Below the pieces are notes generated by a model, which made no database searches, was not told the DNA's origin, and was given only the letters and a program-made list of their open reading frames with translations. The position numbers and the translations under genes are program-made. Below are positions 1-52,078 of a DNA stretch of 52,078 nucleotides, piece after piece. Positions within the stretch are counted from its first letter, which is position 1; each line of letters begins with the position of its first letter. The DNA comes from Caldimicrobium sp. (GTDB lineage: Bacteria > Desulfobacterota > Thermodesulfobacteria > Thermodesulfobacteriales > Thermodesulfobacteriaceae), in NCBI GenBank assembly GCA_009903935.1, contig WYEG01000032.1, forward strand, positions 1 through 52,078. Reading direction: 5' to 3'.

Positions 1-723
1 CTTGCCCTCGGAACTGTTGTAGTAGGCTTTATCATTCATACCCTTTATGTAGGAGCTCTATCCCTTGACCTTTGGCAAGGGACCCCTTTGACCTTTAATC
101 ATACCCTTATCTTCTTTTCTTGGACGCTTGTTTTAGCTTACCTTTCCATAGTCTTTGGGAAGATAAAAGCCTATAGCCTTGGAGCCTTTTTCCTTCCTTT
201 ACCCATAACCTTTTTCCTTTTGGGGATATTTCTTGAGCCCCGAGAATCGCCCTTCATACCCCTTCTTCGTTCCCTTTGGTTTCCCGTTCATGCGATATCT
301 TCTCTTCTTTCTCATTCTTTTCTTTTGCTTGGGTTTGTCTCATCCTTGATGTATATTCTACAAGATAGGGCTTTGAAGAGGAAAAGCTTTGGCTTTCTGT
401 TTAAGAGGCTTCCTCCGCTTGATTCCTTAGAAAGGATAAGCGAGAGGTGCCTCTACCAAGGCTTCTTTTTTTTATCCCTTGGAATTATAAGCGGTGCCAT
501 CTGGAGCGAGCTTAGCCTTGGAGATTACTGGAGGTGGTCTGCCAAGGAGGTGTTATCTTTAGTCCTCTGGCTAATCTACTCAGCCATGATCCACCAAAGG
601 GTGCTTATCGGCTGGAGGGGAAGGAAACTTGCCTACATGTTTGCCATATGTAGCTGCATATTCATTCTTTCCTTTCTTGTGATTAATCTTTATCAAAAGG
701 GGTTTCACACCTATGCCCGCTGA
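1..723 (+). CDS. HemX/CcsA-like cytochrome c assembly membrane protein, 5' partial
   Basis: The frame is open from base 1, so the N-terminus lies outside the window; the TTG at 88 is internal. The visible 240 residues hold several hydrophobic segments and, near the C-terminus, a WWD-like stretch (GDYWRWSAKEVLSLVLWL) followed by a histidine and a closing transmembrane helix, as in CcsA/HemX proteins that handle haem for c-type cytochrome maturation. The 3' end overlaps hemA by 11 bases, and HemX-type proteins are commonly encoded beside hemA, where they are thought to influence glutamyl-tRNA reductase levels. A second family member (ccsB) lies at 42454. Whether this copy works in haem delivery or HemA control cannot be told from sequence. 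Confidence 0.8.
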   Translation, partial: LALGTVVVGFIIHTLYVGALSLDLWQGTPLTFNHTLIFFSWTLVLAYLSIVFGKIKAYSLGAFFLPLPITFFLLGIFLEPRESPFIPLLRSLWFPVHAISSLLSHSFLLLGFVSSLMYILQDRALKRKSFGFLFKRLPPLDSLERISERCLYQGFFFLSLGIISGAIWSELSLGDYWRWSAKEVLSLVLWLIYSAMIHQRVLIGWRGRKLAYMFAICSCIFILSFLVINLYQKGFHTYAR

Positions 724-2062
724 TTATGCTATCCTTCTTATTGGACTAAACCATAAGACAGCTCCAGTTGAGATTAGAGAAAAGCTTTCCTTTGCCAAGG
801 CAAACCCGCACCCTCTTCAACTCCTGCGAGAAAGGCTAAAGGGTTTGTTCAAGGAAGCCTTCTTTCTTTCCACCTGCAACCGGGTTGAATTTTGCGTGGT
901 CGTCGAAGATCAGGCAAAGGACAAGTTTTTAGAAGAATTTAAGAAGTTTTTAGCAGATTCTGCAGGGATCAATCAAGAGGAGCTTACAAACTACCTTTAT
1001 GTGTATGAGGATGACCTTGCGGTAAAGCATCTTTTTGAGGTGGCTTGCGGGCTTGATTCCATGGTTCTTGGTGAGCCGCAGATCCTTGGGCAGATGAAGG
1101 ATGCTTATAAAAAAGCCCTTGAGTATAAGAGCACTGGACTTTTCCTGAACAAGCTTCTTCATCGGTGTTTCTTTACGGCAAAGAGGGTCCGGACGGAGAC
1201 CGGTCTTGGAAGCGGTGCTGTTTCAGTAAGCTACGCGGCGGTCATCCTTGCTAAAAAGATCCTTGGGAGCCTTTCTGATAAAACAGTGCTCCTTATTGGA
1301 GCAGGGGAGATGGCTGAGCTTGCCTGCACCCATCTCTTAACCCATGGGGCAAGCAAAATCCTTATTGCCAACCGCACCCTTGCTAAGGCGGTTGAGCTTG
1401 CCGAGAAGTTTAAAGGAAAAGCCTATCATCTTTCTGAGCTCAAAGAGGTTCTGACCCAAGCAGACATTGTGATCTCCTCAACGGGTGCTGAAGGGTTTGT
1501 CGTAACTAAAGACCTTGTGGCAAGCATCCTTCGGGCTCGAAAATACCGCCCCCTTTTTATCATTGACATTGCCGTCCCAAGGGATGTAGAGCCTGAGGTA
1601 AACTCCTTAGAGAATGTTTATCTCTACGACATTGACGACCTTCAAGCCGTGGTAGCTGAGAACCTCAAACATAGGCAAGCGCAAGCCCTGAGGGCTCAGG
1701 CTATCATTGAAGAAGAAGTGCTTAAGATGAAGCGTTGGCTTGCAGAGCTAAGCCTTCATCCAACCATAAACAGGCTCACTGAGAAGATAGAGGCTATCCG
1801 CAAAAAGGAGCTTGAAAAAACGCTTAAGCGTCTGCGAAACCTCTCACCAGATGAAGTAAAAGCCTTAGAGGTGCTTACTCAATCTTTAGTCCGGAAGATC
1901 CTCTACTATCCCATAAAATTTTTGAAGGAAGGCTATCACGAGGAGGGAAGGCTTGCTGTAAGCCTGATCCGGGAAATCTTCGAGCTTGATGAGCCTGCTT
2001 TAGAAGAGTTGGATTTTACTTTAGAAGAAGTTGAAGAGACAGCCGAGAAAAGGGTTCATTAG
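713..2062 (+). CDS. hemA: Glutamyl-tRNA reductase
   Basis: HemA reduces glutamyl-tRNA(Glu) to glutamate-1-semialdehyde with NADPH, the first step of C5 tetrapyrrole synthesis. The 449-residue product has the catalytic domain with STCNRVEF (nucleophile Cys55), the signature GLDSMVLGEPQILGQMK at 113-129, a Rossmann domain with GAGEM around 196-200, and a helical dimerisation tail. It is slightly longer than the usual ~420 residues, with an acidic C-terminal end. The ATG start overlaps the preceding HemX/CcsA-like gene by 11 bases, so the two are probably translationally coupled. The next gene, ssb, converges on it only 9 bases away; no hemC, hemB or hemL follows. Confidence 0.97.
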   Translation: MPADYAILLIGLNHKTAPVEIREKLSFAKANPHPLQLLRERLKGLFKEAFFLSTCNRVEFCVVVEDQAKDKFLEEFKKFLADSAGINQEELTNYLYVYEDDLAVKHLFEVACGLDSMVLGEPQILGQMKDAYKKALEYKSTGLFLNKLLHRCFFTAKRVRTETGLGSGAVSVSYAAVILAKKILGSLSDKTVLLIGAGEMAELACTHLLTHGASKILIANRTLAKAVELAEKFKGKAYHLSELKEVLTQADIVISSTGAEGFVVTKDLVASILRARKYRPLFIIDIAVPRDVEPEVNSLENVYLYDIDDLQAVVAENLKHRQAQALRAQAIIEEEVLKMKRWLAELSLHPTINRLTEKIEAIRKKELEKTLKRLRNLSPDEVKALEVLTQSLVRKILYYPIKFLKEGYHEEGRLAVSLIREIFELDEPALEELDFTLEEVEETAEKRVH

Positions 2063-2071
2063 CTAAGCTAA

Positions 2072-2518
2072 TTAAAAAGGAAGGTCGTCCTCTTCGAAGT
2101 TTGAAAAGTCCTCGGAAAGGTCAATGGGTTCTTCTTTGGCTGGTTTGCTCTTTCCTTCTCTGTTTTCGAATTCAGACGCTTTATTGGAATTTTCCCTTCT
2201 ATCAAGGATCTTTAGGTTTATGGCTACAACCTCGGTGATGTATCGTTCTCTTCCCTCTTTGTCTTCAAACTTTCTTGTTCTTAATCTCCCCTCAAGATAA
2301 ACTTGGGTGCCAACTTTTAAGTATTCTCCGCAGATTTCGGCAAGCCTTCCAAAGGCAACCACCCTATGCCATTCCGTGAGGGTTTCTTTGGTTCCTCCAC
2401 GGTTTATAACCTCATTCGTGGCAATGCGCATTGTGGCTACAGGCTTTCCTTCAAGGGTGTAGCGAATCTCAGGGTCTGCCCCAAGCCTACCAACGAGGAT
2501 GACCTTGTTTACACTCAT
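2072..2518 (-). CDS. ssb: Single-stranded DNA-binding protein
   Basis: This 148-residue protein starts MSVNKVILVGRLGADPE, the classic N-terminus of the bacterial SSB OB-fold, and carries conserved WHRVVAFGRLAE and YLEGRLRTRKFED segments. A short low-complexity linker leads to the acidic tip ending DDLPF, which in other bacteria recruits replication and repair partners. It binds single-stranded DNA, normally as a tetramer. The start codon has no Shine-Dalgarno sequence; a TTGACA promoter ends within about 7 bases of the ATG, so the transcript may be leaderless. It is transcribed divergently from the PAP2 phosphatase and converges on hemA. Confidence 0.97.
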   Translation of the reverse strand: MSVNKVILVGRLGADPEIRYTLEGKPVATMRIATNEVINRGGTKETLTEWHRVVAFGRLAEICGEYLKVGTQVYLEGRLRTRKFEDKEGRERYITEVVAINLKILDRRENSNKASEFENREGKSKPAKEEPIDLSEDFSNFEEDDLPF

Positions 2519-2524
2519 GATTTA

Positions 2525-2553
2525 AAGTTAAACCCGGTTGAGTTTGCTGTCAA
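2525..2553 (-). promoter_or_regulatory. Sigma-70 promoter for ssb, possibly leaderless
   Basis: On the minus strand TTGACA (2548-2553) is followed after a 17-base spacer by TAACTT (2525-2530). The predicted transcription start falls at or next to the ssb start codon at 2518, leaving no room for a ribosome binding site. Confidence 0.5.
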
Positions 2554-2568
2554 GTAAGCCTGAAAGAG

Positions 2569-2597
2569 CTGAAAAGATAGCCCCCATGAAGTATAAT
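2569..2597 (+). promoter_or_regulatory. Promoter for the PAP2-GT39 pair, short leader
   Basis: A perfect TATAAT lies at 2592-2597, with a weak -35 (CTGAAA, 2569-2574) 17 bases upstream. The predicted start is about 6 bases before the ATG at 2609, and no Shine-Dalgarno sequence is visible. Confidence 0.5.
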
Positions 2598-2608
2598 AAA
2601 GTTCTACA

Positions 2609-3193
2609 ATGGAAAGCTTTGACCAAGCGCTTTTTTACTTGATAAACCATGCTCGTTCTCCCTTCTTTGATGCCATTTTGCCATTTTTCACGAGCCCATA
2701 CGCCTTTTTACTCTTCCTTTTGGCCTTTTTTGTAGCCCTCTTCCCTTTAGCATTGAGAAAAAATATAAGGACTATAGCCATTGCTTTTTTCTTCTTTGTC
2801 TTGGGCTATGGCATTTCTGATTTTAGCTGTAGCCACATCCTAAAACCCATCTTTGGAAGGGAGCGTCCCTTCGCAAGCCTTGAAAGGGTTTACTACTATA
2901 CTCCTGAAGGAAAGTTTGTCTTTCTTGAAAAACCAATAAACAAGGAGACACGCTCCTTCCCCTCTTGCCATGCCACAAACGCTGGCTTTTTAATGGTTTA
3001 TACCTTTTTTCTGAGGAGGCAGACTTTATTTTTGACACTTCCGACAGCTATTCTTGTTGGTCTTTCAAGGGTATACTTAGGGCACCATTTCCCCTTTGAT
3101 GTCTTGGGGGGCTTCTTTTTTGGAAGTATTTTAGGAATTGTTTTGGGAATTATTTCAGGAAGGATTACGAAAAACTATGGGAGAAGGCTTTAA
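2609..3193 (+). CDS. PAP2-family membrane phosphatase
   Basis: This 194-residue membrane protein carries the three PAP2 phosphatase motifs: K79 to RP87 (KPIFGRERP), SFPSCH (116-121, catalytic histidine) and SR153 to H159/H160 plus D164 (SRVYLGHHFPFD). Five to six hydrophobic segments surround them. Family members remove phosphate from undecaprenyl diphosphate, phosphatidylglycerol phosphate or lipid A at the periplasmic face. The next gene is a GT39-type glycosyltransferase that should use a polyprenyl-phosphate sugar donor, and the two overlap by 17 bases. That favours a role in lipid-carrier recycling or lipid A/envelope modification. The exact substrate is not determined. Confidence 0.88.
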   Translation: MESFDQALFYLINHARSPFFDAILPFFTSPYAFLLFLLAFFVALFPLALRKNIRTIAIAFFFFVLGYGISDFSCSHILKPIFGRERPFASLERVYYYTPEGKFVFLEKPINKETRSFPSCHATNAGFLMVYTFFLRRQTLFLTLPTAILVGLSRVYLGHHFPFDVLGGFFFGSILGIVLGIISGRITKNYGRRL

Positions 3194-4667
3194 GAAAGGT
3201 TTTCTTGATTTTCTGGTAAGCAAGGAAGGTTTTTTCCTCTGGCTCTATAGCACATTTCTTGTCCTTTTTCTTGGGGAGTTAAACCTTCCTCTCTCTTATG
3301 ATGAGGCTTACTACTGGGACTGGAGTAGGGCTCTTGATTTTGGATACTACAGCAAGCCTCCCATGGTTGCTTGGATTATAAGACTGACAACGAGCCTATT
3401 CGGAGACACCGAGTTTGGGGTAAGGGTAGGGGCAGTCCTTCTGCGGGTCTTTAGCCTTCTTTTTGCCATGTATTTCTTTTACAGATACTTTGATAGGCTA
3501 AGAGTAAGGCTTATCCTTTTTACCCTCTGCTTTACCCCCATCTTTACTATTTATAGCTTTATCATGACCATCGACCCACCCCTCTTTTTCTTCTGGATAG
3601 CAAGCCTTTTTTTTGGAGCCTACTTTTTAGAAAAGAGAAATACCCTTTCAGCCCTCTACCTTGGGCTTTCAATCGGTCTTGGTCTTTTAACCAAGCAAAC
3701 CATGCTCGCCTTTTTGGCTCTTTTTCTTTTTTACCCTCTTCTCTTTGAGCGAGATTTGCTGAAAAGGAAGCAAACTTTAATCTGGGTTGGACTTCCTTTT
3801 ATTTTGATTTTGCCCAACCTCTTATGGAACTTAAAGCATGGATTAGTCATGATAAAGCATACCGAAGAATCCTTCTCAAGGCTTTTCCCTACTCCTGAGG
3901 AAGTAGCAGAATTCTTTTCCGGAGTATTTTTCCTTTACGGACCGGTTCTTCTCCCCCTATTCTTTTACTTTTCCTTTCGCTACGCTAAGGTTTTAGGAAG
4001 GTTATTCAAGACAAAGAAGCCTCCCATTCCTGATGATAAGCTTTTTCAGTTTAAGCTAATAAACCTTTTATTCATACTTTCCTTTTTACCCCTTTTGGTT
4101 TTACTCCCTTTGAGCATTATCCTTCAGATGAACGTAAACTGGGTTGCCCCTTTTTTTCTTTCCGCCTATTTTTTTACCATAGCCTTAGCCATATCAAGAC
4201 AACTTTATCTTAGGCTTGTCATTCTAAACCTTATCATCTGCTTCTTTTTCTCTTTAGCTATTCTTGCCCTACCCAAAAAGCCTGACCTGTTTGGTCCGGA
4301 GGTAGCAAGGTCTCTTTTTAAGTTTTATGGTGGGAGGGAGCTTGCCCAGGCTGTAGAGAAGTATTACCGGAAGGATATACCTATTTTAACCTCAGGGAGG
4401 GAGTCGGCAAGCTGGCTTGCCTTCTATCTCAAGGATAAGCCTAAGGTTTATGTAGTTAAGGGAGGGAGTGAGCCTGAAAATCAATATCACATTTGGAGGG
4501 ATGCGGAAACGCTAAGAGGGAAAGAGGTTCTTTTGGTAAAAAAATGGCCGGATAAACCGACTTATCTTGAGAGCTCCATCCATCTTGAAACGGTCCAATA
4601 TGAGTTTTATGGTAAGAAAAGGGTATACAGCATTTGGAGAGGAGTTTATGTAGGTGTTGGAAGATGA
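3177..4667 (+). CDS. GT39/ArnT-like membrane glycosyltransferase
   Basis: The product has about 496 residues from ATG 3177, which follows AGGAAGGA; an upstream in-frame TTG at 3138 is a less likely start. The first periplasmic loop contains LSYDEAYYWDWSRALDFGYYSKPP, with the acidic DEAYYW typical of the PMT_2/ArnT/GT39 superfamily. Ten or more hydrophobic helices and a soluble C-terminal domain (from about residue 380) follow. Such enzymes transfer a sugar from polyprenyl phosphate to lipid A, glycolipid or protein. It overlaps the PAP2 gene and ends in an ATGA overlap with radA, so all three are probably co-transcribed. Acceptor and sugar are unknown. Confidence 0.85.
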   Translation: MGEGFKKGFLDFLVSKEGFFLWLYSTFLVLFLGELNLPLSYDEAYYWDWSRALDFGYYSKPPMVAWIIRLTTSLFGDTEFGVRVGAVLLRVFSLLFAMYFFYRYFDRLRVRLILFTLCFTPIFTIYSFIMTIDPPLFFFWIASLFFGAYFLEKRNTLSALYLGLSIGLGLLTKQTMLAFLALFLFYPLLFERDLLKRKQTLIWVGLPFILILPNLLWNLKHGLVMIKHTEESFSRLFPTPEEVAEFFSGVFFLYGPVLLPLFFYFSFRYAKVLGRLFKTKKPPIPDDKLFQFKLINLLFILSFLPLLVLLPLSIILQMNVNWVAPFFLSAYFFTIALAISRQLYLRLVILNLIICFFFSLAILALPKKPDLFGPEVARSLFKFYGGRELAQAVEKYYRKDIPILTSGRESASWLAFYLKDKPKVYVVKGGSEPENQYHIWRDAETLRGKEVLLVKKWPDKPTYLESSIHLETVQYEFYGKKRVYSIWRGVYVGVGR

Positions 4668-6049
4668 GCTTCTACTGTCAGGAATGTGGATATAAGTCTT
4701 TGAAGTGGCTTGGGAGGTGCCCATCCTGCGGAAGCTTTGATAGCTTCGTAGAAGAGAAGGAGCCCTCCGCAAGCTCAAAAAAGGCTCGCCGGTCTTCTTC
4801 AGCAAAACCTAAGGTTTTCCCTTTAGCCGAGGTTGTAGGGCAAAAAAGGGAAAGGGTTTTAACCGGGATTTCTGAGCTTGACCATGTGCTGGGAGGGGGT
4901 ATTATGCCCTCATCCTTCATCCTCCTTGGCGGAGACCCTGGCATCGGAAAGTCTACCCTTCTTACCCAGATTGCTGGCCTGCTTACCGATAAAGGTTTTC
5001 GAGTTATCTATCTTTCTGCTGAAGAGTCTCCGGAGCAGGTGAGGCTCCGTGCAGAACGCCTGGGCGTAAACCTTAACTTTTACTTCTGTCAAGAAACAAA
5101 CTTGAGCCTACTTCCTGAGGTCATTAAAGAGATAAACCCTCAATACCTTTTTGTGGACTCCATTCAAACGGTTTATCTTGAAGAGCTTTCAAGCTCTCCG
5201 GGGAGCGTTTCTCAAGTGCGGGAGTGCGCAAACTTCCTTATGCGTCTTGCCAAAGAAAAGGGCATAACCGTATGGACTATAGGGCATATCACTAAAGAGG
5301 GGCTGATAGCTGGACCAAAGGTCCTTGAGCATTTGGTAGATGTGGTCTTGTATCTTGAGGGGGAAAAGGAAAGCGAATATCGGCTTCTTCGAGCGGTGAA
5401 AAACCGCTTCGGTTCGGTGAACGAGGTAGGAGTTTTCCTTATGACTGAAGAGGGACTAAAGCCCCATCAGGAGTATGAAGACATCTTCTTGCCAAGGGGA
5501 GGGGGAGCCGTCTTTTGCGCCCTTGAAGGAACAAGACCTCTTCTTGTTGAGGTGCAAGCCCTCTCCATCAAGACCTTTTTAGCCGTCCCAAGAAGACAAG
5601 CGGTAGGGATAGACCATGTCCGGCTTACGCTTCTTTGCGCAATCCTTGAGAAGACGCTCGGGCTTCCCCTAAGGGAGCAGGATGTATTCGTAAAGGTTGC
5701 AGGTGGGCTAACCCTTCGGGATCCGGCGTCTGACCTTGCAGTGGCGGTAGCCATCCTTTCCTCATACCTTGATAAGCCCTTGCCCGAGGGAACAGTCTAC
5801 CTTGGAGAAATCGGGCTTAAAGGGGAGGTAAAGCTGGTGTTAAACCTCACCCAGAGACTTAAAGAAGCAGAAAAAAAGGGCTTTACCCAAGCCTTCCTTG
5901 CCGATTACCGCGGGCTTGAGAGCAAAACCTCCCTAAATTTGGTAAAGATTAGACATCTCTATGACCTTATGGAGGTTCTTTTTGTAGGTGAGCCCCCTCG
6001 GCTTACGCCTCGGTGTGACAAAAGGGAGGCTCGGGGTGACAGGGATTAG
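4664..6049 (+). CDS. radA: DNA repair protein RadA
   Basis: RadA is a RecA-like, DnaB-type ATPase that drives branch migration during recombinational repair. From the ATG at 4664 (ATGA overlap with the preceding stop) the protein has 461 residues: a C4 zinc finger (Cys5, 8, 19, 22), Walker A GGDPGIGKST at about 89-98, the RadA-specific KNRFG motif, and a C-terminal Lon-like domain. An in-frame start at 4634 would add ten residues before the zinc finger and is less likely. The last ~20 residues (from GEPPRLTPRCDKREARG) are not RadA-like: they are the translation of a dispersed repeat that has replaced the original stop. Confidence 0.96.
   Translation: MSFYCQECGYKSLKWLGRCPSCGSFDSFVEEKEPSASSKKARRSSSAKPKVFPLAEVVGQKRERVLTGISELDHVLGGGIMPSSFILLGGDPGIGKSTLLTQIAGLLTDKGFRVIYLSAEESPEQVRLRAERLGVNLNFYFCQETNLSLLPEVIKEINPQYLFVDSIQTVYLEELSSSPGSVSQVRECANFLMRLAKEKGITVWTIGHITKEGLIAGPKVLEHLVDVVLYLEGEKESEYRLLRAVKNRFGSVNEVGVFLMTEEGLKPHQEYEDIFLPRGGGAVFCALEGTRPLLVEVQALSIKTFLAVPRRQAVGIDHVRLTLLCAILEKTLGLPLREQDVFVKVAGGLTLRDPASDLAVAVAILSSYLDKPLPEGTVYLGEIGLKGEVKLVLNLTQRLKEAEKKGFTQAFLADYRGLESKTSLNLVKIRHLYDLMEVLFVGEPPRLTPRCDKREARGDRD
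5988..6045. repeat. Dispersed repeat copy forming the 3' end of radA
   Basis: The segment carries CCCCTCGGCTTACGCCTCGG, then TGACAAAAGGGAGG and GCTCGGGGTGACAG, matching the family seen at 22706-22995, 27881-28022 and 40090-40200. It is read in frame as the RadA C-terminal tail. Confidence 0.7.
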
Positions 6050-6058
6050 GATTGTTTG

Positions 6059-6652
6059 ATGGTCGAGACTTTGGTTAACCTTTGGAACGATAGGGAATTT
6101 TTAAGGCAAATAGCAGAGGAAAATCCTTATTTAGGTGCTTTTATATACATTTTCTTTCAAGCCCTTCAGATAGTTGTTGCTCCTTTGCCTGGTGAGGCAG
6201 GGCTTGTTGCTGGGTTTATCTTTGGGGCAAAGCTTGGTTTTATCCTTCATCTTACAGGGACTGCTATTGGCTCAAGTCTTGCCTATTTGATTGCCCGGTT
6301 TTTTAGGAAACGATTTGAGAACTGCCTAAAAGATAGCACCATACTTCTTAAGGTCAAAAGATTGGTCGAGCGGGGAGGACTGTTTGGTCTTTTTTTAGCC
6401 TACCTTATACCTGGTTTCCCAAAGGATGTGCTGAACTATGTGCTTGGACTTTTAAAGGTCTCCTACCCAAGCTTTATTACCGCAAATGTTTTAGGCCGGG
6501 CTCCAACCTCTTTTCTCATGTCCCTTCAGGGAGACTTAATCTATGAAGGCAACCCTAAAAAGATACTCATTGCCCTTGGTTTTACTCTTTTAGTCTTCCT
6601 TATCTTTTTTTTCCTTAAGAAGCGTTTAGAGAGAGACCTTTTTCTACCTTGA
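6059..6652 (+). CDS. VTT/SNARE-associated (TVP38-like) membrane protein
   Basis: This 197-residue membrane protein belongs to the DedA/TVP38 (VTT domain) superfamily. It has a hydrophobic re-entrant segment PLPGEAGLVAGFIFGAKLGF, a G-rich central helix, and the conserved LIPGFPKDVLNYVLGLLKVS stretch, with a basic C-terminal tail after the last helix. ATG 6059 is preferred over the in-frame TTG three bases upstream. DedA-like proteins include lipid-carrier flippases; TVP38-type members are less well understood. It lies 9 bases behind radA and ends 37 bases before reverse gyrase. A separate DedA protein is encoded at 40465. Confidence 0.82.
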   Translation: MVETLVNLWNDREFLRQIAEENPYLGAFIYIFFQALQIVVAPLPGEAGLVAGFIFGAKLGFILHLTGTAIGSSLAYLIARFFRKRFENCLKDSTILLKVKRLVERGGLFGLFLAYLIPGFPKDVLNYVLGLLKVSYPSFITANVLGRAPTSFLMSLQGDLIYEGNPKKILIALGFTLLVFLIFFFLKKRLERDLFLP

Positions 6653-6655
6653 CCC

Positions 6656-6685
6656 TTGGCAAGATTTAATTTTCCTTTATGTTAT
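6656..6685 (+). promoter_or_regulatory. Candidate promoter for reverse gyrase, no ribosome binding site
   Basis: TTGGCA (6656-6661) and TGTTAT (6680-6685) are spaced 18 bases apart, and the start codon at 6690 follows only 4 bases later. There is no Shine-Dalgarno sequence before the ATG, so either a leaderless transcript or read-through from upstream is expected. Confidence 0.35.
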
Positions 6686-6689
6686 AGAC

Positions 6690-9600
6690 ATGCTTTTTTA
6701 CATAGCTCATGGATGCCCAAACTGCGGGGGTATAATTTCCGATGAACGGCTCTCTAAGGGTCTACCCTGCGAAAAATGCCTACCCGAGGATTTAACTTAT
6801 CGGGACCTTGAAAGCCTTCTCCTTCATCTTAAAAAGAATAAATCTTTAGAAAAGCTTAAGACCCTTCTTCATGTTGAGGAAAAAGTAAAGATTTTTCGAG
6901 AGCTCTTTCAGGAGATAATTCAAAGTAAACCCTCTTCTCTTCAGGTCAACTGGGCAAAGAGGCTATTTTTGGGGGAATCCTTTGCTATCCTTGCCCCAAC
7001 GGGCACAGGAAAAACCACCTTCGGGCTCCTTGCCTGCCTCCTAGCTCACGGAAAATCCATGATCATCGTCCCCACAAAGATGCTTGTCGCACAAGTAGAA
7101 CAAAGACTTCTTGCCATGCTTGATAGAACAACCTCAAACAGGATCAAGTCCAAACGAATCCTTTCTTACCAAGGACACAACAAGGAAAAGGGACTACTTT
7201 TTGAAGGGAAGTTTGAGGTCTTTATCTGCACGCTTAACTTTTTGCATAGGAATTTTGAGCTTCTTCAAAACCTTGATTTTTCTTTGCTCTTCATCGATGA
7301 TGTAGATTCTCTGCTAAAGAGCGGAAAGAATGTTGAGCAACTTTTTAAGCTTCTTGGTTTTACCGATGAGGAGATAGCCCTTGCCTTGAAACGAGATAAA
7401 GAAGAGGAGGATTTTGAAAGCTTACAGAAGATCCGAAAAAGGCACGAAAAGAAGCATAAACAGCTTATAGTTTCCTCAGCAACCCTAAGACCAAAGACTA
7501 ACCGGGTCTTGCTTTTTAGAAACCTCCTTGGTTTTGAGATAACAAGGTTTGTTTCAACCTTAAGAAAGGTGGAAGACACCTATATTTTGTGTGAGGTTCC
7601 TTCCGACAAAAAAGAGGCTTTATCACATCTACTTGATGAGGCAGCTCAACTTTGCTTAAGGCTTGGTCAGGGCGGGCTTGTTTTTGTTGAAGAATCCTTC
7701 GGGAGGGAGGGTGTTGAGTTTGCTGAAGCTTTTTTAAAAGAAAAGGGTATAAACTGCGCATCCTATCTTTCCTTGAAGGAAGAAGAACTGCTCTCGGCTC
7801 TTCGGGAAGGCAAGGTTGAGGTAGCGGTTGGGCTTTCCCATCTTTCTAATCCTCTTCTTCGGGGGATAGACCTTCCCTTTGCCTTAAAGTATGCTATTTT
7901 CGTTGGCGTTCCAAAGCATCTTCTCCCCTTAAGCAAAGAAAAGGACCGCCTTGTCCTTGAAGAGTCTCCCTCCCATCTTTACAACCTACTCCTTAACCTC
8001 ATGCCCCTTTTTGAGACGGAGGAGGAGAGGATAAAAGCGCTCTCTTACATCTCCTATCTCAAACGCTACCTTACCATGAAGCCCGAGCAGCTCCCTCAGT
8101 ATGAAGGCTTATATCAGAGGGTTTTACAGATTAAGGGCTTTCTTGAAGAAAGATTGAGCAATCCCGCTTTTATCTCTGCTTTGAACCAAAGGGAAGAGGT
8201 TTATCTCACCGTTGATGAAGAGGGGCGGCCCTCTTTGGTTGTGGGGAACGCTCAAGTTTACCTTCAGGGTTCAGGAAGGGTCTCACGACTTACAGCTAAG
8301 GGCTTACTCCCTGGATTATCTATAATTCTCGTTGACAGTCCCAAGGCTTTGCGAAGCCTTGAAAAGAGGCTCCGTTTTTATCTTGGGGAGGAGCCACGCC
8401 TTAAACAGATAACCAAGGAGGAAGCGGTTTCCCTTCTGAAAAAGGTTGAAGAGGAAAGGGCAAGCCTTGAGACAAGGGAGCTTGATTTTAAGAATTACCT
8501 TCTCATCGTAGAGTCTCCTCACAAGGCAAAGACTATCGCCAACTTTTTTGGGAAGCCGAGCGTCCGGCGTCTAAACACCATCTGGGTCTATGAAATTCCT
8601 CTTGAAAACACGCTTTTATCAGTCTGTGCATCCCTTGGGCATGTTTACAATCTTGTCAAAAGGACGGGCATCTTCGGAGTATTGCCGGAAAACGGTCACT
8701 TCTATCCCATATTTGACAGCATAAAACTGGACAAAGAAACAGGAGACCAGCTTGTAGACGATGAGATAGAGGACAAACAGGACATCTTTGATAAGTGGGA
8801 GATAATCGAGGACTTAAGGAGGCTTTCCTATTGCGTGGATGGCATCTTTGTGGCCTCTGACCCAGATGCTGAAGGAGAAAAGATAGCCTATGACCTCTTC
8901 GTTAGCCTTCGTCCCTTCCAGAGCTTGGTCAAGCGTTTAGAGTTTCACGAAGTAACTCCTAAAGCCTTGCGTTCTGCGCTATCCGCTCCTCAAGAGTTTA
9001 ACCTAAACCGGGTTAAGGCTCAACTTGCAAGAAGGGTTGCCGATAGATGGGTAGGCTTTACCCTTTCTCAGGAGCTTTGGAAGGCTTTCAATAAGCATAC
9101 CCTTTCTGCAGGAAGGGTTCAGACCCCTGTCCTTGGCTGGGTGATAAAAAGGGCAGAAGAGGCTAAACAGAACAAATACCGCCTTACCTTTACCATTGGG
9201 GAGACGAAGTTTTATCACGACTTTGAAGAGGAAGTTCTCGCTAAAAGGGTTTTTGAGGAGCTAAAAGATGGTTTAACCTTAAGGATAGAGGAGTTTTTTG
9301 AGGACGAAGTTTCACCCCCTCCCCCATACACAACGGATACTATTCTTGAAGATGCCTTTCAGTTTTTACGGTTCTCTACTTCTCATACTATGTCCCTTCT
9401 TCAGGAGCTCTTCGAGCTTGGATTGATAACCTATCACCGCACGGATTCTACAAGGATTTCTGAGGTAGGGCGTTTCCAGGTTGCCAAACCCTACATTACT
9501 CAAAATTTTGGTGAAGACTACTTCTATCCAAGAGAGTGGACTTCCCCTGGTGCCCACGAAGGCATTAGACCAACAAACCCTTGGGATGTTGCCGAGATAA

Positions 9601-10268
9601 AGCTTAGAGTGGCTCATGGACTCTTAAGCTTTAAGAATGCTCGGGATAGCTTTAGGCTCTACGACCTAATCTTTAGAAGATTTATGGCGAGCCAGATGAA
9701 AAAGGCAAGAGTCCGAAAGGCAAAGCTCACCTTTAAAGTGCCCTCCTATGAATGGCAAGAAGAAGTGGTGTGGGAGGTTTTGGATTCTGGCTTTGACCGT
9801 ATTTGGGGCAAAATCCAGGCTCTTAAGCCTCTTTTGGGCGATGTTGAAGGGTCAATCTTGCTCAAAGATCTTTCAGCTGAGCTCAAAGCCATTCCAAAAA
9901 CCTATCTTTACAACCAGGGAACGCTCATTCAAGAGATGAAAAGGAGGGGGCTTGGGAGACCGTCAACCTATGCGGAGATCGTCTCTACCCTTCTTGCCAG
10001 ACGTTACATCTATGAGCTAAAAACAGGTGGGCTCATTCCTACTCCTCTTGGGAAAAAGGTTTATGAATACTTGGTTTCCAGGTATCCTTTCTATGTGTCT
10101 GAAGAGTTTACCCGCTCTCTCGAAGAGTTTATGGATAGAGTAGAGGAAGGGCAGGCTAAATGGGACGAGATCTGTCAAAGCCTTATCCCCCTCCTTAAAG
10201 AAGCTAAGGTTTTGCCTTTGAGCGAGGGTAAGCAAAGTAATGGACCTCAGAATGGGTCAAAGAATTGA
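6690..10268 (+). CDS. rgy: Reverse gyrase
   Basis: Reverse gyrase introduces positive supercoils using ATP and is found in hyperthermophiles and many thermophiles. The 1192-residue chain is complete and intein-free. It has an N-terminal zinc finger (Cys9, 12, 27, 30), a helicase-like domain with Walker A APTGTGKTT (102-110) and DDVD Walker B (203-206), and a type IA topoisomerase half. The latter starts near residue 604 with LLIVESPHKAKTIANFFG, followed by the TOPRIM DPDAEGE near 727 and active-site GLITYHRTDST with Tyr915. A second zinc-finger signature near the TOPRIM domain is not evident. Its 3' end overlaps the following lipoprotein gene by 29 bases. Confidence 0.97.
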   Translation: MLFYIAHGCPNCGGIISDERLSKGLPCEKCLPEDLTYRDLESLLLHLKKNKSLEKLKTLLHVEEKVKIFRELFQEIIQSKPSSLQVNWAKRLFLGESFAILAPTGTGKTTFGLLACLLAHGKSMIIVPTKMLVAQVEQRLLAMLDRTTSNRIKSKRILSYQGHNKEKGLLFEGKFEVFICTLNFLHRNFELLQNLDFSLLFIDDVDSLLKSGKNVEQLFKLLGFTDEEIALALKRDKEEEDFESLQKIRKRHEKKHKQLIVSSATLRPKTNRVLLFRNLLGFEITRFVSTLRKVEDTYILCEVPSDKKEALSHLLDEAAQLCLRLGQGGLVFVEESFGREGVEFAEAFLKEKGINCASYLSLKEEELLSALREGKVEVAVGLSHLSNPLLRGIDLPFALKYAIFVGVPKHLLPLSKEKDRLVLEESPSHLYNLLLNLMPLFETEEERIKALSYISYLKRYLTMKPEQLPQYEGLYQRVLQIKGFLEERLSNPAFISALNQREEVYLTVDEEGRPSLVVGNAQVYLQGSGRVSRLTAKGLLPGLSIILVDSPKALRSLEKRLRFYLGEEPRLKQITKEEAVSLLKKVEEERASLETRELDFKNYLLIVESPHKAKTIANFFGKPSVRRLNTIWVYEIPLENTLLSVCASLGHVYNLVKRTGIFGVLPENGHFYPIFDSIKLDKETGDQLVDDEIEDKQDIFDKWEIIEDLRRLSYCVDGIFVASDPDAEGEKIAYDLFVSLRPFQSLVKRLEFHEVTPKALRSALSAPQEFNLNRVKAQLARRVADRWVGFTLSQELWKAFNKHTLSAGRVQTPVLGWVIKRAEEAKQNKYRLTFTIGETKFYHDFEEEVLAKRVFEELKDGLTLRIEEFFEDEVSPPPPYTTDTILEDAFQFLRFSTSHTMSLLQELFELGLITYHRTDSTRISEVGRFQVAKPYITQNFGEDYFYPREWTSPGAHEGIRPTNPWDVAEIKLRVAHGLLSFKNARDSFRLYDLIFRRFMASQMKKARVRKAKLTFKVPSYEWQEEVVWEVLDSGFDRIWGKIQALKPLLGDVEGSILLKDLSAELKAIPKTYLYNQGTLIQEMKRRGLGRPSTYAEIVSTLLARRYIYELKTGGLIPTPLGKKVYEYLVSRYPFYVSEEFTRSLEEFMDRVEEGQAKWDEICQSLIPLLKEAKVLPLSEGKQSNGPQNGSKN

Positions 10269-10845
10269 TAGGCTTAAGTGCTTAAGCCTCCTCTTTGTTT
10301 TACTTTTACTCTCAGGATGCGGTGAGAACATAAAAGGGCGTCTTTCTGATTTTAAGGATGCCTCCCTTGAAAGGGTAAAGGTGATGCTTGTTGATGTGCC
10401 CCTTGTTGGAAGATGGGTTAAGCTTCATCCCAAACCTTCTTCCCTTTACCAAGAAGTTGAAGAGGCAATCTCATCCCTTAAGGCAAAAGGGGTAGAAAAG
10501 TATTTGCCCGATGAGTTTGCAAGATTTGAAAAGGAGTGGCAAGAAGCCAAGAAACTCTACGCAGAAAGGCTCTATCTTCAGGCTGAAAAAAAGCTAAAAA
10601 CCTTAGCCAAGGAAGCTAAAGACCTAAACGAGAAGCTTGATAAGACCCTTTCAGCTTTAAAAAGCTCAGCCCTGCAAAAATATAAAGAAAAAGAGGCTGA
10701 GCTTATTTCAAGGCTTAGTTCCTTGAACGAGGAAGATAGGCTCAAGCTTAAAGTCTACCTTTTTTATTTGAAGTCCTTGATTGAACAAGGGAGGCTTGAG
10801 GAGTTTGAAAGGGAGCTTAAAAAGGACCCTTTCAGAAAGGGTTAG
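10240..10845 (+). CDS. Putative lipoprotein, helical, unknown function
   Basis: A 201-residue protein with a basic N-terminus, hydrophobic core and lipobox LLSGC (Cys about residue 29), so it is probably lipid-anchored. The rest is highly charged, rich in Lys, Glu and Leu, with heptad-like runs (for example LYLQAEKKLKTLAKEAKDLN) predicting long helices or coiled coil. A segment resembling helical-hairpin repeats (EFARFEKEWQEAKKLYAE) recalls envelope lipoproteins that carry TPR-like helices, but no family can be named. It overlaps the end of reverse gyrase and the start of pgpA, so it sits inside one co-transcribed run. Confidence 0.75.
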   Translation: MDLRMGQRIDRLKCLSLLFVLLLLSGCGENIKGRLSDFKDASLERVKVMLVDVPLVGRWVKLHPKPSSLYQEVEEAISSLKAKGVEKYLPDEFARFEKEWQEAKKLYAERLYLQAEKKLKTLAKEAKDLNEKLDKTLSALKSSALQKYKEKEAELISRLSSLNEEDRLKLKVYLFYLKSLIEQGRLEEFERELKKDPFRKG

Positions 10846-11287
10846 CTTAGTTCTAGCTTCAGGGCTTGGTATTGGGTTTATTCCACCCATGCCAGGGACC
10901 ATTGGCTCCCTTGAAGGGATAATCCTTGCCTACTTCACTAAAGACCTATCCTTTGGCATCAAGCTAATAGTCTTTTTTCTTCTCACGCTTTTAGGCATCA
11001 TCACCGCAGATGTTGCGAGCAAAGTTCTTCAGGATAAGGACCCCGATGAGGTCGTAATTGACGAGATAGCTGGCTCTTATCTTTCGGTTTTTGTGGCAAA
11101 AAGCCTTCTTGACTTTGCCCTCGCCTTTATTCTATTTAGGATAATAGACATAAGCAAGCCCCCGCCTTTAAGAAGGCTTGAGAGGATGAAGGGCGGTTTT
11201 GGGATCATGATGGATGACCTTGCGGCTGGGCTCTTGACCGCTTTAATACTTTTCCTTATTATCATACTTAAAAGCCATCTTTGGTAG
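10781..11287 (+). CDS. pgpA: Phosphatidylglycerophosphatase A
   Basis: PgpA dephosphorylates phosphatidylglycerol phosphate, the last step of phosphatidylglycerol synthesis at the inner membrane. The sequence has the family landmarks GFIPPMPGTIGS near the N-terminus, DPDEVVIDEIAG, and the final MMDDLAAG motif, with three to four hydrophobic helices. The annotated TTG start overlaps the lipoprotein gene by 65 bases; in-frame TTG codons at 10796 and 10805 each follow purine-rich GGGAGG or GAGGAG and could be the true start. cinA begins 6 bases after the stop. Confidence 0.93.
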   Translation: MNKGGLRSLKGSLKRTLSERVSLVLASGLGIGFIPPMPGTIGSLEGIILAYFTKDLSFGIKLIVFFLLTLLGIITADVASKVLQDKDPDEVVIDEIAGSYLSVFVAKSLLDFALAFILFRIIDISKPPPLRRLERMKGGFGIMMDDLAAGLLTALILFLIIILKSHLW

Positions 11288-11293
11288 GTTTTC

Positions 11294-12637
11294 ATGCTTT
11301 CAGCTCTGCTTTGCATCGGTCATGAGCTTATCTATGGGAGGGTCGTCAATGAGAACGCCAAGGTTGCCGGAGAAGCTCTTCAAGCTTATGGATTTAAGCT
11401 TGGTGAGGTAGTGGTTGTTCCGGATGATATTCCTCTGATCGTCAAGGCGCTTAAAAGGCTTGTTGATGAGTATGATTTTATCATAGTTTCAGGGGGGCTT
11501 GGTCCAACGGACGATGATTTAACCGTGCTTGCGGCATCCCAAGCCTTTGACCTTGAGCTCGAAGAAAGGGCTGAAGTGCTCTTAGCTTTGCAGAAAAACA
11601 GAGAATACGCCAAGTCCTTTGAGGTGGCAAGAAAGTTAGCTCTTCTTCCTAAAGGAAGCATCCTTCTTTCTCAAGACCTTACCATGGCCGGTTTTAAGCT
11701 TTTGGTAAAAGAAAAGCCCATATTTTTCCTCCCTGGTGTCCCCTCTCAGTTTGAAGCCTTGCTAAAGAATAAAGTTTTGCCCGAGCTTTTAAATATTAAA
11801 GCAGAAGTTAGAAGTGAACTTGCCATCCTTAAGTTTTTTGACCTAAACGAGACGGACTTGAATTCATTTCTACAAAATACCTTGGGAGATGAAATAAAAG
11901 AGCTTGAAATTGGCTACTATCCCGAAGGGCCGGAGGTTAAGCTTATTTTGCAGGCATCCATTTTATCATCCCGAGCCTCAAATTTGTCATCCCAAGCCTC
12001 CCTTTTGTCATCCCGAGAGAAGCGAGGTGTCCCACACCAAAAAAGTCTCATAGAAAAAGTGAAAGAAATGTTGAAAGAAAGATTTAAGTTTGAATTCCTT
12101 TCCGAGGGGGATAAGACTTTGCCTGTTCTTGTTGGGGAGCTACTCCTTGAAAAAGGAAAAAGGGTAGCTGTAGCAGAGTCCTGCACTGGTGGTCAGCTTG
12201 CAAGCTTAATTACAAGCATTTCAGGGAGCTCAAACTACTTTGATAGGGGCTTTGTAGTTTATTCGGAAAGAAGTAAGGTTGAGGTTCTTGGCGTAAGCGA
12301 AGAGACCATCGCTAAGCACACTGTTTATAGCCATGAAACCGCTCTTGAGATGGCAAAAAGGACCTTAGAAAAAAGCAAGGCTGACTATAGCTTAGCAACT
12401 ACAGGCCTTGCTGGTCCAACTGGTGGAACCGATGACCTTCCAGTAGGCACCGTTTTCATTGCCCTTGGCACAGGCTCTAAAGCTATATCCGTTAGGTTTA
12501 AGTTTAGCGGTGGAAGAAACTGGGTTCAGAAGCTTGCAAGCTACACCGCCCTTGACATGCTAAGGAGGTATTTAGTTTATGGTGAGGGTCTTTCTCGCTA
12601 TAGATTTGCCCTCGAGCTTAAAGAAAGAACTTTCTAA
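11294..12637 (+). CDS. cinA: CinA-family nicotinamide-nucleotide amidohydrolase
   Basis: Two-domain CinA: an N-terminal molybdopterin-binding-like domain (IGHELIYGRVVNENA, SGGLGPTDDDLT) and a C-terminal amidase domain with VAESCTGGQLASLIT and GLAGPTGGTDDLPVGT. CinA proteins hydrolyse NMN to nicotinate mononucleotide in pyridine nucleotide salvage, with an ADP-ribose pyrophosphatase activity in the N-terminal domain. The linker between the domains contains an in-frame insertion of about 30 residues made from three 21-base units of a dispersed repeat (LSSRASN, LSSQASL, LSSREKR). The 3' end overlaps thpR by 59 bases. Confidence 0.95.
   Translation: MLSALLCIGHELIYGRVVNENAKVAGEALQAYGFKLGEVVVVPDDIPLIVKALKRLVDEYDFIIVSGGLGPTDDDLTVLAASQAFDLELEERAEVLLALQKNREYAKSFEVARKLALLPKGSILLSQDLTMAGFKLLVKEKPIFFLPGVPSQFEALLKNKVLPELLNIKAEVRSELAILKFFDLNETDLNSFLQNTLGDEIKELEIGYYPEGPEVKLILQASILSSRASNLSSQASLLSSREKRGVPHQKSLIEKVKEMLKERFKFEFLSEGDKTLPVLVGELLLEKGKRVAVAESCTGGQLASLITSISGSSNYFDRGFVVYSERSKVEVLGVSEETIAKHTVYSHETALEMAKRTLEKSKADYSLATTGLAGPTGGTDDLPVGTVFIALGTGSKAISVRFKFSGGRNWVQKLASYTALDMLRRYLVYGEGLSRYRFALELKERTF
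11963..12040. repeat. Dispersed repeat inserted in frame in cinA (3 x 21 bases)
   Basis: Three direct copies of a TCATCCCGAGCCTC-type unit start at 11963, 11984 and 12005 with exact 21-base spacing, ending in GAGAAGCGAGGTGTCCCAC. The core matches the intergenic family. The period keeps the cinA frame open, giving three seven-residue peptide repeats. Confidence 0.8.
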
Positions 12638-13154
12638 GCTGAAGACAGAAGAGCAAGCTTTTGCCCGCCTCAAATGGGTAGAAGAGGAAAACCTCCACCT
12701 TACCCTTTTTTTCTTCGGAAACCTTCCTGAAAAGGAGGTTGAAAAGGTAGTTCTGGTTTGCGAAAAAAGAGTAAAGGACTTTCCTCGCTTTGAGCTTTTT
12801 TTGACGGAGGTTTCAGGCTTTCCCAAAAAGGGCGATTTTCGGGTTGTTTTCCTTGGCTGTGAGGAAAGGTCAAACACCTTGGAGAGGCTTGTTCATGAGC
12901 TTTCCAAGGATTTTAAGAAAAAAGGCTTTAAGCTCGAAGACAGGGACTTTCATCCCCACATCACCCTTTTTAGGCTAAAGGAGCTAAAGGACCGTTCAGC
13001 CTATCATGATTTTGTTCAAGAATTGACCAAAAGGGCTCAATTTTTGAAAGGAAAAAGCTTCCCTGTCCGAGAGGTCATCCTTTTTGAAAGCAAACTTAGC
13101 CCTACCGGACCAAAATACACGCCTCTTAAGGTATTTCCTCTTCAAGGAGATTAG
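12579..13154 (+). CDS. thpR: RNA 2',3'-cyclic phosphodiesterase
   Basis: This 191-residue 2H phosphoesterase has both catalytic HxT motifs, HLTLFFFG near residue 43 and HPHITLFRL near residue 129, plus the typical start RVFLAIDLP. ThpR/LigT enzymes hydrolyse 2',3'-cyclic phosphates and can act on tRNA halves. The gene begins 59 bases inside cinA on the same strand, a common arrangement in compact thermophile genomes, implying translational coupling. The peptide-binding protein gene follows three bases after its stop. Confidence 0.92.
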   Translation: MVRVFLAIDLPSSLKKELSKLKTEEQAFARLKWVEEENLHLTLFFFGNLPEKEVEKVVLVCEKRVKDFPRFELFLTEVSGFPKKGDFRVVFLGCEERSNTLERLVHELSKDFKKKGFKLEDRDFHPHITLFRLKELKDRSAYHDFVQELTKRAQFLKGKSFPVREVILFESKLSPTGPKYTPLKVFPLQGD

Positions 13155-13157
13155 CCC

Positions 13158-14783
13158 TTGAGGAAGAAGCTTTTTATTGGTTTAGTTGTCCTTTTTTTTG
13201 GTTTATTTGGCGAACTCCCTTCCTTTTCTAAAAAAATCCTGCAAGAGGAGCCCTCTTATGGGGATGCTTTGGTTGTTGGGACGATAGCTGATGCAAGCAT
13301 CCTTGTGCCCATGCTGGCAACGGATGTTATGAGCCATAGGGTTGCTGAGCTGATTTTCCGAGGGATTGTTAAGTATGCTCCGGACCTATCTATCGTTGGC
13401 GACCTTGCCGAAAGGTATGAAGTTTCAAAAGACCAGCGGGTTATAACCTTTTATCTAAAGAAAAATGCGAAGTGGGAGGATGGCACCCCAGTTACTTCTT
13501 GGGATGTTGAATTTGGGTTTAAGCTTATTACTGATCCTAAGACCCCTTCCCCTTATGCCAGCGACTTCCTTGAGGTAGAACGTTTTGAGGTGATAGACGA
13601 CCATACCTTTAGGGTTTACTACAAAAGACCCTTTGCCCTTGCCCTCATCTCCTGGGGAAATCTCGTAGTCCTACCTCGCCATCTCTTAGCTGATAAAGAC
13701 CTAAGCTATATTCAAAGAGAGTTTGGTAAAAGACCGGTTGGGAATGGACCGTTTAGGTTTGTCCAATGGAAAAGGGGAAGTAGCCTAAAGCTTGGGGTAA
13801 ATCCTTTATATTCCGAGGGTAGAGCATACTTAGACCAGGTCCTTTTTAGGGTTATTCCAGACCCAACGACCCTTTTCCTCGAGCTAAGGTCTGGAGGAGT
13901 TGACTGGATATCCCTAACCCCTCTTCAATACTTCCGGATAGAAAGGGATAGGGAACTGAAAGAACATTTTCAGGTCTACAAATACCTTTCCTTTGGTTAT
14001 ACTTACATCGGATACAATCTTAAGGACCCTCTTTTTGCCGACAAAAGGGTTAGGCTTGCACTATGCTACGCCATAGATAAAAGGAAGGTGGTTGAAGGTG
14101 CTCTCCTTGGGCAGGGTATACCAGCTTACGGACCATACAAGCCAGATGCTTGGTTTTATAATCCGGAGATTGAAAAAACCTGCCCCTACGACCCGAATAA
14201 GGCTTTAAGCCTCTTGCAAGAGGCTGGCTTCGTTAAGGGTAAGGATGGATGGCTCTACAAAAATGGGAAGCCCTTTGAGTTCACCCTGCTTACAAACCAT
14301 GGAAACCTTTCAAGGCTTCTTGCCGCTCAGGTCGTTCAGCAGGAGCTAAGCAAAATTGGGATAAAGGTCCACATAAGGGTGGTTGAATGGACAACGCTTA
14401 TCCATCAGTTTATCGACAAGAGGAGGTTTCAGGCAGTTATCCTTGGTTGGACAACCGGGCTTGACCCAGACCTCTACGACATCTTCCATTCAAGCAAGAT
14501 AAACCCTCCAGGTTTAAATTTTATCTCTTATAAAAACGAAGAGCTTGACAGGTTGCTTGAAGAAGGAAGATACACCTTGGACAAGGAAAAACGAAAGGGG
14601 ATCTACTACAGGGTGCAGGAGATCTTGGCTGAAGACCAGCCTTATACCTTTCTCTACATCCCCTACAGCCTTGAGGCCATTCATCAACGCTTCCGAGGGG
14701 TTTCTCCTTCAGCGATCGGCATAGCTTACAACCTTGAAAGATGGTGGGTCCCAAAGGATAAACAGAAGTATTTGCAACCATAA
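13158..14783 (+). CDS. Family 5 extracellular solute-binding protein (peptide/nickel type)
   Basis: A 541-residue periplasmic binding protein of the DppA/OppA/NikA family. It starts at TTG 13158 seven bases after AAGGAGA, with an N-terminal hydrophobic signal segment (to about residue 25) and no lipobox. The family features ERYEVSKDQ...WEDGTPVTSWDVEF and VRLALCYAIDK are present. No permease or ATPase of this type lies nearby, so it is an orphan binding protein in this window; partners may be elsewhere or it may serve a different role. Ligand is unknown. The dehydrogenase at 14800 follows 16 bases later after AAAGGGGG. Confidence 0.9.
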   Translation: MRKKLFIGLVVLFFGLFGELPSFSKKILQEEPSYGDALVVGTIADASILVPMLATDVMSHRVAELIFRGIVKYAPDLSIVGDLAERYEVSKDQRVITFYLKKNAKWEDGTPVTSWDVEFGFKLITDPKTPSPYASDFLEVERFEVIDDHTFRVYYKRPFALALISWGNLVVLPRHLLADKDLSYIQREFGKRPVGNGPFRFVQWKRGSSLKLGVNPLYSEGRAYLDQVLFRVIPDPTTLFLELRSGGVDWISLTPLQYFRIERDRELKEHFQVYKYLSFGYTYIGYNLKDPLFADKRVRLALCYAIDKRKVVEGALLGQGIPAYGPYKPDAWFYNPEIEKTCPYDPNKALSLLQEAGFVKGKDGWLYKNGKPFEFTLLTNHGNLSRLLAAQVVQQELSKIGIKVHIRVVEWTTLIHQFIDKRRFQAVILGWTTGLDPDLYDIFHSSKINPPGLNFISYKNEELDRLLEEGRYTLDKEKRKGIYYRVQEILAEDQPYTFLYIPYSLEAIHQRFRGVSPSAIGIAYNLERWWVPKDKQKYLQP

Positions 14784-14799
14784 ATAAAGGGGGTAGCCC

Positions 14800-15840
14800 A
14801 TGAGCCGCGTAATCACCTTTTTTGAAGCGAAGGATTGGGAAAAGGAGGAGTATCTACGCCGGCTAAAAGAAAGGCTTGGGGAAAGGTTTCAAGATTTTGA
14901 GGTTAAGTTTGTTCCTTATACTTTAAACAAAGAAACTAGTAGGGAACATAGCGACACAGAAATTGCGGTTATTTATTTGAATTCAGTGGTAAATGAAGAG
15001 GTTCTTGACCAAATGAAAAACCTTAAGTTTGTGATTACGCGAACAACCGGAATGGACCATATAGATATTTTAGCTTGCAAGAGAAGGTGGATAGAGGTTT
15101 CTAATGTGCCGGTTTATGCAAGCGTTACTGTGGCTGAGCATGCCATTGCCCTTATGTTTGCCCTGGCAAGAAGGGTAAGGACTGCTGTTGCCAAGATGAA
15201 AGATTTTGATTTTTCTCGTGAGGGGTTGATGGGGGTTGACCTATTTGGTAAGGTTGCTGGTGTTATCGGAACGGGAAACATTGGTTCGCATATCTGCCGA
15301 ATAGCTTTTGGAATAGGAATGGAAGTCATCGCCTACGATTTAAATCCTAATAAAAAGCTTGAAGAATTATACAAAGTAAAGTATGTTAGCTTGGATCAAC
15401 TCTTAGGTTCTTCTGATGTGGTCTTCGTTGCTGTCCCTTTGACCAAAGAGACTAAGCATTTAATAAACTTAGAAAACATTAAGCTTGTCAAAGATAAGGC
15501 GATGCTTATAAACATAGCCCGAGGTCCAGTGGTTGATACCTCAGCTTTGCTCTGGGCTTTAGCAAATGGAAAGCTTAAAGGGGGCGTTGCTTTAGATGTT
15601 TTTGAAGGCGAGAAGGTTTTAACTGAAGGAAGCTTTCTAAAAGAAGTCTGCCCGCCAGAGATCTTAACCAAAGCTCTTCAAACCCTTTATCTTTTCCGTT
15701 ATCCTAACTTTATCCTTACGCCTCATGTCGCTTATTATTCGGAGGAAGCAATGGAAAGATTGATAAATTCTGTGGTAGCCGAAATTTCGCATTACCTTCT
15801 GTATAAGCTTAGTTCTAAAACCTACGGAGAATACTTCTAA
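14800..15840 (+). CDS. D-isomer-specific 2-hydroxyacid dehydrogenase
   Basis: A 346-residue NAD-dependent dehydrogenase. The Rossmann motif GVIGTGNIGSH is near residue 147. Catalytic residues are recognisable: Arg in NIARGPVVDT, Glu in DVFEGE and His in LTPHVAYYSEEA. Overall it is most like D-lactate dehydrogenases, which have the same order and an insertion before the catalytic histidine. It would interconvert a 2-oxoacid and a D-2-hydroxyacid in the cytoplasm; specificity (lactate, hydroxyisocaproate or other) cannot be assigned. Just 5 bases separate it from the PAS-LuxR regulator, which may be co-transcribed. Confidence 0.9.
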   Translation: MSRVITFFEAKDWEKEEYLRRLKERLGERFQDFEVKFVPYTLNKETSREHSDTEIAVIYLNSVVNEEVLDQMKNLKFVITRTTGMDHIDILACKRRWIEVSNVPVYASVTVAEHAIALMFALARRVRTAVAKMKDFDFSREGLMGVDLFGKVAGVIGTGNIGSHICRIAFGIGMEVIAYDLNPNKKLEELYKVKYVSLDQLLGSSDVVFVAVPLTKETKHLINLENIKLVKDKAMLINIARGPVVDTSALLWALANGKLKGGVALDVFEGEKVLTEGSFLKEVCPPEILTKALQTLYLFRYPNFILTPHVAYYSEEAMERLINSVVAEISHYLLYKLSSKTYGEYF

Positions 15841-15845
15841 GCCAA

Positions 15846-16718
15846 ATGCCAAAGAAGGGAGTTGATTCCCCAAAGAAGGCACCTTCAAAAAGGCAAAAAG
15901 ATAGGTTCGCTATAGGTAAAGCCTTTTTTCAAGCCTTTCCCGGTCTTATTGCCCTTCTCGATGAAAAGGGGACAATCATTCAAGTTAACCGAGCATGGAT
16001 CGATAAAGGGTTAAAGTCTGGTCTTTTCTTCAGACCAGACACCATCGGATACAACTATTTAGACTTATGCGAAAGGGCTAAAGATTCCGGGGATGAGACG
16101 GCTCGAAAAGTGTTAGAGGGGTTGAAGGAGGTCTTAGACAAAAGAAGCGAAGTTTTTTCTATGCAATACTCTTTAAACATAGAGGGCATCCTTCAATCCT
16201 ATCTTTTAACCATTTTTCCTTTACCAACAAAACCCAGGCTAATAGCGGTCGTTCATCAGGAGATGCCCAAAGACTATTCAATCATGTCAGGGTTAGCCCA
16301 AGGGACCCAAAAGAAAGAGGCTTCAAAGAGCGAAGATTTAAGTAGGGAGTTCAAATTTTATGCCCTTTTAGAAAATAAAATCATACCCTTTTTCCGTTTG
16401 ATAATTCCCCATCTTCCTTCGGAGTTAAAGAACACCCTTTTAGACCTGGAAAGGGAGGTTAAGGATGCGCTGTTTGAAGAAGCCAAAAAGTATCATCCGT
16501 TATCAGGGTTAAGCCTTAGGGAAGCTCAGGTTGCCCTTTTGGTGAAAGAGGGGAAATCTTCGGAAGAGATTGCCAAGGTCCTTGGTCTAAGTAAGAGTGC
16601 CGTTGATTTTTACCGAAAACGCCTGCGCAAGAAGTTCGGTTTAAAGGGAAAAAAAGAGCGGCTTTCAGATTATTTAAAAGATATAGAATCCTTAGAGGCG
16701 TCGTCCCGAACGAAGTGA
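15846..16718 (+). CDS. PAS domain LuxR-type transcriptional regulator
   Basis: A 290-residue regulator. Residues ~25-130 form a PAS-like sensor (FPGLIALLDEKGTIIQVNRAW). A middle helical linker is followed by a C-terminal LuxR helix-turn-helix (LSLREAQVALLVKEGKSSEEIAKVLGLSKSAV at ~220-255). No receiver domain is present, so it probably senses a small ligand, redox state or cofactor directly. The last seven residues (EASSRTK) come from a dispersed repeat; immediately after the repeat lies a second copy of the coding end that would read LSEYLKEIGFLTKL before a stop. The natural C-terminus has thus probably been replaced. It lies upstream of the small cytochrome/peptide cluster. Confidence 0.85.
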   Translation: MPKKGVDSPKKAPSKRQKDRFAIGKAFFQAFPGLIALLDEKGTIIQVNRAWIDKGLKSGLFFRPDTIGYNYLDLCERAKDSGDETARKVLEGLKEVLDKRSEVFSMQYSLNIEGILQSYLLTIFPLPTKPRLIAVVHQEMPKDYSIMSGLAQGTQKKEASKSEDLSREFKFYALLENKIIPFFRLIIPHLPSELKNTLLDLEREVKDALFEEAKKYHPLSGLSLREAQVALLVKEGKSSEEIAKVLGLSKSAVDFYRKRLRKKFGLKGKKERLSDYLKDIESLEASSRTK

Positions 16719-16761
16719 GGGATCCCTGCTTTCAGAATATTTAAAAGAGATAGGATTCCTA
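16661..16761 (+). repeat. 34-base imperfect direct repeat flanking a dispersed repeat copy
   Basis: Copy 1 (16661-16694) and copy 2 (16728-16761) match at 29 of 34 positions. Between them sits GCGTCGTCCCGAACGAAGTG AGGGATCCC-type repeat sequence. Copy 1 encodes LSDYLKDIESL; copy 2, in the equivalent frame, encodes LSEYLKEIGFLTKL and a stop. Confidence 0.75.
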
Positions 16762-16877
16762 ACAAAATTGTAAGTAAAGGCCTTTTAAAAAATTGCAATT
16801 TTGTCAGAGGCTCATAGGTTTACAAAGGGTATAGGGCCTTTTAAATTGGCATAGCTTTTGAATTTATGTATTGGGGC

Positions 16878-16905
16878 TTGACAAAAGATAAGCCCCAAAT
16901 AAAAT
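16878..16905 (+). promoter_or_regulatory. Sigma-70 promoter for the small cytochrome/peptide cluster
   Basis: A consensus TTGACA (16878-16883) and TAAAAT (16900-16905) are 16 bases apart, about 25 bases upstream of the start region. A strong ribosome binding site (GGAGGAGGTGG, 16920-16930) follows. The palindrome AAAATTGCAATTTT near 16789 lies further upstream. Confidence 0.7.
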
Positions 16906-16933
16906 TTAAAAAAATTAAAGGAGGAGGTGGGTG

Positions 16934-17182
16934 ATGAAGAAGGTAGTGAGTTTAGCAGCAATGCTTGGGCTTATCCTTTCAAGCTCAGCAGTATTTGCAG
17001 TTGACACCTGCGTAAAGTGTCACAAGAGCATGGACAAGGTTGCCGAGTACATCAAGAAGAGTGGTGCTAAGTCCGCTGACGAGCTCGTTGATTTCTTAAG
17101 GAACAAGTCTGCTAAGAAGGCTCTCCACAAGAGCGTGAAGGACGAAGACATTAAGAAGGCTTTTGCTGAAGTTAAAAAATAA
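16934..17182 (+). CDS. Small secreted protein with one haem c motif (CVKCH)
   Basis: An 82-residue protein: a signal peptide (MKKVVSLAAMLGLILSSSAVFA) is followed directly by VDTCVKCHKSMDKVAEY, one CXXCH haem c attachment motif, and a Lys-rich helical domain of about 50 residues. It is likely a periplasmic monohaem cytochrome or haem-binding helper. There is no obvious Met ligand late in the chain; His in KALHKSV could be the sixth ligand. GTG three bases upstream is an alternative start, but ATG 16934 is better placed after GGAGGAGGTGG. It has its own promoter and is followed, 21 bases later, by a secreted Lys-rich peptide gene. No characterised family is recognised. Confidence 0.75.
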   Translation: MKKVVSLAAMLGLILSSSAVFAVDTCVKCHKSMDKVAEYIKKSGAKSADELVDFLRNKSAKKALHKSVKDEDIKKAFAEVKK

Positions 17183-17203
17183 AAACTCAAAGGAGGTGGA
17201 ACA

Positions 17204-17365
17204 ATGAGGAAGCTTGTAGCCCTTTTAGTTGGATTGACCTTTGCTTTTGGTAGCGTTGGGTTTGCAGTAGCAGCAGAGAAGAAAGATGCTAAGAAGGACA
17301 ACGCTACTGCCAACGCCACAAAGAAAGAAGAAAAGCCCAAGAAGAAAAAAGTAGAGGGTTGCTAA
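17204..17365 (+). CDS. Small secreted Lys-rich peptide ending in EGC
   Basis: A 53-codon gene, short but well supported: AGGAGGTGG lies 5 bases before the ATG, and a strong terminator follows. The peptide has a clear signal sequence (MRKLVALLVGLTFAFGSVGF, then AVAA) and a mature part of about 29 residues made almost entirely of Lys, Glu, Asp, Asn, Ala and Thr, ending KKKKVEGC with a single C-terminal cysteine. A frameshifted relative follows at 17424. Function is unknown; co-transcription with the monohaem protein suggests a shared periplasmic role. Confidence 0.7.
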   Translation: MRKLVALLVGLTFAFGSVGFAVAAEKKDAKKDNATANATKKEEKPKKKKVEGC

Positions 17366-17377
17366 TCTATCTATTTA

Positions 17378-17410
17378 CCCCTCGGGATTTCCCCGAGGGG
17401 ATATTTTTAT
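17378..17410 (+). terminator. Rho-independent terminator
   Basis: CCCCTCGGG (17378-17386) and CCCGAGGGG (17392-17400) form a perfect 9-bp stem with a five-base loop, followed by ATATTTTTAT. It ends the small cytochrome/peptide transcript. Confidence 0.9.
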
Positions 17411-17423
17411 GGGAGGTTAAAAG

Positions 17424-17613
17424 ATGAGAGTGGCATTAAGGGTATTGTCAATTTTTGCTCTCTTTTCTATCTTGATGAGACTAATATAAATACTCTATTT
17501 GCTCAAGATAACAGTACTAATGCGACTGGAACCACCCCTAAAATGGAAGAAAAAAAGGATAACGCAACTAAGAAAGAAGAACCAAAAAAGAAGAAAAGAG
17601 AAATCGGCTGTTA
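17424..17613 (+). pseudogene. Frameshifted duplicate of the small secreted Lys-rich peptide
   Basis: After GGGAGG an ATG at 17424 opens a signal-peptide-like frame (MRVALRVLSIFALFSIL) that stops after 21 codons. A different frame then continues with NTLFAQDNSTNATG...KKDNATKKEEPKKKKREIGC and TAG at 17611-17613, closely resembling the mature part of the preceding peptide (KKDNAT, ATKKEE, PKKKK, final GC). A single indel near 17470-17485 would restore one 60-odd-residue secreted peptide. It is either a decaying paralogue, a sequencing error or a frameshifting gene. Confidence 0.65.
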
Positions 17614-17685
17614 GGCAAACAGAGGTTTCTTTAATCCTTTTGCCTCGAGAGTAGAGTTCTGAGTTTACTTATTTGCTATCCCTGC

Positions 17686-17713
17686 TTGACAAAAGTAATT
17701 TATCATCTATCCT
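17686..17713 (+). promoter_or_regulatory. Sigma-70 promoter for the YkgJ gene
   Basis: TTGACA (17686-17691) and TATCCT (17708-17713) with a 16-base spacer, about 30 bases before the ATG at 17746. AGGAG precedes the start. Confidence 0.6.
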
Positions 17714-17745
17714 AATTTAAACAAAAAACTAACAGGAGTAAATTC

Positions 17746-18558
17746 ATGGAGCCAATAGTCCCTTTAAAAGGATTTGATAAGATAATTCAGCCTATCAGGC
17801 TTACCGGAAAATCTAAAATACTCTTCCATTGCGAGCCAAACGTTCCATGTTTTAAGCTCTGTTGTTCTGATTTATACCTACCCCTTACGCCTTACGATAT
17901 AATTCGCATACGAGACTTTTTGAAGCTTACAACCGATGAATTTTTAATACTTTACACAGAGCCCTTTTTACTCCCCAAATCTCAACTCCCCATAGCTCGG
18001 CTCAAAATGAGGGATGATGCCGAAAAAACTTGCCCTTTCCTTGGAGAAGCCGGATGCACTATCTATCCTGTGCGTCCTTTGGCATGTAGGTATTATCCTC
18101 TTGGTTTTGGGCTTTTTAGAAATCGCGATGAAAGAAGAAACGAAGATTTTTACTATCTTGTTCAAGAAGGGTTTTGCCAAGGTCTTGAAAGCGGGAAAGA
18201 AATGACTGTTGATGAATACAGACAATCTCAAGGGATACCGGAGCTTGAAGAGCCTGTTCTTGAATGGGCTGAAATCATCATGAAGAAGGAGTCTTTCGGA
18301 CCGATTGAAGTTCCAGAAAAGAGTATAGAACTCTTCTTTATTGTGAGCACTAACCCCGATCGCTTTAGAGATTTTATTTTCAATTCTAAATTTCTTGAAA
18401 TTTTTGAGGTTGATGAAGAAACTTTAAAAAAGATTAAGGAAGATGACCTGGCACTACTTCAGTTCGGGTTTAAATGGTTAAAGAGCGTGCTTTTTGGGGA
18501 AAAGCATGTCCAAAAGAAAAAAACAACCCCTTCGGTGAAAAAGGTCAGGCCCTTTTAG
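17746..18558 (+). CDS. YkgJ-family cysteine cluster protein
   Basis: A 270-residue protein with the cysteine arrangement of the YkgJ/CxxCxxCC family. The N-terminal half has CEPNVPCFKLCC (about residues 29-40), then CPFLGEAGCTIYPVRPLACRYYPLG near 93-117. The family is thought to bind zinc or an iron-sulfur cluster; members are often encoded near electron-transfer or formate-related genes. The C-terminal half is divergent and ends in a basic tail. It has its own promoter and overlaps the convergent lysR gene by 14 bases. No precise function is known. Confidence 0.85.
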   Translation: MEPIVPLKGFDKIIQPIRLTGKSKILFHCEPNVPCFKLCCSDLYLPLTPYDIIRIRDFLKLTTDEFLILYTEPFLLPKSQLPIARLKMRDDAEKTCPFLGEAGCTIYPVRPLACRYYPLGFGLFRNRDERRNEDFYYLVQEGFCQGLESGKEMTVDEYRQSQGIPELEEPVLEWAEIIMKKESFGPIEVPEKSIELFFIVSTNPDRFRDFIFNSKFLEIFEVDEETLKKIKEDDLALLQFGFKWLKSVLFGEKHVQKKKTTPSVKKVRPF

Positions 18559-19441
18559 CCAAGCTTTCCATTAAAAAATTGTAAAATATCTCTGAAGGTG
18601 GGGAAAAGCGCTTCTTTTTAAGATGAACCATATAGAATTGCCTTTTTATTTCGAAATCCTTTATCTTGACGAGTTTTATTAGCCCTAAAGCAAGCTCAAG
18701 GTCGATAGCGCGTTTGGATACAAAACCCAATCCAATCCCCACTTTGACTCCGCTTTTGACCGCAGAGGTTGAGCTCATTTCCGCAACGATGTTTAGCTCT
18801 GAGGGATAAATCCCCTTATCCTTTAGTTTATTCAAGGCTGTTTTCCAGGTGCCTGAGCCAGGTTCTCTGGCTATCAGGGGAATTTTTGGCAATTCATCGA
18901 GCGATATTTCTGATTTTTCAAAATGTTTAGGCGCTATAAGAACGATTTCATCCTCACAGCACTTGATAAAGACGAGATTTTTATGCGGAATTTCGGCTCC
19001 CACTACGCCTAATTCGTACTCTCCATTCGCTACTTTCTCGATGACATCTTGGGTATCGGTAACTTTTAGATAAACCTGGACCTTTGGATAAAGGGATTTA
19101 AATTCTTTGATAAGTGATGGCAGAATTGTCTCTCCAGGGATGGTGCTTGCGCCAACCTCCACCCGCCCGCTTTCGGGATCCTTGTGAGATAAGAGCTCCT
19201 TTTCTAATCCTGACCAAAGCTGCCAAAGCTTGACACCATATTGATAAAGAATGTGCCCAGCCTTTGTTGGGACAACATTCCTCGTTGTTCTTTCAAACAA
19301 ATTAACCCCAAGTTGCTCCTCAAGCTCCTTAATGTGAATTGTTACCGTAGGCTGAGAAAGAAAAAGCTCCTTTGCCGCCTGAGAGAAGCTTTTTGCTTCG
19401 TAAACCTTAAGGAAGACCTGAAGCTTTCTCCAATCAAACAT
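18545..19441 (-). CDS. LysR-family transcriptional regulator
   Basis: A 298-residue LysR-type regulator. The N-terminal winged helix-turn-helix (FLKVYEAKSFSQAAKELFLS then QPTVTIHIKELEEQLG) binds DNA, and a periplasmic-binding-like effector domain fills the rest (VEVGASTIPGE, LIAREPGSGTW). Overall it resembles CysB/CbbR-like members and proteins annotated as selenium-metabolism LysR regulators, but the effector cannot be assigned. There is no Shine-Dalgarno sequence; the promoter at 19448-19476 puts transcription start at the ATG. It converges on the YkgJ gene; the neighbouring upstream gene aroB is on the same strand. Confidence 0.92.
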   Translation of the reverse strand: MFDWRKLQVFLKVYEAKSFSQAAKELFLSQPTVTIHIKELEEQLGVNLFERTTRNVVPTKAGHILYQYGVKLWQLWSGLEKELLSHKDPESGRVEVGASTIPGETILPSLIKEFKSLYPKVQVYLKVTDTQDVIEKVANGEYELGVVGAEIPHKNLVFIKCCEDEIVLIAPKHFEKSEISLDELPKIPLIAREPGSGTWKTALNKLKDKGIYPSELNIVAEMSSTSAVKSGVKVGIGLGFVSKRAIDLELALGLIKLVKIKDFEIKRQFYMVHLKKKRFSPPSEIFYNFLMESLAKRA

Positions 19442-19447
19442 GCTTTA

Positions 19448-19476
19448 TTTATAGAACGATTTATAAATTTTGTCAA
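19448..19476 (-). promoter_or_regulatory. Sigma-70 promoter for lysR, leaderless
   Basis: Minus-strand TTGACA (19471-19476) and TATAAA (19448-19453) are separated by 17 bases. The start codon (19441) begins seven bases after the -10, so the predicted transcription start coincides with the ATG. Confidence 0.65.
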
Positions 19477-19516
19477 TGAATTGAGGAAGAAAGGGGGAAG
19501 AGAGCTTGATTAGAGC

Positions 19517-20620
19517 TTAAAGCAATTCTTCAAGAACACTTTCTAAGGTTTTAGTTTCTGAGACCTCGTAGAAGACAAAATCGCCCAGGTTTTTTAGAAG
19601 AATCAGGGTAAGCTTTCCTTTCCAGACCTTCTTATCCCGACCAAAGTAGCTTATAATCTTTGGGACATCGGCTCTATCTACCTTTAATCCAAGCTCCGAA
19701 ATCCTTGTCGGCAATCGGTAAAGCTTTAGAAGGTTTTCTACCCTTTCGGTAAGTCCTGTCTGTGCAAGCCTTAGCCTTTCTGAGAGCCTGCAGGCAAAGA
19801 CCATTCCCACAGCTACGCAGAAACCATGCTGAAGCTTATAATCAGCATAGGCTTCAAGGGCATGCCCAAGGGTGTGTCCAAAGTTTAAAACCCGCCTCAA
19901 ACCGCTTTCCTTTTCATCCTTGGAAACAACTTGTGCCTTTGCTTGACAGCTATCATAGATTATCCGAAGGAGGGCTTTATCTTTAAGGGAGAGGACCGCA
20001 TGGTGATTCTTTTCAAGGAAGTTAAAGAGCTTTGGTTTTAAGGTGCAGGCATACTTTATCACTTCAGCTAAGCCGTCTCTCAGATTATTCTCTGGCAAGG
20101 TTTTTAAGACCTCAGGGTCGATGTAGACTCGAGCCGGCTGATAGAAGGTGCCAAGGAGGTTTTTCCCTTCAGGAAGGTCAACCCCGGTTTTTCCACCTAT
20201 TGAGGAATCAACCTGGGCAAGCAAGCTCGTTGGCACCTGAACAAAGGGTATCCCCCGAAGATAGATGCTCGCAAGAAAGCCTGCTACATCCCCTACGACT
20301 CCCCCACCAAGGGCAAGGATAAGGTCTTGTCTATCAAATTTAGACCTAATAAGGTGTCTTGAGAGCATGACCACCGTGTCCATGTTTTTCGATTGCTCAC
20401 CAGCAGGAAAGGAAAAAACCTCGGCTGAAATACCTGAGCTTTGAAGGAGGTTAAGCAAGGTCCTTCCATAGAGTTTTTCCACATTAGAATCGGTGATTAT
20501 GGATACTTTGCCAAAGGAAAAGTTAGCTTTTAGGTCTTCGGGTATCTCAGAAAGAAGCCCTGGTTTTATGATTATCTCATAGGAGGGTTTGGTTCGAACC
20601 TTTATAACTCTTTGGGTCAT
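19517..20620 (-). CDS. aroB: 3-dehydroquinate synthase
   Basis: AroB converts DAHP to 3-dehydroquinate, the second step of the shikimate pathway, using NAD and a divalent metal. The 367-residue protein has the NAD-binding LALGGGVVGDVAGFLAS, the substrate/metal region PTSLLAQVDSSIGGKTGVD, the metal ligand Glu in GLAEVIKYA, and histidines in LNFGHTLGHALE. It is the last gene of trpB-trpA-aroB, with an ATGA overlap (20617-20620) with trpA, so chorismate and tryptophan supply are probably co-expressed. Confidence 0.97.
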   Translation of the reverse strand: MTQRVIKVRTKPSYEIIIKPGLLSEIPEDLKANFSFGKVSIITDSNVEKLYGRTLLNLLQSSGISAEVFSFPAGEQSKNMDTVVMLSRHLIRSKFDRQDLILALGGGVVGDVAGFLASIYLRGIPFVQVPTSLLAQVDSSIGGKTGVDLPEGKNLLGTFYQPARVYIDPEVLKTLPENNLRDGLAEVIKYACTLKPKLFNFLEKNHHAVLSLKDKALLRIIYDSCQAKAQVVSKDEKESGLRRVLNFGHTLGHALEAYADYKLQHGFCVAVGMVFACRLSERLRLAQTGLTERVENLLKLYRLPTRISELGLKVDRADVPKIISYFGRDKKVWKGKLTLILLKNLGDFVFYEVSETKTLESVLEELL

Positions 20621-21417
20621 TGAGAGCCTTTAAGGGTGCGTAAGAAGTTTTTAATGGCTCGGGGGGAGGATTTTGCGTCCTCTTCTATTAGGCGAACAAG
20701 GGCACTTCCAACCACTAAAGCATCGGCATAGGGGGAAAGGAGCTGAACATGCTCAGGCTTTGAGATGCCAAAGCCAACCGCTACAGGCTGAGAAGATAGC
20801 TTCTTAACGAGTATAAGCCTTTGGCGAATGTCCTCGGGCAAACGGTCCCGGGCACCAGTAATTCCTGTCAAGGAGACATAGTAGAGAAAGCCTGAGGTAG
20901 CCTTAGATATTCGTTTAATACGGTCTTCAGGAGTGGTGGGCGCACAAAGCAAGACTAAGGCAAGGGAAGAACCTTTAAGCTCCTTTTTAAAAGGGGCTAT
21001 CTCCTCAAGAGGAAGGTCTGGTATGATAAAACCATCAACTCCAGAGGAAAGAGCTTCTTCAACAACCTTCCTTAATCCATAACGATAAAGGATGTTGTAG
21101 TAGGTCATCAAAAGGATTGGGATTTGAAAGCCTTGAGACCGGACTTCAGATACAAGCTCAAAGTATTCGTCGAGGGTTGGGGCATTCTTTAAGGCTCTAA
21201 CCATAGCTTTTTGAATGGTTGGACCGTCTGCTACCGGGTCTGAAAAGGGAAAACCAAGCTCAACACAGCAAGGCTCAACCTCTGCCATCTCAAGAAGTAT
21301 CCGTTTAGTCGTCTCCTTGTCTGGGTCAAAGGCGGTAATGTAAGGGATAAGCGGAACTTCTCCTTTAGACTTTTGAGCTAAGATAGCCTTTTTGACCTTG
21401 TTTTTGCCTTTAAGCAT
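20617..21417 (-). CDS. trpA: Tryptophan synthase alpha subunit
   Basis: The alpha subunit cleaves indole-3-glycerol phosphate to indole and glyceraldehyde 3-phosphate and channels indole to TrpB. In 266 residues the catalytic Glu53 ([10 protein letters not shown]) and Asp64 (PVADGPT) are present, as are the phosphate-binding GFGISKPE and GSALV segments. It overlaps trpB by 8 bases and aroB by 4, a tightly coupled trio. No trpC, trpD, trpE or trpF is in the window. Confidence 0.97.
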
Positions 21418-22633
21418 TGGTCCTAACTTTCACCTTTAGCTCTGGTTTTTCTTCAAGGTAGGCTTTAACGCTTGGGACATCCTTGTCTCCTCTTCCTGAG
21501 AGGTTGACCACTATTATTGACCCTTTAGGGAAATCCTTTGCCTGTTCAATAAGGTAAGCAATAGCATGGGCAGATTCTAAAGCCGGGATTATGCCTTCAA
21601 CCTCTGATAGCACTTGAAAGGCCGATAAGGCAGACCTATCATCAACAGCCGTGTAAAAGGCTCTACCTGTTTCTTTAAAGTAGCTATGCTCAGGTCCAAC
21701 CCCTGGATAGTCAAGCCCAGGGGCGATGGAATGAGCCCCTTTTATCTGCCCTACTTTATCCTGAAGAAGGTAGGTTAGCATGCCATGAAGGACACCGGGC
21801 TCGCCTCTTGTTAAGGTAGCCGAATGTTTATCCGTCTCTAAGCCATGCCCTGCCGCTTCAACCCCTATGAGCCGGACCTCTCTGTATTTGGCAAAGGGAT
21901 AGAATATGCCCATCGCGTTTGAGCCACCGCCTACGCAAGCGATCACATAGTCTGGAAGCCTTCCCTCTCTCTTTAAAAGCTGAGCCTTCGTCTCTTGCCC
22001 GATGATTGACTGAAAATCTCGAACCATCATGGGATAGGGATGAGGTCCAACCACAGAACCGATGACATAGAAAGTGTTCTTCACATTGGTGACCCAATCC
22101 CTTAGGGCTTCGTTTATGGCATCCTTTAGGGTTTGGGTGCCAGACTCAACCGGAATCACCTTAGCTCCAAGAAGGTTCATACGGAAGACATTTAGAGCCT
22201 GCCGTTCTACATCCTTTGTCCCCATGTAGACAACGCACTCAAGCCCAAGGAGGGCGCAAGCCGTGGCTGTAGCCACTCCATGCTGACCAGCGCCAGTTTC
22301 CGCGATGACCCGAGTTTTTCCCATCCTTTTAGCAAGGAGAACCTGCCCCAGGGTGTTGTTTAGTTTGTGGGCACCAGTGTGAAGAAGGTCTTCCCGCTTG
22401 AGGTAAACCTTTATATGTCCGCCAAGGTATTCGGATAGGTTTTTGGCGTAGTATAGAGGAGTGGGTCGCCCTGCATACTCCTGAAGAAGGCTTTTCCATT
22501 CCTGCCAAAAGCTCCTATCCCTTTTGACCTTAGCATAGAAATCCGAGAGTTCATAGAGCAAAGGCATTAAGGTCTCTGGAACAAAACGACCACCAAACTT
22601 TCCGAAATAGCCTTTTTTGTTAGGTAAGGACAT
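21410..22633 (-). CDS. trpB: Tryptophan synthase beta subunit
   Basis: PLP enzyme joining indole and serine to tryptophan. The 407-residue protein is a TrpB1-type chain beginning with the usual [22 protein letters not shown] lysine is Lys90 in HTGAHKLNN, followed by AETGAGQHG and the phosphate-binding [10 protein letters not shown]. It is the first gene of the trpB-trpA-aroB run and has AGGAGGAAAT before the ATG. An inverted repeat (22650-22670) lies just upstream. Confidence 0.97.
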
Positions 22634-22649
22634 ATTTCCTCCTTTGTCA

Positions 22650-22670
22650 ATTCTAAGCCAAGATTAGAAT
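22650..22670 (-). promoter_or_regulatory. Inverted repeat upstream of trpB
   Basis: ATTCTAA (22650-22656) and TTAGAAT (22664-22670) form a perfect 7-bp inverted repeat with a 7-base centre, 17-37 bases upstream of the trpB start. It could be an operator; no regulator can be named, and no Trp-codon leader peptide was seen. Confidence 0.35.
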
Positions 22671-22705
22671 TTTCGCAAGCAGGTAGGCGCGGGTTCCCAC
22701 TGAGG

Positions 22706-22995
22706 CTGTTTTAAAAATTTGTGCAAGCCCCATTTGCCCTGAAGCGTTAGCCGAGGGGTCCCTCGGCGCTTACGCGCCTCGGGAGCACATGGATGGGCTG
22801 TCGCCCCGAGCGAATCGAGGGGTCCCACGGCACTTGCATGTCTCGCGATGACACGGTGGGAGGCTGTCATCCTGAGGCGTCAGCCGAGGGGGGTTCCCTG
22901 AGGACGCCGTCCCGAACGAGGTGAGGGATGCCTCGCTATCGCTCGGCAGGACAAAAAGGATGCTCGGCAGGACAAAGTAGGGGGTTTTTGAACAG
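22706..22995. repeat. MITE-like repeat island with inverted terminal repeats
   Basis: This 290-base block fills most of the 418-base gap between trpB and tRNA-Gln. Its ends are CTGTTTTAAAA (from 22706) and TTTTTGAACAG (22985-22995), roughly inverted copies of each other. Inside are many variants of the dispersed core: GCCGAGGGGTCCC, GTCGCCCCGAGCGAATCGAG, GTCATCCTGAGG, CGTCCCGAACGAGGTGAGGGA and GCTATCGCTCGGCAGGAC. The reverse complement of the right end matches the left end of the 27881 island. No coding sequence is supported here. Confidence 0.7.
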
Positions 22996-23009
22996 CGCTG
23001 GGTTCCCCC

Positions 23010-23037
23010 TTGACGGTATTTAAAAAATTTTTATAAT
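23010..23037 (+). promoter_or_regulatory. Sigma-70 promoter for tRNA-Gln
   Basis: TTGACG (23010-23015) and TATAAT (23032-23037), spacer 16, starting transcription about 8 bases before the tRNA. purB follows and may be read from it too. Confidence 0.75.
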
Positions 23038-23051
23038 AAATTTTAAAAGTT

Positions 23052-23126
23052 TGGGGGATCGTCTAATCGGCAGGACAGTGGACTCTGGATCCACGTGTGG
23101 AGGTTCGAGTCCTCCTCCCCCAGCCA
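23052..23126 (+). tRNA. tRNA-Gln(CTG)
   Basis: A 7-bp acceptor stem (TGGGGGA with TCCCCCA), anticodon stem GTGGA/TCCAC with loop CTCTGGA (anticodon CTG), TTCGAGT T-loop, discriminator G and an encoded CCA end (23124-23126). It is the only one of the four tRNAs here with CCA in the gene. Confidence 0.95.
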
Positions 23127-23172
23127 AATTTTATCATCTGGTCAATCTTAAAATTTCCTTAAGGAGTGTCAA

Positions 23173-24501
23173 ATGATCCCCAGGTATACACGGGAAATCA
23201 TGAGGAAACTCTGGAGTGAGGAAGAAAAGCTTCGCACCTGGCTTCTTGTGGAGTTCTATTCCATGGAAGCTTGGCATAAGCTCGGCAAAGTCCCTAAGGA
23301 AGATTATGAAATCCTCAAAGAGAAGCTTACACCCTACATGGAAAAAGGTTTTACTCCTCAGGATGTGAAAAGGGTAGAAGAGATCGAAAAGGAAACAAAG
23401 CATGATGTGATCGCTTTTCTTACCTACTTAGCCGAGATCGCAGGACCCTCGGCAAGGTTTCTCCACCTTGGAATGACCTCATCGGATATGCTCGATACCG
23501 CAATGGCTGTCCGCCTAAAAAGGGCTATGGAAATCATCCTTGAAGACCTTGAGGAGGTTTTAAAGACCCTCAAAGAAAAGGCTTTTCAATACAAAGACAC
23601 GGTAATGGTGGGCAGGACCCACGGTATTCATGCCGAGCCCATTACCTTCGGCTTAAAATTTGCCCTCTGGTATGCCGAAATGGAAAGAAACAAGAAAAGG
23701 CTCCTCTCTGCCCTTGAGACTATTTCCGTGGGTAAGCTTTCAGGCGCCGTAGGGACTTTTGCCCATCTAAACCCCGAGGTTGAAGTTTATACCTGCGAAA
23801 GGCTTGGACTAAAGCCAGACCTGATATCCAATCAGATAGTCCAAAGGGATAGGTATGCTGAATACATGGCCAGCCTTGCCATCTTAGCAAGCTCCATAGA
23901 GAAGGTCGCAACGGAAATCAGACATCTTCAGCGCACAGAGGTGCTTGAGGCTGAGGAGCCTTTTACTGCCGGGCAGAAGGGCTCATCAGCCATGCCCCAT
24001 AAGCGAAACCCCATCCTCACTGAAAACCTCTGCGGTTTAGCAAGAACCATAAGAGCTTATCTTCTTCCAGCTTTAGAAAATGTCGTCCTTTGGCATGAGA
24101 GGGATATTAGCCACTCTTCAGCTGAGCGGATGATTTTCCCTTCTGCCACAACTTTGACCGACTTTGCTCTACATCGGCTAAACTATGTGCTAAAGAACCT
24201 TCAGGTCTATCCTGAAAGGATGCAGAAAAACTTAAACCTTCTCCGGGGGCTCATTTTTTCCCAGCAAGTTTTGTTAGCCCTTGTTGAGAGAGGTATGACG
24301 AGGGAAGAGGCTTACAGGGTCGTTCAGGAAAAGGCCATGAAGGTTTGGCAGGATGAAGCCCTTAACTTTAAAGACCTTCTCTTGCAGGATGAAAGGATAA
24401 CTTCTCTTCTTCCTCCGTCCGAGCTTGACGCCCTTTTTGATGTAAAAAAATACCTTCAACATGTAGACTACATCTTTGAGAGGGTTTTCGGTAAAGCTTA
24501 A
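23173..24501 (+). CDS. purB: Adenylosuccinate lyase
   Basis: PurB acts twice in purine synthesis, releasing fumarate from SAICAR and from adenylosuccinate. The 442-residue protein has the superfamily signature GSSAMPHKRNPI, the upstream GMTSSDMLDTA region, and MVGRTHGIHAEP with the catalytic histidine. Length is normal. It starts at ATG 23173 after AAGGAG, 46 bases downstream of tRNA-Gln, and is followed two bases after its stop by a Nudix hydrolase, so the two are co-transcribed. Confidence 0.97.
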   Translation: MIPRYTREIMRKLWSEEEKLRTWLLVEFYSMEAWHKLGKVPKEDYEILKEKLTPYMEKGFTPQDVKRVEEIEKETKHDVIAFLTYLAEIAGPSARFLHLGMTSSDMLDTAMAVRLKRAMEIILEDLEEVLKTLKEKAFQYKDTVMVGRTHGIHAEPITFGLKFALWYAEMERNKKRLLSALETISVGKLSGAVGTFAHLNPEVEVYTCERLGLKPDLISNQIVQRDRYAEYMASLAILASSIEKVATEIRHLQRTEVLEAEEPFTAGQKGSSAMPHKRNPILTENLCGLARTIRAYLLPALENVVLWHERDISHSSAERMIFPSATTLTDFALHRLNYVLKNLQVYPERMQKNLNLLRGLIFSQQVLLALVERGMTREEAYRVVQEKAMKVWQDEALNFKDLLLQDERITSLLPPSELDALFDVKKYLQHVDYIFERVFGKA

Positions 24502-24503
24502 AC

Positions 24504-24884
24504 ATGAAAAAATGGACAGTAGTTGCAGGGTTGATAGAGAAGGATGGACGTATTCTTTTAGTTAAGCGCCCAAAAGAAAAGATAGACGGTGGGAAATGGG
24601 AGTTCCCTGGCGGGAAGGTTGAGCCCGGAGAAAGCCTTTTTTCAGCCCTAAAAAGAGAGCTAAAGGAGGAGCTTGGGATCGAGGTCCTCTCAGCAAAGCC
24701 CTATCTTTCAACCCATGGAAAAGCAAAGGACATAGAGTTTGAGCTTCATCTTTTCCGAGTTGAAAGCTTTCTTGGTGAGCCAAAGCCGCTTGAAGCCGAG
24801 TCTTCTTCCTTTTTTACTTTGGATGAGGCTCTTAGCCTTCCTCTTTGCGAGGCGGATGAGAAGCTCCTTAAGATGCTGAGGTAA
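24504..24884 (+). CDS. MutT-like Nudix hydrolase
   Basis: A compact 126-residue Nudix protein with a full Nudix box (GGKVEPGESLFSALKRELKE followed by ELGI, roughly residues 35-58). The start VVAGLIEKDGRILLVKRP and the WEFPGGKVE context match MutT/8-oxo-dGTP diphosphatase-type enzymes that cleanse oxidised nucleotides; other NTP substrates are possible. It lies directly behind purB and overlaps the convergent radical SAM gene by 17 bases. Confidence 0.9.
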   Translation: MKKWTVVAGLIEKDGRILLVKRPKEKIDGGKWEFPGGKVEPGESLFSALKRELKEELGIEVLSAKPYLSTHGKAKDIEFELHLFRVESFLGEPKPLEAESSSFFTLDEALSLPLCEADEKLLKMLR

Positions 24885-26205
24885 GCCTTCTTCTCATCTC
24901 CCTTGCTAAGTTTTTAATAGCCTGGATCCTCTCCCAGTCAGGCTTTTTCACTGCAGGAAAAATGCTCTTATTATGGAATATCGGGTCCTCATCTATCGGA
25001 TACCTGGAGACTTCTTGGCAGAGCTTAAAAAATGGGGTTCCGGGCACAGGGGAAAACTCTGCTATGTAGGGCTGGACCCCGAACTCAAACAAAAAATGCA
25101 AGGTCTTTTCTACTTCATTATAGTCTTCATATGGAATGCCGAAGATCACATAAGCACCGAGGTTATCCTCACGGAAACCAGCTTTTCTTAGACAATGTAT
25201 AGCTGAGATAAACTCATCTATGCTAACCTTGGCATCAAAGCGCTTTTCCATCCGTTCTAAACCGAGCCTCACGGTTGTAAAACCCGAAAGTTTAAGGACC
25301 TTTGCAACCTCTTCGTCTATGAACCTTGCATGGATGGCGTTCGGAGTATGAAACCTAACCTTTAGCCCAAGGTCAATGATAGCTTCAAGAAGAGGTTTTA
25401 AGTGGTTTTCAAAATCGTAAAGCAGGGCATCATCGTAAAAAGCAAAATCAACGACCTTATGCTCTCTATGCCAGAAGATTATCTCTTCTAATATCTTCTC
25501 TATAGGATAGGCTTTAAAGCCACCGTAGAGCTTGTAGCTTGCGCAGTATGGGCAGCGATAGGGGCACCCTTCTGAGGTCATAAGAATTACATAGGGAATT
25601 TCCCGTTGCAAGTCAAAGATGGGATAATCAAAGGGATAAGGATGCCCTGAAGGCTTAATCCTCTCTTCGATAAGCTGGACGGCTTCCTCATAGTCTTTAC
25701 ATTCTACTGGAAAAACATGTAAGAAACCTTCCTTTTCTAAGAAGGCTTGCAGGTGCTCCTTGAGAAGCCGGACATAGATCCCGCCTACGAAGACTGGTAT
25801 TTCTCCAAAGACCTCCTGCAGAAGCTTTAGAAGGACAAATAAGCCTGGATACCAGTAGGTCATGGTTATGGAAATAAGAACAGCCTTGGGCTTATACTTT
25901 AAGAGCTCCTTTTTAGCAAGGGGATAAGGCAAGCCATAACGAAAGTATCTTCTTGGCACATCAAGAAAGGGGCTTGGTTTAGGGATGGGTTCTTTATAGA
26001 AAAAGCCTGTTCCGAAGGGCTTTCTTTTTGGTCTTTTTGGAAGCTCAGGATGAAAGGGGTCTAAAAGGTCAACAAACCCAAGCGTATAACCCTTTTTCCT
26101 TAAGAGGCCTCCGAGCTTTAAAAGACCATAAGGCTTAAGCCAAAAGTCATGAGCTGAGAAATCGTATATCCAAGGTTGAACAAGAAGAAGGTCTACTTCA
26201 AACAA
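24868..26205 (-). CDS. Radical SAM protein with B12-binding-like N-terminal domain
   Basis: A 445-residue protein. The first ~190 residues look like the cobalamin-binding-type Rossmann domain often fused to radical SAM enzymes (DLLLVQPWIYDFS, LLKLGGLLRKKGY, VLISITMTYWYPG), though the canonical DxHxxG histidine motif is not evident. The SAM core has the iron-sulfur motif CPYRCPYC near residue 215 in TSEGCPYRCPYCASYKLYGG. This class includes methyltransferases and many uncharacterised enzymes. It stands alone between the Nudix gene and tRNA-Glu. Substrate unknown. Confidence 0.88.
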   Translation of the reverse strand: MFEVDLLLVQPWIYDFSAHDFWLKPYGLLKLGGLLRKKGYTLGFVDLLDPFHPELPKRPKRKPFGTGFFYKEPIPKPSPFLDVPRRYFRYGLPYPLAKKELLKYKPKAVLISITMTYWYPGLFVLLKLLQEVFGEIPVFVGGIYVRLLKEHLQAFLEKEGFLHVFPVECKDYEEAVQLIEERIKPSGHPYPFDYPIFDLQREIPYVILMTSEGCPYRCPYCASYKLYGGFKAYPIEKILEEIIFWHREHKVVDFAFYDDALLYDFENHLKPLLEAIIDLGLKVRFHTPNAIHARFIDEEVAKVLKLSGFTTVRLGLERMEKRFDAKVSIDEFISAIHCLRKAGFREDNLGAYVIFGIPYEDYNEVEKTLHFLFEFGVQPYIAEFSPVPGTPFFKLCQEVSRYPIDEDPIFHNKSIFPAVKKPDWERIQAIKNLAREMRRRLTSAS

Positions 26206-26228
26206 GGATTGATAAAGCTATTGATAAA

Positions 26229-26301
26229 CGCCCCCAACGGGATTCGAACCCGTGTCTCTGGCGTGAGAGGCCAGTATCCTAGTCCACTAGACGATGGGGG
26301 C
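26229..26301 (-). tRNA. tRNA-Glu(CTC)
   Basis: Minus-strand cloverleaf with acceptor GCCCCCA/TGGGGGC, anticodon stem CTGGC/GCCAG, loop CTCTCAC (anticodon CTC), GGTTCGAATCC T-arm and discriminator G. CCA is not encoded. Confidence 0.95.
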
Positions 26302-26317
26302 AGAAATTTGTATATAA

Positions 26318-26345
26318 AATATATACCAAAATCTTTGGTTTGCAA
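26318..26345 (-). promoter_or_regulatory. Promoter for tRNA-Glu
   Basis: Minus-strand TTGCAA (26340-26345) and TATATT (26318-26323), spacer 16, ending about 17 bases before the tRNA. Confidence 0.6.
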
Positions 26346-26374
26346 CTTCCTTCTTTGTCCCTTATGCTATTAGT

Positions 26375-27256
26375 TCACCTTTGAGAGGACAGGCGCTTTT
26401 TCTTTTCCCTGTGTTTCTCTTGTTTAGCTTTATCCTCTTCTTGCGGGAATACATACACCCAAAGATGGGTTGAAAGCTCAAAGGGGTACTCCCGGTTGCC
26501 GTAGGTGGTAACCCCCCTTCTTAAAGTGAAGCTTATAACCCACCAGCCCTCCTCTTCAAAGCTCACAAAGAAAGAGCCATCCTCCCTAAGAAGGGTGGTC
26601 TTTTGCAGCACTGGGAAGTTTATCTCACCTGTTTCAAACTTTGGAAGCTTTTCAAAGGGCTTAAGCCTTAATCTTTCTACCGTGATCGTGCCTTCAGAGA
26701 TGGGCTCGCCTTGATAGAGGACCCGCCCCCAAAAGACTACTTTAGAAACTAAACCGTAAGGTCTGGTGTAGGGCTTTATTTCTAAATCAAAGCCACAAAG
26801 CTTATCCCAGCCCTTTTCTTTTTCCACATGAAAGACCGTTTTGGCAAAGTGCTTGCGAACCACATCTCCGGGCTCTATCATGTTCTTAGTCTCGAGGCAC
26901 AGAATATAATCCCCGGGAAGGTCAGGCTTTAGGGCTAAAGAATAGGCAATCCTTGGTTTATTAAACCAGGGGTCGAAGATTTCCTTCCGGAGGGGAGTTA
27001 GGCGAACACTACCGTTTGGGGTTAGCAAGTAAGCCCTTTCAGGCGGGGCAAAATCTAAAAAATTAGCAAACGCAGGCTGCCCATAGGCTACAGTCCATAT
27101 TTTTTCAGCTTGGACCTTTCCATAAGGGTTGTCCACTCGTTCAAACTGAGGTTTGACTAACGATTTTTTTTCATCGCTCGTAAAAAGGATAGGCTTTTGA
27201 GCAAATGATTTATTGGCAAGAAAGAGAAAGAATAGAAGGATCCAAAAAAGGGGCAT
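26375..27256 (-). CDS. DUF4198-like periplasmic protein
   Basis: From ATG 27256 the product has 293 residues with a signal peptide (MPLFWILLFFLFLANKSFA, then Q). An in-frame TTG at 27286 would overlap the preceding gene and is less likely. The body has beta-rich segments with the pattern of DUF4198 proteins (LDFAPPERAYLLTPNG, LKPDLPGDYILCLET, KVVFWGRVLYQGEP), a family often encoded near metal transport genes and thought to be periplasmic. The C-terminus is a highly basic tail (KQEKHREKKKRLSSQR). It follows a coiled-coil gene by 5 bases on the same strand. Confidence 0.75.
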   Translation of the reverse strand: MPLFWILLFFLFLANKSFAQKPILFTSDEKKSLVKPQFERVDNPYGKVQAEKIWTVAYGQPAFANFLDFAPPERAYLLTPNGSVRLTPLRKEIFDPWFNKPRIAYSLALKPDLPGDYILCLETKNMIEPGDVVRKHFAKTVFHVEKEKGWDKLCGFDLEIKPYTRPYGLVSKVVFWGRVLYQGEPISEGTITVERLRLKPFEKLPKFETGEINFPVLQKTTLLREDGSFFVSFEEEGWWVISFTLRRGVTTYGNREYPFELSTHLWVYVFPQEEDKAKQEKHREKKKRLSSQR

Positions 27257-27261
27257 GAGTT

Positions 27262-27744
27262 TTAAGTAAAACGGTTCATAATCCAAGAGATGATTGCGCT
27301 TTTTAGCTGGAGCTCCTGGGCCTCGCTAAGGCTACCAAGCCAGTATTTGACCCATTTTTGCATTCTGTTGATGTGGATCTTTGGCGGTTTTTCTCCGTAA
27401 ACAAGCTCTAAGGCTCTTAGATACCAGGCAAAAATGGCTTGGAGAGGCATAAACCGGTATTCTAAGGTAATGGGGTACAAAGCTTCATAGAAAGCTCTGT
27501 TAGCAAATTTTTTATCCTGTTCGTGATGAAATTTTCTAATGTTGAGCCTTACCCCTTCAATGGTTTCGGTCTTTTCGTCAAGCTCTCTTAGATATTCAAG
27601 GTTTTTCTGGAGTTCGCTAAGTTTCCGCTGATTTAGGCGAACAATCTCATCCTGGAGAGCCAAAACAGCAAGAGGATTTTCCCTCTCTTTATAATACCGA
27701 GCAAGCTTTTGTTTTAGCTGAGATTTTCTCGACCGACCACCCAT
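27262..27744 (-). CDS. Coiled-coil hypothetical protein
   Basis: A 160-residue protein of unknown family. Residues 1-80 are highly charged and likely form a helical hairpin or coiled coil (KQKLARYYKERENPLAVLAL, KLSELQKNLEYLRELDEKTE). The second half contains Trp/Tyr-rich helices (LQAIFAWYLRALELVYGEK, MQKWVKYWLGSLSEAQEL). There is no signal peptide. It has its own strong promoter and probably forms a two-gene operon with the DUF4198 protein. Confidence 0.65.
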   Translation of the reverse strand: MGGRSRKSQLKQKLARYYKERENPLAVLALQDEIVRLNQRKLSELQKNLEYLRELDEKTETIEGVRLNIRKFHHEQDKKFANRAFYEALYPITLEYRFMPLQAIFAWYLRALELVYGEKPPKIHINRMQKWVKYWLGSLSEAQELQLKSAIISWIMNRFT

Positions 27745-27800
27745 ACCTTCTTTTACCCCCTAAGGTCCCCTTATAAGCCTAAGCTAAAAGTTTTAATTTT

Positions 27801-27829
27801 ATTATAAAACTTTTTTATTATTCGGTCAA
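27801..27829 (-). promoter_or_regulatory. Sigma-70 promoter for the coiled-coil/DUF4198 operon
   Basis: Minus-strand TTGACC (27824-27829), 17-base spacer, perfect TATAAT (27801-27806), about 55 bases upstream of the start at 27744. The AT-rich inverted repeat AAAAGTTTTA/TAAAACTTTT (27786-27814) overlaps the -10 region. Confidence 0.7.
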
Positions 27830-27880
27830 CCTGTTTTTATTATGCTTATTATACTTTACCCAAAGTTGATTTAATTATGG

Positions 27881-28022
27881 GACTGTTCAAAAAAGTCCTC
27901 CATTTTGTCCTGCCGAGCGATAGCGAGGCATCCCCGCCCCACTTTGACCTGCCGAGAGTAGCGAGACATCCCCAAGGGGAAAAGAGGAGTCCCCTCGGTT
28001 TGCGCTCGGGGTGACAGCGCGA
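27881..28022. repeat. Dispersed repeat island between two minus-strand operons
   Basis: Begins GACTGTTCAAAAA and contains TTTTGTCCTGCCGAGCGATAGCGAGGCATCC, CTGCCGAGAGTAGCGAGACATCC and CCCCTCGGTTTGCGCTCGGGGTGACAG. The first ~50 bases match, in reverse complement, the right end of the island ending at 22995. The last unit can fold as a CCCCTCGG/GCTCGGGG hairpin and may help end transcription from the amidotransferase gene. Confidence 0.75.
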
Positions 28023-28043
28023 GGGTTTATAATTATTGAGTAA

Positions 28044-28730
28044 TCATTTAAATAAAGCTTGATAGAAGTTTTTTGCCCTCTCCGAATATTCTGATTTAAG
28101 GGTTTGGAATTCAGAAAGAACCCTTTCCTTAAGAGGAGAGTTTTCAAACCATGTGGATAGAAGCTCTTCTGTTACCTCTACATGAAACTGTAGGGCATAG
28201 ACCCGGTCTTCATACTTGAAGGCTTGATTTTGGTAAAGGTCAGACCTTGCCAAGTGAATAGCCCTGGAAGGCAGGTCAAAGGTATCGCCATGCCAGTGGA
28301 AAACTTTAAACCGGGTAGATATCTCCCCGGTTTCAGGATGCTTGGCAAGGGCTCTTATCGCTTGGTCAACCTTCCCCGAATCTGTTAGCTCTATGTCAAG
28401 CCAGCCAATCTCAGGCCTTGGACCTTTGTAAACTCTCCCGCCAAGCACATGGGCAAGGAGCTGGGCTCCAAGGCAGACCCCCAAAACCTTAAGCCCCCTT
28501 TCGAGGGCTTCTTCTATAATCTTAGCTACCCGCTTTAAGTTTGGATATAGGTCCATCTCGTAAACTCCCATCGGTCCACCTAAGACGATTAAGTATTTAT
28601 ATTCTTCAAGACTTGCAGGAAACTCTCCAAGCTCGGCTTCAAAGATTTTAAAAGGGATTGAATTTTCTTTAAGAAAGTCTTCAATACTACCCGGACCCTC
28701 TTCTTTTACATTCTTGATTATGGCAACCAT
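28044..28730 (-). CDS. Class I glutamine amidotransferase (GMP synthase-like)
   Basis: A 228-residue free-standing class I amidotransferase. The nucleophile Cys lies in VLGVCLGAQLLAHVLGG and the His-Glu pair in LQFHVEVTEE; FHWHGDTFDLP is typical of GMP-synthase-like stand-alone domains. It should hydrolyse glutamine, or a gamma-glutamyl compound, and hand ammonia to an unknown partner. It is the fourth gene of the porin-amtB-glnB operon, 15 bases after glnB, linking it to nitrogen assimilation. Confidence 0.88.
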   Translation of the reverse strand: MVAIIKNVKEEGPGSIEDFLKENSIPFKIFEAELGEFPASLEEYKYLIVLGGPMGVYEMDLYPNLKRVAKIIEEALERGLKVLGVCLGAQLLAHVLGGRVYKGPRPEIGWLDIELTDSGKVDQAIRALAKHPETGEISTRFKVFHWHGDTFDLPSRAIHLARSDLYQNQAFKYEDRVYALQFHVEVTEELLSTWFENSPLKERVLSEFQTLKSEYSERAKNFYQALFK

Positions 28731-28745
28731 AGCAATCCTCCCTTT

Positions 28746-29102
<357 letters not shown>

Positions 29103-29111
29103 TTAGTTAGT

Positions 29112-30422
29112 TTAAATATTATAGCCCTTTTCACCGTGTTGAGTAATATCAAGCCCAGCGATTTCTTCTTCCTCACTTACTCTGAGCCTGGTTAAAAGCT
29201 TTGTGACATACAATATTACAGCGGAAAGGACCCCTGTGAAGATGATGGTGATGACAACGGAAAGGAGTTGGATGAGAACTTGCTTAGGATTGCCGAAGAA
29301 AAGCCCAGTTCCTGAGGGATTGATAGACGGGTCTGCAAAAAACCCGGTTAAAATAGCCCCAAAAATCCCAGCCACGCCATGGATTCCAAAGACATCCAAG
29401 GCATCATCGTAGCCAAACTTTGGTTTTAAAGACGAGACGGAAAAGTAGCAGATTAAACCAGCTAAAACCCCGATGATGATGGCTCCAACTATGTTCACAA
29501 AACCGGCAGCTGGGGTTATGGTTGCTAAACCAGCGACTATTCCTGAGCAAATCCCAAGGATGGTTGGTTTTTTAGTGATAAGCCACTCGGTAAACAACCA
29601 GGTTAGACCTCCGAGTGCAGCTGCAGTGTTGGTGTTGAGAAAGGCTTGAGCAGCAAGACCGTTTGCTGAAACTGCGCTTCCGGCATTGAAACCAAACCAA
29701 CCGAACCACAGAAGACCAGTTCCTATAACTACCAAGGTCATATTGTTAGGGATAAGGAGGACTTGTTTCCTCCTACCAAGGATAAGGGTTCCAATTAAGG
29801 CAGATATCCCAGCTGTAGTATGGACAACTATTCCCCCTGCGAAGTCAAGAGCGCCCAATTTGGCGAGAAACCCATTACCCCATACCCAGTGAGCTACTGG
29901 GACATAAACCAGGCACATCCAAAGGATTGTAAAAATGGTCCAGGCAGAAAAACTTATCCTTTCAATGTAGGCTCCAGATATCAAAGCCACAGTGATTGCC
30001 GCAAAGGTAAGCTGGAAAGTCAAGAAAAGAGGTTCAGGTATGGTGCCTTGAAGAGAGCTAACTCCCACACCAGAAAGGAAAGCCTTGTCAAGGTAGCCAA
30101 TAATTCCTGCGATATCACCAGAGAAGGTTAAGCTATATCCATAAACAACCCATAAGAAGCTTACAAGACAGTAGGTAATCAAACTCATAGCTATCGTGTT
30201 TAAAACATCCTTTTTCTTCGCAAGTCCACCATAAAAAATAGCAAGACCAGGGATGGTCATGAGCATTACTAAGGCTGTAGAGACAAGCATCCAAGCAGTA
30301 TCTCCAGTGTCAAGCTTTGGCGGAGGAGAATCTTGAGCTAAAACTTGTAAAGGTGATGCTAAAATCATGGTAAAGAAAAGAGGAACGAAACCAATTAACT
30401 TGAAGACAAACCTTCTCAACAT
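29112..30422 (-). CDS. amtB: Ammonium transporter AmtB
   Basis: A 436-residue Amt channel: cleavable signal sequence to about residue 29 (ASPLQVLA then Q), then eleven membrane helices. Both pore histidines are present, in GGIVVHTTAGISA and DVFGIHGVAGIFG, along with LLWFGWFGFNAGSA. It conducts ammonium into the cytoplasm and is normally gated by a PII trimer; here the PII gene is directly downstream. It lies 34 bases behind a porin-like gene with AGGAGGTGG at its start, all behind one sigma-54 promoter. Confidence 0.97.
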   Translation of the reverse strand: MLRRFVFKLIGFVPLFFTMILASPLQVLAQDSPPPKLDTGDTAWMLVSTALVMLMTIPGLAIFYGGLAKKKDVLNTIAMSLITYCLVSFLWVVYGYSLTFSGDIAGIIGYLDKAFLSGVGVSSLQGTIPEPLFLTFQLTFAAITVALISGAYIERISFSAWTIFTILWMCLVYVPVAHWVWGNGFLAKLGALDFAGGIVVHTTAGISALIGTLILGRRKQVLLIPNNMTLVVIGTGLLWFGWFGFNAGSAVSANGLAAQAFLNTNTAAALGGLTWLFTEWLITKKPTILGICSGIVAGLATITPAAGFVNIVGAIIIGVLAGLICYFSVSSLKPKFGYDDALDVFGIHGVAGIFGAILTGFFADPSINPSGTGLFFGNPKQVLIQLLSVVITIIFTGVLSAVILYVTKLLTRLRVSEEEEIAGLDITQHGEKGYNI

Positions 30423-30456
30423 AGTTTATCCACCTCCTGTATAGATTTGATGTTTT

Positions 30457-31274
30457 CTACCAGCTTAATGTAAAGTTTACTCCAGCTACAAATGTATTAT
30501 CTAAATGTCCGTTAGGGTTGTAGGAGTGTCCATCTATAGTCCTTCTTGCCTTAGAAGAAAGCGGGAACCAATACTGAATGGTTGGTTGAAGGGTGATGTT
30601 CTTTTGGATAGGATAGGTTAACCCAACTTGAAGTTTCCCATCGTGGAAGGCGTTATACTTTTTTCCAGTATAATCGCCTGTGCTTCTTTCGTATGTTTTC
30701 CAATACTTATCATCTCCCTTAAAATAACCGAAGGATGCAGAAAGGTCGGCAGTAATTTTATCGTATACGGGAATGGAATGAGAAAAGCTAAGATTAACAT
30801 AGGTGCCAGGATAGGTTGAAATGTCTCTGTAAACTGTCAAGGTAGGTTTTGAAATGATGTCATAGGATAGACTTAAGAAAACCTCTTCTGTTTCATCAGC
30901 GTATTTAGTTCCATAATAGATGTAGCCACCGGTTAATGAAAGTTTATTTAGAGTATAAGTATAACTAAGAGTAAGGTCTATTTCATTAAAACTTTTCTTT
31001 CCGCGTCTATCAGGAGTAAAACTTTGAGTAGGATGTTCGCTGGTATCAATGTTTCCCCAAACATTAACTGAAAAATTCTTATAGTTTAAGGTTAAAGACG
31101 GTTGAATGACCAAGCTATCATCGCTCATTTCATAACCACGAAAGACATATTTATTATAAAGTCCTGTAGAGAATGAACCGCTGATGTTGTTAGCAGAAGC
31201 CTGATCTTCTGCTTTAGCTGAAAAGGTAAGAAGAAATAATCCTAAAGTGGCGAGAGCAAAATTTTTTTTCTCAT
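30457..31274 (-). pseudogene. Outer-membrane porin-like beta-barrel gene with signal-peptide frameshift
   Basis: The long frame ending at 30457 encodes a beta-barrel: alternating hydrophobic/aromatic strands (VIQPSLTLNYKNFSVNVWG, LTGGYIYYGTKYADE) ending with an aromatic residue (NFTLSW). It resembles TorF-like/putative porins. The only well-placed start, ATG 31274 after AGGAGGGA, reads MRKKILLSPL and a stop; the barrel frame continues upstream as ALATLGLFLLTFSAKA. One extra A in the A8 tract (about 31262-31269) would join them as a perfect signal peptide. So it is a frameshifted gene, a phase-variable/slippage-expressed gene or a sequencing error. First gene of the amtB operon. Confidence 0.8.
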
Positions 31275-31315
31275 TCTATCCCTCCTTAGTCCAAACTGTA
31301 TGTTCAGTATCAACT

Positions 31316-31332
31316 AGCAATTTGTATGCCAA
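31316..31332 (-). promoter_or_regulatory. Sigma-54 promoter for the porin-amtB-glnB operon
   Basis: The minus strand reads TTGGCATACAAATTGCT, a close match to the sigma-54 consensus: GG at -24 and GC at -12 are separated by exactly 10 bases. Predicted start near 31305, about 30 bases before the porin start, leaving room for its AGGAGGG. An enhancer-binding activator such as NtrC would be needed; no clear NtrC site was identified. Confidence 0.8.
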
Positions 31333-31436
31333 TTTTTTTCTTTTAAAGACCAAGGGCTTATTCGTTGTTTAAACACTAGAATTAGCCTTAAATAAAGGAC
31401 TACTTTTAAGACAGCCTTCTATGACCTTAATGTATA

Positions 31437-31458
31437 TTTTTAACAAAATTGTTAAAAA
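31437..31458. repeat. Near-palindrome with ACAAAATTGT core
   Basis: TTTTTAAC and GTTAAAAA flank AAAATT, giving a near-perfect inverted repeat. The ACAAAATTGT core recurs at 31521-31530 and 16762 region. It lies 105-125 bases upstream of the sigma-54 promoter, a position usable by an enhancer-binding protein or by pyk regulation. Apart from this, the 522-base gap (31275-31796) shows the sigma-54 site, the pyk promoter and the doubtful small ORF. Confidence 0.4.
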
Positions 31459-31638
31459 TGTTTAGGGATACCTTTCAAAAATCAATACAGTAGATTAAGG
31501 ACCCCTTGTAAAATTTTTGAACAAAATTGTGCATATATTAGCTTTTGGGATTGTTTTTTTGAATTCCCCCTACTGGTTATTCACTTAATTTTCTAATTTG
31601 GGCTTATATCATCCTTTTTGGCTTGCTCCAAACTCCAA

Positions 31639-31800
31639 ATGGGAAGCCTTAAATATAAGCTTGGAGAACAGAATATCTTTGAAACAGCCCAAGGAATTGC
31701 GATTGTTTCAAAATCTTTATCACAGGCAGGTTGCAAACGACCCTATTACTTTATTCGATTGCTTGATTTTCGGAAAAGAAGTATATTAAAAAGCAAATGA
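31639..31800 (+). CDS. Doubtful small ORF upstream of pyk
   Basis: A 53-residue frame beginning MGSLKYKLGEQNIFETAQG and ending LDFRKRSILKSK overlaps the pyk start as ATGA. It lacks a ribosome binding site and any recognisable family, and the pyk promoter lies inside it. The ATGA overlap could be chance, or it could be the remnant of a longer gene brought in with pyk. Confidence 0.2.
   Translation: MGSLKYKLGEQNIFETAQGIAIVSKSLSQAGCKRPYYFIRLLDFRKRSILKSK
31759..31787 (+). promoter_or_regulatory. Promoter for pyk, nearly leaderless
   Basis: TTGCTT (31759-31764) and TATATT (31782-31787), spacer 17, with the ATG at 31797 and no Shine-Dalgarno sequence between them. Confidence 0.5.
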
Positions 31801-33233
31801 GAAAGACTAAAATTATTGCCACCATTGGTCCAACATCAAGGAATCTGCAAATTATTAAAGCCCTTATTGAAGCAGGGGTTGATGTTTTTAGGCTCAATTT
31901 TTCTCATGGAGATGTGAATTATCATAAGGAAAATTTAGAAAGAATTAGAAAGGCTGCTTTAGAGCTTAAAAGAACAGTCGCAATTTTACAAGACCTTTCC
32001 GGACCAAAAATAAGAATAGGTGAAGTAAAAAATCCATTTCCTTTGTATCAAGGGGAAATTTTAGAAATTTATGGAGAGCCTATTTTTTGTGAAAAGAAAG
32101 ATAAGGTTGGTAAGGTGTACATAGAGCATCCTGAAATTTTAAAAACAGTTAAGAAGGATGATTTAATTTTTATAGCAGATGGAATAATAAAAGTTAGAGT
32201 AACAGAAAAAAGACCCGAAAAAATAATAACAGAGGTAACTCAAGGAGGGGTTATCTCTTCCAAGAAAGGTGTTAACCTTCCTGGTGGTGAAATTCCGATA
32301 GAAGCTTTAACAGAAAAAGATAAAAAAGATTTGGAGTTTGGTCTAAAAGAAGGGGTAGATTTTGTTGCCCTCTCATTTGTAAGAACTGAAAGGGATATAC
32401 TAACTGCCAGAGAAATTGTTAAAAAATTTGATAGAGAAGTCCCTATTTTTGCCAAGATTGAAACCCAAAAAGCTTTAGAAAATATAGATAAGATTATAGA
32501 AACTTCGGACGGTATAATTGTGGCAAGAGGTGATTTAGGGGTTGAAATTTCTGTAGAAAAGATTCCTATCGTTCAAAAAATCCTTACAAAAAAGGCAAGA
32601 GACTATGGTATTCCTGTAGTAATTGCTACTCAAATGCTAACTTCAATGATAAACTCTACCATGCCAACAAGAGCTGAAGTTTCAGACATAGCAAATGCTG
32701 TATTTGATGGAGTAGATGCTCTTATGCTTTCTGATGAAACCGCAGTTGGTAATTATCCTGTTGAGGCTGTTAAAACCATGGTAAAAATAATTGAAGAAGC
32801 TGAAAAGTTTTATGAGAATAAACTAGAAAAAATAAAGCCCGTTTCTCCAGATTTTGCTATAGCCCATAGTAGTTGTATTTTGGCTGAAGAATTAGGTGCA
32901 AAAGCTATAATAGTTTTTACCAAGTCTGGGAGCTCAGCTAAAAGAGTTGCCTTATTTAGACCAAAGCCTCTTATCATAGCAAATGTGCATGATGAAAAAA
33001 CCCTAAAAACATTGAAAATAATTTGGGGAACCTATCCATACATGGTTTTATCAGAAAAAGAAGAGCCTGAAGATATGATAAAAGAATTTATTAAAAAAGC
33101 CTATCAGGAAGAATTGATAAAAGAAGATGATATATTAGTTTTAACAATGGGTTATCCCGTAGGGAAGCCCGGTTCTACAAATCTCATAAGAGTAATAAAA
33201 AAAGATCAAATATTAAAATATGTGAATGAATGA
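31797..33233 (+). CDS. pyk: Pyruvate kinase
   Basis: Pyruvate kinase makes pyruvate and ATP from PEP and ADP. The 478-residue protein has the N-terminal RKTKIIATIGPTSRN, the catalytic-lysine signature IFAKIETQKALENIDKII, and the downstream DGIIVARGDLGVEI and ATQMLTSMI motifs, followed by the C-terminal allosteric domain. The gene is visibly richer in A and T than its neighbours: AAA, ATA, GAA and TTA codons dominate, whereas flanking genes prefer CTT, AAG and GGG. That suggests a different origin or recent transfer. It is monocistronic, with its own promoter. Confidence 0.96.
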   Translation: MRKTKIIATIGPTSRNLQIIKALIEAGVDVFRLNFSHGDVNYHKENLERIRKAALELKRTVAILQDLSGPKIRIGEVKNPFPLYQGEILEIYGEPIFCEKKDKVGKVYIEHPEILKTVKKDDLIFIADGIIKVRVTEKRPEKIITEVTQGGVISSKKGVNLPGGEIPIEALTEKDKKDLEFGLKEGVDFVALSFVRTERDILTAREIVKKFDREVPIFAKIETQKALENIDKIIETSDGIIVARGDLGVEISVEKIPIVQKILTKKARDYGIPVVIATQMLTSMINSTMPTRAEVSDIANAVFDGVDALMLSDETAVGNYPVEAVKTMVKIIEEAEKFYENKLEKIKPVSPDFAIAHSSCILAEELGAKAIIVFTKSGSSAKRVALFRPKPLIIANVHDEKTLKTLKIIWGTYPYMVLSEKEEPEDMIKEFIKKAYQEELIKEDDILVLTMGYPVGKPGSTNLIRVIKKDQILKYVNE

Positions 33234-33280
33234 AAGAAGCTTTATAGGCTAAGTAAATATATAAAAAAGGGGGGTCGGTC

Positions 33281-33547
33281 ATGGATAGGAAGGCTTTGGA
33301 GGAAGAGATTAGAAGAGTGGCCTATGAACTCTACGAGAAAAGCGGATGCATTCCTGGCAGGGATTTAGAAAACTGGTTAGAAGCAGAAAGGATTGTTCTT
33401 TCAAAATACGGGCTCTTAGAACAAAAGGATGCTCCTATAACCGAAGCTGGTGCCGAGGAAAAACCTAAAAAGGGTAGATGCGGTAGAAAATCTGAAAGCA
33501 GGCAGTGCGGTAAAGGTATTAAAAAGGAGAAATGCAAAAAGTCTTAG
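33281..33547 (+). CDS. DUF2934-like small protein
   Basis: An 88-residue protein. The first ~45 residues match the DUF2934 pattern (EEIRRVAYELYEKSGCIPGR followed by DLENWLEAERIV). The remainder is Lys- and Cys-containing (KKGRCGRKSESRQCGKGIKK), with three cysteines that could bind a metal. GGGGGGT lies before the ATG. DUF2934 has no established function. The tail is not part of the domain and may be lineage-specific. Confidence 0.7.
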   Translation: MDRKALEEEIRRVAYELYEKSGCIPGRDLENWLEAERIVLSKYGLLEQKDAPITEAGAEEKPKKGRCGRKSESRQCGKGIKKEKCKKS

Positions 33548-33594
33548 AGAAAAATATTTGAGCGGTTTTTGAACCTCGCAACTTTAGTCAGCGG

Positions 33595-33667
33595 GGAGGC
33601 CGACGGGACTCGAACCCGCAACACCCGGGGCCACAGCCCGGTGCTCTACCATTGAGCTACGGCCTCC
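33595..33667 (-). tRNA. tRNA-His(GTG)
   Basis: Minus-strand cloverleaf: acceptor GAGGCCG/CGGCCTC with the extra G(-1) opposite discriminator C, anticodon stem CCGGG/CCCGG, loop CTGTGGC (anticodon GTG), and a GCGGG TTCGAGT CCCGT T-arm. CCA is not encoded (CCG follows). Confidence 0.95.
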
Positions 33668-33682
33668 ATCTTCTCAAAATTA

Positions 33683-33710
33683 AAAATATACCAATTGCTT
33701 AAAATTTCAA
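33683..33710 (-). promoter_or_regulatory. Promoter for tRNA-His
   Basis: Minus-strand TTGAAA (33705-33710) with TATTTT (33683-33688) at 16-base spacing; an alternative TATATT is two bases closer. It overlaps the divergent trmB promoter. Confidence 0.5.
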
Positions 33711-33722
33711 GAAGATTACATT
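33695..33722 (+). promoter_or_regulatory. Promoter for trmB, leaderless
   Basis: TTGCTT (33695-33700) and TACATT (33717-33722), spacer 16, place the transcription start within 2-3 bases of the ATG at 33731. Confidence 0.45.
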
Positions 33723-33730
33723 ATTGAGGT

Positions 33731-34780
33731 ATGAGTAGGCTCTACCTCAAAGAAAATGACCTCCCTTTTTATCCAAACTGGCAGGAAATCTTTGAAAACT
33801 CAAACCCCATCTACGTTGAAATTGGGGTTGGCAAGGGGGATTTTATCCTTGAGATGGCAAAGAACAATCCACAGGTCAACTTCGTAGGAGTTGATTACTC
33901 TCGAGAAGTTTTAAGAAGCGCCGTAAAAAAAATAGAAAGTGCTCAACTTAAAAATGTTAGGCTTATCCCGATGGAGGGGGCAAAGTTCCTTTGCAAGGCC
34001 TTCACCTCTGAGGCAATCTCTGGGCTCTATCTAAACTTCCCAGACCCTTGGATAAAAAGAAAGAAGGCTAAAAATCGCTTAGTAAATGAAGCCTTTCCAT
34101 GGTTATTAGCTGATAGGTTAAAACTTTCTGGCTTCTTTCGCATGGCAACGGATTACAAGCCTTACATTGAACAAACTGTTGAGTTCTTCTTGAAAACAGG
34201 AGCCTTTGCCCCTCTCTGGGAGGAAGTTATAAGAACCGAAGTAGAAGACTTCTATCTTACAAAGTATGCAAAAAAATGGCTTTCTTTAGGTGGGACATTA
34301 TACTTTACTGGTTTTAAAAAAATAAAAAGAGTTGAGCTTCCAAACTGGGTAAAAGATTATTATCCTTTATTAAAAATCTCGAGGGATGAGCTCTTGCCCA
34401 TCGTTAACATCCTAAAGCTAAATCAACATCCGGATTTTAAGAAACTCTATGAAACTCTACCAAGGGGGATTATCTACCAAAAAGAGGAAAACTTGGTTAA
34501 AGTTCTTGATGTCTACTTTAAAGATGATGGCGTGCTTGTTGACCTATTAGTCAAAGAAGGCTCCCTTAAGGAACGGTTTTTTATTCTTATTTCACCTTAT
34601 CAGAAGGACGGAGTTATTCTAACTTCTCATGAGGCAACGCCCCCTGAGCCAACGGACCTTGTTCACTTAGCCTTTGTGTTGCTTTGTAAAGAGGTTTTAA
34701 AGGTTTATCCGTCTGCCCACATTCTTAAAACAACCTGCAAGGAAAAGTTATTAAAAAGGTATTTGAACTTAACATGTTAA
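33731..34780 (+). CDS. trmB: tRNA (guanine-N7-)-methyltransferase
   Basis: TrmB forms m7G46 in tRNA using SAM. The first ~215 residues are the canonical enzyme: SAM-binding VEIGVGKGDFILEMAKNNP, then VGVDYSREVL and LNFPDPWIKRKKAKNRLV. A further ~130 residues form a C-terminal extension (from about LEWNILKLNQHPDFKKLY) absent from mesophilic TrmB; longer TrmB chains are known in some thermophiles such as Aquifex. Only GAGGT abuts the ATG, and the promoter is so close that translation may be leaderless. It overlaps the HlyD gene by 7 bases. Confidence 0.93.
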   Translation: MSRLYLKENDLPFYPNWQEIFENSNPIYVEIGVGKGDFILEMAKNNPQVNFVGVDYSREVLRSAVKKIESAQLKNVRLIPMEGAKFLCKAFTSEAISGLYLNFPDPWIKRKKAKNRLVNEAFPWLLADRLKLSGFFRMATDYKPYIEQTVEFFLKTGAFAPLWEEVIRTEVEDFYLTKYAKKWLSLGGTLYFTGFKKIKRVELPNWVKDYYPLLKISRDELLPIVNILKLNQHPDFKKLYETLPRGIIYQKEENLVKVLDVYFKDDGVLVDLLVKEGSLKERFFILISPYQKDGVILTSHEATPPEPTDLVHLAFVLLCKEVLKVYPSAHILKTTCKEKLLKRYLNLTC

Positions 34781-35709
34781 AAAAGGTTCTGCCAATCCTA
34801 ATAGTTTTAGTGCTCTTTGTAGGATTAAGCCTTTATTTTTTCAAGAAACAAGAGAAACCAAGAGGGTTATTGATCCTTCATGGTCGGGTTGAGGGGAAGG
34901 AAATAAACATAGGCTCTAAGGTTCAGGGGCGGATAATTCGTCTTTATAAAAGAGAGTCAGACCCTGTGAAGAAGGGGGAGCTTCTTGCTGAGCTTCGTCC
35001 GGACGAATACCTTGCCATGTTATCCTCAGCTCAAAAGGAGGTCCAGGCTGCGGAAGAGACAGTCCTTATGGCTCAAAGCTATTTGCTTAAGTCTCAAGCT
35101 AAGCTTGAGCAGGCAAAAAGAGACCTTGAAAGGTATAGAGCCCTCTTTCAGGAGGGCTTAGTCTCAAAAAGGGACCTTGAGATTGCGGAGCTTAACTACA
35201 CATCTGCCTTATCTGAGTTAAAAGTTAACGAAAAGTATGTGGCCCAAGCTAAGGCTAAGCAATCTTCGGCTTTACAAAGGTTAAAAGAAGTGGAAGTTTC
35301 CTACAGGGAGACAAAGATTTACGCCCCGGCAGACGGAGTAATTCTTTCAAGAGTTGCCGAAGAGGGAGAGGTTGTTAACCCTGGACAGGTTATCTATACT
35401 ATGGTCGACCTAAACAAGCTTTACATCAAGGTATACATCCCTGAACCAGATCTCGGAAAAGTTAAGCTTGGGCAACAAGCAAGGGTTTATGTTGATGCCT
35501 ACCCTGATAGATACTTCAACGGGACGCTAACCCGGGTCTACGAGCAAGCAGAGTTTACTCCTAAAAATGTAGAAACTAAGGACGAAAGGGTTAAGCTTGT
35601 CTTTGGAGCTGAGGTCTCTGTTGAAAACCCTGAGGGGTTACTTAAGCTTGGGATGCCAGCAGATGTGGTTCTAAAGATAGACCCTAAGGCAGAATGGATA
35701 AAGCCTTAG
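34774..35709 (+). CDS. HlyD-family membrane fusion protein of an ABC-2 exporter
   Basis: A 311-residue periplasmic adaptor: N-terminal membrane anchor (residues 4-24), split lipoyl domain around LILHGRVEGKEINIGSKVQG and KIYAPADGVILSRVAEEGEV, separated by a ~90-residue coiled-coil hairpin (KEVQAAEETVLMAQSYLLKS, LERYRALFQEG), then a beta-barrel domain. It matches the YbhG/HlyD type that couples an ABC-2 transporter to an outer-membrane channel; no TolC gene is nearby. It overlaps trmB by 7 bases and the ATPase by 16, so the exporter is translated as a tightly linked set. Confidence 0.92.
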   Translation: MLKKVLPILIVLVLFVGLSLYFFKKQEKPRGLLILHGRVEGKEINIGSKVQGRIIRLYKRESDPVKKGELLAELRPDEYLAMLSSAQKEVQAAEETVLMAQSYLLKSQAKLEQAKRDLERYRALFQEGLVSKRDLEIAELNYTSALSELKVNEKYVAQAKAKQSSALQRLKEVEVSYRETKIYAPADGVILSRVAEEGEVVNPGQVIYTMVDLNKLYIKVYIPEPDLGKVKLGQQARVYVDAYPDRYFNGTLTRVYEQAEFTPKNVETKDERVKLVFGAEVSVENPEGLLKLGMPADVVLKIDPKAEWIKP

Positions 35710-37433
35710 ATAAAGGATTAGATAGCCCTGTTATCAGGGTAGAAGGGCTTACCAAGTATTACAACAAGAAGGTTTTAGCGGTAGATAATGTCTCGTTTGA
35801 AGTAAGAAGGGGAGAGGTTTTTGGGTTAATCGGACCTGATGGAGCGGGTAAAACAACCGTTCTTCAAATGCTCGCAGGCGTTCTAAAACCCTCATCAGGA
35901 AATGTATTTGTTTCTGGGATTGAGGTTACGAAAGCCCCAGAAAGTATAAAACCCCTCATAGGCTACATGCCCCAGGGGCTTGGATTAAACCTTTACGATA
36001 ATCTGACAGTGGAAGAAAACATAAACTTCTTTTGCAGCCTAAGGGAAATTCCGGATGAGGTCTTCCTCCAAAACAAGGAGCTACTTTTAGAGATAACGGG
36101 GCTTAAGCCCTTTCTGTCAAGGCAGGTAAAGGCGCTTTCAGGCGGGATGAGGCAAAAGCTCGCCTTGGTCTGCACCCTTCTTCATCTCCCTAAGATAATC
36201 TTTCTTGATGAGCCAACGACCGGTGTTGACCCCCTCTCTCGACAAGAATTCTGGAAGATAATCCACACCTTGGTTCAAGAAAAGGGTCTTACAGGCATTA
36301 TAACCACCTCTTACATGGACGAAGCTGAGCGTTGCCATAGGATAGCCCTTATGTTCCAAGGAAAGATCATTCTTCAGGGAAAACCTGAAGAGTATCCAAA
36401 CCTTGAGGAGGCTTTTATACAAGCCATATCAGACAAGGCTAAATCAAGTGGGGCGGAAAAGCCAATAAACTTAGAAAAACCTTCGTTAACAACGGGTTCA
36501 ACGGAAAAGCTTATTGTTTGTAAAGGTGTGAGCAAGCTCTTCGGAGATTTTCGAGCCGTTGAAAGAGTTAGCCTTGAGGTAGAGAAGGGAGAGGTCTTGG
36601 GGCTTCTTGGTCCAAACGGGGCTGGTAAAACCACCTTAATAAAGATGATGTGCGGGCTTTTAGAACCAACTGAAGGAGAGATTTTCATCGCAGGACATAA
36701 TGTAAAAAAAGAAAAGGCTAAGTTATGGCAAACCATAGGCTACATGTCTCAAAGGTTTTCCTTGTATAAGGACCTCACAGTGATGGAAAATGTTAGTCTT
36801 TATGCGGGGTTGTATGGGGTAAGGAGAAAGGACTTTGCCAGTTTGCTTGAGAAGCTTGGGCTATTTCCGTGGAAGGATAGGCTTGTCAAGGATATCCCTT
36901 TTGGCATCAGGCAAAGAGTAGCCCTTCTATGTGCTGTCCTTCACGAACCGCTTGTTGTTTTTTTGGATGAGCCAACTTCAGGGGTTGACCCCTTAGCAAG
37001 GAGAACCTTTTGGGAGGTCATTTACCGCCTTTCCAGAGAAGAAGGGATAACGGTGATCCTGTCCACCCACTACATGGATGAGGCAGAAAACTGCGATAGA
37101 ATTGGGCTCATGAACAGAGGAAGGCTTATTGCCCTTGGAACGCCTGAAGAAATAAAGAAAGGAGCTGAGGCTATCTCAGGGAAGCTCTTACAGATTAAGT
37201 CTCCACTTTTTAGAAAGGTTTTTAGTCTTCTTAGAGATAGGTTTGCAAACCTTTCCTTATGCGGAAGCAAGATTTACTTGAGAACTTTCACACCTAATGA
37301 AGACCGCGAAAGAATAATCAAGCTTTTTGAGGAAGCCGAGATAAAGGATTATCAGATTGAGCTTTCTATTCCGCCCCTACAGGAAGCCTTCGTAGATTTT
37401 ATTCTTAACGACATGAAAAGGGGGCAAACTTAA
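35694..37433 (+). CDS. Tandem ATPase subunit of an ABC-2 exporter (YbhF-like)
   Basis: A 579-residue protein with two fused nucleotide-binding domains. Domain 1 has Walker A GPDGAGKTT (47-55), signature ALSGGMRQ (147-154) and Walker B IIFLDEPTTGVDP. Domain 2 has Walker A GPNGAGKTT (306-314) and VVFLDEPTSGVDP, but its signature is degenerate (DIPFGIRQR in place of LSGGxxQ), so one composite ATP site may be impaired. It pairs with two ABC-2 permeases and the HlyD adaptor to export an unknown compound, perhaps a drug or lipid. Confidence 0.93.
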   Translation: MDKALDKGLDSPVIRVEGLTKYYNKKVLAVDNVSFEVRRGEVFGLIGPDGAGKTTVLQMLAGVLKPSSGNVFVSGIEVTKAPESIKPLIGYMPQGLGLNLYDNLTVEENINFFCSLREIPDEVFLQNKELLLEITGLKPFLSRQVKALSGGMRQKLALVCTLLHLPKIIFLDEPTTGVDPLSRQEFWKIIHTLVQEKGLTGIITTSYMDEAERCHRIALMFQGKIILQGKPEEYPNLEEAFIQAISDKAKSSGAEKPINLEKPSLTTGSTEKLIVCKGVSKLFGDFRAVERVSLEVEKGEVLGLLGPNGAGKTTLIKMMCGLLEPTEGEIFIAGHNVKKEKAKLWQTIGYMSQRFSLYKDLTVMENVSLYAGLYGVRRKDFASLLEKLGLFPWKDRLVKDIPFGIRQRVALLCAVLHEPLVVFLDEPTSGVDPLARRTFWEVIYRLSREEGITVILSTHYMDEAENCDRIGLMNRGRLIALGTPEEIKKGAEAISGKLLQIKSPLFRKVFSLLRDRFANLSLCGSKIYLRTFTPNEDRERIIKLFEEAEIKDYQIELSIPPLQEAFVDFILNDMKRGQT

Positions 37434-37436
37434 GCA

Positions 37437-38546
37437 ATGCTAACCAGATTTTCGGGCATTGTGAAAAAAGAATTTTCTGAGCTGATAAAGGATAGGCTTT
37501 ATCTTACCTTTGTATTTTTTGTGCCCTTGATAGTTCTTTTTATGCTTGGTTATGGATTAAACTTTGATGTAAAGGGATTGCCTTTAGCTTTTCTTGATTA
37601 TGATAGAAGTAAGCTAAGCAGAGAATACATAGATAGCTTTGTTAATTCTGAATACTTTAAGCTTTACGCCTTGGTTGACAATTATGAAGAAGCCTTTCAC
37701 CTTATGTATTCGGGTTTAATCAGGGCTATCATAGTGATTCCCCAAGATTTCTCTCAGAAGCTCTATAAGGGAGAAAAAACTGAGGTGCAGATGCTCGTTG
37801 ATGGAACCTATCCCAGCAGGGCTGAGGTGGTAAAGGGCTACCTAACAGCCATAAACGCTCTTTTTAATCAAAGGCTCCGTAAGGGCAAAGATAATATGAG
37901 ACCGCAGTTTGAGATAGAGACGCGAGTTTGGTATAACCCGGGGCTTGAGAGCAAGAATTTTATTATGCCAGGGATGTTGGTTACTACCCTTTGTTTTTAT
38001 CCGGTCATCCTTGCTTGCCTACTAGTGGTAAGGGAAAAGGAGCTTGGTAGCATCCTAAACTACTATACCTCCCCAGCTAAAAGATGGGAGATCATCCTTG
38101 GCAAAGCTATCCCTTATGTTTTTGTTAGCTTTCTCACTTATTTATTGCTTTTTCTCATCACCGTTTTTGTTTTTAAGGCAAAGTTTATCGGGAATTTTTT
38201 CGTTCTTTCCTTAGCAAGCATTCTTTATTTATTTTGCACCGTTGGTCTTGGGCTCTTTATTTCAACGATAACTAAAACTCAGATAACTGCCATGCTACTT
38301 GCCTTTGTAGCAACTGTCATCCCGACCTATCTTTACTCAGGTTTTCTTTATCCAGTTAGTAGTATGGAATTTAGCGGCAGGCTTATAAGCAGAATAATTC
38401 CCGCCACCTATTTTTTGGACATTGTAAGGGGTATCTATCTGAAAGGGCTTCCCATCTCCTACTTTCTACCAAACCTTTTTAGCCTTTCTATCTACGCTCT
38501 TATTGTCTACACCGCAACCATCCTAAACTTTCGTAAAAGGATGTAA
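37437..38546 (+). CDS. ABC-2 type permease (first)
   Basis: A 369-residue permease of the ABC-2 family (YbhS/YhhJ type). One N-terminal helix after VKKEFSELIKDRLYLT is followed by a ~130-residue extracytoplasmic domain with DYDRSKLSREYIDSF, then five C-terminal helices including the family segment VVREKELGSILNYYTSPAKR. It starts three bases after the ATPase stop. With the second permease at 38912 it likely forms a heterodimeric channel. Confidence 0.92.
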   Translation: MLTRFSGIVKKEFSELIKDRLYLTFVFFVPLIVLFMLGYGLNFDVKGLPLAFLDYDRSKLSREYIDSFVNSEYFKLYALVDNYEEAFHLMYSGLIRAIIVIPQDFSQKLYKGEKTEVQMLVDGTYPSRAEVVKGYLTAINALFNQRLRKGKDNMRPQFEIETRVWYNPGLESKNFIMPGMLVTTLCFYPVILACLLVVREKELGSILNYYTSPAKRWEIILGKAIPYVFVSFLTYLLLFLITVFVFKAKFIGNFFVLSLASILYLFCTVGLGLFISTITKTQITAMLLAFVATVIPTYLYSGFLYPVSSMEFSGRLISRIIPATYFLDIVRGIYLKGLPISYFLPNLFSLSIYALIVYTATILNFRKRM

Positions 38547-38575
38547 TTTCAATAATCCAGAAGGGAGGGGCTATT

Positions 38576-38899
38576 ATGGAGAAGTTTTACAGGACCTTGC
38601 ATCCAAGACCGGTTGTCCTCATCGGTAGCGGAAGCGTTAAAGCAGGGGAAATCAACTTTATGGCTTGCTCGTGGATTACTCCGATAGCTGAGGATGTGCC
38701 TTCTGTTGGCTTTGCCTGCGACAAAGAGCACTACACTCGGGAGCTCATTGATAAATACAGGCAGTTTTCAGTAAACATAACTGAAGACATAGACCTTATT
38801 TGGAAGGTGGGAACAGTTAGCGGTCGCGAATTGAATAAAGTAGAAGCCTTTGATATTAAGATAGAGGTTGGCAAAGCCTTGGATGTGCCTTTAAAATAA
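38576..38899 (+). CDS. Truncated flavin reductase-like FMN-binding protein
   Basis: A 107-residue protein matching the N-terminal part of flavin reductase-like/flavoredoxin proteins (LHPRPVVLIGSGSVKAGEIN, then ACSWITPIAEDVPSVGFAC and FSVNITEDIDLIWKVGTVSG). Complete members run to 160-190 residues; this one ends at about the point where the second half of the barrel should begin. It has a good ribosome binding site (GGGAGGGG) and lies between the two permease genes, 29 bases after one and 12 before the other. It is either a 3'-truncated remnant or a short variant. Confidence 0.75.
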   Translation: MEKFYRTLHPRPVVLIGSGSVKAGEINFMACSWITPIAEDVPSVGFACDKEHYTRELIDKYRQFSVNITEDIDLIWKVGTVSGRELNKVEAFDIKIEVGKALDVPLK

Positions 38900-38911
38900 A
38901 AGCCAAAACAA

Positions 38912-40027
38912 ATGCGCCTTCTTTTTCTGCTTAGGAAGGAGTTTTTACAGCTTTTTCGGGACAAAGTTTTGCTCCTTGTTTTAATCTATGCTTTCACTGC
39001 CGTAGTCTATACTGGGGGAAAGGGTGTTAACCTTGAAGTCAGGAACTTTTCTGTCATTGTTTACGACCTAAGCAAAAGCAAAGAAAGCAGGGAATTCATA
39101 GAAAAGCTCCGCAAGCCCTATTTTAAAGTTGTAGCCTATGTAAACTCAGACGAAGAGGTGGTTGATTGGCTTGATAGGGGCAGGGCTTCTATGGCTATCA
39201 TCATTCCTCCTAACTTTTCCACCTTGGTAAAGGAAGGGAAAGGCAAGGTTCAGGCAATTGTTGACGGAACCATGTCCATGACCTCAACCATGGCCATCTC
39301 TTATCTGAACACCATTGCCTATGAGTATTCCTTAGAGCTTTTAGAGTATTCGGTTTACAAAAAGCAGTTGAAAATACCTGAGGTTGAGGCAAGGTTAAGA
39401 AGCCTCTTTAATCCTAATAACCTTAGCTCATGGTTTATGAGCCTCCTTGAGCTTTTTAACATGACGACTATGGTGTCGCTTCTCCTAACCGCTTCAGCCT
39501 TGATAAGAGAAAAGGAACAAGGAACGATTGAGCAACTTCTAATCACCCCTGTGAAAACTTGGGAGGTGTTTTTAGCCAAAGTCATACCTACTGTTGTTAT
39601 AATTGGTTTTCTATCTACGATGAGCCTTCTCCTCATGGTAAAGGGTGTGTTTGGAGTGCCGATAAAGGGGAGCGTCTTAGTATTTTTTCTTGTCACTTGC
39701 CTTTATGTCTTTACTGTTTCTGCTCTGGGGATAACCATTGCCACGATGGTTGATAATCTTTCTCAAGCCATGATGGTTATTTTAGCCATCCTTGTCCCGA
39801 TGCTTATGATTTCTGGAGCCTGGACGCCTCCTGAAGCTATGCACCCTGTGATAAGGGCTGTAAGCCTTCTTTCCCCTATGAGGTATTATTTGGAGTTTGG
39901 TTACGGAATTTTGCTAAAGGGGGTAGGGTTTTCCTATCTTTGGAAGGATGTTCTTGGCATGATAGGGGTAGGAGGAATACTTTTTGTTATCTCTTCCCTA
40001 AAATTTCGCCAAAGCTTTGCCAAGTGA
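38912..40027 (+). CDS. ABC-2 type permease (second)
   Basis: A 371-residue ABC-2 permease, the partner of the one at 37437. The layout is the same: N-terminal helix after LLRKEFLQLFRDKVL, an extracytoplasmic domain (YDLSKSKESREFIEKLRKPY), then five helices with LIREKEQGTIEQLLITPVKT. There is no visible Shine-Dalgarno sequence (AGCCAAAACAAATG). The last gene of the exporter operon; a repeat island follows. Confidence 0.92.
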   Translation: MRLLFLLRKEFLQLFRDKVLLLVLIYAFTAVVYTGGKGVNLEVRNFSVIVYDLSKSKESREFIEKLRKPYFKVVAYVNSDEEVVDWLDRGRASMAIIIPPNFSTLVKEGKGKVQAIVDGTMSMTSTMAISYLNTIAYEYSLELLEYSVYKKQLKIPEVEARLRSLFNPNNLSSWFMSLLELFNMTTMVSLLLTASALIREKEQGTIEQLLITPVKTWEVFLAKVIPTVVIIGFLSTMSLLLMVKGVFGVPIKGSVLVFFLVTCLYVFTVSALGITIATMVDNLSQAMMVILAILVPMLMISGAWTPPEAMHPVIRAVSLLSPMRYYLEFGYGILLKGVGFSYLWKDVLGMIGVGGILFVISSLKFRQSFAK

Positions 40028-40072
40028 AAAAAATAGGAGAGACTTCCCCCTTCCTTTACTTAGGGTTTTGCC

Positions 40073-40223
40073 AAGTTTATAATTGAAAAATGATAGACGG
40101 AGACCCCTCGCTTTGCTCAGGGCGACAAGAAGGCTTGTTAGAGGCGACACGAAGGTTCGCTCTAGGTGATAAGAAGGCTCGCTTTGCTCGGGGCGACAAA
40201 GTTTGGTTAAGTTTATAATTGAA
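40073..40223. repeat. Dispersed repeat island flanked by 15-base direct repeats
   Basis: AAGTTTATAATTGAA occurs at 40073-40087 and again at 40209-40223, 136 bases apart. Between them (about 40090-40200) lie four degenerate units of the repeat family: GACCCCTCGCTTTGCTCAGGG, CGACACGAAGGTTCGCTC, GGTGATAAGAAGGCTCGC and TTTGCTCGGGGCGAC. Each direct-repeat copy contains TATAAT, and the second lies directly before the zinc-ribbon gene. Confidence 0.75.
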
Positions 40224-40226
40224 GGA

Positions 40227-40439
40227 ATGGCTAAAGATAGCAAAAGGTTCTTCGCAAAGAAAAAGGTAGCTAAGGCAACCTGTGAGTTCTGCGGGGAAGA
40301 AAAACCTCTTTGCTATGTTTGTCGAAAATGTGGCTTTACTCTATGCGCAGAGTGCTTAATGGCTGAACAAAAGAAGTTTGTTTGTGCAAGCGCTGTTGCT
40401 TGGATCTGTCCTAACTGCGGAAACTGGGAAACGCTTTAG
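40227..40439 (+). CDS. Small zinc-ribbon protein
   Basis: A 70-residue protein (ATG 40227; an in-frame TTG at 40203 would start inside the upstream direct repeat). It has four cysteine pairs: CEFC, CYVCRKC, CAEC and a final CPNC, so probably two zinc-binding knuckles. A basic N-terminus (KDSKRFFAKKKVAKA) suggests nucleic-acid or ribosome contact. TATAAT at 40214-40219 ends 7 bases before the ATG, so the mRNA may be leaderless, although AAGGA also touches the start. No named family is recognised. Confidence 0.7.
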   Translation: MAKDSKRFFAKKKVAKATCEFCGEEKPLCYVCRKCGFTLCAECLMAEQKKFVCASAVAWICPNCGNWETL

Positions 40440-40464
40440 AAAACGGTTTAGAGGTTAGGCGCCG

Positions 40465-41094
40465 ATGGAGGTCTACATCAAATCCATTGTTGAACATTTT
40501 CTGCTCCTTTTTGAAAAGAGCGGCTATGCAGGAGTTTTCTTTCTTATGGCTTTAGAGTCAACCCTTGTTCCCATTCCAAGCGAGGTGATCATGCCCCCAG
40601 CTGGCTACCTTGCAAGCCAAGGAAAACTTTCCCTCGTTGGCGTGGTCTTAGCCGGCACCTTTGGCTCCTTAGCTGGTGCCCTGACAAACTACTACTTAGC
40701 CCTAAAACTTGGGAGGCCAGCCCTTCTTAGGTTCATCAGAAGGTATGGGAAGTATCTTCTCTTGACTGAAGAGAGTTTCAAAAAGGTTGAACACTTTTGG
40801 GGTAACCATGGACACATCAGCACCTTCGTGGGGAGGCTCCTTCCCGGAACAAGGCATGTGATCTCTATCCCTGCAGGTTTAGCAAGGATGGCTCTTTTTC
40901 TTTTCAGTCTTTACACTGCCCTTGGGGCCTTAATTTGGTGTAGCTTCCTTGCCCTCTGCGGATACTACTTTGGCAAAAACGAAGAGCTCCTAAAATCAGC
41001 CTTGCACAAGGGTTCATACGGATTAATCATAGGGGTTCTCGTTATCATAGCTCTCTATGTTTACTTTAAAGTTGTCCGAAAGAAACACTCTTAA
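40465..41094 (+). CDS. DedA-family membrane protein
   Basis: A 209-residue DedA protein. The acidic/hydrophobic signature ALESTLVPIPSEVIMPPAGY near residues 29-48 and the GRLLPGTRHVISIPAGLARM segment are typical, with four to five hydrophobic helices. DedA proteins include undecaprenyl-phosphate and phospholipid flippases and support membrane potential. It starts 25 bases after the zinc-ribbon gene and overlaps the convergent aminotransferase gene by 4 bases. Confidence 0.92.
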   Translation: MEVYIKSIVEHFLLLFEKSGYAGVFFLMALESTLVPIPSEVIMPPAGYLASQGKLSLVGVVLAGTFGSLAGALTNYYLALKLGRPALLRFIRRYGKYLLLTEESFKKVEHFWGNHGHISTFVGRLLPGTRHVISIPAGLARMALFLFSLYTALGALIWCSFLALCGYYFGKNEELLKSALHKGSYGLIIGVLVIIALYVYFKVVRKKHS

Positions 41095-42248
41095 GAATTG
41101 GCTAAGTAGGAGTAAAGCTCTTCTTCTGCCGTCTTAACTCCAAGCCCAAGTTCAACTTTAATTCCAAAGTGTTTTAACCCAAGCTCAAGGGCTGAGATGG
41201 CGATAAGGAGGTCAAAGGGAGACTGGTCCCCCATGTGGGTTATGCGGATGATCTTGCCTTTTAGAGCGTCTTGCCCTCCAGCAAAGATTATACCCCACTT
41301 GTCTCGCACGAATTTTAGAAAATCTCCGGTTGGCAAGCCCTCAGGAGCCTTTATCACCGTTAAAGACTCTGACGGGACATCAGGAAAAAGTGATAAACCA
41401 ATGGCTGAGACGGCTTTTCTACAGGCAGAGCTAATGGCTTGGTAATGGGCAAAGAGCCTCTCAAGGGTAAGCTCTTTGATCCGGTTTAGCATCTCCCTTA
41501 AGGCAAGAAGAAGGCTTACCGCAGGGGTAAAAGCTGTTGTGTCTTTATCATAGGCTTTATCTTCTTTCGCTAAGCTAAAGTAGTATTTTGGAAGCTTTGA
41601 GCTCTTAGCAAGCTCCCTTGCCTTTTGAGAGAGGGCAATGAAAGAAAGCCCCGGAGGAAGGCTTAAAGCCTTCTGTGACCCTGTGATCAAAACATCTATC
41701 CCAAGCTCATCCATGGGAAGAGGATATACGCCCACGGCAGTTATTCCATCAACGACAAGGATTGTCTCTCTTTCTTTACAGAGTTTTGCAAGGTCAGGAA
41801 CGGGATGTTTTACTCCCGTTGAGGTTTCGCAGGCTTGAACAAGTATTGCCTTGGCTGAAGGGTGCTCTTTTAAAGCCCTTTCAACATCGGAAGGGTCAAC
41901 GGCTTTTCCCCAGGGGACCTTTATGGTAATTGGGTTTAGACCGAAGGTTCCAGCAAGCTCTCTCCATCTTTCGCCAAACTTCCCTCCTTCAACGACGATG
42001 ACTTTGTCTCCGGGAGAGAAAAGATTTGTTATCGCAGCCTCCATGGCTCCTGTTCCTGACGAGGCAAAAAAGTAGACCCTTTCTTTTGTTTGGAAGAGAT
42101 ATTGAAGCCCGGAGCGGATTTCTTTCAAAATTTCTGAAAACTCTGGCAAGCGATGATGGGTCATGGGCTGAGCTTGAGTTAAAAGGACTTGAGGAGCAAC
42201 GGGCACAGGACCCGGAGTGAAAAGATATTTCTTGCTGAGAAACTTCAT
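41091..42248 (-). CDS. Class V aminotransferase (alanine/serine-glyoxylate type)
   Basis: A 385-residue PLP enzyme. It starts YLFTPGPVPVAPQVLL, has FFASSGTGAMEAAI, the Asp contacting the PLP nitrogen in LVVDGITAVGVYPLPMDELG, and the PLP lysine in LITGSQKALSLPPGLSFIAL. This is the alanine/serine-glyoxylate aminotransferase family, which also contains enzymes for serine or 2-aminoethylphosphonate metabolism; specificity cannot be fixed. It has AAGGAGGA before the ATG, and the promoter region is bracketed by paired inverted repeats (42270-42328). Confidence 0.88.
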   Translation of the reverse strand: MKFLSKKYLFTPGPVPVAPQVLLTQAQPMTHHRLPEFSEILKEIRSGLQYLFQTKERVYFFASSGTGAMEAAITNLFSPGDKVIVVEGGKFGERWRELAGTFGLNPITIKVPWGKAVDPSDVERALKEHPSAKAILVQACETSTGVKHPVPDLAKLCKERETILVVDGITAVGVYPLPMDELGIDVLITGSQKALSLPPGLSFIALSQKARELAKSSKLPKYYFSLAKEDKAYDKDTTAFTPAVSLLLALREMLNRIKELTLERLFAHYQAISSACRKAVSAIGLSLFPDVPSESLTVIKAPEGLPTGDFLKFVRDKWGIIFAGGQDALKGKIIRITHMGDQSPFDLLIAISALELGLKHFGIKVELGLGVKTAEEELYSYLANS

Positions 42249-42269
42249 TCCCCATCCTCCTTAGGTAGG

Positions 42270-42328
42270 ATTAGTAAAAAACTAATTATACCCATAAAAT
42301 AGCATAAATGCCAGTTAGTATAAACTAA
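42270..42328 (-). promoter_or_regulatory. Aminotransferase promoter with paired TTAGT/ACTAA inverted repeats
   Basis: Minus-strand TATAAT lies at 42285-42290 with a weak TGGCAT -35 at 42308-42313. ATTAGT-N5-ACTAAT (42270-42286) touches the -10 and TTAGT-N4-ACTAA (42315-42328) lies just upstream of the -35, about four helical turns apart. This looks like a two-site operator. Confidence 0.45.
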
Positions 42329-42453
42329 TCCGAAGTGAGGGGCTCCTCTTTAAGGGTTCATCCCTTAGGCTCTTAAAGACAAAGAAAATGATGCTTCTTG
42401 CTAAACAAAAAGATTAGAGTAAATTTGTTTTTAAAGTCTTTAAAGGAGGTTTT

Positions 42454-43365
42454 ATGAGGTTTGCTAAAGAGCCTGTGTTAGGATTGATTTTATCCGGAAT
42501 TTTATATCTTCTTTTAGCTTTGAAAGAAAAGACCTTTCTTCCCGACAATTCCCTGATATTTAGTTTGATAACTTTTATCTATCTTTTCGCCGGGGTGGTC
42601 TACTTAATTCATTGGATATTCAAATGGGAAAAAGGAGGGTTTTTTGGTTCCGTCATAGCCTGGGCTGGGTTTATCGCTAACTTTTATGCCTTTATCGTCC
42701 GCTGGATACAGACCCATCAAGCTGGCTTTGGATATATCCCTCTCTCCAATCTCTACGAATCTCTTGTGTTTTTTGGTCTTTGCGTGGCAGGGTTTTATCT
42801 CTTCTGGGAGCTTCGCTTACAAAGGAGGGTCTTCGGAAGCTTGGTTTTTATACTTAATTCTCTGATCATGGCCTTTGCTACCTTTGTTGCTGATTCCGCG
42901 ATCAAACCCTTGATCCCAGCTTTGAAGAGCAACTGGCTCATCGCCCATGTCATCACCTGCTTCCTTGGATACGGTGCCTTTGCTGTAGCCTTTGCCGTGG
43001 CTATCTTTTATCTTCTTAGCAACAATCAAACTTTAAAACAGTATTTGCCTGAAAAAAACGTCCTTGAAAGCTTTATCTACCGAACCATGCTCTTTGGCTT
43101 CTTTTGGCTAAGCCTTGGGATAATAACCGGAGCCATCTGGGCAGACCAGGCCTGGGGTAGCTACTGGAGCTGGGACCCGAAGGAAACCTGGTCTTTCATA
43201 ACTTGGCTAATCTATGCAGGCGGGATTCATGCTAAAATAATCAGAGGCTGGAGCGGAAAAAAGATAGCTTGGCTGAATGTAATCGGCTTTATTTCCGTTC
43301 TCTTTACCTACTTTGGGGTTAATTTTCTTCTTTCAGGACTTCATAGCTACGGGAGCTTGAACTAA
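42454..43365 (+). CDS. ccsB: Cytochrome c biogenesis protein CcsB
   Basis: A 303-residue, about eight-helix membrane protein of the CcsA/CcsB/ResC family, which moves and attaches haem to apocytochrome c in system II maturation. The WWD region is complete (ADQAWGSYWSWDPKETWSFI), and conserved histidines follow (GGIHAKIIRG, GLHSYG). AAAGGAGG precedes the start. It overlaps the convergent dehydrogenase gene by 33 bases. Compared with the shorter HemX-like protein at the window start, this one has the canonical haem-handling motif; the gene for its partner (ResB/CcsB1) is not here. Confidence 0.93.
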   Translation: MRFAKEPVLGLILSGILYLLLALKEKTFLPDNSLIFSLITFIYLFAGVVYLIHWIFKWEKGGFFGSVIAWAGFIANFYAFIVRWIQTHQAGFGYIPLSNLYESLVFFGLCVAGFYLFWELRLQRRVFGSLVFILNSLIMAFATFVADSAIKPLIPALKSNWLIAHVITCFLGYGAFAVAFAVAIFYLLSNNQTLKQYLPEKNVLESFIYRTMLFGFFWLSLGIITGAIWADQAWGSYWSWDPKETWSFITWLIYAGGIHAKIIRGWSGKKIAWLNVIGFISVLFTYFGVNFLLSGLHSYGSLN

Positions 43366-44202
43366 CCTTTTTAGAGCTTCGTAGACTGCCGAGATATCCT
43401 CTTCCCCAAGCCCCATAGCAACGCAAAGCTTGTAGACCTCTCTTACAACGCTCCCTTCCAAGGCTATACCATTGTAGCTTTTGAAGAGCTCCTCAGCGTA
43501 GTTTAAGTCTTTATAGAGGTTGTTTATTGAGAAATGGGGAGAAAAGTCTTCCTCTAAGAGCTTTGTTTTCTTTACTTTTAGAAGGTATGAATTCCCCGCA
43601 CCGTTTTCCAAAACTTCTAAGACCTCAGCTTTGCTAAGACCAACCCTTTCGCCTAAAACTAAGGTTGAAGAAATGGCTTCCATAAAGAGCCCTAATACAT
43701 AGTTATTGATAAGCTTTGCCTTGGTTGCTTTGCCAGGCTCTCCAAAGTAGATTATCTTCTTTCCAAGGAGGTTGAGCAAACCTCCTACCTTTTTGTAGGC
43801 TTCTTCCTCTCCGCTAACGAGTATGGTTAACTCCCCTCTTTCTGCAGGGATAACGCTACCCAACACTGGACATTCAAGATAAACACCTCCTCTATTTTGA
43901 ACGAATTTGTGAAATTTTAGAACGTTAAAGTAAGAATTAGTAGTAGTATCAACGACGACCTTACCTGAAAGATTTGGCTCAACCTCTTTCAATACCTCTT
44001 CTACCGCAAGGCTATCCCTAAGGCACAAAAATACGACCTCATTCTCTTCAAAGAGTTGAGCTAAAGTATTGGTGTAAGGTAGACCAAAGTTTTTTGCCTT
44101 ATCTAAGGTTCTATTCCAAAGGGTAAGGGGAACGCCTTGAGATGAGAGCCTCCTTACCATAGCGCTACCTAAAAGCCCTAAACCAACAAACCCTATTTTC
44201 AT
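43333..44202 (-). CDS. 3-hydroxyisobutyrate dehydrogenase-like NAD(P) oxidoreductase
   Basis: A 289-residue beta-hydroxyacid dehydrogenase. It has the N-terminal NAD(P) motif GFVGLGLLGSAMVRRL, the substrate motif ECPVLGSVIPAERGELT, and catalytic Lys in AKLINNYVLGL. Family members act on 3-hydroxyisobutyrate, tartronate semialdehyde, succinic semialdehyde or glyoxylate. It is the last of argG-transaldolase-dehydrogenase on the minus strand, 19 bases after the transaldolase gene; the aminotransferase at 41091 could in principle provide glyoxylate, but that link is speculative. Confidence 0.9.
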   Translation of the reverse strand: MKIGFVGLGLLGSAMVRRLSSQGVPLTLWNRTLDKAKNFGLPYTNTLAQLFEENEVVFLCLRDSLAVEEVLKEVEPNLSGKVVVDTTTNSYFNVLKFHKFVQNRGGVYLECPVLGSVIPAERGELTILVSGEEEAYKKVGGLLNLLGKKIIYFGEPGKATKAKLINNYVLGLFMEAISSTLVLGERVGLSKAEVLEVLENGAGNSYLLKVKKTKLLEEDFSPHFSINNLYKDLNYAEELFKSYNGIALEGSVVREVYKLCVAMGLGEEDISAVYEALKRLVQAPVAMKS

Positions 44203-44221
44203 GACCCCCCTCTTTAAGTTT

Positions 44222-44881
44222 TTAATCCAAAATCTTTATCCCAGCTTTGGTTGCGTCCTCAAGGAACTTTTTAAGCCCGATATCAGTTAAAGGGTGTTTT
44301 AGCATCTGCTCGATAACCTTGAAAGGAATAGTTGCAATGTGGACACCAAGGAGGGCGCATCTTCTAACATGGTCTACATGCCTTATGCTTGCAGCAATGA
44401 TCTGGGTTTCTAATCCGTAGACATCGTAGATCCGCACTATTTCTTCAAGCACAAGCATCCCATCATACCCTATATCATCAACCCTTCCAAGGAAGGGAGA
44501 AACATAGGTTGCCCCAAGCTTTCCTGCAACAAGTGCTTGAAGCGAAGAAAAGACAAGGGTTACATTGGTTTTGATTCCTTCTACGGATAGAGCCTTTATA
44601 GCCTTTAGTCCTTCAGTTGTAAAAGGGATCTTTATCACTACATTGTCTCCCATTTTGGCAAGAGCCCTTGCTTCTTTTATCATGCCCTCTGCGTCTGTAG
44701 CGATGACTTCAAGAGAGACAGGTTTGTCTGGGATTTCCTTCAAGATTTCAAGGGCTGCTTCTTTCCAGGGTTTTCCCGTTTGAGAAAGAAGGGTTGGGTT
44801 AGTTGTTACCCCGTCAAGAAGCCCCCATTCTTTAACCTTTCTAATTTCCTCAATCTTTGCCGTATCAACGAATATCTTCAT
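44222..44881 (-). CDS. Transaldolase (fructose-6-phosphate aldolase-like subfamily)
   Basis: A 219-residue short transaldolase of the FSA/TalC type. It has [20 protein letters not shown] at the N-terminus, [10 protein letters not shown], and the Schiff-base lysine in [15 protein letters not shown]. Similar short proteins in thermophiles are decameric transaldolases of the pentose phosphate pathway; some are fructose-6-phosphate aldolases, and sequence alone does not decide. It lies 2 bases downstream of argG, presumably in the same transcript. Confidence 0.93.
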
Positions 44882-44883
44882 CT

Positions 44884-46092
44884 TTATACCTCCCTTTGAA
44901 AGTAGTTTTTAAGCCTTAGGGCTTGTAGTCTTATAAAGCCTTCTGCATCACTTTGGTCGTATCCGCCAGCTTCGTCAAAGCTTGCAAGGGAAGGCTTATA
45001 GAGGCTATTATCGCTTTTTCTCCCAACGGGTATACAGTTTCCTTTGTAAAGCTTTAACCTTACTACTCCGGAAACCCTCTCTTGGGTGTGCTCAACGAAG
45101 GTCTTTAGCGCCAAGAACTCCGGGCTAAACCAGAAGCCATAGTAGATAAGCTCTGCTATCTTCGGCATGAGTTGATCCTTTAGCCGCATAACCTCTCTGT
45201 CAAGAGTTATCTGCTCTAAAGCCCGATGAGCAATGTGAAGTATTGTTCCCCCTGGTGTTTCGTATATGCCTCTGCTTTTTATCCCGACAAACCGGTTTTC
45301 TACCATGTCTACCCGTCCGATGCCGTGTCTTCCGCCGATTTCGTTTAGCCGTAAGAGAAGCTCTGCCGGGCTTAGCTCCTCTCCGTTTATGGCGATAGGC
45401 TCCCCTCTCTTAAAAGTGACCTCAACATACTCGGGTTTGTCAGGGGCTTTTTCAGGAGAAACGGTCAGAATAAACATGTCATCTGGTGGTTCTTGCCAAA
45501 GGTCTTCAAGGATTCCGCCCTCATAGCTTACATGAAAGAGGTTTGCGTCTATGCTGTAAGGTTTCTCTGGAGTTACAGGCACGGGGATGTTCTTCTCTTG
45601 AGCGTAGCGGATGAGGTCGCTTCTTCCCCTGAAATTCCATATCCTCCAAGGGGCAATTACCTTTAAGTCTGGGGCAAGGGCATGGTAGGTGAGCTCAAAC
45701 CGAACCTGGTCATTTCCTTTTCCGGTTGCTCCATGGGCTACGGCATCAGCTCCAAATTTCTTTGCTACTTCAACTTGGGCTTTGGCAATAAGTGGTCTTG
45801 CAAGGGATGTTCCCATTAAATACCAATCTTCATACCTTGCGTTAGCCTTTATGGCAAAGAAAACATAATCTTTCACAAATTCTTCTTTCAAATCAAGGAT
45901 GACCACATCCTTTGCCCCAACAGCTAAGGCTCTCCTACTAACCTCTTCCCAGTCTTCCTTTTGACCAAGGTCTGCGGTAAAAGCGATTACTTCGGCAGAG
46001 TAAGTCTCGATGAGCCAGTGAAGAATGACCGAGGTATCAAGCCCCCCAGAGTAGGCAAGGACAATTCTTTTTGGCTTATCTTGAAAGCCCAT
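44884..46092 (-). CDS. argG: Argininosuccinate synthase
   Basis: ArgG joins citrulline and aspartate using ATP in arginine synthesis. The 402-residue protein has the ATP pyrophosphatase P-loop [14 protein letters not shown] near the N-terminus, then [15 protein letters not shown] and [17 protein letters not shown], all diagnostic. AAGGAGTTAAGG precedes the ATG. It heads a minus-strand run with the transaldolase and dehydrogenase. No other arginine gene is in the window. Confidence 0.97.
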
Positions 46093-46181
46093 CCTTAACT
46101 CCTTTGGTTTTATTGAGTCTTGAACCCTTTCCTTTTTGGCCCCTAAGCCTATCTTACTTATCTTCCTGAGCCTTTATTTGC

Positions 46182-46224
46182 TACCCCGAACGAAGGGTTC
46201 CCTCGTTAAGCTCGGGACAACATA
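46182..46224. repeat. Dispersed repeat copy upstream of argG
   Basis: CCCCGAACGAAGGGTTCCCTCGTTAAGCTCGGGAC-like unit, a single degenerate copy of the family. It lies in the 483-base gap between argG and the antiporter operon, whose other contents are the promoter at 46424 and the riboswitch. Confidence 0.65.
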
Positions 46225-46423
46225 GAGAAAAGGCTTCCACCCAAGCAACTTGCCAAGTAAATTTTACTTTAAAAAAGGGGTTATTCAACAACTTTAAACC
46301 TGTTTGACTCTTTTTCATAAAATGCTTAGCTGATGCTCCTTTGGTTCTACCTTTTTAAGAGCAAACACAGGAGGAAAGACACAAAGTAGGAGCGAGCGTC
46401 TGCTCATCAGCCTCTCCTACATA

Positions 46424-46451
46424 TTGACAGCTTATCAACTCGGGTTAAGAT
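46424..46451 (+). promoter_or_regulatory. Sigma-70 promoter for the fluoride-riboswitch operon
   Basis: TTGACA (46424-46429) and TAAGAT (46446-46451), spacer 16. Predicted start near 46458, about 10 bases before the aptamer. Confidence 0.65.
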
Positions 46452-46467
46452 TAAAACTAAATATAAA

Positions 46468-46531
46468 GGGGATGGCGTCCCCCGTTAATCGCTCTGGTTC
46501 AACTTTTAGGCCAGAGCTGATGACGCCTACC
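46468..46531 (+). promoter_or_regulatory. Fluoride riboswitch (crcB motif)
   Basis: The RNA folds as GGGG-AUGGCGUC-CCCC (helix and loop, 46468-46483), a linker GUUAAUC, a second helix GCUCUGG/CCAGAGC with loop UUCAACUUUUAGG (46491-46517), and the conserved tail CUGAUGACGCCUAC. GGCGUC in the first loop is complementary to GACGCC in the tail, the pseudoknot of the fluoride aptamer. The order AUGGCGU...GAGCUGAUGACGCCUAC matches known crcB-motif RNAs almost exactly. Immediately downstream CGCCUACCUUCC can pair with the antiporter ribosome binding site GGGAGGUAGGCG (46564-46575), providing a translational on/off switch. It precedes a cation/proton antiporter. Confidence 0.93.
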
Positions 46532-46575
46532 TTCCAAAAAGGTATAATGTTAAAATTTGCTTTGGGAGGTAGGCG

Positions 46576-47733
46576 ATGGAAGAGCTCTGGCTACAAGCTT
46601 TAATCTGGTTCACCTTAGCTCTAATCTCAAGCTTCATCTCCTTTAGGTTAGCCATCTCAGCTGCTCTTATTGAGCTCATAGTTGGCATCGTTGCCGGAAA
46701 CACCATCCACCCTGAGGTCACACCCTGGGTAAACTTCTTAGCAAGCTTTGGTGCTGTCATCCTTACCTTCCTTGCGGGGGCAGAGCTTGAATCTGAAGTT
46801 ATAAAAGCCTACTGGAAAGAGTCTTTAGTTTTGGGCTTCATAAGCTTTTTTGCTCCCTTTTTAGGGGCTTGGGTTGTTACCCAGTTCCTTCTTGGTTGGG
46901 ACTTAAGGCAGGCTCAGCTTGCGGGGATCGCCCTTTCTACTACCTCAGTTGCCGTTGTCTATGCGGTGATGATAGAGAGCGGGCTTAATGAAAGACCACT
47001 TGGGAAGCTCATTTTAGCTGCCTGCTTTGTTACGGACCTTGGAACAGTGATTGCCCTTGGATTACTTTTTGCTGAAATCGGCTTTTACTTTTGGCTCTTT
47101 GCGGTCGTCACTTTGGTAGTCCTTTTTATCCTTCCACCGATTACGAAAAGATACTTTGCTCTGGTTAAGAACCATCCAAGCGAGCCAGAAGTTAAGTTTA
47201 TCTTTGTTATCCTCTGCGCCCTTGCGTTCCTTGCGGTGAAAGGGGGAAGCGAAGCCGTTCTTCCAGCCTATCTCGTAGGGGCGGTTTTGGCAAACCTTTT
47301 CTTAAAAAACAGGGAGCTTGTTAAGCGCTTGAGAGCAGCAACCATTGCCCTTCTTACACCCTTCTACTTCTTAAAGGCAGGAAGCCTCGTTGACCTAAAG
47401 GCAGTTTTAGGAAGCCTGGGAGTCTTGGTCGTTCTCTTCTTAACCAAAACGGTAAGCAAATTCTTGGGTCTCTATCCCGCAGGAATGCTCTTTAAGTTTA
47501 CTCCAAGAATAAACATGTATAACACCCTGCTTATGAGCACCGGTCTAACCTTTGGAACCATCTCCGCACTCTATGGTTTAAGAAACGGAATAATTGATAA
47601 GACCCAGTATTCTCTCCTCGTTGTGACGATTATCCTTACTGCCATCATCCCAACGCTCATTGCCCAAAGCTTTTTCTATCCAAAAAAGGAAGACCTTGAC
47701 AGGTTTGAGAAGAAGACCGAACAAAGGGGGTAA
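46576..47733 (+). CDS. Cation:proton antiporter (CPA2/KefB-NapA-like) under fluoride riboswitch
   Basis: A 385-residue membrane protein with about 12 hydrophobic helices. It has the CPA2 hallmarks: early LIVGIVAGNTIHPEV-like segment, AGAELESEVIKAYWKE, GIALSTTSVAVVYAVM, and the buried acidic residue in ACFVTDLGTVIALGLLF; a lone Asp at this site is typical of electroneutral members. It lacks the C-terminal RCK domain of KefB. It is the first gene of a riboswitch operon, with a strong GGGAGG site that can be sequestered. Antiporters are among genes known downstream of fluoride riboswitches, so it may expel fluoride or restore pH/ion balance during fluoride stress. Confidence 0.9.
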   Translation: MEELWLQALIWFTLALISSFISFRLAISAALIELIVGIVAGNTIHPEVTPWVNFLASFGAVILTFLAGAELESEVIKAYWKESLVLGFISFFAPFLGAWVVTQFLLGWDLRQAQLAGIALSTTSVAVVYAVMIESGLNERPLGKLILAACFVTDLGTVIALGLLFAEIGFYFWLFAVVTLVVLFILPPITKRYFALVKNHPSEPEVKFIFVILCALAFLAVKGGSEAVLPAYLVGAVLANLFLKNRELVKRLRAATIALLTPFYFLKAGSLVDLKAVLGSLGVLVVLFLTKTVSKFLGLYPAGMLFKFTPRINMYNTLLMSTGLTFGTISALYGLRNGIIDKTQYSLLVVTIILTAIIPTLIAQSFFYPKKEDLDRFEKKTEQRG

Positions 47734-47736
47734 GAC

Positions 47737-48156
47737 ATGTTTAAAAAGATCCTTATCGGTTATGATGGCTATGAGGGCTCGCTTTTAGCCTTGGAAAAGG
47801 GGCTACACCTTGCTGAGGAGCTAAAGGCTGAGGTCATTGTTCTCTCTGTGGCAAGCATCCCAGAGTATGCTGAGACCGTATCCGAGGTTGAAGAGGCAAA
47901 GGAGCAGGCGAGGAAATACTACGCTGATGTGCTAAGCGATGTGGAAAGGCTTGTTAAGGGGAAGGACCTTAAGGTCCAAACCTTAATTCGCTTTGGTAAA
48001 CCGGCTGAGGTAATTCTTCATACTGCAGAAGAGATGGGGATAGACCTCATCATCTTAGGTCCAAGCAAATATTCATACTTAAGGAGAAGGATTTTAGGGA
48101 GCACCGCAGACAAGGTGGTAGAAAGAGCCCACTGCTCCGTCCTTATAATGAAATAA
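47737..48156 (+). CDS. Universal stress protein UspA family
   Basis: A 139-residue UspA-domain protein: start KKILIGYDGYEGSLLALEKG, ATP-binding pattern LGPSKYSYLRRRILGSTADK, and end VVERAHCSVLIMK. Usp proteins bind ATP or other ligands and often accompany ion transporters as regulatory partners. It is 3 bases behind the antiporter and 1 base before the MFS gene, so it is part of the fluoride-responsive operon and is a plausible regulator of the antiporter. Confidence 0.94.
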   Translation: MFKKILIGYDGYEGSLLALEKGLHLAEELKAEVIVLSVASIPEYAETVSEVEEAKEQARKYYADVLSDVERLVKGKDLKVQTLIRFGKPAEVILHTAEEMGIDLIILGPSKYSYLRRRILGSTADKVVERAHCSVLIMK

Positions 48157-48157
48157 A

Positions 48158-49357
48158 ATGTCCTTTAAATCTTTAAAAGACTTTAAATCTTTAAAGGACC
48201 CCGAGGTCAAAAAAGCCCTTTACTTTGTCCTCCTCCTTGGTTTGGTTAGCCTCTTTGGGGACATGACCTATGAGGCGGCACGAAGCATCACTGGACCATA
48301 TCTTCTATACCTTGGAGCGACCGCAACGGCGGTTGGCTTCGCCGCAGGGTTTGGCGAATTTATTGGGTATGCCTTAAGGCTTATTTCAGGCTACCTTGCA
48401 GACCGCACTAAAAGATACTGGTTTTTTACCATCTTTGGCTACGGCATAAACCTTTTAGCCATCCCAGCCTTAGCTTTAGCCCCAACCTGGCAGATAGCCA
48501 TGATGCTCATCATTTTAGAAAGGTTTGGCAAAGCTTTAAGGGTTCCGGCAAGGGATACTTTTCTTTCCTACGCCACGATAAAGATAGGACGGGGAATTGG
48601 CTTTGGGTTGCATGAGGCTTTAGACCAAGTCGGAGCCTTGATCGGACCCCTTATCGTATTTTTAGTCTTTTACCTTGGCTTTGGCTACAAAGAGGCTTTT
48701 TCCGTTCTTTTAGCACCAGCCCTTTTAGCCCTAACCTTTCTTTTTATCGCCCGACTTCTCTTTGCAGTTCCAGCAAAGTTTGAAGCCGATACAAAGCAAG
48801 CACAAGTTTTAGAACAGAGGCTACCACGGGATTTTTGGTTCTATGCCTTTGGTATGGGCTTTTTTGCCTTTGGGTTCTTGGACTTTGCCCTCATAAGCTT
48901 TCACTGGCAAAAGGCTAAGGTCCTTGATAAGAATTTGATCCCCTTGCTCTACGCCTTAGCCATGGGTGTTGACGCCATCTCTGCCCTTATCTTGGGTTAT
49001 CTTTATGACAGAATAAAGCTGAAAGTCTTGCTTTTAGCCTTAGTTCTTTCTCTCTGGGCTATTCCTCTTTCTATCCTTGGTGATAAACTTTTGGTTATCC
49101 TTGGGGTTATCCTCTGGGGTATAGGTCTTTCGGCTCAAGAATCGATCGTCCGTGCGACGGTTGCCGAGCTTGTCCCCAAGGAAAGGAGAGGGACTGCCTA
49201 CGGTATCTTCAACGCCCTTTTTGGCGGGTTTTGGTTCTTGGGAAGCTTTTTACTTGGCTTTCTTTATGATTACTCTCCGCTCTTTATGGTGGTTTGCTCC
49301 GTTGTTTTTCAAGCCTTGGCTATACCTTTTGTTATTAAGGTAAAAGTTCGGAAGTAA
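48158..49357 (+). CDS. MFS transporter in the fluoride-riboswitch operon
   Basis: A 399-residue, 12-helix major facilitator with the loop 2-3 motif (GYLADRTKRYWFFT) and GKALRVPARDTFLSYA in the central helices. The closest general type is MFS proteins of undetermined substrate (GDMTYEAARSITGPYL near the N-terminus). An 18-base tandem repeat (48167-48202) encodes KSLKDF KSLKDP at the start, a sign of replication slippage in the first codons. It is the third and last gene of the operon, ended by a hairpin at 49383. Export of a fluoride-related or stress metabolite is a guess. Confidence 0.88.
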   Translation: MSFKSLKDFKSLKDPEVKKALYFVLLLGLVSLFGDMTYEAARSITGPYLLYLGATATAVGFAAGFGEFIGYALRLISGYLADRTKRYWFFTIFGYGINLLAIPALALAPTWQIAMMLIILERFGKALRVPARDTFLSYATIKIGRGIGFGLHEALDQVGALIGPLIVFLVFYLGFGYKEAFSVLLAPALLALTFLFIARLLFAVPAKFEADTKQAQVLEQRLPRDFWFYAFGMGFFAFGFLDFALISFHWQKAKVLDKNLIPLLYALAMGVDAISALILGYLYDRIKLKVLLLALVLSLWAIPLSILGDKLLVILGVILWGIGLSAQESIVRATVAELVPKERRGTAYGIFNALFGGFWFLGSFLLGFLYDYSPLFMVVCSVVFQALAIPFVIKVKVRK

Positions 49358-49382
49358 AGGCGGCGAAATTTAACACCTTGAA

Positions 49383-49404
49383 AGGGCGACCTCTCGGTCG
49401 CCCT
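49383..49404. terminator. Hairpin terminator between convergent genes
   Basis: AGGGCGACC (49383-49391) and GGTCGCCCT (49396-49404) form a perfect 9-bp stem with a 4-base loop. It lies between the MFS gene and convergent slyD and has no run of T on either side, so efficiency is uncertain. Confidence 0.6.
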
Positions 49405-49418
49405 GGCATACCGTTTAA

Positions 49419-49862
49419 TTATTCGTTCAGAATTCGGACGAGCTTAATGCTGCAGTAGAGGTCTTCTCCGGCTAAGGGTGGGTTTAGGTCAAGGGTAATT
49501 TCTTCTTCGGTTACCTCTATTACCCTCGCTGGTATGGTTATTTCACCCTGGGGAGTGTCAAGGATCAAGGAAAGAAGCATACCTGGTTCTGGCTCAACAT
49601 CAAGCTCAAGCCCAGCCCTTGACACTGTCCGGACAAGGTTTTGGTCTTTTGGGCCGAAGGCTTTATCAGAAGGAATGACGACCTCCTTTTCTTCTCCCTC
49701 GGACATCCCTACTACAGCCTCAGACAGACCGGGAATGATCTCTGGCGAGCCAACCTCGAACACAAAGGGCTCAGACTGATAGGTGTCCTCAAACACCTCA
49801 CCCGAGCTCGTCTTCCCAACCAAATGAATGCAAACTACATCACCAACCTGCACTTTACGCAT
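49419..49862 (-). CDS. FKBP-type peptidyl-prolyl isomerase (SlyD-like)
   Basis: A 147-residue SlyD-type FKBP. The FKBP core (VCIHLVGKTSSGEVFEDTYQ, IIPGLSEAVVGMSEGEEKEV) flanks an inserted-in-flap segment (IPSDKAFGPKDQNLVRTVSR), the chaperone part of SlyD proteins. The His-rich metal tail of E. coli SlyD is absent. It catalyses prolyl cis/trans isomerisation in the cytoplasm and assists folding. No leader gene is closely linked; the ATG at 49862 is preceded by AAGGAG-like AAGGAGTTACGG. Confidence 0.93.
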   Translation of the reverse strand: MRKVQVGDVVCIHLVGKTSSGEVFEDTYQSEPFVFEVGSPEIIPGLSEAVVGMSEGEEKEVVIPSDKAFGPKDQNLVRTVSRAGLELDVEPEPGMLLSLILDTPQGEITIPARVIEVTEEEITLDLNPPLAGEDLYCSIKLVRILNE

Positions 49863-49980
49863 AACCGTAACTCCTTGTTAATTTTGATAGAAGACGAGAC
49901 CTTAGAGGATAGGACTCTAAGAACTCGGAGCTTCTACCTAAGTGGTTAAGCTAACACAGAAGTGATTTTTTACAAGGGGG

Positions 49981-50454
49981 TTATAAGGAGGTTAGGACAA
50001 CCAGGGCAAAGCACATGATGCCAGGCTTATCCTTTTGGAAGATTAAACCTTCAGTCCTTCGGGCTTTAAGAGAAATTCTATCTTCAGAAAGGTTTAGGAG
50101 TCGAGACAGATTTTTCTTCATCTTTACATAATAGGGAGAAAGCTTTGGCTCATCAGCAACGATGGTAAGGTCTACCTGGTCTACTTTGTATCCCTTTTCA
50201 TGGAGCTTGTTTAGGGCGACAAGAAGGAAGAAGCTACTTTCTCTGTCCTTGAAGGCTGGGTCTGTGTCTGGAAAAAGTGTCCCAATGTCAGGAAGACCTC
50301 CAGCTGAAAGGAGGGCATCCGTTAGGGCATGAAGCACCACATCTCCGTCTGAATGCCCAAGGAGACCCTTATCATGCTCAATGGGAATACCACCAAGGAC
50401 AAGTTTTCTTCCCCGAACTAAGGGATGGACATCAAAGCTAAAGCCTATTTTCAT
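49981..50454 (-). CDS. ispF: 2-C-methyl-D-erythritol 2,4-cyclodiphosphate synthase
   Basis: IspF cyclises the CDP-methylerythritol phosphate intermediate in the MEP isoprenoid pathway, releasing CMP. The 157-residue protein has zinc ligands Asp8, His10 (SFDVHPL) and His42 (GHSDGDVVLHALTDAL), plus DIGTLFPDTDP and the C-terminal substrate loop. Length is normal for the trimer-forming subunit. It is monocistronic between slyD and tRNA-Thr. Presence of this enzyme implies a DXP-type isoprenoid route. Confidence 0.97.
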   Translation of the reverse strand: MKIGFSFDVHPLVRGRKLVLGGIPIEHDKGLLGHSDGDVVLHALTDALLSAGGLPDIGTLFPDTDPAFKDRESSFFLLVALNKLHEKGYKVDQVDLTIVADEPKLSPYYVKMKKNLSRLLNLSEDRISLKARRTEGLIFQKDKPGIMCFALVVLTSL

Positions 50455-50470
50455 AAAGTTTTTGAGTCTA

Positions 50471-50542
50471 AGCCGGCGGTGGGGATCGAACCCACGACCT
50501 GCGGATTACGAATCCGCTGCTCTACCGCTGAGCTACGCCGGC
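50471..50542 (-). tRNA. tRNA-Thr(CGT)
   Basis: Minus-strand cloverleaf: acceptor GCCGGCG/CGCCGGC, anticodon stem GCGGA/TCCGC, loop TTCGTAA (anticodon CGT), T-arm GTGGG TTCGATC CCCAC, discriminator T. CCA is not encoded. Confidence 0.95.
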
Positions 50543-50569
50543 AGGCTTATCTTCTATTGTTAATCTTCT

Positions 50570-50598
50570 ATTTTAAGCCTACTCTTTAAACTCTTCAA
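50570..50598 (-). promoter_or_regulatory. Promoter for tRNA-Thr
   Basis: Minus-strand TTGAAG (50593-50598) and TAAAAT (50570-50575), spacer 17; the -35 overlaps the end of the upstream flavoprotein gene. Confidence 0.55.
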
Positions 50599-51560
50599 CC
50601 TTTCTTTAAGACCCGCTCTTTAATCCTTTTGATGATAATGTGGGCGGTGTTGAAAGCAACCTGTATGCTCCCTTTGGGGACAGCGATATCTCCTGCTAAG
50701 AAAAGCCCAGGGATGTTTGTCTCATAGTGTTCATCTACTTTTGGTCTATCTTCCAGGTCAAACTCAACGCCGATATACTTCAAAAATCCCTTGGGACTGC
50801 TCCCACCAAGGCAGTAGTAGACAAAATCAAAAACATCGCTTGAGCCATCCTTAAAGTGAACCCTTACCCTATCTCCTTCAGCGCTAAGACCCTCAATGTC
50901 TGTCCCAAGCATTAGCTTAATCTTCCCTTCATTAACTTTTTCTTCAAGCAGGGAAAGATTGACCGGGTTTATGCGGAAAAACTGAGGTCTACGGTAGGAA
51001 AGATAGACTTCACAGTTTTTGCAAACAAAGATTGCGGTCTCAGCCGCTGTGTCCCCTCCTCCAACTACTAAAACCTTGCCAGAGGCCGGGCAGAGGGAAG
51101 GAGGCTCAAAGAAGACTTTGTCTTTTACCTCCTTTGGGATGGGATAGTCGGGTTTTTTCGGCTGACCAAAAATGCCTATAGCCACAACCACAAAATCGGC
51201 TAAAAACTTAGGCTCTCCCTTAACCTTTACCTCAAAGACCTCGCCTTTTTTGCCTATCCAGTTAACCTCCGAATTAAAACGAATGTCGAGTTTATACTCA
51301 GACACAATCCTTTCCATCCTTTTTAAAAAATCTTCTTTGCTTTCCGTTTCAAAGCTAAGTCTTCCAATGGGAGCTACATCTACCCCACGATAGACGGCAT
51401 CAACCCTTTTTCCAGGGCGGTAAAGCCGAACGATGGTATCGCAGATGTGGTCTGTCTTTTCGAGGATGACTGTCGGCTCTATCCCTTCTTCCTTGGCTTC
51501 AACCCCGCAGGCAATCCCCGCAGGACCTGCCCCAACCACCAACACTTTTACCCTCTCCAT
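50595..51560 (-). CDS. FAD-dependent pyridine nucleotide oxidoreductase (thioredoxin-reductase-like, no CxxC)
   Basis: A 321-residue flavoprotein. It has the FAD motif VLVVGAGPAGIACGVEAKEE at the N-terminus, a second nucleotide motif VLVVGGGDTAAETAIF, and the ending ETNIPGLFLAGDI. The redox-active CxxC of thioredoxin reductase is absent, and its layout is like YpdA/ferredoxin-NADP reductase-like proteins. It would transfer electrons between NAD(P)H and an unidentified acceptor (thiol, ferredoxin or quinone). It precedes tRNA-Thr and follows galE, 26 bases away. Acceptor not determinable. Confidence 0.85.
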   Translation of the reverse strand: MERVKVLVVGAGPAGIACGVEAKEEGIEPTVILEKTDHICDTIVRLYRPGKRVDAVYRGVDVAPIGRLSFETESKEDFLKRMERIVSEYKLDIRFNSEVNWIGKKGEVFEVKVKGEPKFLADFVVVAIGIFGQPKKPDYPIPKEVKDKVFFEPPSLCPASGKVLVVGGGDTAAETAIFVCKNCEVYLSYRRPQFFRINPVNLSLLEEKVNEGKIKLMLGTDIEGLSAEGDRVRVHFKDGSSDVFDFVYYCLGGSSPKGFLKYIGVEFDLEDRPKVDEHYETNIPGLFLAGDIAVPKGSIQVAFNTAHIIIKRIKERVLKKG

Positions 51561-51586
51561 TGTTTGCCTCCTTGCTCTCTAAGTCT

Positions 51587-52078
<492 letters not shown>

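Follow-up and report, generated by a model that had tools for sequence, protein, structure and literature searches.

The locus described here raises the question of how a bacterium that senses fluoride copes with it when the usual exporter genes are missing. The window, a stretch of 52,078 nucleotides of Caldimicrobium sp. DNA (contig WYEG01000032.1), contains a fluoride riboswitch followed by genes for a cation/proton antiporter (NHX), a universal stress protein (UspA) and an MFS transporter. Fluoride export in bacteria is attributed to either of two protein types, Fluc or CLC-F, and after these exporters the commonest riboswitch-associated class is that of Na+/H+ antiporters (PMC11139923). 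The riboswitch-linked Na+/H+ antiporters of Baker 2012, as summarized in that review, were read as serving pH homeostasis. They lie under a fluoride riboswitch, as in the window; relative to that summary of the 2012 work, the subfamily is defined here and is found mostly in genomes without CrcB. K+ transport genes were listed with fluoride riboswitches by Weinberg 2010 (PMC2864571), and uspA is found within a fluoride-induced operon (PMC5533749). The riboswitch, the antiporter and UspA are therefore known kinds of element, and the statement in an earlier note on this DNA that antiporters and UspA are riboswitch-associated agrees with published reports (PMC11139923, PMC5533749). The new element is the exporter pattern, in which NHX is anticorrelated with CrcB.

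The window was searched with Rfam covariance models, and the fluoride riboswitch family RF01734 was matched on the forward strand at 46459-46536 with 53.0 bits, against a curated gathering score of 34 bits (E 6e-12 for the whole window). It was the only RF01734 match in the whole 1.56 Mb genome (G000). The aptamer placed at 46468-46531 in the earlier note is the core of this match, and its assignment to the Rfam fluoride family was thus confirmed. Among 33 aligned relatives, 94% of the cells in the aptamer helices and pseudoknot were paired, compared with at most 55% when the partners were slid, and both helix 1 and the pseudoknot contained pairs with both sides changed; for the pseudoknot GGCGTC/GACGCC, 98.5% of cells were paired. 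A chance match is ruled out by the E value and by conservation of the aptamer beside NHX orthologues. The window leader agrees with RF01734, the crcB motif (Weinberg 2010, PMC2864571; Baker 2012), in sequence, in its two helices and pseudoknot, and in lying directly before the first gene. Two other candidates in the region were rejected: a putative further aptamer, in decayed form, on the reverse strand at 46386-46420 had no Rfam match and was no more structured than shuffled sequences (z -0.16), and microRNA-family matches at 46502-46598, far below their cut-offs, come from hairpin models scoring the long sequestering hairpin. The promoter named in the earlier note is present as a site, but five promoter-like sites in the region against 3.2 in shuffles (sd 1.8) are not clearly above chance, and so the promoter is plausible and not more. 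The coordinates of all features are collected in Table 1.

Table 1. Features of the fluoride riboswitch operon (window coordinates)
Feature	Position	Strand	Basis
Sigma-70-like promoter TTGACA-16-TAAGAT (plausible)	46424..46451	+	10/12 consensus matches
Fluoride riboswitch aptamer	46459..46536	+	RF01734, 53.0 bits vs cut-off 34
Pseudoknot 5' strand GGCGTC	46474..46479	+	read from sequence
Pseudoknot 3' strand GACGCC, also part of predicted sequestering stem	46522..46527	+	comparative pairing and inverted repeat
5' arm of predicted off-state hairpin (anti-ribosome-binding site), CGCCTACCTTCCAAA	46524..46538	+	15-nt inverted repeat
3' arm of predicted off-state hairpin, TTTGGGAGGTAGGCG, including ribosome-binding site GGGAGG (46564-46569)	46561..46575	+	
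NHX, NapA-like CPA cation/proton antiporter, 385 aa	46576..47733	+	PF00999, 128 bits, E 5e-37
UspA, universal stress protein, 139 aa	47737..48156	+	PF00582, 112 bits (cut-off 24), E 6e-32
MFS transporter, 399 aa	48158..49357	+	PF07690 (MFS_1), 129 bits (cut-off 33), E 3e-37
G+C-rich hairpin AGGGCGACC-TCTC-GGTCGCCCT, 9 bp, operon end	about 49382..49404	+	fold

The description of the antiporter, UspA and MFS genes as tightly packed was borne out by the Pfam matches, by their common strand and by gaps of 3 and 1 nt, and the coordinates and gene calls of the earlier note are correct. Beyond the G+C-rich hairpin (fold of 49371-49420, -21.3 kcal/mol) lies a convergent FKBP gene. The three genes are predicted to be co-transcribed, and expression of the operon would depend on fluoride. 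The ppaC-uspA-eno-gpmA-crcB operon of Enterobacter cloacae FRM (PMC5533749) likewise combines a fluoride riboswitch with uspA, and its enolase and crcB are also present in relatives of the window cluster; it is without an antiporter or MFS gene, whereas the window operon is without crcB, eno and ppaC.

The leader contains a candidate expression platform, a subject that was not part of the earlier note. Two 15-nt arms are 93% complementary: CGCCTACCTTCCAAA (46524-46538) overlaps the 3' strand of the pseudoknot, and TTTGGGAGGTAGGCG stops just before the ATG at 46576. The leader RNA folds into the corresponding off-state hairpin with a z score of -4.9, shuffles being never as good, and the hairpin region on its own gives -4.5. 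The leaders of L068 and L070, the nearest relatives, are arranged in the same way. Over 34 loci, pairing of the aptamer strand with its own leader scored 18.2, compared with 11.3 (sd 0.39) for shuffled leaders. Among leaders with the pseudoknot strand GACGCC, the window and the two relatives nearest to it carry GGTAGGCG ahead of the start codon; among those with GACTCC, most carry AGGAGT there. When leaders were exchanged between the two pseudoknot types the score fell from 19.1 to 10.6 (GACGCC type) and from 18.0 to 13.1 (GACTCC type), evidence that amounts to few independent events because the two platform types follow phylogeny. Own-leader pairing is absent in some loci (L032, L040). In the window the 3' pseudoknot strand would pair directly with the ribosome-binding site, a point of difference from RF01734, and a translation-type platform has been described for some members of the fluoride riboswitch class (PMC13273304).

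Since the hairpin of the window lacks a U run and is followed immediately by the AUG, control of translation is the likely mode of this leader, and its structure predicts a translational on-switch. Action through transcription termination instead would follow the common mode of the class (PMC2864571), and termination is possible in Verrucomicrobia relatives such as L026, where the hairpin is followed by six U; for the window, where no terminator was called between the aptamer and the start codon and the hairpin directly abuts the AUG, we regard it as quite improbable.

The nearest solved relative of NHX is NapA, matched by sequence search (4bwz, E 3e-14) and as the best Foldseek match (E 1e-11) of an AlphaFold model with pLDDT 88, which superposes on NapA with a TM score of 0.68-0.80. 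The label CPA2 given in the earlier note is reasonable as a description, although TIGR00932 (CPA2) scores 102 bits on NHX, below its cut-off of 238 bits. Like NapA of Thermus thermophilus (4bwz, 5bz2), NHX has equivalents of Lys305 and Asp157 within a common fold; it has Thr/Asn where NapA has Asp156, together with conserved charged residues specific to the subfamily. KefC (8bxg) shares the fold too, but has a TrkA-type domain, which is absent from NHX. On the NHX-NapA alignment, in NapA numbering, Lys305 corresponds to Lys295, invariant in 47 sequences, and Asp156-Asp157 corresponds to Thr/Asn153-Asp154. The Asp-Asp pair of electrogenic NapA-type antiporters is thus absent from the NHX subfamily across the 47 sequences, and the cation and stoichiometry of NHX are uncertain because of this substitution. 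In one relative, L032, Gly replaces the key Asp at position 154. The conserved charged residues over the same sequences are E203, E205, K207 and K/R267, and NHX forms a distinct subfamily.

To follow the association of NHX with the riboswitch, two samples were used. Species genomes searched for NHX yielded 49 loci, which were fetched; the Rfam fluoride riboswitch was present in 27 of the 28 scanned with Rfam, and with a model built from the Rfam-positive NHX loci and the family loci a fluoride riboswitch was located near NHX in 47 of the 49 (exceptions, L019 and L066). The second sample comprised 297 genomes drawn evenly from the phylum of the window, 42 of them with NHX, from which 30 loci were fetched. 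The riboswitch lay upstream of NHX within about 2.2 kb in 28 of these, mostly within 250 nt, and at 4.8 kb in one more; UspA adjoined NHX in 25. An RF01734 match was obtained in 39 of the 42 NHX genomes, compared with 78 of the other 255.

The combination with an MFS gene, which the earlier note had taken as unfamiliar, proved to recur, and uniqueness of this partner is ruled out. Four further loci have the order NHX-UspA-MFS, each with a fluoride riboswitch upstream: L022 (which shares its genome with L125), L023 and L124 read riboswitch-CrcB-DUF190/CBS-NHX-UspA-MFS with enolase next, and L123 reads riboswitch-dynamin-like GTPase-NHX-UspA-MFS, without CrcB. MFS genes also occur in other fluoride riboswitch operons, in G021 (L067) and, there with CrcB, in G013 (L069). 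The window combination is therefore one of the forms taken by a fluoride gene set that recurs. Literature in which few subscription papers were included gave nothing on point about fluoride riboswitches linked to MFS proteins or to CPA antiporters.

A role for the MFS protein as the operon's actual fluoride exporter is suggested by its presence in several riboswitch operons with or without NHX (L067, L069, L022, L023, L123, L124). We nevertheless consider this highly improbable: in G009, G015 and most NHX carriers no MFS gene adjoins NHX, and the MFS orthologues present in 20 of 30 genomes of the window's own family are mostly without a riboswitch nearby, so that MFS is an optional recruit. 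The protein itself (AlphaFold pLDDT 86) retrieved only generic MFS proteins with Foldseek, and a match to its sequence was not found in the PDB.

The exporters were searched for by CrcB (PF02537) and CLC (PF00654) models. Neither was found in the genome of the window, which is 97% complete, extending to the whole genome the earlier statement that neither is in the window. Two relatives assembled as single contigs, G009 and G015, carry riboswitch-NHX-UspA, and CrcB was found in neither; CLC was not found in G015 and was represented in G009 by fragments only, one with stop codons. The riboswitch at NHX is the sole fluoride riboswitch in each of these three genomes. That CrcB or CLC was missed through incompleteness is unlikely for G000 and excluded for the two single-contig genomes. 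Among the 44 genomes from which the fetched NHX loci come, their completeness unstated, CrcB is absent in 27, and both CrcB and CLC are below cut-off in 21. The CLC-F signatures are GREGT/V and GEVTP (PMC11139923). A CLC-F hidden in the CrcB-less NHX genomes was sought among eight CLCs from six genomes and is not supported, these signatures being absent; three of the eight (in G033, G052 and G072) have GREGG or GREGS and may yet be CLC-F.

Across the 297 genomes, in a comparison that covered CrcB alone, CrcB is present in 7 of the 42 NHX genomes (17%) and in 124 of the 255 others (49%), with an odds ratio of 0.21 and p 9e-5. Restricted to riboswitch-bearing genomes the figures are 7/39 with NHX and 35/78 without (p 0.004). 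Both tests treat genomes as independent although they are related, and their p values include no correction for ancestry. The NHX carriers belong to 27 families, in 6 of which a carrier has CrcB too. Within the family of the window, riboswitch-NHX occurs in 3 of 15 CrcB-less and 0 of 15 CrcB genomes, numbers too small to conclude from. The anticorrelation of NHX with CrcB is an observation additional to those in the earlier note. NHX and CrcB occur together in seven genomes, some within one operon, so NHX is not solely a substitute; these genomes speak for functions that are at least partly separate.

The published view of riboswitch-linked antiporters as agents of pH homeostasis (PMC11139923) accords with an accessory pH or ion stress response by NHX, UspA and MFS, fluoride being exported by some other protein elsewhere, as does the presence of NHX and CrcB in one operon in L022, L023 and L124. 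If NHX were accessory, however, it should be found together with exporters, and the opposite was observed; in G000, G009 and G015 the sole riboswitch is at NHX and no known exporter is intact. We hold this reading to be decidedly unlikely.

NHX might instead be the fluoride exporter itself, a proton-gradient-driven protein of CPA fold and a third type beside Fluc and CLC-F. In that case the riboswitch-bound subfamily would be a dedicated exporter of CPA/NapA fold that, in several lineages of bacteria, takes over from Fluc and CLC-F. NHX is nearly always under a fluoride riboswitch, whereas RF01734 occurs anywhere in only 42 of 131 CrcB genomes; it is anticorrelated with CrcB, 21 of its 44 carrier genomes being without both CrcB and CLC, and its site is specific to the subfamily (Thr/Asn153 for NapA Asp156, invariant Lys295, conserved K/R267 and K207). 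NHX occupies the regulatory position of the Fluc/CrcB channel and the CLC-F antiporter, mostly where CrcB is missing. The folds of those exporters are unrelated to that of NHX, and fluoride transport by NHX is hypothetical. Retention of the NapA Lys305 and Asp157 equivalents and adjacency to CrcB in some operons count against an exporter. CPA-fold proteins of known function, to our knowledge, move cations, which also weighs against it. Both the exporter function and the lineage-wide replacement are, in our judgement, unlikely.

The reading we favour, and consider reasonably probable, is that of a fluoride-induced tolerance operon in which a NapA-like NHX replaces CrcB/CLC-F, most likely by Kef-like cation/H+ exchange. 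It builds on the computed aptamer, alternative pairing with comparative support, gene packing, recurrence and CrcB anticorrelation. The earlier note had proposed a fluoride-tolerance module or an ion/pH response, and the part that is supported is a fluoride-riboswitch tolerance module without CrcB or CLC. With fluoride bound, the pseudoknot would keep strand 46522-46527 and leave the ribosome-binding site free; without fluoride, this strand and its 3' extension would pair with the ribosome-binding site and turn NHX translation off, and given the tight spacing UspA and MFS translation would probably be shut off as well. NHX would then act as a NapA-like cation/proton exchanger in the place held by CrcB or CLC-F in other genomes. 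In a Kef-like manner it may admit protons against Na+ or K+, reducing the pH difference by which fluoride that has entered as HF is trapped, and it may also keep ion balance. UspA would be NHX's partner in stress or regulation, and the MFS protein an optional exporter. We infer the transported ion and the pH mechanism, the pH role from the fold and from how weak acids behave, and cation/H+ exchange that limits fluoride trapping is more likely than movement of fluoride by NHX itself.

Because antiporter and switch recur together in many bacteria, more often than not those without the usual channel, NHX is probably an alternative fluoride defence. The recurring MFS order, the ribosome-binding-site platform in the NHX subfamily and the exporter anticorrelation were undescribed in the literature searched, which included few subscription papers. 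Antiporters treated as accessory in published accounts appear here to replace CrcB, and the assumption that they are mere pH helpers becomes directly testable with one gene. For the genomes that sense fluoride and yet are without both exporter types, the question becomes how they survive it.

The CrcB-NHX operon and a gene for a dynamin-like GTPase (PF00350) are divergent in L022, L023, and L124 (L-numbers denote loci from other genomes), and the NHX operon of L123 opens with such a gene; the coordinates and riboswitch context of these genes are listed in the table. Homologues of the GTPase were also encoded close to NHX in other loci. No report of a dynamin-like GTPase as a fluoride-regulated gene was found in the papers searched. 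In a fluoride riboswitch operon of L022, a DUF190-CBS domain fusion (3642-4982) has CrcB on one side and NHX on the other.

Dynamin-like GTPase genes (PF00350) in fluoride riboswitch loci
Locus	Coordinates	Strand	Position
L022	815-2676	-	directly 3' of own fluoride riboswitch
L023	860-2718	-	directly 3' of own fluoride riboswitch
L124	9641-11505	+	directly 3' of own fluoride riboswitch
L123	4512-6556	+	directly 3' of own fluoride riboswitch

The fluoride riboswitch in L067 (6410-8839) and L069 (4134-7304) is followed by genes for a small protein with HEAT repeats and N-terminal CxxC pairs, a prenyltransferase-toroid-like PF00432 protein, and the MFS transporter, whether or not accompanied by CrcB and DUF190. 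Homologues of the small protein are encoded close to MFS or NHX in L020, L039, L107, and L119. One genome of the phylum sample (G345; contigs C58 and C100) carries 11 fluoride riboswitches.

In many Verrucomicrobia, the riboswitch-NHX unit is flanked by kdsA-lpt genes and by HPr kinase-HPr-ptsI (L026, L030, L031, L033, L037, L043, L052, L055, and L056), and this interval is a stable chromosomal position for the unit. The leader hairpin of these units ends in a U run.

Upstream of the window operon, GTAGGAGAGGCTGATGAGCAGACGCTCGCTCCTAC (46386-46420, minus strand) resembles parts of an aptamer 3' half. It had no Rfam match, its structure did not exceed that of shuffled sequences, and it was rejected as a second, decayed aptamer.

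At the presumed ion site of an NHX relative in L032 (5001-6125), which is preceded by a strong fluoride riboswitch (61.6 bits), Asn-Gly replaces Thr-Asp; either the key Asp has been lost or a sequencing error is responsible. The window NHX is more similar to that of L018, from a Hydrogenobacter MAG (73%), than to that of L019, from a named Thermodesulfobacteriaceae MAG (70%); this closer similarity to L018 suggests transfer of NHX between thermophiles or a mixed bin.
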